Positions 1 to 64,000 of a DNA stretch of 64,000 nt are shown piece by piece. The notes beneath the pieces were generated by a model. It searched no databases, was not told the origin of the DNA, and worked only from the letters and a program-made list of their open reading frames with translations. A program made the translations under genes and the position numbers. Position 1 is the first letter of the stretch. Each line of letters starts with the position of its first letter. Origin of the DNA: Fodinibius sp. Rm-B-1B1-1 (GTDB lineage: Bacteria; Bacteroidota; Rhodothermia; Balneolales; Balneolaceae); contig NZ_JBCFYD010000001.1 of assembly GCF_038594945.1 (NCBI RefSeq), positions 124,001-188,000 on the forward strand, read 5' to 3'.

Positions 1-728
1 ACCTCTTCCAGAAGATTATCAAGTTGGAATCCAATTTCTTCGGGATTACTCATCGTCATAGATTCCTCATAAATGTAGCGGATGGCGTCCTCGATCGTTT
101 CGAGATGGGTTTCACATATCAGGTATTTTTCTTTGGCAACCTCAAACTTTTTAAGACGCTTCTTAAGGATCCCCACCCGACGTGCCGTCGTTCTCTTTAA
201 TCGTTGTGATTCCATACCCTGCATTTCACGCTCTTCAACCTCCACTTCTCGTTTCAAGCTTTCTTCTACCGACGTGTCCATATACAACCGGTAACGCTTG
301 TGCAGGTCAAGCAGCGTTAAGTAATTAGAAAGCAACTCCTCTACTTTATCACGGATATTTTCCAACAACCCCTGAGAACTGTAGGGGAGCTTATCAAAAT
401 TCTCTTTAATCAATTTTGCAAGATGCTTGAGTACCAAAAAGCGCTTTTGACTTTTTTTATCGAGCTCTTGAAATGTTGACTTTTCGCGCGCCGCCGGATT
501 CTGTTCCCGTACTTTTTTGAGCTTCACGTTTTTTCGGAATCGGGGCAGGCGCGGCACAATCCCTAAATACATCAATTCAACTCCAAACGTCATAGTAAGG
601 ACCAAGTTCGAAATTAACCCCATATCGCTTAGGGCAAAAGCAGAAACCGTAGCAATCAACAGCACTCCCAGGTTAACAGGGTGGAGAAAAGCTTCGCGTG
701 TGAAATTAATGGATTTTTCGTTGCTCAT
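1..728 (-). CDS. Membrane-anchored coiled-coil protein of the psp operon (partial, 3' end beyond left edge)
   Basis: An open frame begins at the ATG at 728 and runs without a stop to base 1, so only the first 242 codons are present. Two hydrophobic stretches (about residues 19-34 and 38-59) suggest a hairpin anchor in the inner membrane. The rest is highly charged and helical (many K, E, R, L), probably a cytoplasmic coiled coil. It starts 6 bases after the stop of the next upstream gene, so it is the third gene of the pspA operon. I do not recognise a named family. Position and architecture suggest a membrane partner of the PspA-type protein, which is inference. Confidence 0.75.
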   Translation of the reverse strand, partial: MSNEKSINFTREAFLHPVNLGVLLIATVSAFALSDMGLISNLVLTMTFGVELMYLGIVPRLPRFRKNVKLKKVREQNPAAREKSTFQELDKKSQKRFLVLKHLAKLIKENFDKLPYSSQGLLENIRDKVEELLSNYLTLLDLHKRYRLYMDTSVEESLKREVEVEEREMQGMESQRLKRTTARRVGILKKRLKKFEVAKEKYLICETHLETIEDAIRYIYEESMTMSNPEEIGFQLDNLLEE

Positions 729-734
729 AATGGC

Positions 735-1196
735 TTAGTCTTCTTCAATATTATCTTTCCCTTGGTGAGCAGGCTCCTCTTTTTCTCCACTGCCAATCGT
801 TTTATTCACCTTTATATCGCTGGCTTGTTTTTCAATTTCCTTATACAAAAGTCCCATCTCCATCTTCACCTGGCGAAGCGTATCTTTTGCTTTAGATTTC
901 CTTAACTCTTCATCCACTTCTTCCTGGCTTACCATATTCTCAGGCTCTTCACCCAGAGAATCCATCGCTAAATCCAAACGGGCTTCTACCGATGCTACCT
1001 TATGTTTTACAGAATACAGAAGATCATCAAAGGCATCTAACAGTTCGCTTTTATCCAAGCTTTTTAATGCGTGTGTAATATTCTGGGTACGCTTAGCTCG
1101 AGCGCCCTGCTCCTTAATCTCCCGTATCTTACGGTAATGCGCCTTATATTCCTCCTTAAGACGGTCCCGCTCCTTCCGATTGGATTCACTCATCAT
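735..1196 (-). CDS. Short PspA-like coiled-coil protein (C-terminal-half paralogue)
   Basis: A 153-residue, strongly charged helical protein without signal peptide or membrane segment, 9 bases downstream of pspA. Its middle aligns by eye with the C-terminal half of the neighbouring PspA: EARLDLAMDS here against EARMELALDS there, then VKMEMG against FKSEMG. Both tails carry KTIGS (here residues 132-136). It therefore looks like a duplicated and shortened PspA rather than an unrelated gene. It lacks the N-terminal amphipathic helix with which PspA binds membranes, so it may act by co-assembling with the full-length protein. Function is inferred from context only. Confidence 0.75.
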   Translation of the reverse strand: MMSESNRKERDRLKEEYKAHYRKIREIKEQGARAKRTQNITHALKSLDKSELLDAFDDLLYSVKHKVASVEARLDLAMDSLGEEPENMVSQEEVDEELRKSKAKDTLRQVKMEMGLLYKEIEKQASDIKVNKTIGSGEKEEPAHQGKDNIEED

Positions 1197-1205
1197 CCTG
1201 CCTCA

Positions 1206-1994
1206 TTAAGATTTAGAACGCTCCTTGCTACCAATGGTTTTATCGGATTGCTTTTCGGAGGATTTTTCATCAATATCGATTTCCCCCTCACCATCAGAAG
1301 AACCTACGCTCTTTTCTTTTTCTGATGCCGTTGTTTTGCCCATTTCGGATTTAAATTGCTCAACCAATTCATGAGCACGTAGTTTTTCAGCATTAGCCTC
1401 AATTTCCATCGTTTCAGTATCAATACTATCAAGCGCCAGCTCCATACGAGCTTCATTTTTGGCCGTTTGCTCATTTAGCCGATTCACCATCTCGTCATGC
1501 GTCTGATCTAACCCTCCTGTTTCAAACTGCTCAAGCGCATCGGCAATCCTGCCCTGCCACTCGGCCCGTTCACTGGCACGCATAGCTTCTTTAGCTTCTT
1601 GGATCTTACGATCTTTTTCACGCATAAACGCCTTCTTCACTTTCAGCGCCTTTTCATACGCCTGCTCAGCAAACTTCAACTGCTCTTTAGAAGTAGAAAG
1701 ATTTTCTTTGGCCTTCTCAAGCTGCATGGCATACCCTTCGGCGATATCATCCCGGTCAGCCTGAATAGCAGATTTAATTTTTGCCGTTAAATCCTTGATC
1801 TTTTTCTCCAGCTTATCTACCTCTTTCTGGAGCATTATTTTATTTGCCTTAACCGTGGCAATATTCTCATTCATCTGGGGAATTTGATCATTAAGATCCC
1901 GGATATTCTGCTCTAAAATAAGTTTAGGATCTTCCATGGAACTGACAAACCCACCAAATAGCGACTTAATTGCACGAATGAATCGTTTAAACAT
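1206..1994 (-). CDS. pspA: PspA/IM30 family membrane-stress protein
   Basis: 262 residues. The N-terminus (MFKRFIRAIKSLFGGF) is the amphipathic helix typical of PspA/Vipp1, followed by the EDPKLILEQNIRDL region and long helical hairpins to about residue 215. This family forms rods and rings on the inner membrane and protects it under stress. Unlike short PspA proteins it has an acidic, low-complexity tail of about 45 residues ending in SDKTIGSKERSKS. It is first in a three-gene minus-strand operon with two accessory coiled-coil genes. No PspF or sigma-54 site was recognised upstream. Confidence 0.9.
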   Translation of the reverse strand: MFKRFIRAIKSLFGGFVSSMEDPKLILEQNIRDLNDQIPQMNENIATVKANKIMLQKEVDKLEKKIKDLTAKIKSAIQADRDDIAEGYAMQLEKAKENLSTSKEQLKFAEQAYEKALKVKKAFMREKDRKIQEAKEAMRASERAEWQGRIADALEQFETGGLDQTHDEMVNRLNEQTAKNEARMELALDSIDTETMEIEANAEKLRAHELVEQFKSEMGKTTASEKEKSVGSSDGEGEIDIDEKSSEKQSDKTIGSKERSKS

Positions 1995-2030
1995 AGTATT
2001 TTTCTTTTTTATTAAACTTTGCCCTGCCCT

Positions 2031-2060
2031 AAGGTACTGTTGGTTACCCCAAGTACTGTA
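2031..2060. repeat. Direct repeat AAG(G)TACTGT x2 upstream of pspA
   Basis: GTACTGT occurs at 2034-2040 and 2053-2059, 19 bases apart (about two helical turns), in the 106-base gap between pspA and the phosphorylase gene. It lies about 40-65 bases upstream of the pspA start, where a regulator could bind. Only the sequence repeat is seen; the role is a guess. Confidence 0.3.
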
Positions 2061-2100
2061 AAGTTATGTTAATTTAGTGATATTGCAATTAATAACCGCC

Positions 2101-3441
2101 TTACATTTCGTGAACTCCGTTTTTATCAACGCGGTGTGTAATCATCTTTAGCTTTTCAACTGATTGCTCACGAATAGTAAACGCATTTTCGAGTTTATTA
2201 ATTGCCGTTTCTGTTAACTGTTTGTTGTTCGTAAAACCAACCGCCAATGTTTCACCCTTTTTTACCTGATCACCTATCTTTTTCTTTAGCTCAATACCCG
2301 CTGCCGGATCGATGATATCATCTTTTTTCTTCCTGCCGGCTCCTAACTCCAATGATCCCATACCAATGCTATAGGCATCAATCTCTGATATATATCCTGA
2401 TTGCGGTGCGGAAAATTCAAAAGAGTATTCGGTATGGTCATAGGCTGAAAAATCTTTTAAAACGCTTGTATCGCCCCCCTGCTCTTCGGTCAGCTCCAGC
2501 CATTTTTCAAAAGCCTGTCCATTCTCTATGGCTTGATGACTCATTTTAATACCTTCTTTTACAGAAGAGACCTTACCTCCAAGCATAATCATGGTCCCCG
2601 CAAGCATATGGGTAACTTCCATTACATCATCAGGCCCTTTCCCCTGTAGCCCATCCATTGACTCTTCCATTTCCAGCCAGTTACCAATCTTGTACCCTAA
2701 CGGCTGGTTCATATTCGTCAAGTAAGCTACCGTTTCTTTCCCAAAATCCTCACCAATAGCTACCAGTGCTTCGGCCAATTCCTCCGCCTCTTCCCGTGTC
2801 TTCATAAACGCTCCGGAACCAAACTTCACATCCAGTACCAACGCATCTATCCCCTCAGCCAACTTTTTACTCATGATGCTTCCGGCAATTAACGGAATAG
2901 ACTCCACCGTTGCCGTCACATCACGCAGTGCATACAGGCGCTTGTCGGCTGGAGCCACTTCCTCGGTCTGACCGGCCATAACCATATTGCATTTAGCCAA
3001 AATTTGCTGATACCGCTCCAACGTCATATCTACATTAAAGCCGGGTACCGATTCCATCTTATCAAGGGTCCCCCCTGTATGACCTAAACCGCGTCCAGAA
3101 ATCATCGGTACCGGCACGCCACAACTGGCTACAATGGGTGCTAAAATAAGCGAAAGCTTATCCCCCACCCCTCCTGTGGAATGCTTATCTACTTTCTTAC
3201 CGGGAATATCGCTTAAATCGAGCACCCGTCCCGAGTGCAACATCGAATGCGTAAGCGCCGAAGCCTCATCTTCATCCAATCCATTTAAATACGAAGCCAT
3301 CAAAAAGGCACTCATCTGATAATCGGGCACCTCATCTTTTGTGTATTCCTCAATCAGATAAGAGATTTCATCTCTATTAAGTTGTTGGGTGTCTCGTTTT
3401 TTTCGAATTAAGGAAACAATATTGTACTCTTTGGAACTCAT
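2101..3441 (-). CDS. Pyrimidine-nucleoside / thymidine phosphorylase
   Basis: 446 residues, normal for the NP-II family that converts thymidine or uridine plus phosphate to base and (deoxy)ribose-1-phosphate in pyrimidine salvage. The phosphate-binding signature KHSTGGVGDK is at residues 86-95 and SGRGLGHTGGTLDKMES at about 115-131. The C-terminal barrel-like domain is complete (VKKGETLAVGFTNN). It is probably monocistronic, divergent from pdxB with a 70-base gap. Sequence alone does not tell DeoA (thymidine) from Pdp (uridine and thymidine). Confidence 0.92.
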   Translation of the reverse strand: MSSKEYNIVSLIRKKRDTQQLNRDEISYLIEEYTKDEVPDYQMSAFLMASYLNGLDEDEASALTHSMLHSGRVLDLSDIPGKKVDKHSTGGVGDKLSLILAPIVASCGVPVPMISGRGLGHTGGTLDKMESVPGFNVDMTLERYQQILAKCNMVMAGQTEEVAPADKRLYALRDVTATVESIPLIAGSIMSKKLAEGIDALVLDVKFGSGAFMKTREEAEELAEALVAIGEDFGKETVAYLTNMNQPLGYKIGNWLEMEESMDGLQGKGPDDVMEVTHMLAGTMIMLGGKVSSVKEGIKMSHQAIENGQAFEKWLELTEEQGGDTSVLKDFSAYDHTEYSFEFSAPQSGYISEIDAYSIGMGSLELGAGRKKKDDIIDPAAGIELKKKIGDQVKKGETLAVGFTNNKQLTETAINKLENAFTIREQSVEKLKMITHRVDKNGVHEM

Positions 3442-3511
3442 GGAGCTTTGCCGTTAAATTATTTTTCTTGTGAGCTAAATTTCTTCAACGTCTACTATTC
3501 AAAATCCTCTG

Positions 3512-4645
3512 ATGATCAACGTTTTAGCCGATAAATATCTATATAATATACAGGCTTATCTACCTGAAAGTGTAAATTTACAACTTTTTGATCCGGCTCA
3601 GGGTTTACCAACCGAGGTTGAACAAGCCCATGCGATGCTCATTCGTACGGTTATCCCCATCAACAAACAGACGCTTCCTAATATTCCTGATCAGCTACAA
3701 TTTATCGGCACAGGATCTTCAGGTACCGACCATGTAGATCAATCGTATCTTAAAACCCATAACATTCACTTTGCCGATGCCGCGGGATGCAATGCTCGGT
3801 CAGTGGCCGAATATGTAGCTACGGCACTATTAATATGGTCAGAAAAAAGGAACACCCCCCTTCATGAGTTATCTATCGGGATTGTTGGTGCAGGTAATGC
3901 AGGCACGCAAGTAAGTCGAATACTTGAAGAGTTAGGATTACAAATAGTGTCCTACGATCCTCCACGGGCACAACGCGAAAAGCACTTTAATTCTGCATCG
4001 CGCGATGAAGTACTGGCCTGTGATATTCTCTCGTTTCATACTCCACTTGATAAAACCGGCAAATATGCCACCTACCATTGGTTAGACGAAGAAAAGCTAT
4101 CCAATAATGCTTTTCACCTCATCATTAACGCAGCCCGAGGCGGAGTGGTGGATGAAAGAGCCCTACTTACCGCGATGAAGCAAGGAAAAGTCCGAGATAT
4201 CATTATCGATACGTGGGAAAATGAACCTGATATCCACTTGGATACGGCGGGGACTTCTTTTCTAAAAACGCCTCATATCGCGGGATACTCCGTGCAAGCC
4301 AAAGAAAATGCCTCTAAATTTATTGCAAATGATTTGATTGCCCATTTTGACCTGGAGCGCTCTCAAAAATTAGCCGAAACAAATCCAACAACTTTTGATA
4401 ACGACCTGTCATCGTTTGATTCCATTTCATCCCTGCTAAAGGAATTACATCCCATAAAAAAATATGAAGAACAGTTAACGGACATCATTAAAAACCATCC
4501 TGAGGAGCGGGGAAAGCTATTCAACAAACTACGTGCGGAATTCCCGCTACGGCAACAATTTACTCATACCGAACTCCCTGCCAACTATTTTGAGAAATTT
4601 CCGCTCCTCAATGATTTAGGGTTTTTGAAAATTAGCTCATCCTAA
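3512..4645 (+). CDS. pdxB: 4-phosphoerythronate dehydrogenase PdxB
   Basis: 377 residues of the D-isomer 2-hydroxyacid dehydrogenase family. The NAD-binding GAGNAG motif is at 126-131, the INAARGGVVDE segment at about 205-215, and the catalytic His lies in PHIAGY (about 255). A roughly 90-residue C-terminal region after the catalytic domain fits the PdxB dimerisation domain, which separates it from SerA-type paralogues. It oxidises 4-phosphoerythronate in the DXP-dependent route to pyridoxal phosphate. Its last 14 bases overlap the 3' end of the convergent tatD gene, so there is no room for a separate terminator. Confidence 0.88.
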   Translation: MINVLADKYLYNIQAYLPESVNLQLFDPAQGLPTEVEQAHAMLIRTVIPINKQTLPNIPDQLQFIGTGSSGTDHVDQSYLKTHNIHFADAAGCNARSVAEYVATALLIWSEKRNTPLHELSIGIVGAGNAGTQVSRILEELGLQIVSYDPPRAQREKHFNSASRDEVLACDILSFHTPLDKTGKYATYHWLDEEKLSNNAFHLIINAARGGVVDERALLTAMKQGKVRDIIIDTWENEPDIHLDTAGTSFLKTPHIAGYSVQAKENASKFIANDLIAHFDLERSQKLAETNPTTFDNDLSSFDSISSLLKELHPIKKYEEQLTDIIKNHPEERGKLFNKLRAEFPLRQQFTHTELPANYFEKFPLLNDLGFLKISSS

Positions 4646-5393
4646 AAAGGCTGAGGGCGTTTCTATCCGTAACCCTTTCCACTTCTTCGATCGACAGATT
4701 CATCACTTCGGCCAGACGTGCTGCGGTATGTATTACAAAGGAAGGTTCGTTGCGCTTTCCACGCTTGGGATGCGGAGCCAAATAAGGGGCATCGGTTTCA
4801 ATGATCATATCTTCAAGAGGCAATTGGGCCACGGCCTGATCAACATTAGCATTACGAAAGGTAAAAATGCCACCAACCCCCAATTTAAGTCCCAAGTCTA
4901 TGGCTCGTTTTCCTTCGTCCGCCGTTCCGGTAAAAGAATGCCAAACTCCCGACAGGCTGCCATCCTGCTCTGCTTCAATAACATCTAAAAGGTCCGCCGT
5001 ACTATCTCGATTATGCAGCACTATGGGTTTTTGTACCGCTTTAGCTACCCGGCAATGCATCTGCAGACTTTGCTGCTGCTCCTGCTTGTAACTCTCATCC
5101 CAGTAATAATCTAAACCCGTTTCCCCCACGGCCACAAAATCATCGCGACTACAAAGCTCCATCAAGGTCTCTTCATCCGTCCCTTTGCCATCGTTGACAC
5201 TTGTGGGATGAATGCCCGCCATTTTGTGGAAAGATATCTCCGGATGCGATAATTCATCCATTTTAGGGAGAGAGGCCAAATCAATAGCCGGCAAAAAAAT
5301 ATGAGACACTCCCTCATCTGCTGCGCGGTTCAGCACTTGGTCAAGATCATCAGAAAATTGATCCAGATAGAGGTGACAATGGGTATCAATCAC
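4632..5393 (-). CDS. tatD: TatD family metal-dependent hydrolase / DNase
   Basis: 253 residues, full length for TatD. Metal ligands are visible: THCH at residues 4-7, GETGLDYYWD near 93-102, LHNRDS near 127-132, HSFTG near 152-156 and IIETDAPYLAP near 197-207. The family are 3'-5' exonucleases or deacylating hydrolases with a TIM-barrel fold. The start is GTG at 5393, overlapping the TGA of the upstream kinase gene by 4 bases (GTGA), a sign of translational coupling. Its 3' end overlaps pdxB by 14 bases. Confidence 0.92.
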   Translation of the reverse strand: MIDTHCHLYLDQFSDDLDQVLNRAADEGVSHIFLPAIDLASLPKMDELSHPEISFHKMAGIHPTSVNDGKGTDEETLMELCSRDDFVAVGETGLDYYWDESYKQEQQQSLQMHCRVAKAVQKPIVLHNRDSTADLLDVIEAEQDGSLSGVWHSFTGTADEGKRAIDLGLKLGVGGIFTFRNANVDQAVAQLPLEDMIIETDAPYLAPHPKRGKRNEPSFVIHTAARLAEVMNLSIEEVERVTDRNALSLFRMS

Positions 5394-6244
5394 GATTCTT
5401 TCAGTTTTGGATCAGTATGAAAGGTTACAAGTCGCTCCATAGGATTTTTTATGAACTGGCCAGAACTGAAGCCATATTCTGCCAAAATCTCATTAATCAA
5501 CTCTTGGTAGGCGAAGGCAACCGAACCAATAAACCGTACTTCGTAATCCTGAGCATTGGTATAGTTTAATACAATGCGCGAAATAAAGTTATCAAATCCT
5601 TCATACAGCATTTCTTTCACAAAGGGATGATCGCTATGCTCCCCTAAAAAAGCACCATAAGAAGCAATAAACCTACTTTTTTGCTCCCCATCATATAACC
5701 CCTTATTAATATGCTCAAGCGACATATTATAATTTTCCTCGAGATCCTTTTTCAAATCATCGGGAATTTCAAAACGGAAATATTTATTAATCAGTTTTTT
5801 CCCAAAGTAACCGGCACTACCCTCATCCCCCAGAATAAATGCCAATGATGGAATATGTTCAATGATTTTTTCGCCATCATACAAACACGAATTAGAACCA
5901 GTGCCAAGAATGCAGGCAATCCCCGGCTCATTAAAAAAACAAGCTCTTGCTGCTCCAAGCAGATCGTGATATATATTTTTATTCGCATCAGGAAAGCACA
6001 AATCAAGGGCTTTTTTTATGGTCTGATATTTCTTCTCCCCATCACAACCCGCACCATAAAAGAACAGCTCTTCAACAGGTTCATCAAGTTCTGGTAATAA
6101 ATTTTCATGGATAACTTTTTCAATACTTTCTGTAGTATGATAGTAGGGATTAAGCCCTTCTGTAAAGTAGGTGTCAGCCTGGCCTTCATTAACCAAACAC
6201 CATTCTGTTTTCGTTGCACCGCTGTCAGCAATTAAAATACTCAT
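5390..6244 (-). CDS. BadF/BadG-type ATPase, N-acetylglucosamine kinase-like
   Basis: 284 residues of the ASKHA sugar-kinase/BadF fold. The phosphate-1 loop is DSGATKTEW (residues 7-15), the phosphate-2 loop LGTGSNS is near 113-119, and the third ATP-contact region is GSVAFAY. Proteins of this size in Bacteroidota are annotated as N-acetylglucosamine kinases, which would return GlcNAc from peptidoglycan turnover to UDP-GlcNAc synthesis. A NamZ-like muramidase gene lies in the same window (53516). Substrate is inferred. The gene is coupled to tatD by a 4-base overlap. Confidence 0.75.
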   Translation of the reverse strand: MSILIADSGATKTEWCLVNEGQADTYFTEGLNPYYHTTESIEKVIHENLLPELDEPVEELFFYGAGCDGEKKYQTIKKALDLCFPDANKNIYHDLLGAARACFFNEPGIACILGTGSNSCLYDGEKIIEHIPSLAFILGDEGSAGYFGKKLINKYFRFEIPDDLKKDLEENYNMSLEHINKGLYDGEQKSRFIASYGAFLGEHSDHPFVKEMLYEGFDNFISRIVLNYTNAQDYEVRFIGSVAFAYQELINEILAEYGFSSGQFIKNPMERLVTFHTDPKLKES

Positions 6245-6273
6245 TAGTCACTTTTCCATTGTAATTTCCGCGC

Positions 6274-6281
6274 CAAATCTA
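6274..6281 (-). promoter_or_regulatory. Candidate -7 box TAGATTTG for the kinase-tatD operon
   Basis: Read on the minus strand, 6281 to 6274 is TAGATTTG, matching the Bacteroidota -7 consensus TAnnTTTG. It lies about 30 bases upstream of the ATG at 6244, and a weak GTTG-type -33 element sits about 21 bases further upstream. This is a pattern match only. Confidence 0.4.
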
Positions 6282-6385
6282 AGCAATTTTGACGCCATCC
6301 TACAACCCTCTATATAAGATAGAGACTATGCCAAATTCTACCTATTATTAGCTGCTGTATAAATGTATAAAAATCATATATCGGG

Positions 6386-7168
6386 ATGAAACTAACCTAT
6401 AGCAATTACCTTAAAGTTGACGAACTCTTGGAACTCCAGCAACTACAGTCAGAGCCGGAGGAACACGACGAGATGCTTTTTATTATTATTCACCAGACCT
6501 ATGAGCTATGGTTTAAACAGATTTTACACGAAATGGATAAACTCCGGGAGGATCTAAAAGCCGGAAAAACCTGGGGGGCTGTTAAAACGATGAAGCGGAT
6601 ATTAACCATCCTCAAAACTATGGTTGCCCAAATTGACATCCTGGAAACCATGACACCACTTGAATTTGATAGCTTCCGTGGATTTTTAGATGAAGCCAGC
6701 GGATTTCAGTCGGTGCAATTCCGAGAAGTAGAGATGATATGCGGACATCGATCAGAGCATATTCTCCAAGTTCATAAAGACCAGCCCCAATATGTTGAGC
6801 GAATGAAAGAACGCATGGCTGAACCCACGCTCTGGGAGTGTTTTTGCAAATTTCTTCAGCAAAAAGGATACGATGCCAAAATGCCGGAGCGCAAACATAG
6901 CAATGGATTGCTGTACGATCCCTCTGAAGAAAACCAGGATGTATTGCTCCATATTATGCAAAACGATCAGGAAACGGCTATGCTCTGCGAGTTGTTTGTG
7001 GATTTTGACGAGGGGATGCAAGAATGGCGCTACCGCCACGTAAAAATGGTTGAACGTACCATTGGTAATAAAATGGGCACCGGCGGTTCAAGCGGTGTCG
7101 ACTACCTGCGCAAAACATTACACCAACGCATTTTTCCCGATCTCTGGGAAATACGATCAGAAATTTAA
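6386..7168 (+). CDS. kynA: Tryptophan 2,3-dioxygenase
   Basis: 260 residues. It has the TDO landmarks: FIIIHQTYELWFKQIL with the distal His at 36, RGFLDEASGFQSVQFRE at 98-114, WRYRH with the proximal heme His at 218, and GTGGSSGVDYLR at 231-242. The enzyme opens the indole ring of L-tryptophan with O2 to give N-formylkynurenine. The kynureninase-like gene begins 11 bases downstream, so the two form a kynurenine-pathway operon. A kynurenine formamidase, needed between the two steps, is not present in this window. Confidence 0.95.
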   Translation: MKLTYSNYLKVDELLELQQLQSEPEEHDEMLFIIIHQTYELWFKQILHEMDKLREDLKAGKTWGAVKTMKRILTILKTMVAQIDILETMTPLEFDSFRGFLDEASGFQSVQFREVEMICGHRSEHILQVHKDQPQYVERMKERMAEPTLWECFCKFLQQKGYDAKMPERKHSNGLLYDPSEENQDVLLHIMQNDQETAMLCELFVDFDEGMQEWRYRHVKMVERTIGNKMGTGGSSGVDYLRKTLHQRIFPDLWEIRSEI

Positions 7169-7179
7169 TTCCTATCCAA

Positions 7180-8367
7180 ATGTCACACGATATTAATCAG
7201 CTGGCTCAAAAACTGGCCCCACACTATTCGCAATTTGATGTAAGTAACCGGCTTCTTTTTACGGGCCATTCGCACCAGGCCTGGCCCGATGTTGCACGCG
7301 AGGGACTGCAGGAAGCATTTGAAGTTGCTGCCTCAGAAATCGACAACAAATGGAACCCTGCTTTTGAGAAAATTGAAACACTCCGTAATTACCTGCGCAA
7401 TTATTATGATGATCCGGATGGCATGTATTGCCTCGGACAAAATACGCATCAACTGTTGGTATCGTGGCTTTCAAGCTTTGACCTGCAGCAAAAACCTAAA
7501 ATTATTACTACTGACAGTGAATTTCACTCGATGGCACGTCAGCTTAAACGGTTGAAAGAAGAAGGAGTCGAAATTATTACTGTTGATGGTCATGCTGATG
7601 ATATCGTGAATCAAATTGAACATGCTATTGATGACAACGTTTCAGCTGTAATGCTATCTCGCGTCTATTTCAATAGCGGGATTGTCAATCAACATATCGG
7701 CGAAATAGCCAAAATTACAAAAGCGCATAACATCCCTTTTTTAGTTGATGATTATCATGGTACTAATGTTATGCCCCTGTCTATTTCTGATGAAGACCTT
7801 AATCACTGCTACTTTTTGATTGGCGGATATAAGTACTTGCAATGGGGCGAAGGAAACTGCTTTTTACGTTATCCAAAAGATTGTGAATTACGCCCTGCCA
7901 TTACGGGATGGTTTGCTTCCTTCAGTCAACTTGACAAAGCTAAAAGCGATCGAGTTTCTTACGCAGATGACCACCAACGGTTTGCCAGTGGAACGTTTGA
8001 TACAACATCACAATTCAGGGCAGCAAGAGTTGTAGCATTTTTTGATCAGATGAATTTAACTCCTAAGGTGCTACATAAACAATATCAGCAACAGATAGCG
8101 TTACTGCGAAATACGTTTTCAAACTATAATTTTGACACTGACGTTATTAAAATTGCCCATGAAGAACCCATAGAAAATATTGGCGGATTTTTGGCTTTTC
8201 GATCTCCATTTGCCCGAACTATTAGAACAAAGCTCATGGACAAGGGGGTGTTTACCGATGCCCGTGGTGACATCCTGCGCTTTGGCGTGGCTCCTTATAT
8301 TACCTCTCATCAAATTAAACAGGCGATAGAAGAATTAGACAGCATTATATCCAAAATCAATCCATAG
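7180..8367 (+). CDS. Kynureninase-like class V aminotransferase-fold enzyme
   Basis: 395 residues of the fold-type I PLP family. The Schiff-base Lys is probably K218 in GGYKYLQWGEGN, preceded by the cofactor Asp in VDDYHG (189-194). The N-terminal block LLFTGHSHQAWPD replaces the usual YLNGNSLG-type motif of canonical kynureninases, so this is a divergent subgroup. Its place 11 bases after tryptophan dioxygenase supports cleavage of kynurenine to anthranilate plus alanine. Another Cβ-Cγ lyase or a desulfurase-like reaction cannot be excluded. Confidence 0.7.
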   Translation: MSHDINQLAQKLAPHYSQFDVSNRLLFTGHSHQAWPDVAREGLQEAFEVAASEIDNKWNPAFEKIETLRNYLRNYYDDPDGMYCLGQNTHQLLVSWLSSFDLQQKPKIITTDSEFHSMARQLKRLKEEGVEIITVDGHADDIVNQIEHAIDDNVSAVMLSRVYFNSGIVNQHIGEIAKITKAHNIPFLVDDYHGTNVMPLSISDEDLNHCYFLIGGYKYLQWGEGNCFLRYPKDCELRPAITGWFASFSQLDKAKSDRVSYADDHQRFASGTFDTTSQFRAARVVAFFDQMNLTPKVLHKQYQQQIALLRNTFSNYNFDTDVIKIAHEEPIENIGGFLAFRSPFARTIRTKLMDKGVFTDARGDILRFGVAPYITSHQIKQAIEELDSIISKINP

Positions 8368-8408
8368 TGTAAGGATCAGGTTCTTAAATGGTCTTACTAA
8401 AAAGACTA

Positions 8409-8465
8409 CCACTAAGACACTATCAACATATATCTCTTAACTTCATGAGCTTCGTGCCTTAGTGG
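8409..8465. repeat. Imperfect inverted repeat CCACTAAG(A/G)CAC between kynureninase and recA
   Basis: The left arm is CCACTAAGACAC (8409-8420) and the right arm GTGCCTTAGTGG (8454-8465). They are complementary at 11 of 12 positions with a 33-base loop. There is no T-run after it. The right arm continues the theme TTCGTGCCTTAGTGGTT, a wording I have seen recur as short dispersed repeats in environmental genomes. It could be a dispersed repeat pair or a weak terminator. Confidence 0.5.
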
Positions 8466-8489
8466 TTCCGCAAAATCCTTAAAGATAGC

Positions 8490-8505
8490 TGACACTACGT
8501 TGTCA
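8490..8505. promoter_or_regulatory. Dyad TGACA-N6-TGTCA upstream of recA (candidate SOS/LexA-type operator)
   Basis: A perfect 16-base palindrome in its outer ten bases, centred about 65 bases before the recA ATG. It is followed by TTGACC at 8521-8526 and an AT-rich stretch that may be the promoter. recA is usually under LexA control and LexA sites are lineage-specific dyads, so this is the natural candidate. No experimental motif for this lineage is assumed. The same core GACA-N6-TGTC recurs six times at 48165-48293. Confidence 0.45.
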
Positions 8506-8561
8506 TTAATATTTAATATATTGACCTGTGAAAATTCAAAAACCTAATTACTCTCTCATTT

Positions 8562-9629
8562 ATGTCTGACAATAAAGATCGCGAAAAGGCACTGGAAATG
8601 GCTATTGGCCAAATCGAAAAACAGCACGGAAAAGGCACGATAATGCGGCTTGGAGAAGAAGCCCGATCCAATGTCCCCAGTATCTCCACTGGCTCAATTA
8701 TGGTGGATTATGCGCTCGGCGTTGGAGGTATACCACGCGGTCGTGTAACTGAAATTTACGGTCCGGAAGCCAGTGGTAAAACCACTCTTGCTCTTCACGT
8801 TATTGCAGAAGCACAAAAAGCCGGGGGCTATGCCGCTTTTGTAGATGCCGAACATGCTTTTGATCCCCGCTATGCTAAAAATCTGGGAATTAATACCGAT
8901 GAACTCCTCGTATCCCAACCTGACAGTGGTGAGCAGGCTCTTGAAATTACCGAAACACTTATTCGTTCTGCTGCTCTCGACGTCATCGTTGTTGACTCTG
9001 TGGCTGCCCTCGTACCCCGCGCCGAACTCGAAGGCGAAATGGGAGACTCCCACATGGGTTTGCAGGCTCGATTGATGTCTCAGGCCATGCGTAAAATTAC
9101 AGGTATCATCAACAAAACACGTACAGCTGTTATATTCATTAACCAGATTCGTGAAAAGATCGGGGTCATGTTTGGTAATCCCGAAACTACATCCGGTGGA
9201 CGTGCACTCAAGTTTTACTCTTCTGTTCGGCTCGACATCCGCCGCATTGGATCACTCAAACAGGGCGACGACGTAGTTGGTAACCGAACAAAGGTGAAAG
9301 TAGTTAAAAATAAGGTTGCACCGCCCTTTAAACAGGTAGAGTTCAACATTATGTACGGCAAAGGTATTTCACGGATGGCTGAGATACTGGATATGGCTGT
9401 AGAATTTGATATCATCGAAAAACGAGGAAGCTGGTATCGCTATGGTGGAGAACCCATTGGACAGGGTACCGACAATGCTATTGAATTCCTGGAGTCTGAT
9501 CCTGAGCTGACAGACAAAATTGAGAAGCAGGTTCGGGAGCAGATGAATCCGCCTGAAGATGCCGAAGAGTCCGAGAATGGTGAAGAACAATCGGATGATA
9601 AAGATGAAGAGTCTGACAGCGACGATTAA
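8562..9629 (+). CDS. recA: RecA recombinase
   Basis: 355 residues, standard for RecA. Walker [10 protein letters not shown] is at residues 67-75 and the Walker B region reads [22 protein letters not shown]. Loop L2 ([18 protein letters not shown]) and the conserved [11 protein letters not shown] are present. The last 25 residues are almost all D, E, S and N, the acidic regulatory tail. It forms filaments on ssDNA for homologous recombination and for LexA cleavage. Its TAA overlaps the recX start by one base. Confidence 0.98.
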
Positions 9630-10300
9630 TGATGGAAGCGAAGTCTGACGAACTTTTGCCCGGGGTAATAAGCTCTATCAACGTTCAAAAAAAGAATAAA
9701 GAACGCTATTCCATTTTTGTTGATGAGGAGTTTCTGATTGGAGTTTCTGATCAGACGCTCCTCAAATTTAACCTTACCAAGGGTGATACTGTAACACATG
9801 CACTACTTAGAAAACTGGAGCGCGAAGAAGGACGTTTTAAGGTCAAATCGTATATGATGAAGCGGTTGGGCAGTCGCGATCATTCACGAAAGGAGCTTTT
9901 TACCAAAGCTATCCGCAAAGAGTATCCCAAAAATGTTATTGAAAATGTACTGGATGAATTAGAAGAAAAAGGATACCTGGACGAGCAACGTTTTACTGAA
10001 AATTTCGTCAAAGATAAAAGCCATCTCAACAAATGGGGACCAAATAAAATTAAGGCTCACCTGTATAAAAAGGGTATTTCAAGCAGTATGGCTGAGCAAA
10101 GTATCCAGCAAGTATTTGCAGATAAAAATATTAAAGAGCTTTTATTACATTTGGTTTTAAAGGGAAAAAGGCGCTTTTTGAGAGAAGAAGATCCCTATAA
10201 AAGAAAGAAAAAAGTTGTTGATCATCTGGCACGTAAGGGATACCGATCATCCGATATCTTTAAACATATAGATGATTTAATGAAAGCCATTGAGCAATGA
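9629..10300 (+). CDS. recX: Regulatory protein RecX
   Basis: 223 residues with the three-helix-repeat RecX pattern, including RLGSRDHSRKELFTKAI, LDELEEKGYLDEQRFTENFV and WGPNKIKAHLYKKGIS. RecX limits RecA filament growth. It has about 55 extra residues ahead of the first repeat. The ATG at 9629 overlaps the recA stop; the next codon is also ATG, so the start could be 9632. It is coupled to the next gene by an ATGA overlap (10297-10300). Confidence 0.92.
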   Translation: MMEAKSDELLPGVISSINVQKKNKERYSIFVDEEFLIGVSDQTLLKFNLTKGDTVTHALLRKLEREEGRFKVKSYMMKRLGSRDHSRKELFTKAIRKEYPKNVIENVLDELEEKGYLDEQRFTENFVKDKSHLNKWGPNKIKAHLYKKGISSSMAEQSIQQVFADKNIKELLLHLVLKGKRRFLREEDPYKRKKKVVDHLARKGYRSSDIFKHIDDLMKAIEQ

Positions 10301-11376
10301 AAAATATCACCCTTGAACGCGTTATAAAATCGGTATTAGGACTTGCCGGTATTATCGTGGTGGGTTACCTGTTATATCGGTATGGTACCCTTGTAGGGTA
10401 TGCTATTATTGCCATGATCTTTAGCTATATTTTAGATCCACTGGTCAATCGAATGCAATCGGCGGGTATGAACCGTACCTTTTCGATTACGCTAACCATG
10501 AGTTCACTTGTATTGATTTTGGTCTGGATCTCTACCAACGTCATCCCCATCGTTGCCAATCAAATGGTGGAATTGGCCAACCAGCTTAACATCCAGAATA
10601 TTCAAAACATTACACAAAAGATTGACCATCAGCTTAGTCAAAAATTTACTTTTATCCCCGAAGAATTTTTGAGTTCGAATATAGCTTCGGTATTGCAAGA
10701 GCTTTTTGATGTTGGAGAAATACCGTCAGCATTAAGTAATATCATTGGTATCTTTACTAATATTTTTTATGCCGCCTTAATAATCCCACTGGCTACCTTT
10801 TTCTTTCTGAAGGACGGTACAAAAATTCGTCGTGATCTCCTCAAAGTTGTTCCCAATAAATATTTTGAGACAACGCTCAGTTTAATTGACAAAATTGAAA
10901 GTCGACTTGGACTTTATTTTCGGGGTGTGATGTTACAAAGCCTCATCATTGCTTTCACATCTTGGGTAGGACTCTCTATCGTTGGCCTCAATAACTCCTT
11001 GTCGGTTGGTATTGTAGTGGGTATTGCCAATACCATTCCTTACTTTGGACCTATTATCGGATATATTCTATCAATTATCGTTTCTATTATTGAAGTTGGA
11101 AACTTCTCACTCGTATTGCCTTGTGTACTGGCCATCCTTGCCGTACAAATACTCGACAATGTCGTTTTGCAACCCATGATATTTTCTCGCTCCGCAGATA
11201 TTCATCCGGTAGCCATCTTATTTATTATTATGATCGGTGCCGAAACTGCCGGTATTTTAGGAATGTTAGTAGCCATCCCCATTGCCACTATTATCAAGAT
11301 CACCTTCAATCAGATTAGCTGGAGCTTTAATAATTATTATGTTTTCCGTGTCAGCCAATCACCTGAAGCGGACTAA
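10297..11376 (+). CDS. AI-2E family transporter (TqsA/YhhT/PerM type)
   Basis: 359 residues with about eight hydrophobic segments in the family order: two near the N-terminus, a soluble helical region (about 80-145), then five or six more. The signature parts are FFFLKDG (about 167-173) and VGIANTIPYFGPIIGYILS (about 244-262). Substrates range from autoinducer-2 to ions, so the cargo is unknown. Translational coupling to recX suggests co-transcription rather than a DNA-repair role. Confidence 0.88.
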   Translation: MKNITLERVIKSVLGLAGIIVVGYLLYRYGTLVGYAIIAMIFSYILDPLVNRMQSAGMNRTFSITLTMSSLVLILVWISTNVIPIVANQMVELANQLNIQNIQNITQKIDHQLSQKFTFIPEEFLSSNIASVLQELFDVGEIPSALSNIIGIFTNIFYAALIIPLATFFFLKDGTKIRRDLLKVVPNKYFETTLSLIDKIESRLGLYFRGVMLQSLIIAFTSWVGLSIVGLNNSLSVGIVVGIANTIPYFGPIIGYILSIIVSIIEVGNFSLVLPCVLAILAVQILDNVVLQPMIFSRSADIHPVAILFIIMIGAETAGILGMLVAIPIATIIKITFNQISWSFNNYYVFRVSQSPEAD

Positions 11377-11415
11377 CTCACCGAATTAGCTCCTTAATCT
11401 CTGCACTTTTTTATA

Positions 11416-11423
11416 TATATTTG
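11416..11423 (+). promoter_or_regulatory. Candidate -7 box TATATTTG for purN-purH
   Basis: A full match to TAnnTTTG, 36 bases before the purN GTG. No clear TTTG -33 element was seen at the expected distance. No purine riboswitch was recognised in the 83-base leader gap. Confidence 0.45.
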
Positions 11424-11459
11424 CGAGCAACCAGATAACTTCTTACTTGCCGCAACACT

Positions 11460-12065
11460 GTGATCAATATTGTTGTCTTTGCCTCGGGATCGGGCACAAA
11501 TTTTCAAGCCATTATTGATGCCGTTCACAACGGACAAATTAATGGGCTAATTCAGGGCCTTATTACCAACAAAAAGGGTATTCAGGCTATTGAACGTGCC
11601 CAAAAAAATAATATCGCCTACCGCTGTCTGTCTCCCACAGACTTCTCTTCCGACCAAGAATATATTGACACGCTTCTCAATCAACTCCAAGATTGGAATA
11701 CTGATCTTATTGCACTTGCCGGATACATGATCAAAATTCCACCACAGATTATTGAAGCTTATCAAAACCGTATCATAAACATACATCCGTCACTATTACC
11801 TAAATATGGCGGCAAAGGATTTTACGGCATGAATGTACATCGTGCTGTCATTGAGGATGAGGAAAAAAAGTCTGGATGTACGGTGCATATTGTTACTGAA
11901 GAATACGACAAAGGACCTATTTTAGGACAGCGGAAAGTTCCCGTAAAACAATCTGATACTCCTGAAACCCTGGCAAAACGAGTTTTAAAAGAAGAACATG
12001 AACTTTTTCCAAAGGTAATTTCAGATTTAGCTAATCAACTCAACAATAAATCCAACCCCCAATAA
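11460..12065 (+). CDS. purN: Phosphoribosylglycinamide formyltransferase PurN
   Basis: 201 residues. GSGTNFQA at 10-17 binds GAR phosphate; the catalytic Asn-His pair is N107 and H109 in INIHPSLLP; the folate-side Asp lies in EEYDKGPI. It transfers a formyl group from 10-formyl-THF to GAR in purine synthesis. The start is GTG: the conserved β-strand INIVVFASGSG begins at once, leaving no room for a longer N-terminus. purH follows after 9 bases. Confidence 0.95.
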   Translation: MINIVVFASGSGTNFQAIIDAVHNGQINGLIQGLITNKKGIQAIERAQKNNIAYRCLSPTDFSSDQEYIDTLLNQLQDWNTDLIALAGYMIKIPPQIIEAYQNRIINIHPSLLPKYGGKGFYGMNVHRAVIEDEEKKSGCTVHIVTEEYDKGPILGQRKVPVKQSDTPETLAKRVLKEEHELFPKVISDLANQLNNKSNPQ

Positions 12066-12074
12066 TTACTAACT

Positions 12075-13655
12075 GTGTCTTTACAACCACTTGAATCCCT
12101 CCCCGAAGTTCCCCTTAAAATAAATAGAGCTTTACTTTCTGTTTCGGATAAAACCGGAATCGTTGAACTTGCCAGCCAGCTACATAAAGCTGATGTAGAA
12201 ATTATTTCTACTGGCGGTACCGCTCAAAAAATCCGCGAAGCTGATATTCCTGTAACTGATGTTAGTGAAGTCACCGGCTTTGAAGAGTGCCTCGATGGAC
12301 GTGTGAAAACGCTCCATCCCATCATTCACGGCGGGCTACTGGGACGAACCAGCCATCAACCTGATGTAGATGAGATGAGTCGGCTGGACATCAAACCTAT
12401 CGAACTTGTTGTAGTCAATTTATACCCCTTCGAAGAAACCGTTGCAAAAGCTGACTGCACGCCCGCAACTGCCACTGAAAATATTGATATTGGCGGACCA
12501 ACAATGATTCGTGCGGCAGCCAAGAATTTTGCACATGTTTGTGTACTTACTTCTCCAAAACAATATTCCGAGCTGACTACACAACTCGATCAGCAAGGAA
12601 AAATCTTGTTTAAAACACGCCAGGGCTGGGCAAAAGAAGCATTTAACCACACAGCTCACTATGATGCAAATATCGCAAATTATTTTAATGATTTGGATAA
12701 AGATGAAGAGCAGCTACCGCAACAGCTGAACATTTCCCTTCAAAAATCACAATCGCTGCGATACGGGGAAAACCCACACCAAAAAGCAGCCGTCTATGGT
12801 ACACAGAACGAGTTTATTGATTGTTTTCATGGCAAACAGCTCAGCTATAATAACTTCACAGATGTGGATGCAGCCCTGAATCTTATTGCAGATTTTCAGA
12901 ACGATAAACCCGCTTGTGCTATTTTTAAACACACTGTACCCTGTGGCGTTGCTATTGCAGACTCATTACACAAAGCCTGGGATAAAGCTTTTGCTACCGA
13001 TACGATGTCACCCTTTGGCGGAATTGTGGTTGTAAATAAAGAATTGGATCTCGAAACAGCACAAAACATTGATGAAATATTTACGGAGATTATCATTGCT
13101 CCCTCCTATAGCAAAGAAGCTCTTGAACTGTTGAAGCAAAAGAAGAAGCGAAGACTTATCCAGATTAAAAAACTACCTAATATTAATCGGGAACTACAAT
13201 TCAAATCAATTTTCGGTGGAACGTTAACCCAAGAAGCTGACATCAAAACCGTCAGCAAGAAAGAACTAAAAACCGTCACCGAAAGAAAGCCAACCGATCA
13301 GGAAATCGAAGATCTTCTTTTTTCCTGGAAAGTGGTGAAACATGTAAAGTCGAATGCCATTGTATATGCTAAGGATGGTCAAACTATCGGTATCGGTACC
13401 GGACAAACAAGTAGGGTTGAAGCTTCTGAAATTGCCATTGCCAAAGCAAAACAAGAAGGACTATCACTCGAAGGTACAGCTATTGCCTCTGATGCCTTCT
13501 TTCCCTTTGCTGATGGCGTAGAAGCAGCGGCAGAAGCAGGAGCCACCAGTGTAATACAACCTGGAGGCAGTATTCGAGATGAAGAGGTTATCGAAGCTGC
13601 TAATAAGTTAAATATGGCGATGGTATTTACAGGAAATCGCCATTTTAGGCACTAA
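12075..13655 (+). CDS. purH: Bifunctional AICAR transformylase / IMP cyclohydrolase PurH
   Basis: 526 residues covering both domains. The N-terminal MGS-like IMP cyclohydrolase domain runs to about 190 ([25 protein letters not shown]). The AICAR transformylase domain follows ([49 protein letters not shown]). It catalyses the last two steps to IMP. A lysine/arginine-rich stretch near 353-367 is a surface loop. Like purN it uses GTG as start, directly before SLQPLES. purN and purH form a two-gene operon. Confidence 0.97.
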
Positions 13656-13789
13656 ATTAATCAACAATTTGGTTTTTACTTTTAATCCTCATTAATTCGC
13701 AAATAGATCTGTAAAATTGTATTTTCATTAATTGAAATATTATCAGGCGATCAACTTGATTACAATTAGCTCATCTACATAACATAATC

Positions 13790-14842
13790 ATGGATACAAA
13801 CGCACCGAACCAACAAAAGAACCAGCAAAATGCAGGCTGGTTCGACTGGCTTTACACCGACATTGCTATCGACCTTGGAACAGCGAACACGCTCATCTAC
13901 TCACGCGGCGAAGGTATCGTACTTAACGAACCTTCTATTGTAGCACTTAACTCACAAAACGAGCCGGTAGCAACCGGCCACGAAGCACGGCTGATGCACG
14001 AAAAAACACACAAAAACATCCGTACTGTTCGTCCGCTTCGTGATGGTGTTATTGCCGACTTTGAAGTCGCCGAACAAATGATTCGCGGCATGATAAACAA
14101 GGTTAAAATGAAATGGTATTCAAGCACCCGACAAATGGTCGTATGTGTACCCAGCGGTATTACTGAGGTTGAACGTCGTGCCGTTCGTGACAGCGCTGAA
14201 CATGCTGGCGCCAAAGAAGTTCATCTTGTAGATGAACCTATGGCTGCTGCTATCGGAATAGGGCTAAATGTCCATGAACCCATTGGTAACATGATTGTAG
14301 ATATCGGTGGTGGAACAACAGAAATTGCCGTTATTGCCCTTTCGGGTATTGTTTATGCCCAATCGGTTCGTTTGGGTGGTGATGAGCTTAATGATGATAT
14401 TATTAACTACTTCCGGCGTAACCATAATCTGCTTATTGGTGAGCGAACAGCAGAGAAAATTAAATGCGAAATCGGTTCGGCTGCACCGCTCGACGAAGAA
14501 CTGGATATGGAAACGAAAGGCCGCGATCTTGTTAACGGCGTGCCGCGCATTCGTCATGTATCATCCAAAGATGTCCGGGAGGCTATTTCTGAATCAGTAA
14601 ATACTATTGTTGAATCAATTACCAAATCCCTGGAGCAAACGCCTCCGGAATTATCGGCCGATATCCTCGATCGTGGTATTATGCTTACCGGTGGTGGCGC
14701 CAACCTCAAAAATCTGGATAAATTAATAATGGAAACCACAGATCTACCTGTACACATTGCTGAGGATCCATTAACAGCTGTTGTACGCGGAACGGGTGCC
14801 ATACTCGAAGATATTGAATACTATAGAACTGTCATTTCCTAA
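13790..14842 (+). CDS. mreB: Rod shape-determining protein MreB
   Basis: 350 residues, actin fold. The phosphate-1 loop is AIDLGTANTLIY (about 26-37), phosphate-2 is VDIGGGTTEIAV, and the adenosine region is TGGGANLKNLD. It polymerises at the inner membrane and positions the elongasome. An N-terminal extension of about 20 residues rich in N and Q precedes the fold. It is the first gene of mreB-mreC-mreD-mrdA-rodA. The 134-base upstream gap is AT-rich with no firm promoter match. Confidence 0.98.
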   Translation: MDTNAPNQQKNQQNAGWFDWLYTDIAIDLGTANTLIYSRGEGIVLNEPSIVALNSQNEPVATGHEARLMHEKTHKNIRTVRPLRDGVIADFEVAEQMIRGMINKVKMKWYSSTRQMVVCVPSGITEVERRAVRDSAEHAGAKEVHLVDEPMAAAIGIGLNVHEPIGNMIVDIGGGTTEIAVIALSGIVYAQSVRLGGDELNDDIINYFRRNHNLLIGERTAEKIKCEIGSAAPLDEELDMETKGRDLVNGVPRIRHVSSKDVREAISESVNTIVESITKSLEQTPPELSADILDRGIMLTGGGANLKNLDKLIMETTDLPVHIAEDPLTAVVRGTGAILEDIEYYRTVIS

Positions 14843-14857
14843 AGCCCATAGGTGTGA

Positions 14858-15700
14858 ATGCGATTTCGACTTCCACGTATAGCTGATGCTAAAGATCATA
14901 TTATAACAGCACTTATCCTGGTTATGGCCATTGCTCTTATGATTGGCCGATACCAAAGCGGGCTTAATAACTTACGTAAAGCATCTATAACAATTTTCAG
15001 CTACCTGGAAGAACCCCTTTCGAATGTGCGGGTATACCGGCAAGCACTAAAAACAAACACCTATCTGCGAAAGCAAAATGTATTGCTATTAGATGAGCTC
15101 AGTCGCCTGCGTGGAGTGGCAAAACGCAATAAAGAACTCCGCGAGCTACTACAGTTTAGTAGTGAGAGCAATTTAAGCTTATATCCTGTACAAGTTGTTG
15201 GCAAGGAGCTTAACCAAGTAACAAATTCACTGACTATTGATGCCGGCCAGCAAGATGGTATTGCCAACGGAATGCCGATGGTATCAGCTGACGGATTAGT
15301 TGGCAAAGTGATTTTAACTGCCAACGGATACTCCCAGATTATGCCCTTTTTTAGCCCCCTTTTCCGAGTTAGTGCTAAGCTTAAGCAGTCAAATGGGTAT
15401 GGTATTATCTCATGGGATGGAGAAAGTATCACGGAACTACAGCTCAATTATGTACCCCAAACAACAAATGTTGATACAGGCGAAGTAGTTGTCACATCCG
15501 GATATAGCAATCAATTTCCACCTGACATACCCATTGGCAAAGTTATACGAACCGAGCCACAAGAAGGCAAAGAAACCCAACGTGTTTACGTAGCACCTTT
15601 TGTTAATCTTTTTGAAATTGCTGAAGGATTTGTCGTAAAATTTGAGCCAGACACTACTATTCAAAAACTAAATGAAGATTATCAAAATCTTTTACAATGA
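14858..15700 (+). CDS. mreC: Rod shape-determining protein MreC
   Basis: 280 residues: a short cytoplasmic start, one membrane segment (about 14-31), a coiled coil (about 55-95) and the β-barrel periplasmic domain with GKELNQVTNSLTIDAG and GLVGKVI. MreC links MreB to the PBP2/RodA synthase. It starts 15 bases after mreB and overlaps mreD by ATGA. Confidence 0.95.
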   Translation: MRFRLPRIADAKDHIITALILVMAIALMIGRYQSGLNNLRKASITIFSYLEEPLSNVRVYRQALKTNTYLRKQNVLLLDELSRLRGVAKRNKELRELLQFSSESNLSLYPVQVVGKELNQVTNSLTIDAGQQDGIANGMPMVSADGLVGKVILTANGYSQIMPFFSPLFRVSAKLKQSNGYGIISWDGESITELQLNYVPQTTNVDTGEVVVTSGYSNQFPPDIPIGKVIRTEPQEGKETQRVYVAPFVNLFEIAEGFVVKFEPDTTIQKLNEDYQNLLQ

Positions 15701-16167
15701 ATCTTGAACGATTTAAAAATTTTGGCATCGGGCTGGGGTTTCTGTTAGTACAGATTGTACTTTTCCGGCACTTAAAAATCATGCAGGTTCAGCCCGATCT
15801 GGTTCTGATATTTTTAGTCTGGTATATGGGTCAAAAAGATCGAACCTCGGCTTTGCTAATGGCTGCTGGCTTAGGATTTCTCCAAGACGCCTTATTAGAT
15901 TTTTGGGGACTAAATATGTTTGCAAAAACGTTATTGGTATTTGTTAGTTACAACTTTATCCCAAAAGGAACTCAAAAACAACTGCTTATTGGGCAAGTGT
16001 TTTTGACCATTGTGATAGCTTCATTACTACATAACCTAATATTTTTAGGCTTGAATGCAGTTATCCAAAACTACACTGGAGAACTCTTCTTCTGGCAACA
16101 TTTAATTGGCAGTAGCTTATATACAGCCTTTGTAGCAAGTTTTATACAATTATTCAGAACGAAATGA
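15697..16167 (+). CDS. mreD: Rod shape-determining protein MreD
   Basis: 156 residues, almost all hydrophobic, with five or six membrane segments. It carries the MreD-typical QPDLVLIFLVWYMG and GFLQDALLDFWGLN. This is an inner-membrane partner of MreC. It overlaps mreC by four bases and ends 8 bases before mrdA. Confidence 0.9.
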   Translation: MNLERFKNFGIGLGFLLVQIVLFRHLKIMQVQPDLVLIFLVWYMGQKDRTSALLMAAGLGFLQDALLDFWGLNMFAKTLLVFVSYNFIPKGTQKQLLIGQVFLTIVIASLLHNLIFLGLNAVIQNYTGELFFWQHLIGSSLYTAFVASFIQLFRTK

Positions 16168-16175
16168 TTTAATCG

Positions 16176-18047
16176 ATGCAATACCGAAAAAAAATACGTA
16201 CCCAGATTTCCCTGCGCGTATTACAGGTATGCATTGTTTTGTTAGGGCTCATTATTTTAGGCCGATTATTTCAACTGCAAATCCTTGAGTACGACACCTA
16301 CAACCCATTAAGTCGAGAAAACTCGTTGCGTCAGGAAGTTATTAATCCTGCTCGTGGGCTCATCTACGATCGCAATGGAAACCTACTTGTTGATAATGAG
16401 CCCATTTACTCAATTACCATTACCCCGGCCAGTTATGATTCAAAAAATACCCCCATCTTAGCTGAACTTATGGATGTGCCGGTAAAAGAGGTTAAAAAAC
16501 GAATACAAGAAGCCCGCACCTACTCCTATTATCGCTCTTCACGTATCTTTACCGAAGTCGATTTTGAAACATTCTCTATTTTGCAGGAAAGTATCTGGCA
16601 ACTCCCGGGCGTGGGCCATCAAATTGAAAGCAAACGAGACTATCCTATTGATAGCCTGCACGCATCACATATATTCGGCTATCTACGCGAAGTTTCGAAA
16701 GAGGAATACTTACGGACACAGAACTATCACCTTGGGGATAAGGTGGGTAAAAGCGGACTTGAAATGGCCTATGAAGAACATTTACGGGGCAAGCTCGGTA
16801 CCGAGTATATCAAAATTAATGCCATGGGACAAAACCTGGGATCGTATCGGGACGGCGCAATCGATGAAGCCCCCAAAAAAGGATCCGATCTGTACACCAC
16901 TATTGACACCGAATTACAATTATTGGCTGAAGACCTGATGAAAGGCAAACAGGGAGCAGCAGTAGCTATAAATCCAGATAACGGAGCTATCCTTAGCATG
17001 GTAAGTGCCCCTGAATATGATATTCGAAAATTATCAGGGCGAATAGATTCAGAATACTGGCAAAGTATCAATACCGATACCACCAATCCCCTTTACAATC
17101 GTGCAATATCAGGCAAACAGCCCCCCGGCTCTACTTTTAAGCCCCTTATGGCACTCATGGGGTTAGAACTCGATATCATCACCCCAGAAACAGAAATTAA
17201 TAATCCAGGCTATTACTCTCGCGGACGTCGATACAACGATTTGGCTGATCCCGGAAAGTATAATGTTGGCAAGGCACTACAAGAATCCAGCAATACCTTT
17301 TTCTTTTGGTTGATGGATCGAATTGCCACCCAGAAAGGGCTCGACAAATGGCATGAATTAGCCACCTCTTTTGGGCTGGGTAGACTCAATAAAATTGATA
17401 TCCCAAACGAAGTTACTGGAACCATCCCCGATAGCGCGTATTTCAATCGCGTATTAGGCGAAGGGCAATGGGGCATTGGCGACCAGCTCAATTTAGGCAT
17501 AGGCCAGGGTTTCATGGCTGTATCACCATTACAGATGGCCTTGGTGGCAGCTCAAATTGGTAACGGGGGATATAAATTACAACCACATCTGGTAAGTGCT
17601 ATAGAAGAAAGTGACGGTACCATGATGCTCACTGCCCCCCAAAAAGAAAAAATTCCGTGGGTCGATCCTGAAGAAATAAAGGTAGTCAAAGACGGCATGC
17701 GCCGCGTTGTCACCGATGGCAGTGGGCGATACTACGCTGATTTGGATAGCGTAACCGTTGCTGGAAAAACCGGTACGGCACAAAATCCACATGGGCAAGA
17801 TCATGGCTGGTTTATCAGTTTTGCTCCTGTCGAAAATCCCAAAATTGCTGTCGCTGTGTTGGTCGAAAATGGCGGCTATGGTTCCATTTCGGCTGCACCT
17901 ATAGCCTCTCTGATGATTGAACAATATTTGACCGGAGAGATCGATCGATCTTATGTATATGATTATGTAAAAACTTTCGAACCCCGTAAACAAGAAACTG
18001 ATGACGAAGAGGAACAGAATTTAGATGGTGAATCTCAAGGAACTTAG
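16176..18047 (+). CDS. mrdA: Penicillin-binding protein 2 (class B transpeptidase)
   Basis: 623 residues. There is one N-terminal membrane segment (about 13-32), the pedestal domain with NPARGLIYDRNGNLLVDN, and the transpeptidase domain. Catalytic motifs are S-x-x-K at 319-322 (PGSTFKP), SSN at 371-373 and KTG at 531-533. It cross-links new peptidoglycan during cell elongation with RodA. A short acidic tail of about 15 residues ends the protein. The rodA start lies inside its last 23 bases. Confidence 0.97.
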   Translation: MQYRKKIRTQISLRVLQVCIVLLGLIILGRLFQLQILEYDTYNPLSRENSLRQEVINPARGLIYDRNGNLLVDNEPIYSITITPASYDSKNTPILAELMDVPVKEVKKRIQEARTYSYYRSSRIFTEVDFETFSILQESIWQLPGVGHQIESKRDYPIDSLHASHIFGYLREVSKEEYLRTQNYHLGDKVGKSGLEMAYEEHLRGKLGTEYIKINAMGQNLGSYRDGAIDEAPKKGSDLYTTIDTELQLLAEDLMKGKQGAAVAINPDNGAILSMVSAPEYDIRKLSGRIDSEYWQSINTDTTNPLYNRAISGKQPPGSTFKPLMALMGLELDIITPETEINNPGYYSRGRRYNDLADPGKYNVGKALQESSNTFFFWLMDRIATQKGLDKWHELATSFGLGRLNKIDIPNEVTGTIPDSAYFNRVLGEGQWGIGDQLNLGIGQGFMAVSPLQMALVAAQIGNGGYKLQPHLVSAIEESDGTMMLTAPQKEKIPWVDPEEIKVVKDGMRRVVTDGSGRYYADLDSVTVAGKTGTAQNPHGQDHGWFISFAPVENPKIAVAVLVENGGYGSISAAPIASLMIEQYLTGEIDRSYVYDYVKTFEPRKQETDDEEEQNLDGESQGT

Positions 18048-19275
18048 CTGGTCACTTATTTTAATTTGGGCTAGTCTCATAATCGTGGGGCTCATAGCTA
18101 TTTATAGTGCTACGCAAGGCCCTGTGGCTGAATTTTTGCCCGGCTATATTCAAGTCAATTTTTATAAACAACTCATTTCCTTTGGGATAGCTATACTGCT
18201 CTTAATAGCCCTTCAATTTGTTAATCCCCGGTCATTTCAAGAGGGGTCATATATCTTTTATGGGCTTGGGATCTTATTAATGATTCTTACACTCTTCATC
18301 GGCAAAGAAGTTAATGGAGCAAGAAGCTGGTTGGTATTGGGGCCATTTAATCTACAGTCAAGTGAGTTAATGAAAATTGCTACTATCTTAGCTGTAGCCA
18401 ATTACTTAACCAGTCGCCGTGATATATCAGCTGAAAATTTAAAGTCAGCTATTATTGCAGTAGGCCTGATACTTTTGCCTGCAATCTTGGTACTTCTACA
18501 AAATGATACCGGGACAGCCATTATCTTTTTTGCTTTAATTCCCATTGTACTTTTCTGGTCAGGTCTACCCTATGGTATCTCCCTATTCATTATATCACCG
18601 GCTATTATTGGATATCTAACCATTATATCTTGGTACTGGGGACTCGTAGCTGCTGTGGTAATCACCCTTGCCATATTCATTATTCAGCGTCGAACCTGGC
18701 TCACGTTCACTTCTTTTGTCACAGGTATCTTACTCATAATCGGCATTCAAGTAGCCTTACAACAAGTGCTGCAACCACACCAGCGTGCCCGTATAGAAGC
18801 ATTCACAAATCCCTCATTTGACCCTCAGGGGGCAGGGTGGAATGTAATCCAGGCGAAAACTGCCATTGGATCTGGCGGATTATACGGCAAGGGTTTTCTT
18901 GAAGGAACCCAAACTCAACTACGATTTCTTCCTGAACAATGGACTGACTTCATATTCTGTGTTATAGGCGAAGAGTTTGGCTTTCTGGGAGCCAGTTTTA
19001 CCGTCCTTCTTTTACTTGCCCTAACATTACACTTGCTTAGATTAGCAGCTACGCATAAACATCCGTTTGCACAATTAGTAATGGTAGGGGTACTGGCTAT
19101 ATTCTTCACACATTTCTTTATTAATATAGGCTCCGCTACGGGTCTTCTCCCTGTTATCGGGATTCCCCTGCCCTTTATCAGCTATGGTGGTTCTGCCCTG
19201 ATTACCAACACTTTAATGATTGGAATCTGCCTTAATCTCGATTTTTACAAACGGCAGTTTAGCATCTATCGGTAA
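18025..19275 (+). CDS. rodA: Peptidoglycan glycosyltransferase RodA (SEDS)
   Basis: 416 residues, about ten membrane segments. SEDS signatures: GKEVNGARSWLVLGPFNLQSSELMKI-type region (residues about 93-115) and, near the C-terminus, LLPVIGIPLPFISYGGSALI. It polymerises lipid II as partner of PBP2. An ATG at 18025 is followed by GTG at 18028, and either gives a full product. The start overlaps mrdA by 23 bases, implying coupled translation. Only 3 bases separate its stop from the stop of convergent rnhB. Confidence 0.96.
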   Translation: MVNLKELSWSLILIWASLIIVGLIAIYSATQGPVAEFLPGYIQVNFYKQLISFGIAILLLIALQFVNPRSFQEGSYIFYGLGILLMILTLFIGKEVNGARSWLVLGPFNLQSSELMKIATILAVANYLTSRRDISAENLKSAIIAVGLILLPAILVLLQNDTGTAIIFFALIPIVLFWSGLPYGISLFIISPAIIGYLTIISWYWGLVAAVVITLAIFIIQRRTWLTFTSFVTGILLIIGIQVALQQVLQPHQRARIEAFTNPSFDPQGAGWNVIQAKTAIGSGGLYGKGFLEGTQTQLRFLPEQWTDFIFCVIGEEFGFLGASFTVLLLLALTLHLLRLAATHKHPFAQLVMVGVLAIFFTHFFINIGSATGLLPVIGIPLPFISYGGSALITNTLMIGICLNLDFYKRQFSIYR

Positions 19276-19278
19276 GCC

Positions 19279-19926
19279 CTACTCTTCAAAAGATTTATCG
19301 GTACGAAGATTAAAACTCTGCCGATGTAATTTAGTAGCTCCATGCTCTTTTAGTCCTTCAAAATGCTTGGCCGTAGGATACCCTACGTTTGTATCCCATC
19401 CGTAATAAGGATACTCCTCATGAAGACGAATCATCCATTCATCGCGATATACCTTGGCAATAATAGAGGCAGCGGCAATACTCATCGAACGATCATCGCC
19501 CCCTACAATACATTTATGAGGACATAGTCCAGAGCTAAATCGATTACCATCTACGAGTAAATAATCGGGGTTTGCATCGTTCGCTTCAGCACACTTATGC
19601 ATCGCCTTTATGGAAGCATGTAAAATATTTAGTTCATCTATTTCATCAGGACTACACCACTGAATAGTCCAATAAAGGGCCTCCCTTTTAATATGTTCAG
19701 TCAACTCTTTGCGCTCTTCAAGACTTAACTTTTTACTGTCACGAATAGCATCAAAAAAAGTACCCGGCTCAAAAATAACGCCTGCTGCCACCACGGGTCC
19801 CGATAGACAACCCCTTCCGACCTCATCTAATCCCATTACCCGTTCATAATCCTCATCCCAAAGCCGACGTTCAAATTCTATTCGGTCCATCATTTCTGAA
19901 CCATTTTCATTACCTGTATTATTCAT
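19279..19926 (-). CDS. rnhB: Ribonuclease HII
   Basis: 215 residues. The catalytic DEVGRG motif is at 34-39 (D34, E35), a further acidic residue lies in LLVDGNRF, and IAAASIIAKVYRDEWM is the family's late helix. It removes ribonucleotides from DNA. An in-frame ATG-ATG at residues 12-13 could also be the start, since the first 15 residues are not conserved-looking. It converges on rodA with almost no gap. Confidence 0.95.
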   Translation of the reverse strand: MNNTGNENGSEMMDRIEFERRLWDEDYERVMGLDEVGRGCLSGPVVAAGVIFEPGTFFDAIRDSKKLSLEERKELTEHIKREALYWTIQWCSPDEIDELNILHASIKAMHKCAEANDANPDYLLVDGNRFSSGLCPHKCIVGGDDRSMSIAAASIIAKVYRDEWMIRLHEEYPYYGWDTNVGYPTAKHFEGLKEHGATKLHRQSFNLRTDKSFEE

Positions 19927-19991
19927 TAAAATGAATTAAAATTAAACCTGTTTCGTTTTATCAGTCTCAAGCTAAAGTCAATCTTTTTGCT

Positions 19992-21101
19992 ATGCATTTC
20001 AAGTACCAACAATGGGACGATCGGTTTGCCAAAATGGATGGAAGTTCTCCTTTCGATACCTTGTGGGATACTTTCCAGGAACTGCTCACTATTTCAAGCG
20101 GAGATGTACAACAGGCTCTGCGTTGGCTTACCGATATCGACAATGAATATGATCTGACAGATCAATTTGACGATTATGATATTGGAGATTTCGTGGATGA
20201 ACTAAAAAAGCGCGGCTATATTGAGCAGGATAATAATCAACAAACATATGTCATTACGCGAAAAACAGAGCGAAGCCTCCGTCAACGGTCACTGGAAGAA
20301 ATTTTTGACAACCTTAAGAAAGGTGGCGTAGGTAATCATCAAACGAACCATACCGGTAAAGGATTAGAACGTCAGCCCGAAACGCGAAAATGGCAACAGG
20401 GAGATGATATTGCCAACATCGACAGCGTCGGCACAATGATGAATATGCTAAAACATAGCAACATTGATCAGATGAGCCTGCAAGAGGATGACATTCGCGT
20501 TCACGACACCGATCACTATACTTCGGTAGCTACGGTACTTCTTATCGATTTAAGCCACTCTATGATTCTTTATGGAGAAGATCGTATTACCCCAGCCAAA
20601 AAAGTAGCTATGGCATTATCGGAACTTATTCTGAATAATTATGCAAAAGATTCACTGGATATTGTAGCTTTTGGCAACGAAGCGTGGAAGGTAGATATTG
20701 AAGATCTCCCATACTTAAAAGTGGGGCCCTATCACACAAATACCAAACAGGCTTTAGAGTTAGCACGACATACCCTGCACCGACGTAAATACGCCAACAA
20801 ACAAATTTTTATGATTACAGATGGCAAACCTTCTTGTATCATTGAAAATGGAAAAATGTACAAAAACAGTTTTGGATTAGACCGTAAAATTGTAAATCGG
20901 GTACTTGATGAAGCCGTAAAATGTAGGCGTGACGACATTGATATTACTACTTTTATGATTGCCCGTGACCCTTATCTGCAAGACTTTGTTCGCGAGTTAA
21001 CCGAAGCAAACAAAGGACGAGCATATTTTGCTTCTCTTGATAACTTAGGGGGCTACATCTTTGAAGATTACATCCGAAATAGAAAAAAAAGAGTTAAATA
21101 A
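19992..21101 (+). CDS. VWA (von Willebrand A) domain protein
   Basis: 369 residues. The first about 150 residues are charged and helical with no recognised domain. The VWA domain starts at about 180: the MIDAS metal motif DLSHS is at 186-190 and MITDGKPS near 274-281. There is no signal peptide, so it is probably cytoplasmic. VWA proteins of this kind usually work with a MoxR or Mg-chelatase-like AAA+ ATPase, but no such gene is nearby. It sits alone between divergent rnhB and a terminator hairpin. Confidence 0.8.
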   Translation: MHFKYQQWDDRFAKMDGSSPFDTLWDTFQELLTISSGDVQQALRWLTDIDNEYDLTDQFDDYDIGDFVDELKKRGYIEQDNNQQTYVITRKTERSLRQRSLEEIFDNLKKGGVGNHQTNHTGKGLERQPETRKWQQGDDIANIDSVGTMMNMLKHSNIDQMSLQEDDIRVHDTDHYTSVATVLLIDLSHSMILYGEDRITPAKKVAMALSELILNNYAKDSLDIVAFGNEAWKVDIEDLPYLKVGPYHTNTKQALELARHTLHRRKYANKQIFMITDGKPSCIIENGKMYKNSFGLDRKIVNRVLDEAVKCRRDDIDITTFMIARDPYLQDFVRELTEANKGRAYFASLDNLGGYIFEDYIRNRKKRVK

Positions 21102-21103
21102 AA

Positions 21104-21131
21104 AAAGGCAGCCCAATAATGAGCTGCCTTT
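21104..21131. terminator. Bidirectional hairpin terminator
   Basis: AAAGGCAGC (21104-21112) pairs perfectly with GCTGCCTTT (21123-21131) around a 10-base loop. A-runs precede it and T's end it, so it can serve the VWA gene on the plus strand and the ompH cluster on the minus strand. Confidence 0.8.
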
Positions 21132-21152
21132 ACACAAAATCTAATCAGAAAA

Positions 21153-21698
21153 TCAGATATCTAATTCCGCCATTACTTGATTCGTAATGTTATATTTTTC
21201 CTGAGCTTCATCAGATGCATAAAGAATAATCATATCGCCTTGACTGGTTGTTGTATTAATGACATAGGTAAGTCCCATGTTTTCGGCAACCGTGCCAACA
21301 GCATTGTCAATCTGATCTAACAATGGACTAACCAGCTCTTGCTGTTTTTGTTGAATTTCCTGCTGAATTTGCGACTGATATTGCTGCAGTTCTGCATTCA
21401 GCTTTCCAAGTCGCTCTTCTTCGCGTTGTCGAGCGGATTCGTTAATAACATCAGCCTTCTGCTGATATTCACTAACCTGCTGCTGAAAATTCTGCTGCTT
21501 ATTGGCAAACTCTTCTCGTTTGCGCTCCACAAAATTTTGCAGTCGCTGTTGTACTGCTTTCATTTCAGGCATTTTGTTCAAAATTGCCTGTGGATCGACA
21601 TAGCCAATTTCCATCTGCTGCGCTTGTGCAGTTGAATGACCTGAAAAGCCAACCGCAAAAAAACAAAGTAGTGATATAGATAGTAGTCGTTTTAACAT
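21153..21698 (-). CDS. OmpH/Skp-family periplasmic chaperone, copy 3
   Basis: 181 residues from the ATG at 21698; a longer TTG start at 21716 adds six residues before the signal peptide and is less likely. A signal peptide ends near AQAQ. The mature part starts MEIGYVDPQAILNKMPEM, then a long glutamine/glutamate-rich coiled coil and the family's C-terminal strand LTYVINTT. Skp trimers hold unfolded outer-membrane proteins for the BAM complex. It is the last of three tandem copies downstream of bamA. Confidence 0.88.
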   Translation of the reverse strand: MLKRLLSISLLCFFAVGFSGHSTAQAQQMEIGYVDPQAILNKMPEMKAVQQRLQNFVERKREEFANKQQNFQQQVSEYQQKADVINESARQREEERLGKLNAELQQYQSQIQQEIQQKQQELVSPLLDQIDNAVGTVAENMGLTYVINTTTSQGDMIILYASDEAQEKYNITNQVMAELDI

Positions 21699-21722
21699 AA
21701 TGTAGTAAGTTTTCAATTAATT

Positions 21723-22253
21723 CTAATCAGACGTTTCGTTGATATGTTGTAATACTTGTTCGGTGATATCCAGATTCTCGCTGGCAGCATAATAAATCAC
21801 ATTGTCACCGTTTCCGGTTGCTTTATTAATTACAAAGTCAAGATCGTTACGTTCAGCAACGGCATTTATTGCTTGATCCATCTTTTCGTAAAGAGGCTCT
21901 AACAAGCTTGCCCTACGCTGTTGAATCTGTTGCTGTAGCCCCTGTTGAAATTGTGTCATTTCCGCTTCTATCTGGGCCAACCGTTCTTCAGTCTGACGGA
22001 TTTCTGCATCCGACATACTCTCCTTATTTTGCTGAAATTGCGCAACAGAATCTTGAAATGCTACCGTACGTTCTTGCAGCTCTTGTCGTTTTTGTTGAAC
22101 GAAATCATTCAACTGCTGCTCTACCTGCGGACGTTCCGGCATTTCACTTAACACCTCTTGGGCGTTTAAATATCCTATGTTAAGCTGTCCAAATGCCGAA
22201 GCACTAAGAACAAACAGAAATAGAAAAAATGAACTTGCTAATTTTTTAACCAT
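21723..22253 (-). CDS. OmpH/Skp-family periplasmic chaperone, copy 2
   Basis: 176 residues with a signal peptide (cleavage near ASAFG). The mature start LNIGYLNAQEVLSEMPERPQ matches its neighbours. A Q-rich coiled coil spans about 40-130 and the C-terminal strand reads LDFVINKATGNGDNVIYYA. It is closest by eye to copy 3 (shared MPE, NAVAE and GDN/GDM-I-YA blocks), pointing to a local duplication. Confidence 0.88.
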   Translation of the reverse strand: MVKKLASSFFLFLFVLSASAFGQLNIGYLNAQEVLSEMPERPQVEQQLNDFVQQKRQELQERTVAFQDSVAQFQQNKESMSDAEIRQTEERLAQIEAEMTQFQQGLQQQIQQRRASLLEPLYEKMDQAINAVAERNDLDFVINKATGNGDNVIYYAASENLDITEQVLQHINETSD

Positions 22254-22312
22254 TACATCAATTATCTTTGGGATTCAAGTATTAAAGCCTGTGAGTATAA
22301 AAACTATTTTTA

Positions 22313-22861
22313 TTAATTGCTTGGTTCATTTAACGTAATACCAAGCTCTTGTAGTACCTCTTCATTTAAATTCCATTCCTGATTACTAAAAAGCATGTTC
22401 GAGTTCTGGGCTCGATCAAAGACAAAATCAAAATTTTGATCAGCAGCAACCTTGTTAATCGCTTCAAAAACTTTTCGCTGGATCGGTTCAAGTAACTCCT
22501 GCTGCTTTTGAAAATATTCACCTTCTGCACCAAACTTCTGATCCAAATACTGCCGGCGCTGCTGTATTTTATTTTGGATCTCCTGCTGTTTCTGCTTCTT
22601 AAGCTCCTCGGTATATAAAATCTCCTTGGCTTCAAAATCTTCTTTCAACTGCTCAATTTCCTGCTCCATCTCATCAAGCTCTTTATTCCATTCGGCACTC
22701 AGGTCACTCAGCTGTTGTTGAATACCCTCATACTCCGACATCTGAGATAAAATCTGATCCGTATTTACATAGCCTATTTTTTGATTCTGTGCGACTGCCG
22801 TATTACAACCAATCCACAGCAGGCAAAAAATAATTACGCTATGTAAACAGGTTTTTCTCAT
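22313..22861 (-). CDS. OmpH/Skp-family periplasmic chaperone, copy 1
   Basis: 182 residues with a signal peptide (cleavage near AVAQ). The mature start is QKIGYVNTDQILSQMSEYEG, followed by a charged coiled coil (more E and K than copies 2 and 3) and the strand FDFVFDRA. Its ATG overlaps the bamA stop by one base (TAATG), so it is translated together with bamA and is probably the ancestral copy. Confidence 0.9.
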   Translation of the reverse strand: MRKTCLHSVIIFCLLWIGCNTAVAQNQKIGYVNTDQILSQMSEYEGIQQQLSDLSAEWNKELDEMEQEIEQLKEDFEAKEILYTEELKKQKQQEIQNKIQQRRQYLDQKFGAEGEYFQKQQELLEPIQRKVFEAINKVAADQNFDFVFDRAQNSNMLFSNQEWNLNEEVLQELGITLNEPSN

Positions 22862-25341
22862 TATTCAAATGGAGCTCCAATATTAAACAGGAACTGCCAT
22901 TCACCGGGTTGAACGGGATTCCCAGGGATATTGATACCATCCAAGCGATATCCATAACTCAGGTCAACCAATCCAAGGATAGGCAGATAAATCCGCGTAC
23001 CCACACCAACTGCTCGTTTAACATCAAAAGGCGAAAATTCCCTTGTATTGGCAAATGCATTACCTGAATCCAAGAATAAATACGGGTGAACTTGAGCCTG
23101 CTGCTCGGTTATTGCAGGATAACGTAGCTCCACCGAATACTTGGTATACAGACGTCCACCTACAGGCTCCCCATTCTTGATGGGTGAAATAGAACCATTA
23201 CGTCCACCCGGGAATCCACGCAGGTCAATATTATCATCCAAGAAACTTTGACGCTGCTGCATCTGCGTACCCCCCAACTTAAACCGTTGGAAGTCACTTC
23301 GCTGGCTGTCTCCCAAATATCCCAAATAACCATATTCTACCGAATTCGTCATTACTAAGTCTCCGGCAATAGTCGTATGGTTCTGATATTGAGTTTTCAA
23401 TTTATAGAACTGGGAAAAGCCGGGAAGTGGCGGTGCGATTTCTCCGGATATACTAAACTTTGATCCTGTTGATGGTGAAATAGGATTATCGACAGAGTTT
23501 CGTTCCAACACCTGCTTTATACTCATTATGCTCGATGTTCCCTCCGCAAGGAATGAAGCTCCACCCGCCACGTCATACAATTGATATGAAAGGACAGATC
23601 GATGGGTAAAGTAATCGTCCGGCCAGTTTAACCGTCGTCCTAATGATACACTTCCGGACAACATCTCATTTCGTGACGACATCCCTCGATAACTAATGAG
23701 GTCATAACTCATATTAACACCCAGCGAAAGGGGTCTACCTCCTAACCACGGTTCTTGAAATCCAAGACTGTAGCTTTGATATCCACTACCGGTAACTTGC
23801 ACACCAAGCGATAACTTTTGCCCATCGCCTGAAGGAATAGGATTCCAACCTTCACCTTTAATAGCCCGCTGTATTGAGAAATTGTTGAAGTTCAATCGAG
23901 CAGATAAAATCAAACCAATACCCTGTCCACCAAATCCACCAGAAAACTCAAAATTGTCTGTACTTTGCGACTCATCAAGCTGGTAATTGATATCAACTTT
24001 ATGGTTTTCTCGATCTGGGGATAAGTTTGGCTGAATAGCTTCAGGTCTAAAATAACCTAATTGTCCCAACTCACGGATGGTTCGAACAATAGCCTGCTGG
24101 CTATACTTTTGCCCGGGAACGGTTCGCAACGTACGCCGCACTACATCATCGTGCGTTTTAGTATTACCAGTAAATGAGACCTCACGAATATAGGCAATCT
24201 CATCTTCGTAAATATTCATATTGAGATCTACAGAATCTTCGCCTACAACATCAATTTCGGGCTCTACTCTAAAGAATAGATATCCAATATCTCGATACAA
24301 ACTGGTGATATCTGTACCTTCCTGTGAAAACTCCATTTTATTCTGGAATTTCTTCTGGTTGAAGATATCCCCTTTCTCAAAGCCCAATACCTGCGTTAGC
24401 CGTTCATCTTCATAAACAGTATTTCCCTCCCAAGAGATATCGCGGACCTTGTATTGCGGCCCCTCATCAACAGTTAAGTTTACCTTTATTCCTTCCGCCG
24501 GATTCGTTAAAAATAATAAGCGACGTTGGGTATATGAAAAGGTATGAACGGTGTCAGCCATAACTCGAAAGTCAAGAAAGCCATGCTCACCGTAAAATTC
24601 TCTAAGATTCTCTTTGGCTGTCTCGAAATCTTCCTCCTTAAAAAGCTTTTTGGAGAAGAATTTCCACCAACGATCTTCTGATATCTCATCAAGCTGTTTT
24701 CTTAGCTGCCGATCGTTGAACTCTTTATTTCCATTAAAACTAATCTCTTTGACCTCTAATCTTTCGCCCGGATCTATATCAAAATGCACCGTAACACGAT
24801 TACGGACAGTATCAGGCTGAGATTTTCGTACGGAAATATCCGTATACCAATATCCTTTATCATCATAATACCTTTGAATCGTATTTTTGGCCTGTGCCAG
24901 CGATGATTCGGTTACGGCATAACCCCTCATCAATGAGATCTCTTCTTCCAGGTCTTTGCGATGGGAACGCTTGGTACCATGAATTTCAAATCCTTCCAAC
25001 CGGGGTTGTTCCTGGACTATAATTTTAAGGTTAATACCTCCTGGTTCTCGACCTGTTTCCACTATCTCCACATCAGAAAACAGTCCCGTGCGGTGCAAGC
25101 TTTTAATTGCTCTTGAGAGATCTTCTCCCGGAATGGTTATCTGTGTCCCGACCTGAAGACCGCTTGTTCCAATGACAAACCCTTCGCGCGAAGTTGTTAA
25201 TCCTTCAACTTCCACATTCAGCACCTCGAACTGTTGAGGCCTGTTGTTCATCGGGTTTTCAATATTAATTTGGGTATCCTGAGAAAAGCCAGGATTATAA
25301 ATAAAGCAGAAAACGAAAAGAGTAACTAATAATTTCTTCAC
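22861..25341 (-). CDS. bamA: Outer-membrane protein assembly factor BamA
   Basis: About 826 residues from the GTG at 25341, which puts the signal peptide (VKKLLVTLFVFCFIYNPGFSQ) at the very N-terminus. An ATG at 25362 would add seven residues ahead of it. Five POTRA-like repeats follow (for example LNVEVEGLTTSREG, FEIHGTKRSHRKDLEEE, ISFNGNKEFNDRQL, ISWEGNTVYEDERL, VSFTGNTKTHDDVV), then the 16-strand barrel from about residue 450 with the conserved RGFPGG loop. It inserts β-barrel proteins into the outer membrane. Confidence 0.96.
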   Translation of the reverse strand: MKKLLVTLFVFCFIYNPGFSQDTQINIENPMNNRPQQFEVLNVEVEGLTTSREGFVIGTSGLQVGTQITIPGEDLSRAIKSLHRTGLFSDVEIVETGREPGGINLKIIVQEQPRLEGFEIHGTKRSHRKDLEEEISLMRGYAVTESSLAQAKNTIQRYYDDKGYWYTDISVRKSQPDTVRNRVTVHFDIDPGERLEVKEISFNGNKEFNDRQLRKQLDEISEDRWWKFFSKKLFKEEDFETAKENLREFYGEHGFLDFRVMADTVHTFSYTQRRLLFLTNPAEGIKVNLTVDEGPQYKVRDISWEGNTVYEDERLTQVLGFEKGDIFNQKKFQNKMEFSQEGTDITSLYRDIGYLFFRVEPEIDVVGEDSVDLNMNIYEDEIAYIREVSFTGNTKTHDDVVRRTLRTVPGQKYSQQAIVRTIRELGQLGYFRPEAIQPNLSPDRENHKVDINYQLDESQSTDNFEFSGGFGGQGIGLILSARLNFNNFSIQRAIKGEGWNPIPSGDGQKLSLGVQVTGSGYQSYSLGFQEPWLGGRPLSLGVNMSYDLISYRGMSSRNEMLSGSVSLGRRLNWPDDYFTHRSVLSYQLYDVAGGASFLAEGTSSIMSIKQVLERNSVDNPISPSTGSKFSISGEIAPPLPGFSQFYKLKTQYQNHTTIAGDLVMTNSVEYGYLGYLGDSQRSDFQRFKLGGTQMQQRQSFLDDNIDLRGFPGGRNGSISPIKNGEPVGGRLYTKYSVELRYPAITEQQAQVHPYLFLDSGNAFANTREFSPFDVKRAVGVGTRIYLPILGLVDLSYGYRLDGINIPGNPVQPGEWQFLFNIGAPFE

Positions 25342-25391
25342 GTGGGTTAGTTCTTGAAACAAAATTGAGCTTACGATATTTGTATGAAAGG

Positions 25392-26219
25392 TTAAGGTGT
25401 CAGCTCTGGAACGTATAGACTTGAGGATTTCTTTTGTTCACTTTCAGAAATTTTGCCAAATCTACGTTCACGTTGTTGGAATGATTGGATAGCTTTATAT
25501 AATTCTTCGCGGCGAAAGTCAGGCCAGTATGTTTCTGTTATATATAATTCTGAATATGCCAACTGCCATAATAAAAAGTTACTGAGCCGATATTCACCAC
25601 TTGTTCGAATAATAAGTTCCGGATCAGGAATATCTGCCGTTGATAGATGCGCACTAATCAACTCATCATCAATTTCATTGGGCTCAACATCACCATCTTT
25701 AACTGATTGGGCCAACTTTTTGACCGCTTCTGTGATATCCCACCGCCCGGAATAGCTAAGCGCAAGGCAAAGCTGCAGTCGTTCATTATCCTTCGTCAGC
25801 TCAATGGCCTCACTTAACTCACGCTGACAGTTTTCCGGGAAACGGTCGATCTGGCCAATTGTCTCGAGTTTGATGTCATTCTCGTTCAAATTATCGGCTT
25901 CTTTACGCAACGAACGAGCCAATAATCGCATAAGAGCGCTAACTTCCATCTTTGGACGACCCCAATTCTCGGTCGAAAAAGCATATAACGTAAGATATTT
26001 AACACCAATTTGCGCACAGGCTTCAGTAATATCACGTACAGAATCAACGCCAACCTTATGACCATAAGAACGCATATTACCGCGACTCTTGGCCCAACGA
26101 CCATTTCCATCCATGATAATGGCAATGTGTTCAGGGATTTGCCCCTGCTCACTCAGTGCTGACTGTAACTCCTTATCACTGCTGTCCTGTTCTTTATTTG
26201 TAAGCGATATTGGTTTCAA
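25392..26219 (-). CDS. uppS: Undecaprenyl diphosphate synthase
   Basis: 275 residues. IPEHIAIIMDGNGRWAKSRG carries the catalytic Asp (D37); FSTENWGRPK and ELIIRTSGEYRLSNFLLWQLA are the other family blocks. It makes the lipid carrier for peptidoglycan. The first codon is TTG and no ATG occurs before the catalytic strand, so the exact start is uncertain. It lies 30-50 bases upstream of bamA, as in many genomes. Confidence 0.94.
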   Translation of the reverse strand: MKPISLTNKEQDSSDKELQSALSEQGQIPEHIAIIMDGNGRWAKSRGNMRSYGHKVGVDSVRDITEACAQIGVKYLTLYAFSTENWGRPKMEVSALMRLLARSLRKEADNLNENDIKLETIGQIDRFPENCQRELSEAIELTKDNERLQLCLALSYSGRWDITEAVKKLAQSVKDGDVEPNEIDDELISAHLSTADIPDPELIIRTSGEYRLSNFLLWQLAYSELYITETYWPDFRREELYKAIQSFQQRERRFGKISESEQKKSSSLYVPELTP

Positions 26220-26289
26220 TACGTAATATCCGTGTTTTATTAAGCTATCAATATTAGAGTTTTATCCCCGTTATTTCAAGCTAATAAAA

Positions 26290-26766
26290 TTATAATTCTT
26301 CTAACTGTTCTGTCAGCGATATCATTTCTAAAAGGGCCAGTGCAGCTTCAGCACCCTTATTCCCTTTTTCCCCTTTGAGCCCACACCGTTCCTGAGCCTG
26401 AGCTACATTATCTGTAGTTAAAACGCCAAAAACCACTGGCTTATTTCCCTTTAAATTGAGATCTGTCACACCATGATTAACCGCATCGCAAACATAGTCG
26501 AAGTGGGGCGTATCCCCTCTGATTACGGCTCCAAGCGTGATTACACCATCTACATGGTCCAATAATTTATGAGCTGTATATGGCAATTCATACGCCCCGG
26601 GGCAACGCGCCACTATAATTTGTGCGTCAGAAAATCCCTTACTCCTCAAGGTATCTATAGCACCATCCAGCAGTTCGTCCGTAATAAATGAATTCCATTT
26701 TGTCACGGCAATTCCAACGGTGAAATGATGGTCATCGGTACTTCCTTGTATAATATTAATTGCCAT
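26290..26766 (-). CDS. ribH: 6,7-dimethyl-8-ribityllumazine synthase
   Basis: 158 residues. The core has FNSxI-like WNSFITDELLDGA, CPGAYELPYTA, and the catalytic His at 88 in RGDTPHFDYV, followed by LTTDNVAQAQERCG. It condenses the butanone phosphate and the pyrimidine precursor in riboflavin synthesis. No other rib genes are here. It follows the PHP gene by 2 bases. Confidence 0.95.
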   Translation of the reverse strand: MAINIIQGSTDDHHFTVGIAVTKWNSFITDELLDGAIDTLRSKGFSDAQIIVARCPGAYELPYTAHKLLDHVDGVITLGAVIRGDTPHFDYVCDAVNHGVTDLNLKGNKPVVFGVLTTDNVAQAQERCGLKGEKGNKGAEAALALLEMISLTEQLEEL

Positions 26767-26768
26767 AT

Positions 26769-27608
26769 CTAAACATTAATCGCTTTTCGTTGATCTGTCA
26801 TGCGCAGTAACCGATGTACATATTTGGTATTAATCGTTACAACGCCAAAAAATTTCTGATACTCCTTATCCCCACCGTGAAAATCACTACCACCAGTTTT
26901 AAGCAAGGTATGGTCATCAGCAAACTCCTCAACCTGCTTTTGCCTGCTGTAGTCATGGCTGGGATGTATAAATTCTATCCCGTCAATACCCGCTGTCACA
27001 AGCTCGTTGAGTTCTTCATCGGAATACAAGTTTCCAGGATGAGCAACGACAATAGCTCCCCCAGCCTCTTTAACAGCTGCTATCACTTCGTGATGACTAT
27101 AATACTGGTTGTAAATCGTTCCCAACGACTGATCACTTAGGTATCGAATAAATGCTTCTTTAAACGAAGCAACATAGCCCTTATCAATAAGTACGGCAGC
27201 TATATGTGGGCGACCAATATTACTCCCATTAGCCTCGGCTTTCACTTCTTCAATATCAACTTCTAACCCCTGTTTCGAGAGTTCATTAACAATCCATTTT
27301 GCACGTGCCAATCGCGATTTATAATGCTGGGCAATAAGTTGTTTTATTTTAGGATGGTTGGGATCAAAACAATATGCCAACAGGTGACACTCTCGTCCAT
27401 TAAAATCAGAGGTAATTTCAACCCCGGGTAACAACCGAACGTCATATTCATCTGCTATTTTTGCAGCTTTTTGATATCCCCGAATCGTATCATGATCCGT
27501 TATCGAAATAATTTCCAGATTATGCTTGTCAGCATTTTCTAAAATTTGCCGGGGCGTTGAACGCCCATCCGATGCCGTAGTATGTATATGTAAATCAGCC
27601 TTAGACAC
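26769..27608 (-). CDS. PHP-domain phosphoesterase (TrpH / RNase AM-like)
   Basis: 279 residues. The metal-binding HIHTTASDGRSTP (about 7-19), ITDHDT (about 37-42), PGVEI (about 61-65) and the late histidines in VVAHPGN and GGSDFHG match the PHP family of TrpH/YciV. Members hydrolyse 3',5'-bisphosphonucleotides or degrade RNA 5'-3'. The first codon is GTG, 3 bases after ctpA, and ribH starts 2 bases later, so all three are co-transcribed. Confidence 0.88.
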   Translation of the reverse strand: MSKADLHIHTTASDGRSTPRQILENADKHNLEIISITDHDTIRGYQKAAKIADEYDVRLLPGVEITSDFNGRECHLLAYCFDPNHPKIKQLIAQHYKSRLARAKWIVNELSKQGLEVDIEEVKAEANGSNIGRPHIAAVLIDKGYVASFKEAFIRYLSDQSLGTIYNQYYSHHEVIAAVKEAGGAIVVAHPGNLYSDEELNELVTAGIDGIEFIHPSHDYSRQKQVEEFADDHTLLKTGGSDFHGGDKEYQKFFGVVTINTKYVHRLLRMTDQRKAINV

Positions 27609-27611
27609 TTC

Positions 27612-29261
27612 TCAGTTAATTTCTGCTAAAATTCTATTATATTTATTTTCGTCCTGCAAAACAGCAACAGCCCTATTCACCAGCTCATCATGTGGCAACC
27701 ATGCGGCTGTTTGCCCCTGCTGTCCTTTATATCGTGCTATTAATTCCAGATACAATCGTTTCTCCAATTGAGGACGTTCATCAATAAACTGCTGTTCTTT
27801 CTTTCTGGCAGCAATATCTTTTAACTCCTGGATATGCTCCTCTGATTTTTCACCTGCATCTGCCAGTAGCGAATCTACCTTTACAAGGTGATTTTCTGAT
27901 GGTGCCTGATAATCAAACGGCTGCTCGTCAACAAAACGCATAAACTGTTGATACAGATCGTCAGCTCCAAACGGTTGCCCCAAAGAATCGTTATCAGCAG
28001 CATACCGGTTGGCAAACTCAAAAAATATATTCTGCCTTAACAATGAGGTTTCTAATAGCGACGGCTCCTTATCAGAAACAATCAAATCCGGACTAATACC
28101 ATTGCCATCATAGACTGTACGACCGTTTCTCGTCTTAAACTCTTTACGAAGCGAATCCGGAGTCATTACTGCACTGTTATTGTCATCATGGGTATATCTT
28201 ACCGACTGAATACTACGTCCGCTGGGGATATAATACCTTGATATAGTCATCTTTAGCGCCGTATTGTATGAAAGCTCCCGAACGGTCTGCACCAATCCCT
28301 TACCAAAACTTTGCTCTCCCATAATAACTGCGCGATCAAGATCCTGCAACGCACCCGCCACAATTTCTGAAGCACTGGCACTTCCCCCATTTTGCAATAC
28401 TACCAACGGCATATCAGGCATTACAGGAGATTCTTCCGTGGCAAAAACATTATCATGCTGACTAAAACGACCGCGCGTTTCCACCACCCTCGTACCTTCC
28501 GACACAAACTTTCCAACGGTAGCAACTGCCTCTTCCAGCAATCCTCCAGGATTATTCCGCAAATCTAACACCACACCACTAAGCTCTTTCTGGGCAGAAA
28601 GCTCATCAATAGCCATGCGAACTTCATCAGCGGTACCTTTCGAAAATCTATTTAACAGAATATATCCAACATTTTTATCTTCGGATATAAATCCTGCATA
28701 CGCCACATTTTTCACTTCAATACGCTGGCGTTCCAGCTCAAATGTCAAAGGCTCCTCCATTCCGTATCGCTCGATAGTCATTGTTACGGTAGAGCCCAAC
28801 TCACCATCAATAAGTTCTTGCACCTGTTCCGGCATTAAATTCTTAACAGATACACCGTCTACTCTGGTAATTACATCACCTGATCGAATGCCTTTGCGGT
28901 GAGCAGCATAGCCTTCAATAGGAGCCACAACCACGATATCCCCTCCGCGATAATCAACTTCGATACCAACTCCGCCATAACTACCACGGCTGAGAATTTC
29001 CATATTTTGCCGGTCGGCCTCATCAACCAATACCGTATAAGGATCCAGTGATTCCAACATCGCATTGATACCCTTACGCATCAGCTTTTCTGGATCAACC
29101 TTATCCACATATTGCAGTGAAACCTCTCGGTAAACTTCACTGAAAATGGTAAAGTTTTTTTTGATGAGAAAATAGATATCCGGATTACGTGCAACGCCAA
29201 TAAGCGCTAATGATGTAAGCGCCAGCAATCCGGCTATTAAAAATTTCCTCATCTTACGCAT
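27612..29261 (-). CDS. ctpA: S41-family C-terminal processing protease (CtpA-like)
   Basis: 549 residues: an N-terminal membrane/signal segment (about 6-24), a PDZ domain (about 88-180, GVGIEVDYRGGDIVV, GIRSGDVITRVDG), and the S41 catalytic domain. The catalytic Ser lies in GSASASE (294-299) and the Lys is K321 in SFGKG. A roughly 130-residue C-terminal extension is helical. It acts in the periplasm on damaged or envelope-associated proteins. It lies directly after the lytic transglycosylase gene, a pairing that would fit control of cell-wall hydrolases, though no target is shown. Confidence 0.92.
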   Translation of the reverse strand: MRKMRKFLIAGLLALTSLALIGVARNPDIYFLIKKNFTIFSEVYREVSLQYVDKVDPEKLMRKGINAMLESLDPYTVLVDEADRQNMEILSRGSYGGVGIEVDYRGGDIVVVAPIEGYAAHRKGIRSGDVITRVDGVSVKNLMPEQVQELIDGELGSTVTMTIERYGMEEPLTFELERQRIEVKNVAYAGFISEDKNVGYILLNRFSKGTADEVRMAIDELSAQKELSGVVLDLRNNPGGLLEEAVATVGKFVSEGTRVVETRGRFSQHDNVFATEESPVMPDMPLVVLQNGGSASASEIVAGALQDLDRAVIMGEQSFGKGLVQTVRELSYNTALKMTISRYYIPSGRSIQSVRYTHDDNNSAVMTPDSLRKEFKTRNGRTVYDGNGISPDLIVSDKEPSLLETSLLRQNIFFEFANRYAADNDSLGQPFGADDLYQQFMRFVDEQPFDYQAPSENHLVKVDSLLADAGEKSEEHIQELKDIAARKKEQQFIDERPQLEKRLYLELIARYKGQQGQTAAWLPHDELVNRAVAVLQDENKYNRILAEIN

Positions 29262-29272
29262 TGCCGATCACC

Positions 29273-31282
29273 CTATTTTATTTTCAACTGCTGACCAACA
29301 TAAATTCGTGACCCATTGAGATTATTCAACCGCTGAATTTGACCTACAGAAACGCCAAACGAGTTTGCTATCTGTATTAACGTATCATTCGACTGTACCG
29401 TATACGTAACATTTCCGCCATCACTACTATTATTTGAAGTTGAGGCGATGTACTCTTCCGTAATATTCGTACCAGACCGCTGCTGACTTTCAAGCTCCTG
29501 CTTTTTACTAAAAGACATACTATTTATCTGGCTGTAATACGACTTCTTCGATTCCGGCACATAAACAGTCAGGTTTTGCCCCGGTCGTATATAGTTAGAT
29601 ATTCCGTTCCACGACCGTATCTGCCAAGCCCGCACATCATACCATTCAGCAATATGCCCAATCGTATCTCCACTTTTAACCTTATACGTAACTCCTATAG
29701 AATTAGCGGGAGCTTTCGATTGGTTTCTGCGTCGCGTATTGGTCGAAGTTTGGCCGCGCGGCTGGTGGGTGGGTCGACTGGCCGCAATCTTTTCATCACT
29801 TCCCGGAGCCAACGGAACCACAATTTTTTGTCCCGGATAAATGGTATTCGATAAACTTTCATTCGTCTCGTACAGCGCCCGAACTGATGTACCATATTTT
29901 CGAGCAATATATCCCAACGTCTCCCCTCTGTTTACGGTATGCATCGCAACATTTTGGCTGCGTTCTTCTTTAGGGATATCCTCATAATTAGCAGCAAACT
30001 GCTCCTTACTCCCAACCGGTAACTTCAACGGGTAACTATTGCCCGGAGGGGTAGCCCATCGGAGTAACTCGGGATTATACTCCTTAAGTTTTTCAGTACT
30101 GATGCCAGCTGCCTTGGCTAACTCATCCAGTGGCATTAAAGGAGCTACTTCAAAAAGCTCGTAATCGTATTCTTCAGATTCATATTGCCCTGTAAAACCA
30201 AACTGCTCAGGATTCATCTCAATCATAGTAGCAGCTATAAAGCCTGGTACATAACCTTGGGTTTCGCGCGGTAAATACGGCAATGCTGCCCAATAGTCTT
30301 CCTCTCCGGCTGCCCTGAGAGCTCGTTTCAACCCTCGTGGGCTAATGTTGTAATTAGCTATAGCCAAGTGCCAGTCGCCCCAAATATTATATAGATCTTT
30401 TAAATGTCGAGCAGCAGCACGGGTAGCCTTTTCAGGATCCCGGCGTTCATCGACCCACCAATTAACTTCAAGCCCATACATTGAACCTGTTGCCCGAATA
30501 AACTGCCACATTCCAACGGCCGATGCCCAACTTCGTGCCTGCGGGTTTAATCCACTCTCTACCATTGCTAAGTGAATCAATTCCTGAGGTACATTTTCTT
30601 CTTCAAAAATATCTTCCATCATTGGAAAATACTTCTTTGTACGGGTAAGCCATGTCTCCATCACTTCTGGGCGCTTCATCGTATAATACATCAGATGGCG
30701 ATTAACCTGGCGATTTTGAACCAGCGGAACCTCTGTTTTAGGTGTAGTAATATCTTCTGGCAATGAATAGTTTTCATTCATCCAGTTACTTTCCTCAGAG
30801 TATAACTCTTCCTGGATCGCAAAAATTTCTCCCTCTACCTGTTTTGTAGAATCTTCAACTCCATAAAACGATCGATATTCAGTCATCACCGAGCGGTACA
30901 ATGCACTAAAACGTTCATTGGATTGTACCTCGGGATACGTATCAAGAAGTGCTTGCATAGCATTAAGAGCATCTGTGATATGCGTTTCTGCACTCAGCGG
31001 GTCATCTTGAACTTGTGCTTCCAACGCATTCACATGCATACGATAAATGTCTGCAATGCGGCGCATCACTTCCTTTTGAAAGTCATCGAGCTCGGGACCA
31101 GGCTGTCGTTCACCCACAGCGAAATCCTCATCATTCGATAACATAGGATTATTATAGGGAAGCAGTTTGGCAGGCATCGGTACTTCTTCGAGCTGTACTT
31201 CTTGTTCTTGCTGTTGTGCCAGCCCGGGAAGAGTCCCAAACATAAAAATAAATATGAGTAATACTGGTAACTTATTCTGCAT
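29273..31282 (-). CDS. mltD: Membrane-bound lytic transglycosylase D-like protein with three LysM domains
   Basis: 669 residues from the ATG at 31282, where a clean signal peptide begins (MQNKLPVLLIFIFMFG, cleavage near LAQ). The open frame extends 43 codons further upstream but that part overlaps the nadE end and looks non-coding. The SLT domain spans about 225-340 with catalytic Glu E242 in VESGLNPQA and the later AIANYN. LysM repeats are at about 447-491, 532-576 and 626-669. It cleaves glycan strands non-hydrolytically in the periplasm. Confidence 0.93.
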   Translation of the reverse strand: MQNKLPVLLIFIFMFGTLPGLAQQQEQEVQLEEVPMPAKLLPYNNPMLSNDEDFAVGERQPGPELDDFQKEVMRRIADIYRMHVNALEAQVQDDPLSAETHITDALNAMQALLDTYPEVQSNERFSALYRSVMTEYRSFYGVEDSTKQVEGEIFAIQEELYSEESNWMNENYSLPEDITTPKTEVPLVQNRQVNRHLMYYTMKRPEVMETWLTRTKKYFPMMEDIFEEENVPQELIHLAMVESGLNPQARSWASAVGMWQFIRATGSMYGLEVNWWVDERRDPEKATRAAARHLKDLYNIWGDWHLAIANYNISPRGLKRALRAAGEEDYWAALPYLPRETQGYVPGFIAATMIEMNPEQFGFTGQYESEEYDYELFEVAPLMPLDELAKAAGISTEKLKEYNPELLRWATPPGNSYPLKLPVGSKEQFAANYEDIPKEERSQNVAMHTVNRGETLGYIARKYGTSVRALYETNESLSNTIYPGQKIVVPLAPGSDEKIAASRPTHQPRGQTSTNTRRRNQSKAPANSIGVTYKVKSGDTIGHIAEWYDVRAWQIRSWNGISNYIRPGQNLTVYVPESKKSYYSQINSMSFSKKQELESQQRSGTNITEEYIASTSNNSSDGGNVTYTVQSNDTLIQIANSFGVSVGQIQRLNNLNGSRIYVGQQLKIK

Positions 31283-31343
31283 AAAGTGCGATGTTGTAGT
31301 GTTTAATCTTATTCCGTCCTTCCTTGTTATGCGCTCTATAACG

Positions 31344-33011
31344 TCAATCTCGACTCTGGGTCCAACGTTGCACCAACGGCCATCTACGTCCTGTTCCAAA
31401 AGCTTTGTCACTTACCTTCAGGGCCGGAACGGCTTGAAAACGCTTATATTCGTTACGATCTACAAGTGTAGCTATTTTTTTTACGAGTTGCAGATCAAAC
31501 CCCTGTGCTGCAATCTTACCTATAGAAAGCTGTTTTTCAATATAAGCCTCTAATATAGGATCTAAAATATCATATTTCGGCAAACTATCAGCATCTTTTT
31601 GGTCAGGCCGCAATTCAGCACTTGGTGGTTTATTTATAATTGCTGATGGAATAACCTCGTAACCATAATATTCCTCATTTAACCAACGAGACATCTCATA
31701 CACTTCCAACTTATAAAGGTCAGCAATAACGCCTAACCCTCCGGCCATATCTCCATATAGAGTACAATAACCAGTCGCCAATTCTGACTTATTGCCCGTA
31801 TTTAACAACATATATCCAAACTTGTTGGAATATGCCATCAGCAATGTACCCCGAATCCGAGGCTGTAAATTTTCTTCCGCCACTCCAAAATCCGTACCCT
31901 CAAAAAATGGATTTAGTGCTTCATTAAACTGATCATAAATATCGCTTACGGCTATTTCATGCAATTTGATTCCCAGATTATCAGCCAATTTTTTGGAATC
32001 ACTTACACTCCCTTCTGATGAAAATTCTGATGGCATTGTAATACCTACCACATTTTCTGCTCCCAACGCTTCCTTAGCAATTACAGCAACAAGTGCCGAA
32101 TCAATCCCCCCACTTAATCCTAATAGCACTTTATCAGCAATACCAGTTTTCTGTAAATAATCCTGCAAGCCAAGCTTAAGGGCGCCAAACATTTGTTCTA
32201 TTTTGGCAGGAACTTCACATGGAGCGTTTTCCACATTTTGAACATTAGCATTACTTGACCAGCTAATGTCTATGTATGCTTCTTCAAAAAGTGGAGCACG
32301 ACCTACCACTTCTGCACGGCCATTAATAGCCATGGAATCACCATCTGAAACCAATTCGGTATTCCCACCTACTTGATTCACATAAAATACTGGTACTTGA
32401 AATTGCTCCGCACGTTGCCGCAGCATCTTTTTTCTTTTGGCAGGTTTATTTCGAGCATATGGAGAGGCTGATAAATTAAAGATAGCCTGGGCTCCCTGCT
32501 GTACTAACTCCTTGCTGGGATTCACATCATAGGTAAGATAAGGCAATTCAAAATTATGCCAAATATCTTCACAGATGGTAATGCCAATTTTTGTTTCTCC
32601 AAAATCGATACACTCAAAAGTGGCATCGGGTTCAAAATAACGAAGCTCATCATATACATCATAAGTTGGGAGCAGTGCTTTATGCACTTCTGCAACCCGC
32701 TCCCCATTGTGCGCTAAAATAGCACTGTTAAAGCACTTCCGTCCGTCCCCTTCATTAGGTGTCGCTGTCCCAAACAGCACGGCTGTTTCTTGGGATTGAT
32801 TTACTATGTGGGTATTAGCTCGGTAAATGGCATCTAAAAAAGCTTGTCGCTCTAATAAATCCATGGGCGAATATCCGCAGACAATAAGCTCGGGCAATAC
32901 AAGCAAATCAATCCCGTCCGATTCAGCCCTGACCGTGGCATCTTCAATACGATGTAAATTTCCATCGATATCTCCAATAGTCGGATTAAGCTGTTCTAAT
33001 CGGATGTTCAT
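31344..33011 (-). CDS. nadE: Glutamine-dependent NAD+ synthetase
   Basis: 555 residues with two domains. The N-terminal nitrilase-like glutaminase has its triad at E41, K111 and C147 (ITICEDIW). The C-terminal NAD synthase has the PP-loop LSGGIDSA at about 299-306 and the RIRGTLLMAYSN block. It converts deamido-NAD to NAD using glutamine nitrogen. The amidohydrolase gene ends 18 bases upstream, so the two may share a transcript. Confidence 0.96.
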   Translation of the reverse strand: MNIRLEQLNPTIGDIDGNLHRIEDATVRAESDGIDLLVLPELIVCGYSPMDLLERQAFLDAIYRANTHIVNQSQETAVLFGTATPNEGDGRKCFNSAILAHNGERVAEVHKALLPTYDVYDELRYFEPDATFECIDFGETKIGITICEDIWHNFELPYLTYDVNPSKELVQQGAQAIFNLSASPYARNKPAKRKKMLRQRAEQFQVPVFYVNQVGGNTELVSDGDSMAINGRAEVVGRAPLFEEAYIDISWSSNANVQNVENAPCEVPAKIEQMFGALKLGLQDYLQKTGIADKVLLGLSGGIDSALVAVIAKEALGAENVVGITMPSEFSSEGSVSDSKKLADNLGIKLHEIAVSDIYDQFNEALNPFFEGTDFGVAEENLQPRIRGTLLMAYSNKFGYMLLNTGNKSELATGYCTLYGDMAGGLGVIADLYKLEVYEMSRWLNEEYYGYEVIPSAIINKPPSAELRPDQKDADSLPKYDILDPILEAYIEKQLSIGKIAAQGFDLQLVKKIATLVDRNEYKRFQAVPALKVSDKAFGTGRRWPLVQRWTQSRD

Positions 33012-33029
33012 AGATACTTCTCTGATCGT

Positions 33030-34703
33030 TTATTCTGCAGAATATACTTTTTCACCGGCCACCCATGTTTCAAGCACCTTTGTTTGCCATATTTCATTAT
33101 CGGGCACTTCAAAAAAGTCGCGGTCAACAACGATAAAGTCAGCCCATTTACCCGGCTCCAAACTACCCAGCATACCTTCTTGATGTGCTGCATAAGCTGC
33201 ATCGATAGTAAATGAGCGAAGAGCCTGTCCCCTTGTCATGCGTTTTGAGGGGTACCAACCACCGTCGGGATTACCGTCATGATCCTGCCGGGTTACCGCT
33301 GAATATAAACCATAAAAAGGATTCACGTGTTCCACCGGAAAATCTGATCCCGAAGCGACCGTAGTACCTTGACTGATAAATGTCTGCCAGGCATAGGCAC
33401 CAACCATTCGGGATGCGCCCACCCGATCTTCTGCCATATTCATATCACTGGTGGCATGAGTAGGCTGCATCGACGCAATTACATTCAATTTATTAAAACG
33501 CGGAATATCTTCCGTTGATACAATCTGAGCATGTTCTATTCGATTTCGAAGCCCCTGATCTCCAAGGCTGTCTTTGGCATGTTCAAAAGCATTAAGCACC
33601 TGACGATTGGCTGCGTCACCAATAGCATGCACATTCGTTTGAAAGCCATTCGACATCGTTTTCATTACCATCTGGTTCATCTCCTCCTGGCTATGAAACA
33701 GCAATCCGGTGTTCCCGGGATCATCGGAATAGGGCTCCAACATTGCTGCACCGCGACTTCCTAATGCTCCATCACCATAAATCTTAACGCTCCGAAGAGC
33801 TAACATATCTCCAGCATAAGAAGTAACAGGCCCGTTTTGGGCTAACTCATCAAAGGTATCTCCCGCACCACTTATCATTCCATAAATACGAGTTGTTAAA
33901 TTCCCCGAATCAGCAAACTCTTTATACATCTCCCATACTTCTGCGGATACTCCGGCATCATGAACACTCGTCAACCCTTTACTCCGCATCTGCTGCAAAG
34001 CTTGTTCAAATGCTGCCTGTTGCTCTTCAGCCGTAGGCTCTGGGATTTCTGATGCAATAAGCTGTTCAGCTTCATCAACAAAAACCCCAGTCGGCTCCCC
34101 ATTATCATCACGGATAATTTTACCGCCTTCCGGTGCTTCGGTATCGGCTGTAATACCAGCTATTTCCATGGCCTTGGTATTTGCCCATCCGGCATGACCA
34201 TCAACACGACTCAACCAAACGGGGCGATCACTTACAACGTTATCAAGATCTTTAGCTGTGGGAAAATCACCATCTCCCCAATAAGTATTGTTCCAACCAC
34301 GTCCTTCAACCCATTCCAGTTCTGGATTTTCAGAAGCATATTGCTCAATATGATTAAGAGCTTCATCTAACGACCTTATGCCGCTTAAATCCACGTTCAT
34401 CAACATATTGCCAAGTCCCATCACATGGGCATGAGCGTCGATTAATCCTGGAAGGATAAATTTCCCTTCCCCATCAATAACCTCGATATCTCCAGTAGAT
34501 GAAAACGTTGTATCCCTATAAACATCAACTACTTTGCCACCTTTAAATTCCAATGCCTCAAACTGTATGAGTTCCCCCTCATATTCGGTATAGCCTTTAA
34601 CATTTTGGATCACCGTCGTTGTTGAATCGGATGCGTTTTCACACGAAACGACTGTTAAAACGAGCAAAAAAACTGAAAGCAACGATAGTCGGCAAGCAAT
34701 CAT
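33030..34703 (-). CDS. Lipoprotein amidohydrolase (YtcJ/Amidohydro_3 type)
   Basis: 557 residues. It begins with a lipoprotein signal (lipobox VVSC, Cys about residue 21), so the enzyme is anchored in the cell envelope. Metal motif HAHVMG is near 91-96; VHDAG, VHAIGDAANR, RIEHAQIV and ASGSDFPVEHVNP follow in the order of YtcJ-like N-substituted formamide deformylases. True substrates of this group are mostly unknown. Confidence 0.85.
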   Translation of the reverse strand: MIACRLSLLSVFLLVLTVVSCENASDSTTTVIQNVKGYTEYEGELIQFEALEFKGGKVVDVYRDTTFSSTGDIEVIDGEGKFILPGLIDAHAHVMGLGNMLMNVDLSGIRSLDEALNHIEQYASENPELEWVEGRGWNNTYWGDGDFPTAKDLDNVVSDRPVWLSRVDGHAGWANTKAMEIAGITADTEAPEGGKIIRDDNGEPTGVFVDEAEQLIASEIPEPTAEEQQAAFEQALQQMRSKGLTSVHDAGVSAEVWEMYKEFADSGNLTTRIYGMISGAGDTFDELAQNGPVTSYAGDMLALRSVKIYGDGALGSRGAAMLEPYSDDPGNTGLLFHSQEEMNQMVMKTMSNGFQTNVHAIGDAANRQVLNAFEHAKDSLGDQGLRNRIEHAQIVSTEDIPRFNKLNVIASMQPTHATSDMNMAEDRVGASRMVGAYAWQTFISQGTTVASGSDFPVEHVNPFYGLYSAVTRQDHDGNPDGGWYPSKRMTRGQALRSFTIDAAYAAHQEGMLGSLEPGKWADFIVVDRDFFEVPDNEIWQTKVLETWVAGEKVYSAE

Positions 34704-34796
34704 AAGTTGTAGATGTGGTTGAAATTTAAGCCCCTAAATTTATAATAATCCCGTTAGGATAAAAAACAGATTACCTGCCAGGTTAGTAAGAAACTG

Positions 34797-35258
34797 TTAA
34801 AAGATGGGATAGTTAAACCGCCGATCCCAATTCCGTATTTTTTCTTTCAGGCTGGAGGGAGCAAAATCGATTTCGGGAAGTGTATCAATAGCAACCCATT
34901 GTAAATCATGCAACATCTGCCGATCCCAAGAGAGCTCCGGATCTTTCCCAAGCTTTTCGTCACCACCTATTTTCTTAACCTCAAAAAAACACTCTACGGC
35001 ATGGTATGATTTCTTTAAAAGTTCATTGACATGTACCAGCTCATGTATTTCAACCGTGAGATTGGTCTCTTCTTTAAATTCTCTTTTAAGACAGCCTTTC
35101 ATCGACTCCCCAAAGGTGAGTCCACCACCGGGAGGCATCCAAACTAATTTATTTGTAATCGGAGAATGAAGTTGGGCAAGCAAAATTTTGTCATCCTGAA
35201 TCAATACTCCACAAACGCGAACACGTAATTTGTTGGCAAATGTTTGATCCGGTGACAT
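34797..35258 (-). CDS. NUDIX hydrolase
   Basis: 153 residues from the ATG at 35258. A TTG at 35285 would add nine residues and overlap pyrG. The NUDIX box runs GGLTFGESMKGCLKREFKEETNL: G-x5-E-x7-REFKEE is intact, but the usual Gly two residues after EE is Asn. The N-terminus RVRVCGVLIQDDKILLAQ is the expected strand-turn. It probably hydrolyses a nucleoside diphosphate derivative. It follows pyrG by 13 bases, which hints at nucleotide housekeeping. Confidence 0.82.
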   Translation of the reverse strand: MSPDQTFANKLRVRVCGVLIQDDKILLAQLHSPITNKLVWMPPGGGLTFGESMKGCLKREFKEETNLTVEIHELVHVNELLKKSYHAVECFFEVKKIGGDEKLGKDPELSWDRQMLHDLQWVAIDTLPEIDFAPSSLKEKIRNWDRRFNYPIF

Positions 35259-35271
35259 ATCAGCTACCTCA

Positions 35272-36930
<1,659 letters not shown>

Positions 36931-36950
36931 TCAGTTAGTTGAGGTAAAAC

Positions 36951-36982
36951 CAAAAATAGAATGTTTCCGCTCACCATTCAAA
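36951..36982 (-). promoter_or_regulatory. pyrG promoter, TTTG-N20-TATTTTTG
   Basis: Read on the minus strand, TTTG (36982-36979) is followed after 20 bases by TATTTTTG (36958-36951). Both elements match the Bacteroidota sigma-factor consensus (-33 TTTG, -7 TAnnTTTG) at the normal spacing. The -7 box ends about 26 bases before the pyrG ATG. Confidence 0.6.
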
Positions 36983-36998
36983 CAGTAATAAATATTTT

Positions 36999-37033
36999 TT
37001 TGAAAATTTATCCGAAAATGAACCTTAATTTTG
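36999..37033 (+). promoter_or_regulatory. dnaE candidate promoter, TTTG-N23-TAATTTTG
   Basis: TTTG at 36999-37002 and TAATTTTG at 37026-37033 lie on the plus strand with a 23-base spacer, slightly long for the consensus. The predicted leader to the dnaE ATG is about 50 bases. It does not overlap the pyrG promoter; the two point away from each other 17 bases apart. Confidence 0.5.
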
Positions 37034-37089
37034 TGGCTTAGGAATAGTATTATTATTCCAATCTAAGGATCAACAGACAAGCTGCCTGA

Positions 37090-40000
37090 ATGAACTTTTC
37101 ACACCTCCACAATCACACACAATTTAGCATGCTCGACGGTGCCGCGAGCATCGAACAGCTGATCAAAAAATCAAAAAACCATGGCATGCCGGGCATTGCT
37201 ATTACCGACCACGGTAATATGTTTGGAGTGCCCGAATTTGTAAATACCGCCAATAAGCACGATGTAAAACCGATTATTGGTTGCGAATTTTACATTACGC
37301 CCTCGGGGATGGAGGATAAGAAAGATCGCACCCGTTACCACCAGGTACTGCTGGCCAAAAATATGACGGGTTATAAAAATCTGTCCAAGTTGTGTTCACT
37401 GGGCTATACCGACGGCATGTACTACAAACCGCGTATCGACAAACCCACGCTGGCCGAGCATTCCGAAGGCCTTATTGCCACCACCTGCTGCATTGCCAGT
37501 GAGATTAATCAGTATATCATCAACAAAACAGAAAAAGAGGCGCGCGCGCTTTTTGAGTGGTACCTGAATGTATTTGGAGATGACTATTACATTGAGCTGC
37601 AGCGCCACGGGCTTAACGATCAGGATCGCTGTAATGAAATACTGGTCAAATGGTCGAAGGAGTATAATGTTAAAATGGTGGCCACGAACGACTGCCATTA
37701 TGTTAATGAAGAGGATTCGGAAGCCCACGATATTCTGCTGGCCCTGCAAACTAACGCTGATATCAATGACCCCAATCGTTTTCGATTTACGGATGATGAT
37801 AACAACCTGAATACCGACTTCTATCTGAAAACGCCTGAAGAGATGGAGGAGCTCTTCAGTGATCTCCCCTCGGCTATTGATAACACAAATGAAATTATCG
37901 AAAAGGTTGACAACATCGACCTGAGTTCTGAACTATTGCTCCCGCATTACAGTATCCCCGACCAGTTTGATTCGATGGATGACTACCTTCGTCACTTGAC
38001 CTATGAAGGTGCAAAAAAACGTTATGGAGAAATTACGCAGGAAATCAGTGAGCGTATTGAGCAGGAGCTCGGTATTATCAGTCGAATGGACTTTTCGGGA
38101 TACTTTCTTATTACGCAGGATTTTACCACTGAAGCCCGAAAACGCGACGTATTTGTTGGACCTGGACGTGGTTCAGCTGCAGGTTCGGTTGTGGCCTATT
38201 GTTTGGGGATCATCAACGTAGATCCCATGCGGCATGATCTGCTGTTTGAGCGATTTCTGAACCCCGAACGCGTAAGTCCTCCGGATATTGATATCGACTT
38301 TGATGACCATGGCCGGCAAGAAGTGATCGATTACGTTGTTGAAAAGTACGGTCGTGAAAAGGTGGCTCAGATTGTCACATATGGAACAATGAAAGCCAAA
38401 ACGGCCATTCGTGACGTGGGACGTGTACTCGGCGTGCCGCTTGAAGAAGTCAATCGCATTACCAAACTCTTTCCCGATCAGCCGGGCGTTAATACCTTTG
38501 ATAAGGTTTTGGACCCATCAAAAAATCCTGAGTCGGCAAAAGATATTGAGCAGCTTTTTGAGCATCCCGACCCGCAAGTGCAAAAGATGATGCGTTTTGC
38601 ACGAACACTGGAAGGATCAGCTCGTCAAACAGGAATTCACGCAGCAGGCGTTATTATCGCACCAGGTGAAATCAGTGAATATGTGCCGGTGGCACTGTCG
38701 AAAGACAAGGAACTGATTACACAGTACGACGGACCACACGCCGAGGAGTGTGGCTTGCTGAAAATGGACTTTTTGGGATTAAAGACGTTATCGATCCTCA
38801 AAACATCTATTAAGTACGTCGAAAAGAACCACGACATTCACTACGAGCTGGATGAGATCCCCGAAGACGATGAGAAGACCTTTGAACTGTATCAGAAAGG
38901 AAACACGATTGGCACCTTCCAGTTTGAGTCGGATGGCATGCGGAAGTATCTGCAGCAGCTGAAACCGACTGAGCTGGATGACCTCATTGCCATGAACGCG
39001 CTCTATCGTCCGGGTCCCATGCAGTTTATCCCGGAATATATCGACCGTAAGCATGGCCGATCCGAGGTTGAATACCCCCATCCTGACCTTGAAGAACTCC
39101 TGAAGCCGACCTACGGCATTATGATTTACCAGGAGCAGATTATGAAGGCGGCTCAAAAGATCGCCAACTACTCCCTCGGTGAAGCAGATTTACTGCGACG
39201 AGCTATGGGTAAGAAGAAGAAAAAGGTGATGGATAAGCAGCGCGCTATCTTTACCGAGCGCGCAATCGAAAACGGGGTCTCCGAAAAGAAAGCGGAGGAA
39301 CTGTTCGACATCATGGCCGAGTTTGCAAATTACGGCTTTAATAAATCGCACTCGGCGGCTTATTCGGTCGTTGCCTATCAGACGGCCTTTTTTAAGGCTA
39401 ATTATCCGTCTGAATATATGGCAGCGGTGCTTAGCCATAATATGGGCAACATTGACAAAGTCTCGAAGTTTATTGAGGAATGTAATCGCATGGGCATCAC
39501 CGTGGATGCTCCCAATGTTAATAGTGGTCAGGGTAAATTTGTGGCTGTTGATGGACGTATTCAATACGGAATGGAAGCTATTAAGGGAGTAGGCTCGAAT
39601 GTGGTAGCAGAGATTGTAAAGGAACGAGAAGAAAACGGTACGTTTGACTCCATTTATGATTTTGCGCGCCGCGTTGATTCCAGCGTATGTAACAAACGAA
39701 CACTGGAAAGCCTGTTCCAGGCCGGGGCTTTTGATGAGCTTAATCCCAATCGACGCCAGCTGCTCCAGCACATGGATATCTTGCTCAGCTACGGCTCTCG
39801 CGTGCAGGAGATGGAAAACTCCAATCAGTCCGATCTTTTTGGTAGTGATGGAGACAACACTTCCGCAATTGATGAACCCAAGCTGGAACCCGTTAAACAA
39901 TGGTCCAATATTGAGCGACTCAACAAAGAGCGTGAGCTTATCGGTTTTTATCTGAGTGGACATCCGTTAGACAAATTCCAGGAGGATGTACAAATGTTCT

Positions 40001-40572
40001 GCTCACATACGTTGGATTCGGATGAACTAAATCAGCTTAATGACGGGACAGAAATCCGCGTAGCGGGGATTATCACAAAAGTAAATCGTGTTACGGATAA
40101 AAAGGGTCGTCCTTTTGCCTTTCTTGAGATGGAAGATCGCAAAGGCAAGGTGGAAGTTGTTACGTTTAACGAGGTGTATGACCGCTGCCTGGGGATGATC
40201 CAAGAAGATACCCGCGTAGTCGTAGATGGGAACTTTGATTCATCTCGGGGGAAATTACAGGTTATTGCCAATAACTTTGAACGTATTGAAAGCATGCGAG
40301 AGAAATATCAGGACCAGATCGAACTAAAGCTGGATATCGATACCAACTATGTAGATGATGAAGACCTCGAAAAAATGGCACAGCTTTTCAAAAATAATCA
40401 GGGGCAAACGAATGTACGTTTCAATGTGTTAAGCAGTGAAGCCAAACGTCCATTTGCGATGCATGTGCGAAAATTTGTCGTTGATCCCAATGAGGAATTG
40501 CTTGATGGATTAAAGTCCATCATTGGCAAAGAAGCCATTGCATTGCATCGTCAAAACGGTAATGGACGGTAA
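37090..40572 (+). CDS. dnaE: DNA polymerase III subunit alpha
   Basis: 1160 residues, normal for replicative DnaE1. It opens directly with the PHP domain (HLHNHTQFSMLDGAAS). The polymerase core has FVGPGRGSAAGSVVAYCLGI and the catalytic aspartates in PDIDIDFDD (about 398-406). FNKSHSAAYS, a helix-hairpin-helix region and an OB-fold (IRVAGIITKVNRVTDKKG) follow. No intein or split is seen. It is the chromosomal replicase. A 10-bp hairpin lies just after the stop. Confidence 0.97.
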   Translation: MNFSHLHNHTQFSMLDGAASIEQLIKKSKNHGMPGIAITDHGNMFGVPEFVNTANKHDVKPIIGCEFYITPSGMEDKKDRTRYHQVLLAKNMTGYKNLSKLCSLGYTDGMYYKPRIDKPTLAEHSEGLIATTCCIASEINQYIINKTEKEARALFEWYLNVFGDDYYIELQRHGLNDQDRCNEILVKWSKEYNVKMVATNDCHYVNEEDSEAHDILLALQTNADINDPNRFRFTDDDNNLNTDFYLKTPEEMEELFSDLPSAIDNTNEIIEKVDNIDLSSELLLPHYSIPDQFDSMDDYLRHLTYEGAKKRYGEITQEISERIEQELGIISRMDFSGYFLITQDFTTEARKRDVFVGPGRGSAAGSVVAYCLGIINVDPMRHDLLFERFLNPERVSPPDIDIDFDDHGRQEVIDYVVEKYGREKVAQIVTYGTMKAKTAIRDVGRVLGVPLEEVNRITKLFPDQPGVNTFDKVLDPSKNPESAKDIEQLFEHPDPQVQKMMRFARTLEGSARQTGIHAAGVIIAPGEISEYVPVALSKDKELITQYDGPHAEECGLLKMDFLGLKTLSILKTSIKYVEKNHDIHYELDEIPEDDEKTFELYQKGNTIGTFQFESDGMRKYLQQLKPTELDDLIAMNALYRPGPMQFIPEYIDRKHGRSEVEYPHPDLEELLKPTYGIMIYQEQIMKAAQKIANYSLGEADLLRRAMGKKKKKVMDKQRAIFTERAIENGVSEKKAEELFDIMAEFANYGFNKSHSAAYSVVAYQTAFFKANYPSEYMAAVLSHNMGNIDKVSKFIEECNRMGITVDAPNVNSGQGKFVAVDGRIQYGMEAIKGVGSNVVAEIVKEREENGTFDSIYDFARRVDSSVCNKRTLESLFQAGAFDELNPNRRQLLQHMDILLSYGSRVQEMENSNQSDLFGSDGDNTSAIDEPKLEPVKQWSNIERLNKERELIGFYLSGHPLDKFQEDVQMFCSHTLDSDELNQLNDGTEIRVAGIITKVNRVTDKKGRPFAFLEMEDRKGKVEVVTFNEVYDRCLGMIQEDTRVVVDGNFDSSRGKLQVIANNFERIESMREKYQDQIELKLDIDTNYVDDEDLEKMAQLFKNNQGQTNVRFNVLSSEAKRPFAMHVRKFVVDPNEELLDGLKSIIGKEAIALHRQNGNGR

Positions 40573-40586
40573 GATAAGTTTTGGTG

Positions 40587-40628
40587 ATATCATCCATAAT
40601 AAGAAACGATGTGATAATTGGATGATAT
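40587..40628. terminator. Hairpin after dnaE
   Basis: ATATCATCCA (40587-40596) pairs with TGGATGATAT (40619-40628), 10 perfect pairs with a 22-base loop. The following TATTAGATATTA is AT-rich but has no T-run, so it may be a weak terminator or part of the trxA leader. Confidence 0.4.
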
Positions 40629-40694
40629 TATTAGATATTAGGTATCCAGATTCAAGGCTATAAAATAACAATTAATGAAGATGAAGATACGATT

Positions 40695-41030
40695 ATGAGT
40701 AAAGCATTAGAACTAACTGACGATTCATTCGAAGATGAAGTCCTTAACGCCGATTCAGATCAACCCGTATTAGTTGATTTTTGGGCCGAGTGGTGTGGCC
40801 CCTGCAAAATGGTAGGACCTATTGTTGAAGAGCTGGCCGAAGAGTTTGATGGCAAAGCGAAGGTTGGTAAGGTTGATGTAGATTCCAACCCCGAAATATC
40901 AACAAAGTATGGCATTCGAAGTATCCCGTCTCTTTTGATTTTCAAAGACGGTGAAGTCGTTGATCAAATTGTTGGAGCTGTACCCAAAGCACAATTAAAA
41001 AAGCAGTTGGAAGCACAAGTAACCAACTAA
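40695..41030 (+). CDS. trxA: Thioredoxin
   Basis: 111 residues with the active site [11 protein letters not shown] (about 32-42), the cis-Pro in [12 protein letters not shown] and the terminal GAVPKAQL. It is a cytosolic disulfide reductase. It lies 122 bases after dnaE and is followed by a strong terminator. Confidence 0.96.
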
Positions 41031-41054
41031 TCTCTTTTTAGGCTACCCCATTAT

Positions 41055-41087
41055 AAAAGGCGATGGATCTTAATTCCATCGCCTTTT
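41055..41087. terminator. Strong bidirectional terminator after trxA
   Basis: AAAAGGCGATGGA (41055-41067) pairs perfectly over 13 bp with TCCATCGCCTTTT (41075-41087) around a 7-base loop, with T's directly after. It separates trxA from the convergent RsbW-like gene and can work in both directions. Confidence 0.88.
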
Positions 41088-41110
41088 TGCATATTATAAT
41101 CCATCAACTG

Positions 41111-41530
41111 TCAATCCGCTAATCGGAAGCGAATAATAGCTTTAGTACCTCCTTTAGAGAATTCAAGGTCATCGGCGTATTGTTCAATTAAATAAACCCC
41201 GCGCCCTCCTTCATTCAACAAGTTTTCATCTTTCAAGGGATCTGGAATTTCATCCGGATCAAAGCCTTCTCCCTCATCTTCAACACTTATGATAAGTACT
41301 TGACTACTCTGATCAAGTCGAGATTTTACCACTACTTTTTTATCGGGATCTTCATTATTCCCGTGCATAATGGCGTTGTTCACTGCCTCACTAAGCGTAA
41401 GCATAATACGTCCCGAATCATCCTCATCAAAACCAATCCATTCCTGAAGCTCATCAATATAAGCTTCCAACCGTTGCATCTCCTCAAATTTGGACGCCAA
41501 GGTAAGTTGTTTGGTATCAGGTTTTGACAT
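41111..41530 (-). CDS. ATP-binding anti-sigma regulatory factor (RsbW/SpoIIAB-like HATPase)
   Basis: 139 residues from the ATG at 41530; a TTG at 41566 would add 12 unlikely residues. The GHKL ATPase motifs are clear: the N-box ALS-like LSEAVNNAIMHGN, the G1 box VEDEGEGFDPDEIPDP, and the G2 region GGRGVYLIEQYAD. Such kinases phosphorylate STAS-domain antagonists or bind sigma factors. Neither an anti-anti-sigma nor a sigma gene is adjacent, so its partner is elsewhere. It sits 23 bases past the trxA terminator. Confidence 0.88.
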   Translation of the reverse strand: MSKPDTKQLTLASKFEEMQRLEAYIDELQEWIGFDEDDSGRIMLTLSEAVNNAIMHGNNEDPDKKVVVKSRLDQSSQVLIISVEDEGEGFDPDEIPDPLKDENLLNEGGRGVYLIEQYADDLEFSKGGTKAIIRFRLAD

Positions 41531-41589
41531 CAGGATAGAAAATAATGGGGATGCCTTATTGAGCAAACATCCCCAAATTGGATAGCTTA

Positions 41590-42897
41590 TTAAGCGTAAA
41601 GACCGCGCATTCGCAGCGTCATGGCTACCTTATTAATTCCAAAAACATAAGCAGCCTGTCGCAACGTAATATCATATCGGTTGCGTACTTCAAACAAGTT
41701 ATCAAAAGCATTGCGCATCATGCGATTCAGGCGACGATTAACCCGTTCTTCTGTCCAGAAATAACCCTGGCGATCTTGTACCCACTCAAAGTAGGAAACG
41801 GTAACCCCGCCGGCATTAGCAAGGATATCAGGCACAACCATTATACCTTTATCTTCAAGAATAGAATCGGCATTGGCTGTAACTGGACCGTTAGCCCCTT
41901 CAGCAATAATTTTTGCATTAATATTCTTAGCATTTTTGCTGTTAATCTGATCCTCTTTGGCAGCAGGAATCAACACATCGCATTCCATTTGCAAGAGTTC
42001 TTCGTTCGTGATTTTTTCCGCTTCTGGAAATCCTTCAAGAGAGTTATCATTCTTCTCGGCATATTCCATAGCCGCGGGAATATCAATTCCATTCTCATTA
42101 TAATAGCCACCGCTGATATCACTAATAGCAATAACTTTAGCGCCTTGCTCATACATTAATTTGGCACTAACAGAACCGACGTTACCAAAACCCTGTACAG
42201 CCACCGTACATTTGTTAGGCAAAATTCCAACTTTGTTAAGAGCAGCTAATGTAACCGTTACCACACCACGTCCGGTTGCTTCTTTTCTACCATGTGATCC
42301 ACCTAAAATAATTGGTTTCCCGGTAACAACCGCCGTTTCAGTCTTATGAGCATTCATGCTGTACGTATCCATAATCCATGCCATAACCTGCTCGTTGGTA
42401 TTCATATCGGGAGCAGGAATATCACGGTCAGGTCCAAACACTTCCAACATATTAGCCGTATATCGACGTGTAAGTCGCTCCAGCTCCCCATCAGAAAGCT
42501 GCTTGGGATCTACGCGCACACCACCTTTGGCTCCACCGAAAGGCACATTCACAATAGCGCACTTCCAGGTCATCCAAGCCGCGAGTGCATTCACTTCTTC
42601 AAGCGTTACATCCGGTGCATAGCGGATACCTCCTTTTGACGGACCAAGCAAATTATTATGAATAACGCGATACCCTTCAAATACACGGATATCACCGCTG
42701 TCCATTACAATGGGTATTGATACGGTAACCTGCTTAACAGGACTTGCCAAATACTGAAACATTCCTTCGTCAAGCTCCAAAACTTCCGCGGCAAAACGGA
42801 AACGCTCTAACATTGATTCAAATGGGGACTCTTCATCAAGCTTAGGGCCGGGCTCCTTATAATAACCGGTGGTATACATATTTTTGTTGTAAGGCAT
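41590..42897 (-). CDS. gdhA: Glu/Leu/Phe/Val dehydrogenase family, glutamate dehydrogenase
   Basis: 435 residues. The substrate-binding KGGIRYAPDVTLEEVNALA and the catalytic KCAIVNVPFGGAKGGV are present, then the Rossmann GFGNVGSVSAKL and the late ADILANAGGVTVSYFEWVQD. This length and motif set fit hexameric NAD(P)-GDH of the 420-435 residue class. It interconverts glutamate and 2-oxoglutarate plus ammonia. It is single, with a 309-base upstream gap. Confidence 0.94.
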   Translation of the reverse strand: MPYNKNMYTTGYYKEPGPKLDEESPFESMLERFRFAAEVLELDEGMFQYLASPVKQVTVSIPIVMDSGDIRVFEGYRVIHNNLLGPSKGGIRYAPDVTLEEVNALAAWMTWKCAIVNVPFGGAKGGVRVDPKQLSDGELERLTRRYTANMLEVFGPDRDIPAPDMNTNEQVMAWIMDTYSMNAHKTETAVVTGKPIILGGSHGRKEATGRGVVTVTLAALNKVGILPNKCTVAVQGFGNVGSVSAKLMYEQGAKVIAISDISGGYYNENGIDIPAAMEYAEKNDNSLEGFPEAEKITNEELLQMECDVLIPAAKEDQINSKNAKNINAKIIAEGANGPVTANADSILEDKGIMVVPDILANAGGVTVSYFEWVQDRQGYFWTEERVNRRLNRMMRNAFDNLFEVRNRYDITLRQAAYVFGINKVAMTLRMRGLYA

Positions 42898-43206
42898 AAA
42901 TTAGAATTAAAAACTGATCTTGTTACAATAAAAAATTACATCATCTCATATTTTTGACTGTAACCGTCAAATTTAAAAGACAGAAAGGTAAAAAAAATTA
43001 CAAGATGATATAAGTTAGATTTATGGATCTGCTGCAATTCTTTGGTTGATTATGAATCTCTAAAATAAATCCTTAATAATTTAGCAATCTCCTGCCTGTT
43101 GCATTTGAATAAAATTTAATGTTGATTCTACACATTAAAGATACAGATGAACGTTATTAACCCTTTTTGAAGTTAATTTCGTAGTTATTAACGTAACATA
43201 AATGCT
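42898..43206. other. 309-base divergent gap between gdhA and the HNH gene
   Basis: AT-rich, no credible open frame or RNA gene. It holds the dyad TTTGAC-N7-GTCAAA (42953-42971) and, on the minus strand, the -7-like box TAAATTTG (42975-42968), both about 55-78 bases upstream of gdhA. Nothing distinct was found for the HNH gene beyond a general AT-rich leader. Confidence 0.6.
42953..42975 (-). promoter_or_regulatory. gdhA upstream dyad TTTGAC-N7-GTCAAA overlapping a TAAATTTG box
   Basis: The six-base arms are perfect inverted repeats (42953-42958 and 42966-42971). The minus-strand -7 box TAAATTTG (42975-42968) covers the right arm, so a protein bound to the dyad would block that promoter. No clear -33 TTTG was found, so the promoter call is weaker than the dyad. 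Confidence 0.4.
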
Positions 43207-43707
43207 ATGGACGCCAATGTTCTGGTATTAAATAAAGATTATCAACCACTAAGTATTTGCTCGGTACACCGTTCGGTAAAACTGCTTTTTTTAGATAAAG
43301 CCGAACTTCTGCACGATTATCCTGAGCGAACTATTAGTACAGTAGCGGAGGATTATGCCTACCCTTCTGTAATCCGACTGCGACGCTATATTAATATTCC
43401 CTACAACAAAATTGTGCTTTCGCGTCACAATATTATGAAACGCGATCACAAAACCTGTCAATATTGTGGGTCCTCTAAAAACCTCACTATTGATCATGTA
43501 CTTCCCAAAAGTCGGGGAGGAAAAGACACCTGGGAGAACCTGGTTACGGCCTGTAACTCATGCAATGTTGAAAAGGGCAATCGAACCCCCCAAGAGGCAC
43601 AAATGCCGCTCAGCCAAAAGCCATTTCGACCGATCCATATCACTTTTCTGCAATCCATTTTAGGAGGCGTACAGGATGACTGGAAACCCTATCTTTATAT
43701 GCAATAA
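43207..43707 (+). CDS. Stand-alone HNH endonuclease
   Basis: 166 residues. The HNH motif with structural zinc cysteines is complete: CQYCG (84-88), [13 protein letters not shown] with D97-H98, [12 protein letters not shown] with N111 and C116/C119. The first 80 residues ([19 protein letters not shown]) form a conserved N-terminal block found in single-copy HNH proteins of Bacteroidota and cyanobacteria. No methyltransferase, phage or toxin partner is adjacent, so it is not an obvious restriction enzyme. Its cellular role is unknown to me. Confidence 0.88.
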
Positions 43708-43772
43708 CTACCCTCTATTGATAGTTTCAAGAGCCCGAGCATTCTCTTCATAACAAATACATAAAAAACCCT

Positions 43773-43780
43773 TATCTTTG
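43773..43780 (+). promoter_or_regulatory. Candidate -7 box TATCTTTG for mnmA
   Basis: Matches TAnnTTTG and ends 35 bases before the mnmA ATG. No TTTG element is seen upstream at normal spacing. Confidence 0.4.
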
Positions 43781-43815
43781 GGGTTCATTCACACTTTTCA
43801 AATTGATTCAGTACA

Positions 43816-44946
43816 ATGAGTAGCAAAGGACGAGTATTAGTAGCTATGAGCGGAGGCGTAGATTCTTCCGTGGCAGCTGTTATGCTCAAAGAACAAGGAT
43901 ATGATGTTATCGGAATTACGATGAAAACGTGGGACTATTCTCGCGTAGGCGGCAAATCGGATAAAGAGACCGGATGTTGCACGCTTGAATCCATGAACGA
44001 CGCACGACAAATTGCTGTCAAACATGGCTTTAAACATTTTATCGTTGATATCCGTGACGAATTCGGCGACTGGGTAATTGACCGGTTCGTAGATGACTAT
44101 ATGAACGGACGTACGCCCAACCCCTGTGTGCTTTGCAACACTCATATTAAATGGGCAGCCTTGCTACGTCGCGCCGACAATCTTGGCTGCGATTATATTG
44201 CTACGGGGCATTATGCCAATGTACGCGAAGAAAATGGACGTTATGTCATTTCCAAGGGGCTTGATCCCAAAAAAGATCAATCGTACGCACTTTGGGGCGT
44301 TGAGCAAAAACACTTGGCTCGTACTATCTTTCCCCTGGGAGGCTACGAGAAGACGGAAATCCGGGACATGGCTGAGGAATTTGGACTTATGAAAGTAGCA
44401 GATAAGCCGGACTCCTACGAAATCTGTTTTGTGCCTGATGACAACTACCGCCGTTTCCTCAAAGATCGCGTCGATGGTCTTGAAGACCGCGTTAAAGGTG
44501 GTAAGTTTGTTGATCAAAATGGAAACATCGTTGGCGAACACGAAGGATATCCCTTTTACACCATTGGCCAACGCCGAGGATTAGATTTAGCGCTCGGAAA
44601 ACGTGTATATGTTACGGATATCAATCCCGAAACAAATGTGATTACCATTGGTGAAAAAGAAGATCTCGTTGCCACAACTTGCAAAGCGAAAAACATCAAC
44701 TTGAGTAAGTATGGAGATGTACCCGGCGGCGAAATGGAGGTTACCGGAAAGATCCGCTATAACGATGACGGCGTCGTGGGTCAGCTTAAACAGTTAGGCG
44801 ACGACGAAATTGAAGTTACTTTTCCCACCGGACGTGAAGCCATTACGCCCGGTCAGGCAGTCGTCTGCTACGAAGGGGATGATGTTATAGGCGGAGGTTG
44901 GATCCACAAAGTAAATGTAGATACCAATGTTCTGCAAGAAGCATAA
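43816..44946 (+). CDS. mnmA: tRNA-specific 2-thiouridylase MnmA
   Basis: 376 residues. The PP-loop SGGVDSS is at 12-18, the catalytic cysteines are C107 (in NPCVLCN) and C204 (in SYEICF), and the IGQRRGL block precedes the C-terminal β-barrel. It thiolates U34 of tRNA-Lys, -Glu and -Gln using a sulfur relay. It is single and followed by a hairpin terminator. Confidence 0.96.
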   Translation: MSSKGRVLVAMSGGVDSSVAAVMLKEQGYDVIGITMKTWDYSRVGGKSDKETGCCTLESMNDARQIAVKHGFKHFIVDIRDEFGDWVIDRFVDDYMNGRTPNPCVLCNTHIKWAALLRRADNLGCDYIATGHYANVREENGRYVISKGLDPKKDQSYALWGVEQKHLARTIFPLGGYEKTEIRDMAEEFGLMKVADKPDSYEICFVPDDNYRRFLKDRVDGLEDRVKGGKFVDQNGNIVGEHEGYPFYTIGQRRGLDLALGKRVYVTDINPETNVITIGEKEDLVATTCKAKNINLSKYGDVPGGEMEVTGKIRYNDDGVVGQLKQLGDDEIEVTFPTGREAITPGQAVVCYEGDDVIGGGWIHKVNVDTNVLQEA

Positions 44947-44970
44947 TCTTTGGTAACAAAAAACGTTATA

Positions 44971-45007
44971 GAGCCTGCTTGATTTATTTCGAGCAGGCTT
45001 TATTATT
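44971..45007 (+). terminator. Rho-independent terminator after mnmA
   Basis: AGCCTGCT (44972-44979) pairs with AGCAGGCT (44992-44999), 8 bp plus flanking G-T pairs, 12-base loop, followed by TTATTATTTT. Confidence 0.82.
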
Positions 45008-45115
45008 TTATCGAAACTTTATACCTGTTGATGGTGTAAAAGCAGTGTTTTGATCACTCAACGCTCGCGCTAATGCCGTCCGCAGCTTAACAAATTATTA
45101 TAAAAAAGTTTTACT

Positions 45116-45871
45116 ATGAAAAAGGCATCCTACTACCTATCCGCTATGCTTTTAGTTGCAGCTTTTAGTCAGCAACCAGCTTCTGCACAATTCGAAGGTA
45201 AAATCACCTTCAACAGTTACGACTACAATTCAGAAGGCACCGAGCAACAAGATGACAACTTTACCCTGTTTATTACCCCAAATAGGATATTATTGCAAGG
45301 CGATCAGCAGTATGGATTTATGGAATCCATACAAACGGAAGGTGTTTTAGTGCGTCTCGATTACGAAGATTTTGTATTTCTGACGGGCGATAATTCTGCG
45401 CTTCAAATTTCCAAACAAGATATCACCTCGATGATGAACATGTTTGGCAACGGACAAAGCACCAATCAAGCTGCTGACCGCGCCGATGATGTGGACTATG
45501 AGCGAACCCAAGAGTCTCAAAACATTCATGGCTACCAAGCAGATAAATTTATTTTTCGGGATAAAGAAGAGCCCAACCAACATACCGAAGTATGGATGAC
45601 CAACGAGCTCGATGTCAACTGGGGTATGTTAGCCGAATCCTGGAGCGGCGGTGCTGAAGCAATTATCAGTAGCCTGCCTACAAATCTCATTTTTAACGAA
45701 AAGTACTTTCCACTCAAAGTCGAAGTATTTGAAAATGACAAAATGGTCTCAAAACTGGAGGCGACCGAAGTCAATCAATCCTCTGTCGCCCAGGCCATGG
45801 TTCAAATTCCTTCGGGCGTTAAAGTTCTGAGTCTCCAAGATTACCTGTTCCAGAAAATGAGTCAGCAATAA
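45116..45871 (+). CDS. Secreted DUF4412-type protein
   Basis: 251 residues with a classic signal peptide (cleavage near PASAQ). The mature domain starts FEGKITFNSYDY, typical of DUF4412 proteins, and is rich in β-strand with repeated bulky edges (TEVWMTNELDVNW, NEKYFPLKVEVFEND). No enzyme motif is visible. It is probably a periplasmic or outer-membrane-associated protein of unknown function. It converges on the RskA-type gene across a long hairpin. Confidence 0.75.
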   Translation: MKKASYYLSAMLLVAAFSQQPASAQFEGKITFNSYDYNSEGTEQQDDNFTLFITPNRILLQGDQQYGFMESIQTEGVLVRLDYEDFVFLTGDNSALQISKQDITSMMNMFGNGQSTNQAADRADDVDYERTQESQNIHGYQADKFIFRDKEEPNQHTEVWMTNELDVNWGMLAESWSGGAEAIISSLPTNLIFNEKYFPLKVEVFENDKMVSKLEATEVNQSSVAQAMVQIPSGVKVLSLQDYLFQKMSQQ

Positions 45872-45887
45872 GTTAGTATTTGGGAAA

Positions 45888-45925
45888 TGAGTAGAGAGTA
45901 TTAAGACCGTAATACTCTCTACTCA
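45888..45925. terminator. Perfect 16-bp hairpin between convergent genes
   Basis: The left arm ends GAGAGTATTA (45888-45903), the loop is AGACCG (45904-45909), and the right arm begins TAATACTCTC (45910-45925). All 16 pairs match. Neither side has a T-run of four or more directly after it, so if it terminates it does so by stem strength alone. Confidence 0.65.
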
Positions 45926-45941
45926 AAACTTACTCTTCAAC

Positions 45942-46808
45942 TTATTCACCAAAACTACCCATCAAATACATCTCTCCATTGGGTTGGTCAGCTTCGCCCG
46001 CTGGCTCAAGCGTTACGGCAAATGAAAATCCCGTATCCCGATCAATTTCAGCAAGATTACGGGCCATAAACAAAGCACTGCCTTCTTCATCAACAGAAAA
46101 AGTAGTGATTGGCGTCGAGCCATTATTATAAATAGCCCATAAATGATATTGTTTACCCGTAGAAGGGGTAGGAAGCTCATCCACTTGTACCAACACATTC
46201 TTGTGCTGAGCATCCCATAACACATTCCCATAAGCAAAGGGGGCCGCTTCCATCCCAAGCATCCTTACCGAATGTAACTGGCGCGAATCAAGAATTTCCA
46301 GCCGCTCCTGTAACTCACTCACCTCATCTTCAAGGTCAGCCACCGCCTGCTCTTGGCTGGCTATAACTTCCTGTTGCGAACTAATCTCCGATCGTAGCGA
46401 AAACGAATAAAATATCAGGCTCAGACAGATAAACCCCAATACCACCGCCACAATTATCCCCATAGAAACAGCGGATGATGTGCCCTTATCTTCATCCAAT
46501 TCCTCAGACTGCTCGGTCATCGCCTCTTCCGATTTATCCTGCGGCTCCTCCCGGGGTTCTCCAACATCCGAATCCTCAACCTCCGCAAGCAACTGCTCCC
46601 GCATCCCTTCCAGTGAAGGATTTTCAGTATCCCCAAACATCAATTCATTCACCTTCGTGCGCATCTGCTGATAGATCTCCCGCTCTTCATCCGTCGCCTC
46701 ATCCAACATCTCCTCGAAGCGCAACCGATCATCCTGCTCTAAAATATTTAGTACATAATCCGCACAAAGTCGCTTGAACGTTTCATGATCTTCTTGTTGT
46801 TTAGCCAT
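45942..46808 (-). CDS. RskA-type anti-sigma factor (orphan)
   Basis: 288 residues: a cytoplasmic helical N-terminus (about 1-115, acidic), one membrane segment (about 117-137, SMGIIVAVVLGFICLSLIFYS), a short coiled coil (about 140-172), and a C-terminal RskA-like β-domain with YGNVLWDAQHKNVLVQVDELP and GKQYHLWAIY. The HxxxCxxC zinc site of ZAS anti-sigmas is absent. RskA proteins hold ECF sigma factors at the membrane until proteolysis, but no sigma gene is adjacent here. Confidence 0.8.
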   Translation of the reverse strand: MAKQQEDHETFKRLCADYVLNILEQDDRLRFEEMLDEATDEEREIYQQMRTKVNELMFGDTENPSLEGMREQLLAEVEDSDVGEPREEPQDKSEEAMTEQSEELDEDKGTSSAVSMGIIVAVVLGFICLSLIFYSFSLRSEISSQQEVIASQEQAVADLEDEVSELQERLEILDSRQLHSVRMLGMEAAPFAYGNVLWDAQHKNVLVQVDELPTPSTGKQYHLWAIYNNGSTPITTFSVDEEGSALFMARNLAEIDRDTGFSFAVTLEPAGEADQPNGEMYLMGSFGE

Positions 46809-46817
46809 CGCAAACCC

Positions 46818-46825
46818 TATATTTG
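46818..46825 (+). promoter_or_regulatory. Candidate -7 box TATATTTG for the metallophosphoesterase
   Basis: Matches TAnnTTTG, about 47 bases before the start codon. TTGTTG at 46794-46799 lies about 18-21 bases upstream as a loose -33 element. Confidence 0.45.
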
Positions 46826-46872
46826 ATGAATATTATCAAAATTGGCAATCCATTTAATCAAAAATTTTTAAC

Positions 46873-48045
46873 GTGCCCTGGCTTTTACGTATGACACTCC
46901 TGGTAGCACTAATCATGCTGCCGGCAATACTTTACCTATCATTTCGCTATTACGCAACCTTTAAATCCCATCGTATAAAACGCGCCGCCTTCCCCTTGGT
47001 ACTACTCTCATTTTATACTTATCCCGTAGCCGCAGTGATCGACTATTACCTAACCGGCTCCATCGACCTGCTCGACTACCCCCAACCGTTGGCCTACTGG
47101 TTCTGGCTCGGACTCGTCTTTGTATTTCAACTCGTAACCTGGGTCCTAATCACCGACCTTATCAAAGTTATCAGCGACGTTTTTTCTGGGAATAAAAATA
47201 TAGTCAGCCAGCGATACCCTCAAATACTCGTGGCTCTACTTGCAGGGGTATTCCTATTTACTTCCCAAAAAACCTACCTCCACACAACCCAGGTTAAAGC
47301 TGAGCATATCTCCATTCCGATAGAAAACCTCCCCGCATCACTCGAAGGATTCAAAATTGCACACATCACCGATATCCAGGGCGATGAATACACCGGCCGA
47401 GATGAGATTCAAAATTACATTGACAAACTCAGTGTCCAACAACCTGATCTGATCATCTTTACCGGCGACCTGATCTCATACGGAACCGATTTTATCGAAA
47501 TGTCTGCACAGGAATTGGGGAAAGCCAAAGCAACGTACAGTACCATTGGCGTCGTTGGAGATCACGATTACTGGGCCGGACTCAATAACGTAGAACCAGC
47601 CCTTAAAAAGCAGGATATCCCACTATTGCAAAATCAAAATCTAACCATTTCCATTGACAGTGCTACCAAGATCACCGTCACCGGCGTAACCGAAGTCTAT
47701 AGTAAAAGTTCGAACCCTGATACGGTTGATTCGCTTGCCGCCTCAAGTCCAAACAGTGCCCTGAAAATTTTTGCCTCCCACCAAGTAAAAGATCATTTAA
47801 TAGATGCTGCGAAGCAACACAACTATAACCTGATGTTAGCCGGACACACCCACGGCGGACAAATTCACGTTCCCTTCTTTGGGATGAACTTCTCAGCCTC
47901 TGAAGAAGAAACCAAATACGTACAGGGACTTTACCACGAGCAGGGCATTCCCATAAACGTCAACAATGGCCTCGGCTTTACCCTGGCACCCATCCGCTAC
48001 GAAGCACCGCCAAATATTTCAGTAATAACATTAGAGGCTAAATAA
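46873..48045 (+). CDS. Membrane-anchored metallophosphoesterase (YkuE/YaeI-like)
   Basis: 390 residues with a GTG start. Four hydrophobic segments fill the first about 140 residues; the phosphoesterase domain starts at about 155. Motif II (FTGDLIS) and motif IV/V (LAGHTHGGQ) are standard. Two metal-binding positions differ from the textbook family: motif I reads TDIQGDE where D-x-H is usual, and motif III reads GDHDYW where GNHD is usual. It may still be active. Related proteins cleave lipid pyrophosphates at the membrane. Confidence 0.82.
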   Translation: MPWLLRMTLLVALIMLPAILYLSFRYYATFKSHRIKRAAFPLVLLSFYTYPVAAVIDYYLTGSIDLLDYPQPLAYWFWLGLVFVFQLVTWVLITDLIKVISDVFSGNKNIVSQRYPQILVALLAGVFLFTSQKTYLHTTQVKAEHISIPIENLPASLEGFKIAHITDIQGDEYTGRDEIQNYIDKLSVQQPDLIIFTGDLISYGTDFIEMSAQELGKAKATYSTIGVVGDHDYWAGLNNVEPALKKQDIPLLQNQNLTISIDSATKITVTGVTEVYSKSSNPDTVDSLAASSPNSALKIFASHQVKDHLIDAAKQHNYNLMLAGHTHGGQIHVPFFGMNFSASEEETKYVQGLYHEQGIPINVNNGLGFTLAPIRYEAPPNISVITLEAK

Positions 48046-48395
48046 AACCCTCTAATTGGTTGCCCGCCAGAGAGAAATGGCTAACATAAATCACTCAACA
48101 GCTTTACAAAGTTAACACTATCTTAAGGAGAGAATTATCCTGTCCTCTTAGTCATATGCTACAAGACATTCATATGTCATGGATACCGACATTGGTATGT
48201 CATACTTCCTGACATTAGTATGTCTTTGGTTACGACATTGTAATGTCATAGGGTCGGACATTATGATGTCATACATTCCGACATCACAATGTCGTACATT
48301 TTGAGCTTAATAGATCGGATCGCCCCTGCCCTAAAACAAATTAGATAAACCAGTTAAACGTATTTTAGGAAGGTAATAATATAGATGTGGAGCAC
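48046..48395. other. 350-base gene-free gap between convergent genes
   Basis: No open frame of note, no RNA gene recognised. The first about 115 bases are unremarkable. The middle 129 bases are the 23-bp-period dyad array (listed separately). The last about 100 bases contain nothing I recognise. Both flanking genes end here, so the array lies at two 3' ends and not in a promoter region. Confidence 0.8.
48165..48293. repeat. Six-copy GACAT-N4-ATGTC dyad array, exact 23-bp period
   Basis: Perfect copies begin at 48165, 48188, 48211, 48234, 48257 and 48280. All twelve five-base half-sites are identical; the four-base centres differ (TCAT, TGGT, TAGT, TGTA, TATG, CACA). The nine-base spacers share only a loose ATAC...TCC theme. 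In phase at 48303-48316 lies GAGCT-TAAT-AGATC, a possible decayed seventh unit. A period of 23 is not a multiple of 3, so it is not coding. Invariant half-sites with variable centres and fixed helical phasing suggest an array of dimer-binding sites. Confidence 0.9.
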
Positions 48396-50492
48396 TTACG
48401 ACCTGCTCAGCAGATCCGTCATTTGTTGAGGATCGTGCGTTGGTAACTCACAGGCATAGTTTTGGCAGACATAAGCGGTGGGCTTGCCATCCTTCATCCC
48501 GAAATCAGCTAAGTAAGGTACCAACGAATTTATCATACCATCCTCGGAATCGTTAAAGATAACCACAGTCCGGGGCAAAAATCGACTTCGCAAAATATCC
48601 ACAAGCTCGTCCGTTTGTGAATCACCAAGCTTTCCTGCAAGAATAACCTCCTGGCTGTTACCATACATGAAATCGACTGCTTGCAGGGCAACCCCAAAAC
48701 TCGTTGGTGCTTGTTTAATACTATTACCAAATAACTTTAAGGCATCCTCGGCCATCTGCTCCCACTCCGTACGTCCCGTAATACGCCCCAATCGCAGCAA
48801 ATTCATTACTGCAATAGAATTACCCGAAGGCATCGCCCCATCATAAATTTCTTTCTTTCGGCCCAATAATTCTTCAGCCGTTTCCGAAGTAAAATAGAAT
48901 CCGCCATCGTCGGCATCCCAAAACTCATCAATAAACTGTTCATTAAGCAAAATAGCTTGCTCTAAATATTCAGTATCCAACGTGGCCTCATAGAGCTCCA
49001 GCAATCCCCATATCACAAATGCATAGTCATCGGCATGACCGTTGATCGCTACATCCCCATTCCGGTAACGATGCATCAAACGGCCGTTATCTGTTAGCAT
49101 CTCATCGGCAATAAAGGACCAACATTCTTCAGCCTGTTGCAGATAATCCTCATTACCCAAAACAGCCCCGGCCTTGGCCAGCGCCGCGATCATCAACCCA
49201 TTCCAATCGGTAAGAATTTTATCATCCAACAGGGGATGCACCCGATCTTGCCGAACCTCTAACAATTTTTTCTTGATTGACTTCACTTCAGATTGCACCG
49301 CCTCCACATCCATGTCACGCTCATCGGCAAGCGCTTGTATAGGCTTTTGCAGATGCAGGATATTTTTGCCCGTCCGTTGCCCCGACGCTTCATCACGATA
49401 ATTACCCTCCTCAGTCATATTAAAAACCCCAATCGCCAATTCTGCTTCGGTCATTGACAGCACTTCTCGAACCTCATCAATACTCCACACATAAAACTTG
49501 CCTTCTTCGCCCTCACTGTCGGCGTCTTCAGCGGAATAAAATCCCCCGTCTTTATCCCGCATTTTCCGTGTCAAATACTCACAAACTTCATCCACCGTCT
49601 GCTTAAACAGCTCATTACCCGTCAACTGCCAACCTTCGGTATAAGCCATAAGCATCATCGCTTGATCGTAGAGCATCTTCTCAAAATGAGGAACGAGCCA
49701 CTCACGATCGGTAGAATAGCGATGGAATCCACCACCCACTTGGTCAAACAGTCCACCCATACGCATTTTCGTGAGCGTTTGCTCTACCATCGGCAACGCC
49801 TTTGAATCGGGATTTTGATCCGCATAGCGAAGCAGAAGCATCAAATTATGGGGACTGGGAAACTTGGGTGAAGACCCAAAGCCACCGTATTGGTTATCGA
49901 ACTGTTGCTCGTATTGGTTATAGGCCTCGTCTAACAGCGTGTCATCAAGATCATCCGTAATCTCAAAATCGTTCGACTTTTGGAAAGCCGTAACAATTTC
50001 ATCGGTAGAATTGATGATTTTATCTCGCTTATTCTCCCAAAGCTGCGACATCCAGGGAATAAGCTCTCGCATGCCCGGCCGCCCCTGTCGACCAACTTTG
50101 GGTATATAAGTAGCAGCATAGAACGGCTTTTTATCCGGCGTCAAAAATACATTGAGCGGCCATCCCCCACTACCCGTCAGCATTTGACAAACCAACATGT
50201 ACGTATTATCAATATCAGGGCGCTCTTCGCGATCTACCTTAATGTTCACAAACGCTCGGTTCATCAATTCAGCAATCTGTTCATCCTCGAACGACTCATG
50301 CGCCATTACATGACACCAGTGACAGGTAGCATAGCCAATAGAAACGAGTACTGGCTTATCCTCTTTTTCGGCCTTTTGGAAAGCTTCCTCTCCCCACGGA
50401 TACCAATCCACCGGATTATCGGCATGTTGCAACAAGTACGGACTGGATTCATTTGCTAATCGGTTTTGACTGTGCTGAGAAGAATCTGCCAT
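48396..50492 (-). CDS. Thioredoxin-domain protein of the YyaL/DUF255 family
   Basis: 698 residues. The N-terminal thioredoxin-like DUF255 domain has [23 protein letters not shown] and the redox-type [18 protein letters not shown] (CxxC near 56-59). The rest is an (α/α)6 barrel as in N-acylglucosamine 2-epimerases ([38 protein letters not shown]). The family is conserved but its reaction is not settled. It starts 3 bases after mgsA, so the two are co-transcribed. Confidence 0.9.
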
Positions 50493-50495
50493 TAA

Positions 50496-50984
50496 TTACT
50501 TATTTACATCTTTGGTAAAACGTTCACTGTAATCTACAATAAATCGTTCATATTCCTCATCAATTAATTCTGTCGAAATCAGGAAATCGGCCGACGAGCG
50601 ATTACACGCCATGGGAATATTATAAAGCACTCCAATTCGCAACAAGGCTTTTACATCCACGTCATGGGGCTGAGCCTGTAGCGGGTCCCAGAAAAAAATC
50701 ATCATATCGATCTTATTTTCCGCAATGGCCGCGCCAATTTGCAGGTCACCTCCCAACGGTCCACTATTAAATCGATTGATATCTAACCCAACTGTTTCAG
50801 CGATCATCTTTCCCGTCGTCCCCGTCCCAAAAAGGTTGTGTTTGGAGAGCGACCCCTTATTAAAATCACACCAATCAATCAGATCTTTCTTTCGGTGATC
50901 ATGAGCAATGAGTGCAATATTTTTTTTCTCTTTCATTTTGGAACCGGGAGCCACTGGCTGTTTCGTATTTCTGGGGGCGTTCAT
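50496..50984 (-). CDS. mgsA: Methylglyoxal synthase
   Basis: 162 residues, including a 17-residue N-terminal extension before KKNIALIAHDHRK. The catalytic Asp is D80 in GPLGGDLQIG, and H107-D108 lie in QPHDVDVKALL. GTGTTG binds phosphate. The enzyme makes methylglyoxal from dihydroxyacetone phosphate, a bypass when phosphate is short. A glyoxalase is not seen in this window. Confidence 0.93.
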   Translation of the reverse strand: MNAPRNTKQPVAPGSKMKEKKNIALIAHDHRKKDLIDWCDFNKGSLSKHNLFGTGTTGKMIAETVGLDINRFNSGPLGGDLQIGAAIAENKIDMMIFFWDPLQAQPHDVDVKALLRIGVLYNIPMACNRSSADFLISTELIDEEYERFIVDYSERFTKDVNK

Positions 50985-51080
50985 ATAAAAACTTATTTTT
51001 TAAATAATGAGGGTTAGGCAGATAAGCTACGAGAAGTAAAGCTGGCTCTCAAACAATAATTTAGGTAACAAAGAGAACTG

Positions 51081-52928
51081 CTAAATAGCCAACCGTAAGG
51101 GAGAATCACTGATTTGAATCCTCTTAATGGCAAACGATTCTTTATCGAATCCTCTCAGCTGGGTACTAACATCTTCAATTCGATCATGCTTACCAAATTC
51201 ATCAAGTACCGCTTGTAGCTCATGTCGTTCAAAAATATCACCCGAAACAATTAGTTCATCTTCAGATGCAAAATCAACAAAACGGGATGCAATATTTACT
51301 GTTGAACCGAAATAATCGATGCGGCTGTTGAGGTTTACTGCTACACAACTCCCGTGATGGATACCAGCCTTAAGCTGAAAGTCATCATTAAAACGATCAT
51401 CCTCCGCAATCATAAGCTGGGCACGCAAATAGGATCGAAGCGCCTGAGTTGGATCACAAAACACGGCCATTACCGAATCACCAATGGTTTTTACAATAGC
51501 GCCATCTTCTTTGGCTACAACCTCATGCAGAATATCGAAGTGGTCAATGACATGACTCACCGCCTTGTCGTCCCCCTCCTCATTATACATGGCTGTAGAA
51601 TCATATAGGTCCGTAAACATGAGGGTAAGGTTATCAACCGATATTTTTTCGCCTTTACGCAGCACTTCATCGGCAAATACATTCCGAAACAACTGCGACG
51701 AAGTAGCTCGCGCTGCACTTACACCTTGTCCATTCCATTCTTTGTGCTCAAGTGTAATAAGCTGATTTTTGTCACTGGTGTTTTCAATACTCAGATTGGG
51801 ATTACAGCTCATACCCACCTCTTCACCCCGTAATCCCTGTGATCCAATATTGATATGCACCGTTTCACTGCCTTTATCACTTACATGCACGGTAGCAGTA
51901 CCATCCGACCGATTCGTTCGCAAAATATAAGTTCCCGCAGGCATATCGGTCATTATATAGCGTTTCTGTCCTGGCCTCAGGTACTGCTGCACCTTTATGT
52001 GCGATTTCTCCTGCGGCCCCCTTGCACAATATTGCTCCGGGTTAATTTTTCGAACAAGCGGATGGGGCGTAAAGCTAAGCTGAATGGTTTTATTAAAATT
52101 GACCTTAAATTCCTGCTCACAATGATTGCAATATATGGGCTCATAAATTTGATTGAGTGTTTTAACCGATTCCTGCACACTCCGGCAATGCGGACAATAC
52201 AGATTCCAGTTAAAGTTCAACAAATCAGCTTTGGCTGCGTGAATAAAAACTTCAAATACTTTTTTCTCTGATATCCCCCACTGGTCAGCCAGTTCAAAGG
52301 GAGATATTCGCTGTAGATCCAAATCATCAGCCCGACAAATAAATTCAACCAGTTTCCCCAACACTGCTGCGTCAACCTGACTATTATGCAGCTTTTCCTT
52401 TATCTGACTTAACCGCTTTTTACCGCCCCGGACTAACTTTTTTGGTTTCGCAACCTGATAATGCCTTCGTTGGCTAATCGCTAATTGGTCATACAAATTA
52501 AGAACCTTTTTCAGCCTTCCTTTGACCAACGTTCGCAATTTCAACGTCGTAAAGAAGGACAGCACCTTCGATCGAGGAGTAGCCCAAACATCGACAACCA
52601 GCTCACAACCCATCGAATGCTCTTTTATATCAACCTGGATTTTCAAATCTTTATACGGACCGGATTGATAGTGCCGAACCACTCCAAATCGGTAAGGGTA
52701 TTCCCATTCGTAAGGCTCCTCCTCCCATACTTCATAACGATTAAGTCCATTATAGGAAAGTTGCACAAATCCCGGCTTCACCGACTGCGTGATATGAGCC
52801 TGCTGCACACTGGGTTGTTTTAAATCCTTAAACAGACGGTTCGTATCCGTAACAAAAGGCCAAATCTCCTTAGGTCGAGACTTGAGCTTCCAATTCCACC
52901 TAATATGTTCCGTCCGTTTATTGATCAT
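51081..52928 (-). CDS. Adenylate/guanylate cyclase with SRPBCC-like and zinc-ribbon N-terminal domains
   Basis: 615 residues. Residues about 8-150 look like an SRPBCC/START-type ligand-binding domain (RWNWKLKSRPKEIWPFVTD). A middle region has CPHC at 245-248 and CNHC at 267-270, a likely zinc ribbon of the DUF5939 kind. The class III cyclase domain spans about 430-600: metal aspartates D440 (FTDLYDS) and D484 (TIGDSVM), base-selecting K480 and D538, transition-state N545 and R549. All are present, so it should be active, and the Lys/Asp pair favours ATP. There is no membrane segment. Confidence 0.85.
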   Translation of the reverse strand: MINKRTEHIRWNWKLKSRPKEIWPFVTDTNRLFKDLKQPSVQQAHITQSVKPGFVQLSYNGLNRYEVWEEEPYEWEYPYRFGVVRHYQSGPYKDLKIQVDIKEHSMGCELVVDVWATPRSKVLSFFTTLKLRTLVKGRLKKVLNLYDQLAISQRRHYQVAKPKKLVRGGKKRLSQIKEKLHNSQVDAAVLGKLVEFICRADDLDLQRISPFELADQWGISEKKVFEVFIHAAKADLLNFNWNLYCPHCRSVQESVKTLNQIYEPIYCNHCEQEFKVNFNKTIQLSFTPHPLVRKINPEQYCARGPQEKSHIKVQQYLRPGQKRYIMTDMPAGTYILRTNRSDGTATVHVSDKGSETVHINIGSQGLRGEEVGMSCNPNLSIENTSDKNQLITLEHKEWNGQGVSAARATSSQLFRNVFADEVLRKGEKISVDNLTLMFTDLYDSTAMYNEEGDDKAVSHVIDHFDILHEVVAKEDGAIVKTIGDSVMAVFCDPTQALRSYLRAQLMIAEDDRFNDDFQLKAGIHHGSCVAVNLNSRIDYFGSTVNIASRFVDFASEDELIVSGDIFERHELQAVLDEFGKHDRIEDVSTQLRGFDKESFAIKRIQISDSPLRLAI

Positions 52929-53065
52929 GAATCCCTGTTACTTAACCTACCCAAAAAACCAGCCGTAATTGACTTCGTGAATTAGTACTGTAAGCGTTAT
53001 ATTTACGTCCTTTACTTAATAGAGCATAGAAACCCTTAATTGTTACAAATTTCTAATATTAGTTT

Positions 53066-53497
53066 ATGGCAGTAGAACGAACCCTTACTATTCTTAAACC
53101 TGATTGTGTACGCAAAAACCTTATTGGCGAAGTGACCCGCCGCATTCAAGAAGCTGGCTTTCGCATTGTCGCTATGAAAATGACGCGTTTAACGAAAGAC
53201 ACAGCAGGTGGATTTTATGCTGTTCACAAAGAACGTCCATTTTTTGATGAGCTTGTTGAATTTATGAGCAGTGGCCCCTGTGTACCCATGATTCTGGAAA
53301 AAGAAAACGCTATTGAAGATTTCCGCGAATTTATTGGCGCTACCGATCCCAGTGAAGCCGAAGAAGGAACGATACGTGCCGATTTTGCTGACAGCGTGGG
53401 AGAAAATATTATCCACGGTTCCGATTCTGTTCAGAACGGCAAAAAAGAAGCAGCCTACTTCTTTACGGAAGCAGAAGTTGTGGCCAACAAAGCCTAA
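53066..53497 (+). CDS. ndk: Nucleoside diphosphate kinase
   Basis: 143 residues, standard length. The phospho-accepting His is H117 in [19 protein letters not shown] begins the fold. It balances NTP and dNTP pools. It is divergent from the cyclase gene (137-base gap) and 18 bases upstream of the NamZ-like gene. Confidence 0.97.
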
Positions 53498-53515
53498 CAA
53501 CATTTGTGAGCATAT

Positions 53516-54751
53516 ATGAGAGTCTCCACCACGCTATTTAGCCTTTGCTGGTTTTTACTACTGGCCGGATGTTCCGACATCTTCTCACAAAAACCGGCGG
53601 TAACGGTGGGGGCTCACGTATTGCTCGACGACCATCTCAGCGAGCTCCAAAATAAACGCGTGGGACTCGTTATGAATCCTACCGCCCGTGTGGAAAGTTC
53701 GCACATGGTGGATACCCTCCTTATCCATGACATCAACATAACCGCGCTTTTTGCGCCCGAACACGGGTTCCGTGGTGATGTAGGTGCTGGCGAAACGATC
53801 GAAGACGGCGTTGACCAATCCACTGGATTGCCCGTCTACTCACTTTACGGCCAAACGCGAACTCCTACCCCGGAGATGCTTAAAAAAGTCGATATCCTGC
53901 TTTTGGATATACAGGATGTAGGCGCCCGCTTCTATACTTACAATGCTACGCTGGGTAATATTATCGAAGCCGCATCCGCCGAAAATATCCCCGTATGGAT
54001 TTTAGATCGTCCCAATCCCGCCGGTGGAGAACTCATTTCTGGCTGGATGATGCAACCCGAGCATCAATCTTTTGTGGGACAGTATCCCATTCCTATGGTA
54101 CACGGTATGACACTCGGTGAATTAGCCGAGATGATGGTTGGGGAAGGTTGGATTGAAAACGCTGACAGCACTGATATCCGTGTCATCCCTATGAAAGGAT
54201 GGAACCGCTCTATGAAGTGGCCAGATACCGGATTGGAATGGATACCTCCATCTCCGAACCTACCCACCTTTTATCACGCCTATGTCTATCTTGGGACGGT
54301 TTTATTTGAAGGCACAAACCTATCTGAAGGACGTGGAACCAACGATCCGTTCCTCCGAGTCGGTTCTCCGTCAACTAAACTTACCACTTCTCATATTGCA
54401 CAACTTCGACGACAATTTTCGGGTGTCAATATTGAACGGCGCTCTTTTACGGCCACGTCTATGCCCGGCAAAGCTCCCAATCCCAAACACCAAGATAAAC
54501 GAAGTCATGGAGTTGCTATACAAGTTACCAATCCCAATGCCTTTAACCCTGTTGAACTTGGCGTAGAGCTACTATCCACGATGATGGATGCTACTCACAA
54601 TGCCGAACTAAACGACTTTATACAGAAGTTGAGTGGTATTAATCGGGATAGTTTATTACAACAAATCCAGAACCAGTCCTACCAAAAAAGTTGGGAGAAA
54701 ACGACCTCATCATTTCATAAGCAGCGACAACAATACCTAATTTACGACTGA
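53516..54751 (+). CDS. DUF1343 lipoprotein, exo-β-N-acetylmuramidase NamZ-like
   Basis: 411 residues with a lipoprotein signal (lipobox LAGC, Cys19). Family blocks: RVGLVMNPTARV, LFAPEHGFRGD with GETIEDGVDQSTGLPVYSLYG, LLDIQDVGARFYTY, DRPNPAGG, GMTLGELAEMM, and NLSEGRGTNDPFLRVG. DUF1343 proteins include NamZ, which releases terminal MurNAc from glycan chains. The envelope location fits peptidoglycan salvage. It overlaps the convergent methyltransferase gene by 10 bases. Confidence 0.85.
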   Translation: MRVSTTLFSLCWFLLLAGCSDIFSQKPAVTVGAHVLLDDHLSELQNKRVGLVMNPTARVESSHMVDTLLIHDINITALFAPEHGFRGDVGAGETIEDGVDQSTGLPVYSLYGQTRTPTPEMLKKVDILLLDIQDVGARFYTYNATLGNIIEAASAENIPVWILDRPNPAGGELISGWMMQPEHQSFVGQYPIPMVHGMTLGELAEMMVGEGWIENADSTDIRVIPMKGWNRSMKWPDTGLEWIPPSPNLPTFYHAYVYLGTVLFEGTNLSEGRGTNDPFLRVGSPSTKLTTSHIAQLRRQFSGVNIERRSFTATSMPGKAPNPKHQDKRSHGVAIQVTNPNAFNPVELGVELLSTMMDATHNAELNDFIQKLSGINRDSLLQQIQNQSYQKSWEKTTSSFHKQRQQYLIYD

Positions 54752-55491
54752 CTTTTGCGCTTCCACTCGTAGCAAAGCAGGGCTGCACTGACTGATGCGT
54801 TTAGCGACTCAACTCTATTCTCCATAGGAATGCGAAATTTGTAGTCGCAGTGCTCCAGTGTTTTTTGGCTAATGCCCGAACCTTCGCTGCCTACCACAAA
54901 TGCCAGGGGACGATCTATTTCAAGATCCCAAAGCTTTTGCTCACCGTCCATATCAAGCCCTCCTATCCAAAATCCTTCGTCTTTCAGCTCCATAATCGCT
55001 TGGTTGAGATTCCCAACGCGCACAATGGGAATACGTCCCGCTGTGCCAGCTGAAGTTTTATGCACGGTTGCATTGACAGGCGCCTGGCGATGTTTCGGTA
55101 CCAATACTGCTTCTATTCCCGCTGCGGCAGCAGTGCGAAGTATAGCACCTAAATTGCCTGGATCTTCAATTTCATCAAGCAGCAGAACGGCCGGATAAGT
55201 CGACGTATCAACAGAGTCGAGCCAGTTTCCAAAATCCTGATAAGAAATTTGGCTCATCAAGGCCACAACGCCCTGATCATTTACACTACCTACTAAATCA
55301 TAAAGCTTGGAACCCGGCACATGCGATATGGGTATACGGTGTTGGGATGCTAAATTAAACAATTCAGGAAGCTGAGAATCATGCAGCGAATCGCGCACAA
55401 ATATTTTTTCAACGCGTTCGGCTTCATTTGTTAATGCTTCTTTGATCGGATTACGGCCATAGATATAAATATTTTGATCATCGTTCGACAT
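54742..55491 (-). CDS. SPOUT-family RNA 2'-O-methyltransferase (RlmB/TrmH type)
   Basis: 249 residues from the ATG at 55491; the longer frame begins with TTG at 55500. The N-terminal substrate-binding domain runs IYIYGRNPIKEAL to about 75. SPOUT motifs: DEIEDPGNLGAILRTAAAAG (motif 1), AFVVGSEGSGIS (motif 2) and IPMENRVESLNASVSAAL (motif 3, the knot). RlmB methylates G2251 of 23S rRNA, but TrmH-like paralogues differ in target, so the exact RNA is not assigned. Confidence 0.9.
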   Translation of the reverse strand: MSNDDQNIYIYGRNPIKEALTNEAERVEKIFVRDSLHDSQLPELFNLASQHRIPISHVPGSKLYDLVGSVNDQGVVALMSQISYQDFGNWLDSVDTSTYPAVLLLDEIEDPGNLGAILRTAAAAGIEAVLVPKHRQAPVNATVHKTSAGTAGRIPIVRVGNLNQAIMELKDEGFWIGGLDMDGEQKLWDLEIDRPLAFVVGSEGSGISQKTLEHCDYKFRIPMENRVESLNASVSAALLCYEWKRKSQS

Positions 55492-55570
55492 TATGAGCAA
55501 GGAATTGAAAAGTTCAGAATTTCGTTTAACTTATAAGTAACCAACGGCTCTTAAACATACGGGTATATCA

Positions 55571-55918
55571 ATGAAAAATAAGGACCAAAATAATAAATGG
55601 TTTACGCCCTCCGAATCACCTACACCTAAAGAATCTATTAGAGGCTCATCGATATCTCATTTTGTTGAGGAATCACAAACCCTCTACCTATTCCATCTAA
55701 TCGCCGGTATATCACAGGTTATACTGGGATTGGGAGTTATCACTGTGTCAATTCTGGGACTCATCGAACCGCACTGGCTTTCGACATCAATGATTATGCT
55801 TGCCAGTATATCTGCTATCATTGGAGCATATCTTCTTTATATTACGGTTACCAGAAAATACGATCCCAATGCATTGCTGCGTAATGCAATGCGGCGCATT
55901 ATGGAACACAAAAATTAG
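55571..55918 (+). CDS. Small two-helix membrane protein, unknown
   Basis: 115 residues. A hydrophilic start of about 35 residues rich in S, P and K is followed by two hydrophobic segments (about 41-64 and 71-92) and a basic tail (RKYDPNALLRNAMRRIMEHKN). I recognise no family. One base separates its stop from the start of the next small membrane protein gene, and the pair lead into a glycerophosphodiesterase. Confidence 0.7.
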   Translation: MKNKDQNNKWFTPSESPTPKESIRGSSISHFVEESQTLYLFHLIAGISQVILGLGVITVSILGLIEPHWLSTSMIMLASISAIIGAYLLYITVTRKYDPNALLRNAMRRIMEHKN

Positions 55919-55919
55919 T

Positions 55920-56252
55920 ATGACAGATTTTAGCGATTCGGAGACACAGGACAAGCTACAATCATATCTAAAAATACATCTCAAAAAAGACGAGCTTTCG
56001 CTTTCCGACAACGAAAAAGTGGAAGCGCTGTACAAGAAAAAGCGCAATAAATGGATTCAGCTCGTTGTCAATATTGCTGCTATCCTCTTTTTCGGCTACT
56101 CCTTTTATTTTGATATTACCCAACTGGGACAAACATTTTTCATCATTATTTTTGTAGTGTTTGCTATCAATATGGGACTCATTTTCTACCAGAAAAATCA
56201 GATTGATGAACTGATCGGGTACCTTCAGTGGCAAATTGAGAATGATACGTAA
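55920..56252 (+). CDS. Small membrane protein, unknown
   Basis: 110 residues from the ATG at 55920; a longer frame from 55800 runs through the preceding gene in another frame and is not believed. The N-terminal half is charged and helical (about 1-42). Two hydrophobic segments (about 43-61 and 66-87) follow and the tail is short and acidic. The 3' end overlaps the start of the phosphodiesterase gene by 11 bases, suggesting coupled translation. No function assigned. Confidence 0.7.
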   Translation: MTDFSDSETQDKLQSYLKIHLKKDELSLSDNEKVEALYKKKRNKWIQLVVNIAAILFFGYSFYFDITQLGQTFFIIIFVVFAINMGLIFYQKNQIDELIGYLQWQIENDT

Positions 56253-57120
56253 GCTACCTCTTTTCTTTTTTATATTGTGCTGTTTTATAACTATTAATTC
56301 TGTAGCTCAACCAACTATGCCGCAAGAGCAAAACTTGCCAGCACTTTTTAATGATGATGGCGACGATTTTATTATTATCGCACACCGCGGGGCCAGTGCC
56401 AGCTATCCCGAGAATACTATGATTGCATTTCGCAAAGCGGTAGAAATGAATGCTGAAATGATTGAGCTGGATGTTGCTTTAAGCAAAGATGGCATACCAG
56501 TTGTTTTTCATGACAAACGACTTAACAAACACACCAACGGGCGTGGGCAGCTGAGCAATTTTACACTTGATGAACTCAAAAAATTAGATGCCGGTTCATG
56601 GTTTGCCCCACAATTTTCAGATCAGACCATCCCGACACTGCGAGAAGTTCTTGCTTTTGCCTCCGGTACCATTGCCCTCAATATCGAAATTAAGTCCGAA
56701 GCTGTTTCGGATTCTATTGTTGATGGTATTGAGAAAAAAGTAGTACAGCTGGTCCAAGAATTTGACATGCAAAATCATGTACTCTTTTCAAGCTTTAACT
56801 ACCGCGCACTAATTCGTTTCAAAGAGTTAGCACCCAAAATTCCAGCTGCGCTCCTGTATAGCAAAACGCAATCCAATCGCTTACTACCCCATCAGCTTGT
56901 TGAAAGATACAACGTTGAGGCCTTCAACTGCCATTATCATCAATTGAGTAGGAAATGGATGGCTAACCTAAACGAATATCAGATTCCAACTTTCATCTAT
57001 ACCGTCAATAGTAAAAGACGTATGCAAAAACTGATAGAAGCAGGAGTAAATGGCATTTTTACTGACAAACCCGATCTATTACGTAATGTTGTAAAACAGT
57101 ATCAGTCCAAGGCCCGATAG
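56242..57120 (+). CDS. Glycerophosphodiester phosphodiesterase
   Basis: 292 residues from the ATG at 56242 (a TTG at 56236 is in frame). A signal peptide ends near NSVAQ, so the enzyme is exported. GDPD motifs: IIAHRGASASYPENT, ELDVALSKDGIPVVFHD, and IEIKSE; the barrel ends with TVNSKRRMQKLIEAGVNGIFTDKPD. It splits deacylated phospholipids to sn-glycerol 3-phosphate and the alcohol. Only one base separates its stop from the stop of the convergent yjbQ. Confidence 0.92.
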   Translation: MIRKLPLFFFILCCFITINSVAQPTMPQEQNLPALFNDDGDDFIIIAHRGASASYPENTMIAFRKAVEMNAEMIELDVALSKDGIPVVFHDKRLNKHTNGRGQLSNFTLDELKKLDAGSWFAPQFSDQTIPTLREVLAFASGTIALNIEIKSEAVSDSIVDGIEKKVVQLVQEFDMQNHVLFSSFNYRALIRFKELAPKIPAALLYSKTQSNRLLPHQLVERYNVEAFNCHYHQLSRKWMANLNEYQIPTFIYTVNSKRRMQKLIEAGVNGIFTDKPDLLRNVVKQYQSKAR

Positions 57121-57121
57121 C

Positions 57122-57541
57122 TTACTTTCCCATCACCTGCAGAAAAATTCTGCGATCGCGGGCCTTGTTATCGTGATTAAAAATCACCACCTGCTGCCAC
57201 ATCCCCAAGACGGGTTCCCCTTTATGCAATGGCACTGTTATTCCTGGCCCCATCATGGTCGCTCGCATGTGCGAAAAACCATTATCGTCGCCCCAGGTTT
57301 CACCATGACGTGTGGCCTGATCGTGTGGAGCAAACTCCTCGAGCTTATCTTTCATGTCCTGAACCAGTGCCGGCTCGAACTCAATAGTAGAAATAGAAGC
57401 CGTAGAACCTATGGGAAAAATATGAATAAGCCCTTCTGAAAACCCACTCTCATTAGCAAAATCTTTAATCTGTCCAGTTATATTTTTGATATCCGAATTT
57501 GCTTCTGCGTGCACCTCAATCTCCTTACTTACAATATCCAT
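57122..57541 (-). CDS. YjbQ/UPF0047 family protein
   Basis: 139 residues covering the whole UPF0047 domain: SGFSEGLIHIFPIGSTASISTIE, HGETWGDDNGFSHMRATMMG, and the end block GMWQQVVIFNHDNKARDRRIFLQVMG. Family members have weak thiamine-phosphate synthase activity and form trimers with a metal-like His cluster. The physiological role is uncertain. It follows the hydrolase gene by 5 bases on the minus strand. Confidence 0.88.
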   Translation of the reverse strand: MDIVSKEIEVHAEANSDIKNITGQIKDFANESGFSEGLIHIFPIGSTASISTIEFEPALVQDMKDKLEEFAPHDQATRHGETWGDDNGFSHMRATMMGPGITVPLHKGEPVLGMWQQVVIFNHDNKARDRRIFLQVMGK

Positions 57542-57546
57542 AACAC

Positions 57547-58380
57547 TTACTGATTTTTAAGGTGAGCCGTTAAAAATTTCTGGAGTGCCTGTCGATACGT
57601 ATCTCCGGTTTCCCAAAACCCGGAACCATGTGAACCCCGCAGCTCTACAAATTTCTTGGGCTCATTAGCAACCTCAAAAAGTTGTTCGCCATGATGATAC
57701 GGCACGACTTTATCATCTACGCTATGGGCCATAAACAGTGGAACTTGTATCTGCTTCATATTTTTCAGCGTATTATACTCAAACTTGAGCATCCAACGCA
57801 CAGGCAGCCAGGGGTAAATATCTGCTCCCAAATCTGCCGCCGATGTGAATGTTGATTCAATTACAACAGCACCTGGATTTTTACGCGCCGCCAACCATGA
57901 CGCTACAGCCCCTCCCAGCGAACGTCCCATTATTACAATTTTATTGCCATCTAAATTCTTTTGCGCAGTTAGATAGTTCCAGGCAGCCTCAGCATCCTGA
58001 TATGTTCCCTGCTCCGTTGGTGTCCCCTTGCTTTTACCATATCCTCGATAATCAAAAATAAATACATTAAGCCCCAGCTCGTGCAATAACTGAATCGTTT
58101 GTAGACGTCCTGATATATTCCCTGCATTGCCGTGGAAATAGAGGACAGTTACACCCGAACGTTCGGCAGGAATATGCCAGCCGTGCAGACTGATATTATC
58201 GTCCGTAGCAAACGTTATATCCTCATATCTTAACCCAATATCATCCGGCGTATAGGTAATCTTTTTTTGCGGATGATAAACCAGCTGCGACTGTAACACG
58301 TACATCAGTAAAACCAACAAAAAATATCCGGCAGCAAGGCTTATAAGAATCCACAGAAATGACTGCAAAATACGCACCAT
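57547..58380 (-). CDS. Membrane-anchored α/β-hydrolase (YfhR/ABHD13-like)
   Basis: 277 residues with an N-terminal membrane segment (about 8-30) and a hydrolase domain. The oxyanion region is YFHGNAGN (about 81-88), the nucleophile S154 lies in MGRSLGGAVAS, and the acid and His are in HSVDDKVVPYHHGEQL and the late GSHGSGF. A typical serine hydrolase with unknown substrate, active domain probably outside the cytoplasm. Confidence 0.85.
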   Translation of the reverse strand: MVRILQSFLWILISLAAGYFLLVLLMYVLQSQLVYHPQKKITYTPDDIGLRYEDITFATDDNISLHGWHIPAERSGVTVLYFHGNAGNISGRLQTIQLLHELGLNVFIFDYRGYGKSKGTPTEQGTYQDAEAAWNYLTAQKNLDGNKIVIMGRSLGGAVASWLAARKNPGAVVIESTFTSAADLGADIYPWLPVRWMLKFEYNTLKNMKQIQVPLFMAHSVDDKVVPYHHGEQLFEVANEPKKFVELRGSHGSGFWETGDTYRQALQKFLTAHLKNQ

Positions 58381-58404
58381 TGGTTACGAATTATTGATGA
58401 AGAA

Positions 58405-58947
58405 TCATGTACCGTCATTTAGTAAAAAGGTTTGCAAGCGGCTGTGTTGAGCCCCATCCGGCTGAAGCTTGCTTTTATACAGCACAAATTGATTGATCAT
58501 CATATCACGAACTGTGAATTTCTTGTGCTCATTGATAAAAGCATTAACAGTCCGCTTAGAAGCTCCCTGAACTCGAGCCATCGTAACATGTGGTTTATAC
58601 GGACGATCTTCGGGAGCAATACCTACAGCTTGACATTTCTGCTCCACTTTTTGTTGTAATACCCTAAGGGATGAGTTTTCTCGAAGACCTATCCACAAAA
58701 CCTTAGGACGTCCACGCTCCGGGAAATACCCAAACCCCTTCAGGTCAATAGTGAAAGTGGGATGTTCGATTTCATCTAACCGCTTTTGTAATGATTTTTT
58801 AAGCTGCATATCCGCTTCCCCTACAAACTTCAGGGTTAGATGCATCTGCTCATTTTCCTGCCAGCGAATCCCTTCAATAGGCTGCTGCAGATCACCTATT
58901 TTCTGTTTTACAGCATCCGATATGGGAATTGCTATAAATAGACGCAT
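58405..58947 (-). CDS. thpR: RNA 2',3'-cyclic phosphodiesterase ThpR
   Basis: 180 residues from the ATG at 58947; the TTG at 58953 adds two residues. The two catalytic HxT motifs are H36-L-T38 (HLTLKFVG) and H120-V-T122 (HVTMARV), as in the 2H phosphoesterase superfamily. It opens 2',3'-cyclic phosphates to 2'-phosphates in vitro. It lies 9 bases after the acylphosphatase gene. Confidence 0.92.
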   Translation of the reverse strand: MRLFIAIPISDAVKQKIGDLQQPIEGIRWQENEQMHLTLKFVGEADMQLKKSLQKRLDEIEHPTFTIDLKGFGYFPERGRPKVLWIGLRENSSLRVLQQKVEQKCQAVGIAPEDRPYKPHVTMARVQGASKRTVNAFINEHKKFTVRDMMINQFVLYKSKLQPDGAQHSRLQTFLLNDGT

Positions 58948-58956
58948 ACACAACTT

Positions 58957-59232
58957 TTAATGGTAGCGGACCTCAAAGTCATCATACTCCTCATCAGTCT
59001 CCTCTACCGTTACATCAATATTATCAACGCGGCTGGGTCCCGGGCCTTCTTCACAACGGTTGACCATCTCTCTAATATGATCCATAGGTCCGGCGAAAAC
59101 GGCCTCCACCCTACCATCAGGCAGATTTTTAATCCAACCGAAAACGCCTACTTCTTCAGCGTTCACTTGTGCAAAATGACGAAATCCTACTCCTTGTACC
59201 CGTCCTTCGATAAATACATGCGCCTGCTGCAT
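58957..59232 (-). CDS. Acylphosphatase
   Basis: 91 residues. The catalytic Arg is R18 in GRVQGVGFRHF and the Asn is N36 in WIKNLPDGRVEAVF. It hydrolyses acyl phosphates such as acetyl phosphate. The C-terminus is unusually acidic (TVEETDEEYDDFEV). It is the first gene of the acylphosphatase-thpR pair and divergent from oxyR. Confidence 0.94.
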   Translation of the reverse strand: MQQAHVFIEGRVQGVGFRHFAQVNAEEVGVFGWIKNLPDGRVEAVFAGPMDHIREMVNRCEEGPGPSRVDNIDVTVEETDEEYDDFEVRYH

Positions 59233-59322
59233 AATTGCTCTTACTCTGATTTTAATTTAACTCGTTAACGCTCAGTTGATTAAGTTATTCACGGCTAATG
59301 TACTAATATGAATGCAAATCTC

Positions 59323-59344
59323 GAACTTTCACGAATTAAAGTTC
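59323..59344. promoter_or_regulatory. Dyad GAACTTT-N8-AAAGTTC upstream of oxyR
   Basis: Seven-base perfect inverted arms at 59323-59329 and 59338-59344, centred about 70 bases before the oxyR ATG. LysR-type regulators usually bind such dyads in their own promoter. TGTATAAT follows at about 59351-59358, a good -10 element. The binding protein is inferred. Confidence 0.5.
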
Positions 59345-59403
59345 TAAAGTTTGTATAATTCCGTCAAATAGATTGTTCCAAATTTGTTTCAAATAGTTTT
59401 ACT

Positions 59404-60342
59404 ATGACCCTTACGCAACTTTCATATATCATCGCTGTTGATCGCTATCGCCATTTTGCCACGGCTGCTGAAAAATCCTATGTAACACAACCCACGCTCA
59501 GCATGCAGATTCACAAGCTCGAAGATGAACTGGGCGTAACCATTTTTGATCGTTCAAAATCGCCCGTTATACCTACCGAAATTGGTGAAAAAATCATCGC
59601 GGAGGCAAAAAAGATTGTTAAACAATCTAAGCATATTGAAGATCTGGCAGCTTTAACTGATGACGAGCTCCGCGGCACATTCCGTATTGGAATCATTCCC
59701 ACGGTTGCGCCATACTTGCTGCCACTGTTTCTGCGCAATTTTCGCGAAAAATATCCCAATGTGCGACTCATTTTTGAAGAAGTCGTTACCGATGAACTGT
59801 TAGATCTGTTGAATCAAGATCTTCTGGATATTGGCATCATTGCAACCCCCAGCGATCGAGGTAACATTTTTGAAGAGGATCTGTACTATGAACCGTTTCT
59901 GGGATACGTATCCGAAGATCACCCACTTGCAAAAAAGGAACGACTGTCTGTCGACGATCTGGAAGTTTCAAACCTATGGCTACTTAATGAAGGACATTGC
60001 TTCCGCGATCAAACGGTAAAACTGTGCAAGAAATTTCGTAAGGATAAACTCGACGATCCGAAAATTGAATTTGAGAGTGGAAACCTGGAAACCCTGAAAC
60101 AACTTGTTGAGCAAAATTTTGGAATGACGCTACTGCCCTTTTTGGCAAAAAACCAGATCGACGAGCAATGTGCTAAAGCACACTTGCGCGAATTTGACAA
60201 ACCGGTGCCGCGCCGAAAAATTCGCGTTGTATATGGACGAGAATACCTAAAGCAGAATATTATTGAGGCCTTTAAAGAAGAAATTATGGCCGTAATTCCT
60301 GATGAACTTAAAAATGAGGAGGAAGGGCTTTTGGTAGAGTAA
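59404..60342 (+). CDS. oxyR: Hydrogen-peroxide sensor OxyR (LysR family)
   Basis: 312 residues. The winged helix-turn-helix (TQLSYIIAVDRYRHFATAAEKSYVTQPTLSMQIHKLEDELG) fills about 1-60. The redox cysteines are C199 and C208 in GHCFRDQTVKLC, the same numbers and spacing as in E. coli OxyR, so peroxide sensing should be intact. No catalase or peroxiredoxin gene is in the window. The TerC-family gene follows after 84 bases and may be a target. Confidence 0.93.
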   Translation: MTLTQLSYIIAVDRYRHFATAAEKSYVTQPTLSMQIHKLEDELGVTIFDRSKSPVIPTEIGEKIIAEAKKIVKQSKHIEDLAALTDDELRGTFRIGIIPTVAPYLLPLFLRNFREKYPNVRLIFEEVVTDELLDLLNQDLLDIGIIATPSDRGNIFEEDLYYEPFLGYVSEDHPLAKKERLSVDDLEVSNLWLLNEGHCFRDQTVKLCKKFRKDKLDDPKIEFESGNLETLKQLVEQNFGMTLLPFLAKNQIDEQCAKAHLREFDKPVPRRKIRVVYGREYLKQNIIEAFKEEIMAVIPDELKNEEEGLLVE

Positions 60343-60382
60343 TTTCCACGAGCTAAATGCTGTCAATTCTATATGAGAATGC

Positions 60383-60419
60383 CTACATTTGAGGCTTATT
60401 TTTAAAACTCAAAATGTAG
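60383..60419 (+). promoter_or_regulatory. Hairpin in the oxyR-terC gap, seven bases before the TTG start
   Basis: CTACATTTGAG (60383-60393) pairs with CTCAAAATGTAG (60408-60419) with one bulged base and a 14-base AU-rich loop. It sits where a ribosome would load on the TerC gene, so it may control its translation, or terminate oxyR. It does not resemble the yybP-ykoY manganese riboswitch. Confidence 0.45.
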
Positions 60420-60426
60420 CTCTGAC

Positions 60427-61374
60427 TTGGAACACTCATTTCTGCTTTGGTCGATCTTCAATGTGTTTATCATAGCGATGCTCATTGTTGACCTGGTTGT
60501 ACTTCACAAAGAGGATGAGGCCGTTAGTATCAAAGAGGCTCTGTACTGGACGGGCGTTTGGATTGTGCTGGCTCTCATTTTCGGTGTTGGCGTATATTAT
60601 TATATGGGCTCCCAAACCGCCCTCGACTACTATACCGGCTACCTGATTGAAAAATCCCTGAGCGTTGATAACATCTTCGTATTCCTGCTGGTTTTCACCT
60701 ACTTTAAAGTACCGGATGAATTCCAGCACAAAGTATTGTTCTGGGGCATTTTTGGAGCGTTGGTCATGCGACTTGTATTTATTTTTACTGGCGTAGCCCT
60801 CATTGAACGTTTCCACTGGATTATCTACGTCTTTGGAGGCTTTCTTGTCTTTACAGGAATTAAACTGGCGATGGAAAAAGATAAAGAGGTCCATCCCGAA
60901 CGGAACCCAGTACTTAAATTAGTCCGCCGTATTTTACCGACCACCAAAAGTTACCATGGATCCAAATTCTTCATTCAAAAAATGGGTCGCCTTATTGCCA
61001 CGCCCCTGTTTATTGTATTGGTGGTTATCGAAACCACTGATCTGATTTTTGCCCTTGATTCCATCCCTGCAATTTTAGCCATCACGCGCGATGAATTCAT
61101 CATCTATAGTTCCAACGCCTTTGCTATTTTAGGTCTCCGAGCTCTTTATTTTGCCGTTTCCGGAATTATGCGATTGTTTCATTACCTGCATTATGGATTG
61201 TCACTGATTCTCGTTTTTGTAGGCATAAAAATGTTGCTTTCTGATATATATCACATTCCCACACCATATGCCCTGACATTCGTCGTGGGAGCACTTGCCC
61301 TCTCTGTCGTAGCCTCGATCCTATATCCTCAAGAAGAGGAGCCTATAGCACAAGAAAACCTGCCCAACGAATAA
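60427..61374 (+). CDS. TerC family membrane protein (Alx-like)
   Basis: 315 residues with about eight or nine membrane segments. The family signatures are EKSLSVDNIFVFLLVF (about 76-91) and the second acidic repeat VIETTDLIFALDSIPAILAITRD (about 198-220), which resemble ion-binding repeats. TerC/Alx proteins export manganese or calcium or aid metallation of exported proteins. The first codon is TTG, and the in-frame ATG downstream would cut into the first helix. OxyR upstream suggests a link between peroxide and manganese, which is inference. Confidence 0.88.
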   Translation: MEHSFLLWSIFNVFIIAMLIVDLVVLHKEDEAVSIKEALYWTGVWIVLALIFGVGVYYYMGSQTALDYYTGYLIEKSLSVDNIFVFLLVFTYFKVPDEFQHKVLFWGIFGALVMRLVFIFTGVALIERFHWIIYVFGGFLVFTGIKLAMEKDKEVHPERNPVLKLVRRILPTTKSYHGSKFFIQKMGRLIATPLFIVLVVIETTDLIFALDSIPAILAITRDEFIIYSSNAFAILGLRALYFAVSGIMRLFHYLHYGLSLILVFVGIKMLLSDIYHIPTPYALTFVVGALALSVVASILYPQEEEPIAQENLPNE

Positions 61375-61382
61375 TTCTATCC

Positions 61383-61820
61383 ATGGATTTTTCGAACTTT
61401 GCCCTCAAGTGGTTTACACTCTGTTATTCTGTTTTAGCATTTCTACTTATTGGAAGCGGCGGCTATCTCATCCTTAAAAAAGAACAAGCTACAAGATATC
61501 TAAAAGAGGCAGCAGAGAATGAAGACCCGCCCACCCTATTTATCCGCATTCTGAAATATCTATTTTTATTTATCCTGCCGGGATTAATCTTGTCATTTTT
61601 TCCCTTCTCTTGGATTGAACTCCTCTTCAGTATTTGGAGTTTATTGGTTGTATATATCGGCGGACTTCAATTGGTCCGCTGGAAGCAAAATCGAAAGCTC
61701 ATTAAAAACAGCAAGCAACTACCTGATATCATTAAAAGAAGTGGTGCCATAATGGTGGCAGTGGGCTTTGCGATATTACTCTTGGCATATTTTGTAATAA
61801 CACGACAACCACCTTCATGA
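61383..61820 (+). CDS. Four-helix membrane protein, unknown
   Basis: 145 residues with hydrophobic segments at about 12-30, 58-76, 79-98 and 121-140, short charged loops between. No family recognised. It begins 8 bases after the TerC gene and overlaps the exonuclease start by ATGA, so the three are probably one transcript. Confidence 0.7.
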   Translation: MDFSNFALKWFTLCYSVLAFLLIGSGGYLILKKEQATRYLKEAAENEDPPTLFIRILKYLFLFILPGLILSFFPFSWIELLFSIWSLLVVYIGGLQLVRWKQNRKLIKNSKQLPDIIKRSGAIMVAVGFAILLLAYFVITRQPPS

Positions 61821-62800
61821 ACATTAGCAAGGCGGGATATCACGGTATTCTGCTTCCGGATCTCAATATCGGCTTCGACTACAGTGGCACCAACACGCAA
61901 CACACCTTTATCTCGCACGCTCATGCCGATCACATGCCGCGTAATCGCAACAGCAGCGTATACTGTTCCCCCAATACGCTCAAACTAATGCAGCGCCGCG
62001 GCTATAAAGGTAATGCCACGGTTATGGATTTTGGAGAGTCCATCGAAACTGATGGAGCACGAGTTACACTCTATCCAGCCGGACATATTTTAGGTTCAGC
62101 AATGGTGTACGTAGAATCGGATGAAGGGTCGGTACTATACACCGGCGACTATCGCACGCCGCCGTCTCCCGCTTCAGAGGGATTTTCCATTCCCAACCAA
62201 GTCGATCATTTTATTACCGAAGCTACTTTTGGGCTACCTATCTACAAATGGGACTCCTATAAAAAACTCGGCCGGGAAATACGTTCGTTTGCTGCCAATA
62301 CCCTGAGCGACGAATGTACTCCTGTTTTTCTGGCATATAACCTTGGCAAAGCACAGGAAGTGATGCACTTGTTGGCTCCACTTGGACATAAAGTGCAAAT
62401 TCACGGAGCGGGATATAAAATGTGTGATGTATACGAAGAGGCGGGTATTAACTTGGGAGATTATGAATCCTACAATCGCGATACTTGTGAGGGAAAAATC
62501 CTTATCACTACGAATTCAACCCTCAACAACGGCTTTGCTTCTAACATCCGCAACAAACGCATTGCTTACTGTTCGGGATGGGCTACCCGAGAAGCAACGC
62601 GAAGCCAACTAACAGTCCATAAACTGATCCCACTATCCGACCATCTCGACTTTTTTGAGCTGATACGCCTATGCGAAGAACTAAATCCTCAGAAAGTGCA
62701 TATTACACATACCCCCAATGCTGATGTTGTCCGGCATTACCTCAACGAACGAAATATTGAATCCCGCTTTTTAGATATGGAGATCGAAGAAGATGATTAG
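61817..62800 (+). CDS. Ligase-associated DNA exonuclease (metallo-β-lactamase fold)
   Basis: 327 residues. The HAHADH metal site is at 34-39, then AGHILGSAMVYVE, LYTGDYRTPP, a FITEATFG region, and SGWAT/ SDHLDF at the C-terminus. This layout matches the exonuclease class found beside bacterial ATP-dependent DNA ligases, related to RNA-processing β-CASP proteins but shorter. The ligase gene follows at once on the same strand, which supports the assignment. It probably trims DNA ends in repair. Confidence 0.88.
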   Translation: MNISKAGYHGILLPDLNIGFDYSGTNTQHTFISHAHADHMPRNRNSSVYCSPNTLKLMQRRGYKGNATVMDFGESIETDGARVTLYPAGHILGSAMVYVESDEGSVLYTGDYRTPPSPASEGFSIPNQVDHFITEATFGLPIYKWDSYKKLGREIRSFAANTLSDECTPVFLAYNLGKAQEVMHLLAPLGHKVQIHGAGYKMCDVYEEAGINLGDYESYNRDTCEGKILITTNSTLNNGFASNIRNKRIAYCSGWATREATRSQLTVHKLIPLSDHLDFFELIRLCEELNPQKVHITHTPNADVVRHYLNERNIESRFLDMEIEEDD

Positions 62801-62821
62801 CAAAAAATATGGCACTCATTG

Positions 62822-62847
62822 TAAGGGCTTAATGCCTTAAGCCCTTA
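62822..62847 (+). terminator. Hairpin between the exonuclease and ligase genes
   Basis: TAAGGGCTTAA (62822-62832) pairs with TTAAGCCCTTA (62837-62847), 11 perfect pairs closed by a TGCC loop. No T-run follows. It may attenuate transcription inside the operon or protect a processed mRNA end. Confidence 0.5.
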
Positions 62848-62872
62848 GAGTTCAAAAGCTTTTAATATTAAT

Positions 62873-64000
62873 ATGACAAAAACAGACATTTCATCTTTTC
62901 AACAACTTGCTGAGACAGCCCAACAGATCAACGAAATGCGCAGTACCAATGCTAAAATTTCGTTGTGTGCTGATTATTTTTGCTCTCTTGAAGATATGGA
63001 TTTACGTCTGGCTGCTCGTTTTTTAGGAGAAGGAGCTTTCTCATCCATCTCGGGAAAGCGAGCCACAATAGGCAGCCATACCTATTCTACCTGCGCAGCC
63101 GACTTCTGCGAAATAGATTACGAAAAAGTATTTAAACCGTGTAAAACAGCATTAGGCAGTGCTTCGGAAGCTATCGAAAAGCTAATGAATAATATTGAAG
63201 CTGCACGTACCAAACGTCAACCCAACCAACTGACTCTTCATCAAATAGAGAGCTTATACGAAGATATCCACCAAGTTTCGTCACGGGATGATAAGCAAGA
63301 AATTCTTTGTGAAGCGTGGCGGCAAATGACTCCAGTCGAAATAAAGTTTTTTATCCGGATCATGACGCGGGGCTCACTACGGATCGGCTTCGAAACTAAA
63401 AGCGTGATATCGGCTTTGGCTCAGGCTTTTGCTAAAGAACTGGATTCCGTTCGCTATGCCCACATGATTACTGGCAGCATCGGCAAAACGGCCGTACTTT
63501 GTAAAAACGATCGGCTGGCTGAAGCCTCTTTTCGTCTATTTCATCCCCTCTCATTCATGCTGGCTTCGCCCATCGAAAGTCGTACCGTCAAAAACCTTGA
63601 TGATTACATCGCCGAAGAAAAATTTGATGGCATGCGAGCACAAGTGCATGTCAGCGGACAACAGGTTGAAATTTATTCTCGGGATCTCAATAATGTCACG
63701 CACTCATTTCCCGAGATTAAACAGGTCTTCTTGAAAAAGAATACGCCGGATTTAGTTCTGGATGGCGAAATATGTGTATTCAAGAATGATGAAATCCTGC
63801 CATTTCAACTGCTACAAAAGCGAATGGGACGCAAGAAACCAAGTAAAAAAGTGCTGGAGCAATATCCTGTCCTGTTTATTGCTTACGACCTGCTCTATCA
63901 TCAAAATAAACCTACCTTTGAACATACGCTGATCGAGCGCCGTCAACTATTAGAGCAACTATCCAATCAGTATAAAATCCCTATTACAAACCAGCTTGAA
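62873..64000 (+). CDS. ATP-dependent DNA ligase (partial, 3' end beyond right edge)
   Basis: The frame opens at the ATG at 62873 and continues without a stop to base 64000, giving 376 residues. The N-terminal DNA-binding domain (about 1-220, MTRGSLRIGFETKSV) is followed by the nucleotidyltransferase domain with adenylated Lys K250 in motif I (EEKFDGMRAQ), YSRDLNN (motif Ib-like) and LVLDGEICVF (motif III). The class linked to the neighbouring exonuclease is usually about 530 residues, so roughly 150 are missing. It seals nicks in a repair pathway separate from NAD-dependent LigA. Confidence 0.92.
   Translation, partial: MTKTDISSFQQLAETAQQINEMRSTNAKISLCADYFCSLEDMDLRLAARFLGEGAFSSISGKRATIGSHTYSTCAADFCEIDYEKVFKPCKTALGSASEAIEKLMNNIEAARTKRQPNQLTLHQIESLYEDIHQVSSRDDKQEILCEAWRQMTPVEIKFFIRIMTRGSLRIGFETKSVISALAQAFAKELDSVRYAHMITGSIGKTAVLCKNDRLAEASFRLFHPLSFMLASPIESRTVKNLDDYIAEEKFDGMRAQVHVSGQQVEIYSRDLNNVTHSFPEIKQVFLKKNTPDLVLDGEICVFKNDEILPFQLLQKRMGRKKPSKKVLEQYPVLFIAYDLLYHQNKPTFEHTLIERRQLLEQLSNQYKIPITNQLE

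Follow-up and report, generated by a model that had tools for sequence, protein, structure and literature searches.

The gap between two convergent genes of Fodinibius sp. Rm-B-1B1-1 contained six exact copies of the palindrome GACAT-N4-ATGTC on a 23-bp grid, in an array that is probably bound by a protein and kept by selection. As an explanation of the whole we lean towards a row of dimer-bound sites that would form a nucleoprotein patch. The anatomy of the sites, the selection acting on them, their location and their co-occurrence with an HU-family gene at one locus could be read from the genomes compared. The element is compact and clean; a two-fold site is predicted for it, and one candidate protein can be named. 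Our literature search found no description of such arrays, and to our knowledge, in line with the original prediction, no such element has been described so far.

Array anatomy and occurrence in the genus

In the window (the whole stretch of 64,000 nucleotides analysed), exact matches started at 48165, 48188, 48211, 48234, 48257 and 48280, a step of 23 bp (approximately 2.2 helical turns), reproducing all six palindromes originally reported. Chance expectation was 0.03 matches in the whole window, and 0 of 100 shuffled windows reached six. All 12 half-sites were identical, whereas the 4-base centres and 9-bp spacers varied, as had also been predicted, and the per-unit consensus was [AC]N-GACAT-N4-ATGTC-N[GT]. 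Strands and coordinates of the flanking genes agreed with the predicted position between two converging 3' ends, with 120 bp from the metallophosphoesterase stop to the array start and 103 bp from the array end to the 3' end of the DUF255/thioredoxin gene:

46873..48045, + strand: metallophosphoesterase gene (PF00149) upstream, converging on the array, given for context
48163..48295, no strand: whole array with extended half-sites, six palindromic units, period 23 bp
48165..48178, no strand: unit 1, GACATTCATATGTC
48188..48201, no strand: unit 2, GACATTGGTATGTC
48211..48224, no strand: unit 3, GACATTAGTATGTC
48234..48247, no strand: unit 4, GACATTGTAATGTC
48257..48270, no strand: unit 5, GACATTATGATGTC
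48280..48293, no strand: unit 6, GACATCACAATGTC
48396..50492, - strand: gene for a DUF255/thioredoxin-domain protein (PF03190) downstream, converging on the array, given for context

Scanning the source genome (G000; 3.41 Mb, 6 contigs) for the exact palindrome returned 22 matches, all within five clusters on an exact 23-bp grid and none outside, while a backward-read control pattern had 0 matches. The clusters were:

C1:172165: array of six units (the window array)
C1:283970: array of five units
C1:715903: array of five units
C3:13342: array of five units and a decayed sixth
C2:449809: two-unit remnant, one unit exact

The original prediction had proposed looking for the array in related genomes. 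One further species, G005, carried a five-unit array between P-type ATPase and alcohol dehydrogenase genes (L011) and another on its contig C6, also of five units but more degenerate. The other 10 genus genomes had no array and just one to three isolated palindrome matches each. Every isolated match inspected fell within a reading frame, and these were therefore regarded as chance. When 245 class genomes, 233 of them from outside the genus, were scanned with a degenerate two-unit pattern (≤2 mismatches), G000 and G005 alone matched; exact patterns found no further carriers among 92 family or 394 phylum genomes. An any-period scan for tandem palindrome arrays in approximately 1 Mb of genus DNA, covering the stretches up to the runs of N in L283, recovered GACAT arrays alone. 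Such patchy occurrence (2 of 12 genus species), which counts against the bound-array reading, makes the function dispensable. The metallophosphoesterase-DUF255 neighbour pair was conserved in all 12 genus genomes, with an array at the pair in G000 only. Among the 11 relatives, the gap of this convergent pair measured 13-254 bp in 10; in the eleventh, the partner gene could first be aligned at a distance of 708 bp. In most, the orthologous intergenic spots were 13-43 bp long. As the pair was kept without an array in all 11, the window array was most likely gained at this locus. A dispersed TGTCATCTCGACCGCAGGGAGAGATCT-like repeat occupied the same convergent gap in three relatives (G002, G008 and G009; L062, L063 and L065).

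Constraint on the half-sites and placement of the arrays

Across five arrays, departures from the column majority occurred at 1 of 260 arm positions, compared with 97 of 293 other positions, a disparity that marks the arms as under strong purifying selection and the centres and spacers as drifting. Two positions outside each arm, at -2, all but one of 56 half-sites (55/56) had A or C. The rule applied to 12/12 of the outermost half-sites, which face no neighbour, and to 10/10 half-sites of the second G005 array, which was held out and unused in finding it. Complementarity across the dyad between the two -2 bases of a unit was not above expectation, and there was no excess at positions -4 to -1 and +5, +6, bar a trivial 13 versus 10.9 at -3. 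A constrained -2 base without cross-dyad pairing suggests that each half-site is read alone in duplex DNA, the signature expected of a protein dimer. Units were also asymmetric, the first centre base (position 6, in the left half) being T in 24 of 28, for which a simple dimer model does not account. Spacers of one array resembled each other more than they did those of other arrays (permutation p = 0.0002), pointing to an old local tandem duplication of each; the arrays seem to have arisen by such long-past events, followed by drift except at contacts. The original prediction of no recent tandem duplication stood in so far as the spacers had diverged, but an older duplication history was still visible.

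Five of six arrays lay in convergent gaps, compared with 16% of gaps of at least 150 bp (P = 6e-4), and the second G005 array, found later, was also convergent (6/7). By cluster, four of the five in G000 lay between convergent genes and one between co-oriented genes. Convergent placement argues against promoter control and supports the earlier view that the array is not an ordinary promoter operator. Along with the 1:97 distribution of changes and the held-out -2 base, it also lends good support to the claim that a dimeric DNA-binding protein has its sites here, under selection. Sampled GC skew put the G000 origin at about C1 0.92-1.05 Mb and its terminus at about C2 0.90-1.10 Mb. No clustering of arrays occurred at either (C1 0.17, 0.28 and 0.72 Mb, C2 0.45 Mb, and C3). 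The dnaA gene (C1:306247) was situated away from the GC-skew switch marking the origin (C1 ~0.92-1.05 Mb). Array surroundings contained no shared flanks or mobile-element ends, and array neighbours included no replication initiator.

We propose that the array may offer several docking sites in a row to a dimeric protein that binds DNA sequence-specifically. Each unit would be bound by one dimer, and neighbouring dimers, separated by 23 bp (approximately 70 degrees of rotation), would be in contact and build a short ramp that winds helically. With about five units (5 x 23 bp = 115 bp, ~11 turns) the ramp would come full circle, and this would account for arrays usually having 5-6 units. Lying between transcription units, such a cooperative nucleoprotein patch would serve to anchor, insulate or structure the chromosome, with no part in promoter control. 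Binding and cooperativity, like the identity of the protein and the function of the arrays, we infer from the patterns described here. A cooperative architectural role, as opposed to titration, is a plausible reading that we hold with some reserve.

A candidate protein and arrays outside the genus

One locus had an array in both species (on C3 in G000, on C6 in G005), in the order TIG/IPT lipoprotein gene > array < HU-family gene < DUF4112, with recG beyond the DUF4112 gene. In one of the best registers, the arms of the two arrays were identical at 43/50 positions and the spacers at 10/36, which is chance level; flanking proteins shared 41-52% identity. Under the original prediction, absence of the array from close relatives would make a bound-site model fail. 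That absence was largely what we found, yet the shared array kept its arms and changed its spacers, as a bound-site model predicts. The HU-family gene (L008:4497-5195, minus strand) lies 49 bp from the shared array and its product (232 aa) contains HU-DNA_bdg (PF14848, E 8e-27) and DUF4469 (PF14734, E 6e-18) domains. We read the recG-DUF4112 locus in four array-less relatives (G004, G006, G009 and G010), none of which had GACAT arrays anywhere in the genome; G008, whose contig breaks inside typA, fell outside this comparison. The HU, TIG and AraC genes were all absent from the locus in G004, G009 and G010, and G006 kept the TIG and AraC genes, with HU gene and array absent. HU gene and array were found together there in 2/2 carriers versus 0/4 array-less relatives. 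At the position of the G000 HU/array locus, G006 had a reading frame of 2126 aa (L245:1775-8155) in which 351 bp are duplicated in tandem at 99% identity.

Outside the genus, we searched 84,980 species genomes with the GACAT half-site at the given spacing. Two exact units stood side by side at 36 loci, in Bacteroidales and one Oceanospirillum; since both half-site and spacing were fixed in the search, identity of the half-site across phyla is partly a selection effect. Some Bacteroidales genomes held several such loci each. Bacteroidales arrays (Bacteroides nordii, Parabacteroides and MAGs) resembled ours in half-site, 23-bp period and number of units (4-9), but their half-sites were less strict, they mostly lacked the A/C rule at -2 and they lay in all gene orientations. 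Arrays of Oceanospirillum and bin_63 obeyed the -2 rule. The 23-bp grid continued with other half-sites in L059:673-824, L038:3266-3578 and a provirus (L144:3179-3353), and a grid that outlasts a change of half-site suggests a general class defined by its period, with the half-site secondary. Grid-keeping switches included GACAT to GACTA, GACAC..GGGTC and GGGAA..ATGTC, and CTCGCATATGCGAG beside GACAY units.

The MAGs Go_Prim_bin_146 and STF2_138 contained dispersed elements, in many copies per genome, with 5-6 GACAT palindromes in longer inverted repeats (e.g. tttctttgtttcaaactcgt ... acgagtttgaaacaaagaaag) whose centres flip between ACCC and GGGT and whose hairpin potential is strong:

L025, L026, L029, L031, L033, L037, L041, L046: Go_Prim_bin_146/STF2_138 loci
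L048-L051, L053, L056: Go_Prim_bin_146/STF2_138 loci, continued

On at least one strand, arrays of these two MAGs folded 2.7 to 6.3 SD better than arms-fixed shuffles, in which arms were kept and centres and spacers permuted, whereas Parabacteroides arrays folded equally well or worse than such shuffles. The inverted-repeat setting and strong folding make the MAG arrays hairpin-like, and the Bacteroidales arrays therefore appear mixed and partly of a different, hairpin-like class. Parabacteroides arrays (L027, L028, L030 and L060) were framed by AAAAC ... GTTTT, resembling a bidirectional terminator frame. In Bacteroides nordii (G462), a single 14-mer, GACATGTGCATGTC (complement GACATGCACATGTC), stood isolated at many loci and is possibly a separate regulon motif:

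C90:24279, C91:45379, C107:92267, C112:7988 and 86604: examples of GACATGTGCATGTC/GACATGCACATGTC sites in G462
C113:152414, C114:125200, C116:20647: further examples in G462

Of the 34 Bacteroidales arrays, four were flanked by a gene for an HU-HIG protein (PF18291), each with its 5' end towards the array: L029, L032 of Bacteroides nordii, L039 and L060. The remaining 133 genes at these loci included one such gene, which makes the enrichment modest (Fisher p = 0.04), and it was noticed post hoc. No other Pfam family was as common as HU-HIG in the 47 flanking proteins scanned. HU-HIG genes are, however, numerous in Bacteroidales, which counts against the link. The shared locus, the joint absence in four relatives and the HU-HIG flanks make the HU-family protein (PF14848 and PF14734) our lead candidate as binder of the arrays, put forward tentatively. 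Its support comes from a single shared locus and from this small enrichment seen post hoc, and other G000 arrays have no adjoining HU gene. In addition, HU/IHF-type kinks, as in IHF, are 9 bp apart, a spacing that fits an odd-spaced palindrome and not the even-spaced one of the array, which counts against the candidate. An AlphaFold model of the HU protein, built from two sequences, had a pLDDT of 44, too low to be of use. The HU superfamily is known mostly for unspecific bending, and we know of no account of sequence-reading by, or the biological role of, HU-HIG and HU-DNA_bdg proteins; if they read arrays, a sequence-specific array-binding mode would be added to the superfamily. More speculatively, palindrome arrays on a 23-bp grid might constitute an undescribed chromosomal element read by HU-superfamily proteins (HU-DNA_bdg/HU-HIG), with the grid set by the protein, the half-site re-tunable between lineages, and a use as architectural or self-marking sites in Bacteroidota-like bacteria.

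Alternative explanations and known systems

Arrays could instead be a dispersed repeat family (REP/BIME- or MITE-like) spreading among intergenic spots with no host function. Their patchiness across species would fit, as would array loci that differ between the two species, except one, and a conserved gene pair that is array-less in 11/11 relatives, three of them holding another dispersed repeat there. Against this, the copies have arms alone in common. Their spacers, centres and flanks are unalignable, which excludes recent copying, and old copies would have drifted in their arms as well, yet a single arm change was set against 97 elsewhere. We consider such a repeat family unlikely. REP/BIME elements in particular were rejected, as G000 had no match to a Y1/RAYT-type transposase (Y1_Tnp) and flanks and spacers of the copies could not be aligned.

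Equally, a decoy or incompatibility array might titrate the DNA-binding protein of an invading element (iteron-like) or a host regulator. Tandem sites a few turns apart are the form of plasmid iterons and of sopC, and positions away from promoters, several arrays per genome and a patchy distribution, as for defence traits, are all compatible with titration. It is nevertheless improbable: 2.9 million viral contigs lacked such arrays save for one Bacteroidales provirus, and we know of no plasmid or phage protein that binds GACATN4ATGTC. A viral source was likewise rejected, the same contigs otherwise giving chance pairs only. Plasmid iterons (~22 bp) were rejected as well, given palindromic array sites and the lack of a replication initiator among the neighbours. 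The originally suggested role in partition did not hold up for a ParB-parS centromere, because each of the 12 genus genomes had one full ParB_N gene and only two had arrays; ParB is therefore unlikely to need these sites. A CRISPR array (repeats of at least 21 nt) was dismissed, since only two 5-mers per unit were constant and no contiguous repeat longer than 5 bases occurred in all units.

The units might also act as hairpins in a shared 3' UTR, or as DNA cruciforms, serving as a bidirectional terminator or RNA-stability element. The convergent 3' position suits this reading, folding of the arrays far beats dinucleotide shuffles, and the two Bacteroidales MAGs carry comparable, strongly folding arrays within longer inverted repeats. 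However, genus arrays folded no better than arms-fixed shuffles (z -1.8 to +1.7), so that their stability is due to the arms alone and an RNA-hairpin role is not supported. Pairing did not extend beyond the 5 bp of the arms on either side, the constrained -2 base (A/C) matched its cross-dyad partner less often than expected, and array ends had no U-tract except for one weak terminator-like match at unit 6. The orthologous 13-43 bp spots in most relatives also manage without an array. We regard hairpins, one of the options raised originally, as very unlikely in the genus. An Rfam scan had no match for the array and found only an unrelated cobalamin riboswitch (RF00174), at L029:2083-2269 (+), where a palindrome array and an HU-HIG gene lie within a few hundred bases of it.

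The dimer-bound array that we favour can be set beside several known systems. Plasmid centromeres of the ParB-parS type, such as sopC of F with tandem 43-bp repeats that each hold an inverted repeat, are likewise rows of palindromes at fixed spacing, with a dimer at each site nucleating a larger complex; our arrays differ in site and period, and are dispersed on the chromosome and not near the origin. Iterons of RK2, R6K and pPS10 comprise approximately five sites of 17-22 bp, ~22-23 bp apart, but they adjoin a rep gene and are direct repeats without a palindrome, whereas the arrays are palindromes at chromosomal 3' intergenic spots. BIME/REP elements of enterobacteria are also palindromic units clustered in 3' intergenic DNA, often where genes converge, in contrast to arrays that are few, share just 10 of 23 bases between units, keep an exact period and have no RAYT/Y1. 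Spaced palindromic motif pairs of unknown function, such as CCTAC(N)19TAGGT of D. alkenivorans, are likewise pairs of pentamers that are intergenic and frequent between convergent genes, and are described as dispersed single pairs (PMC5217627). The arrays, by contrast, stand on an exact grid.
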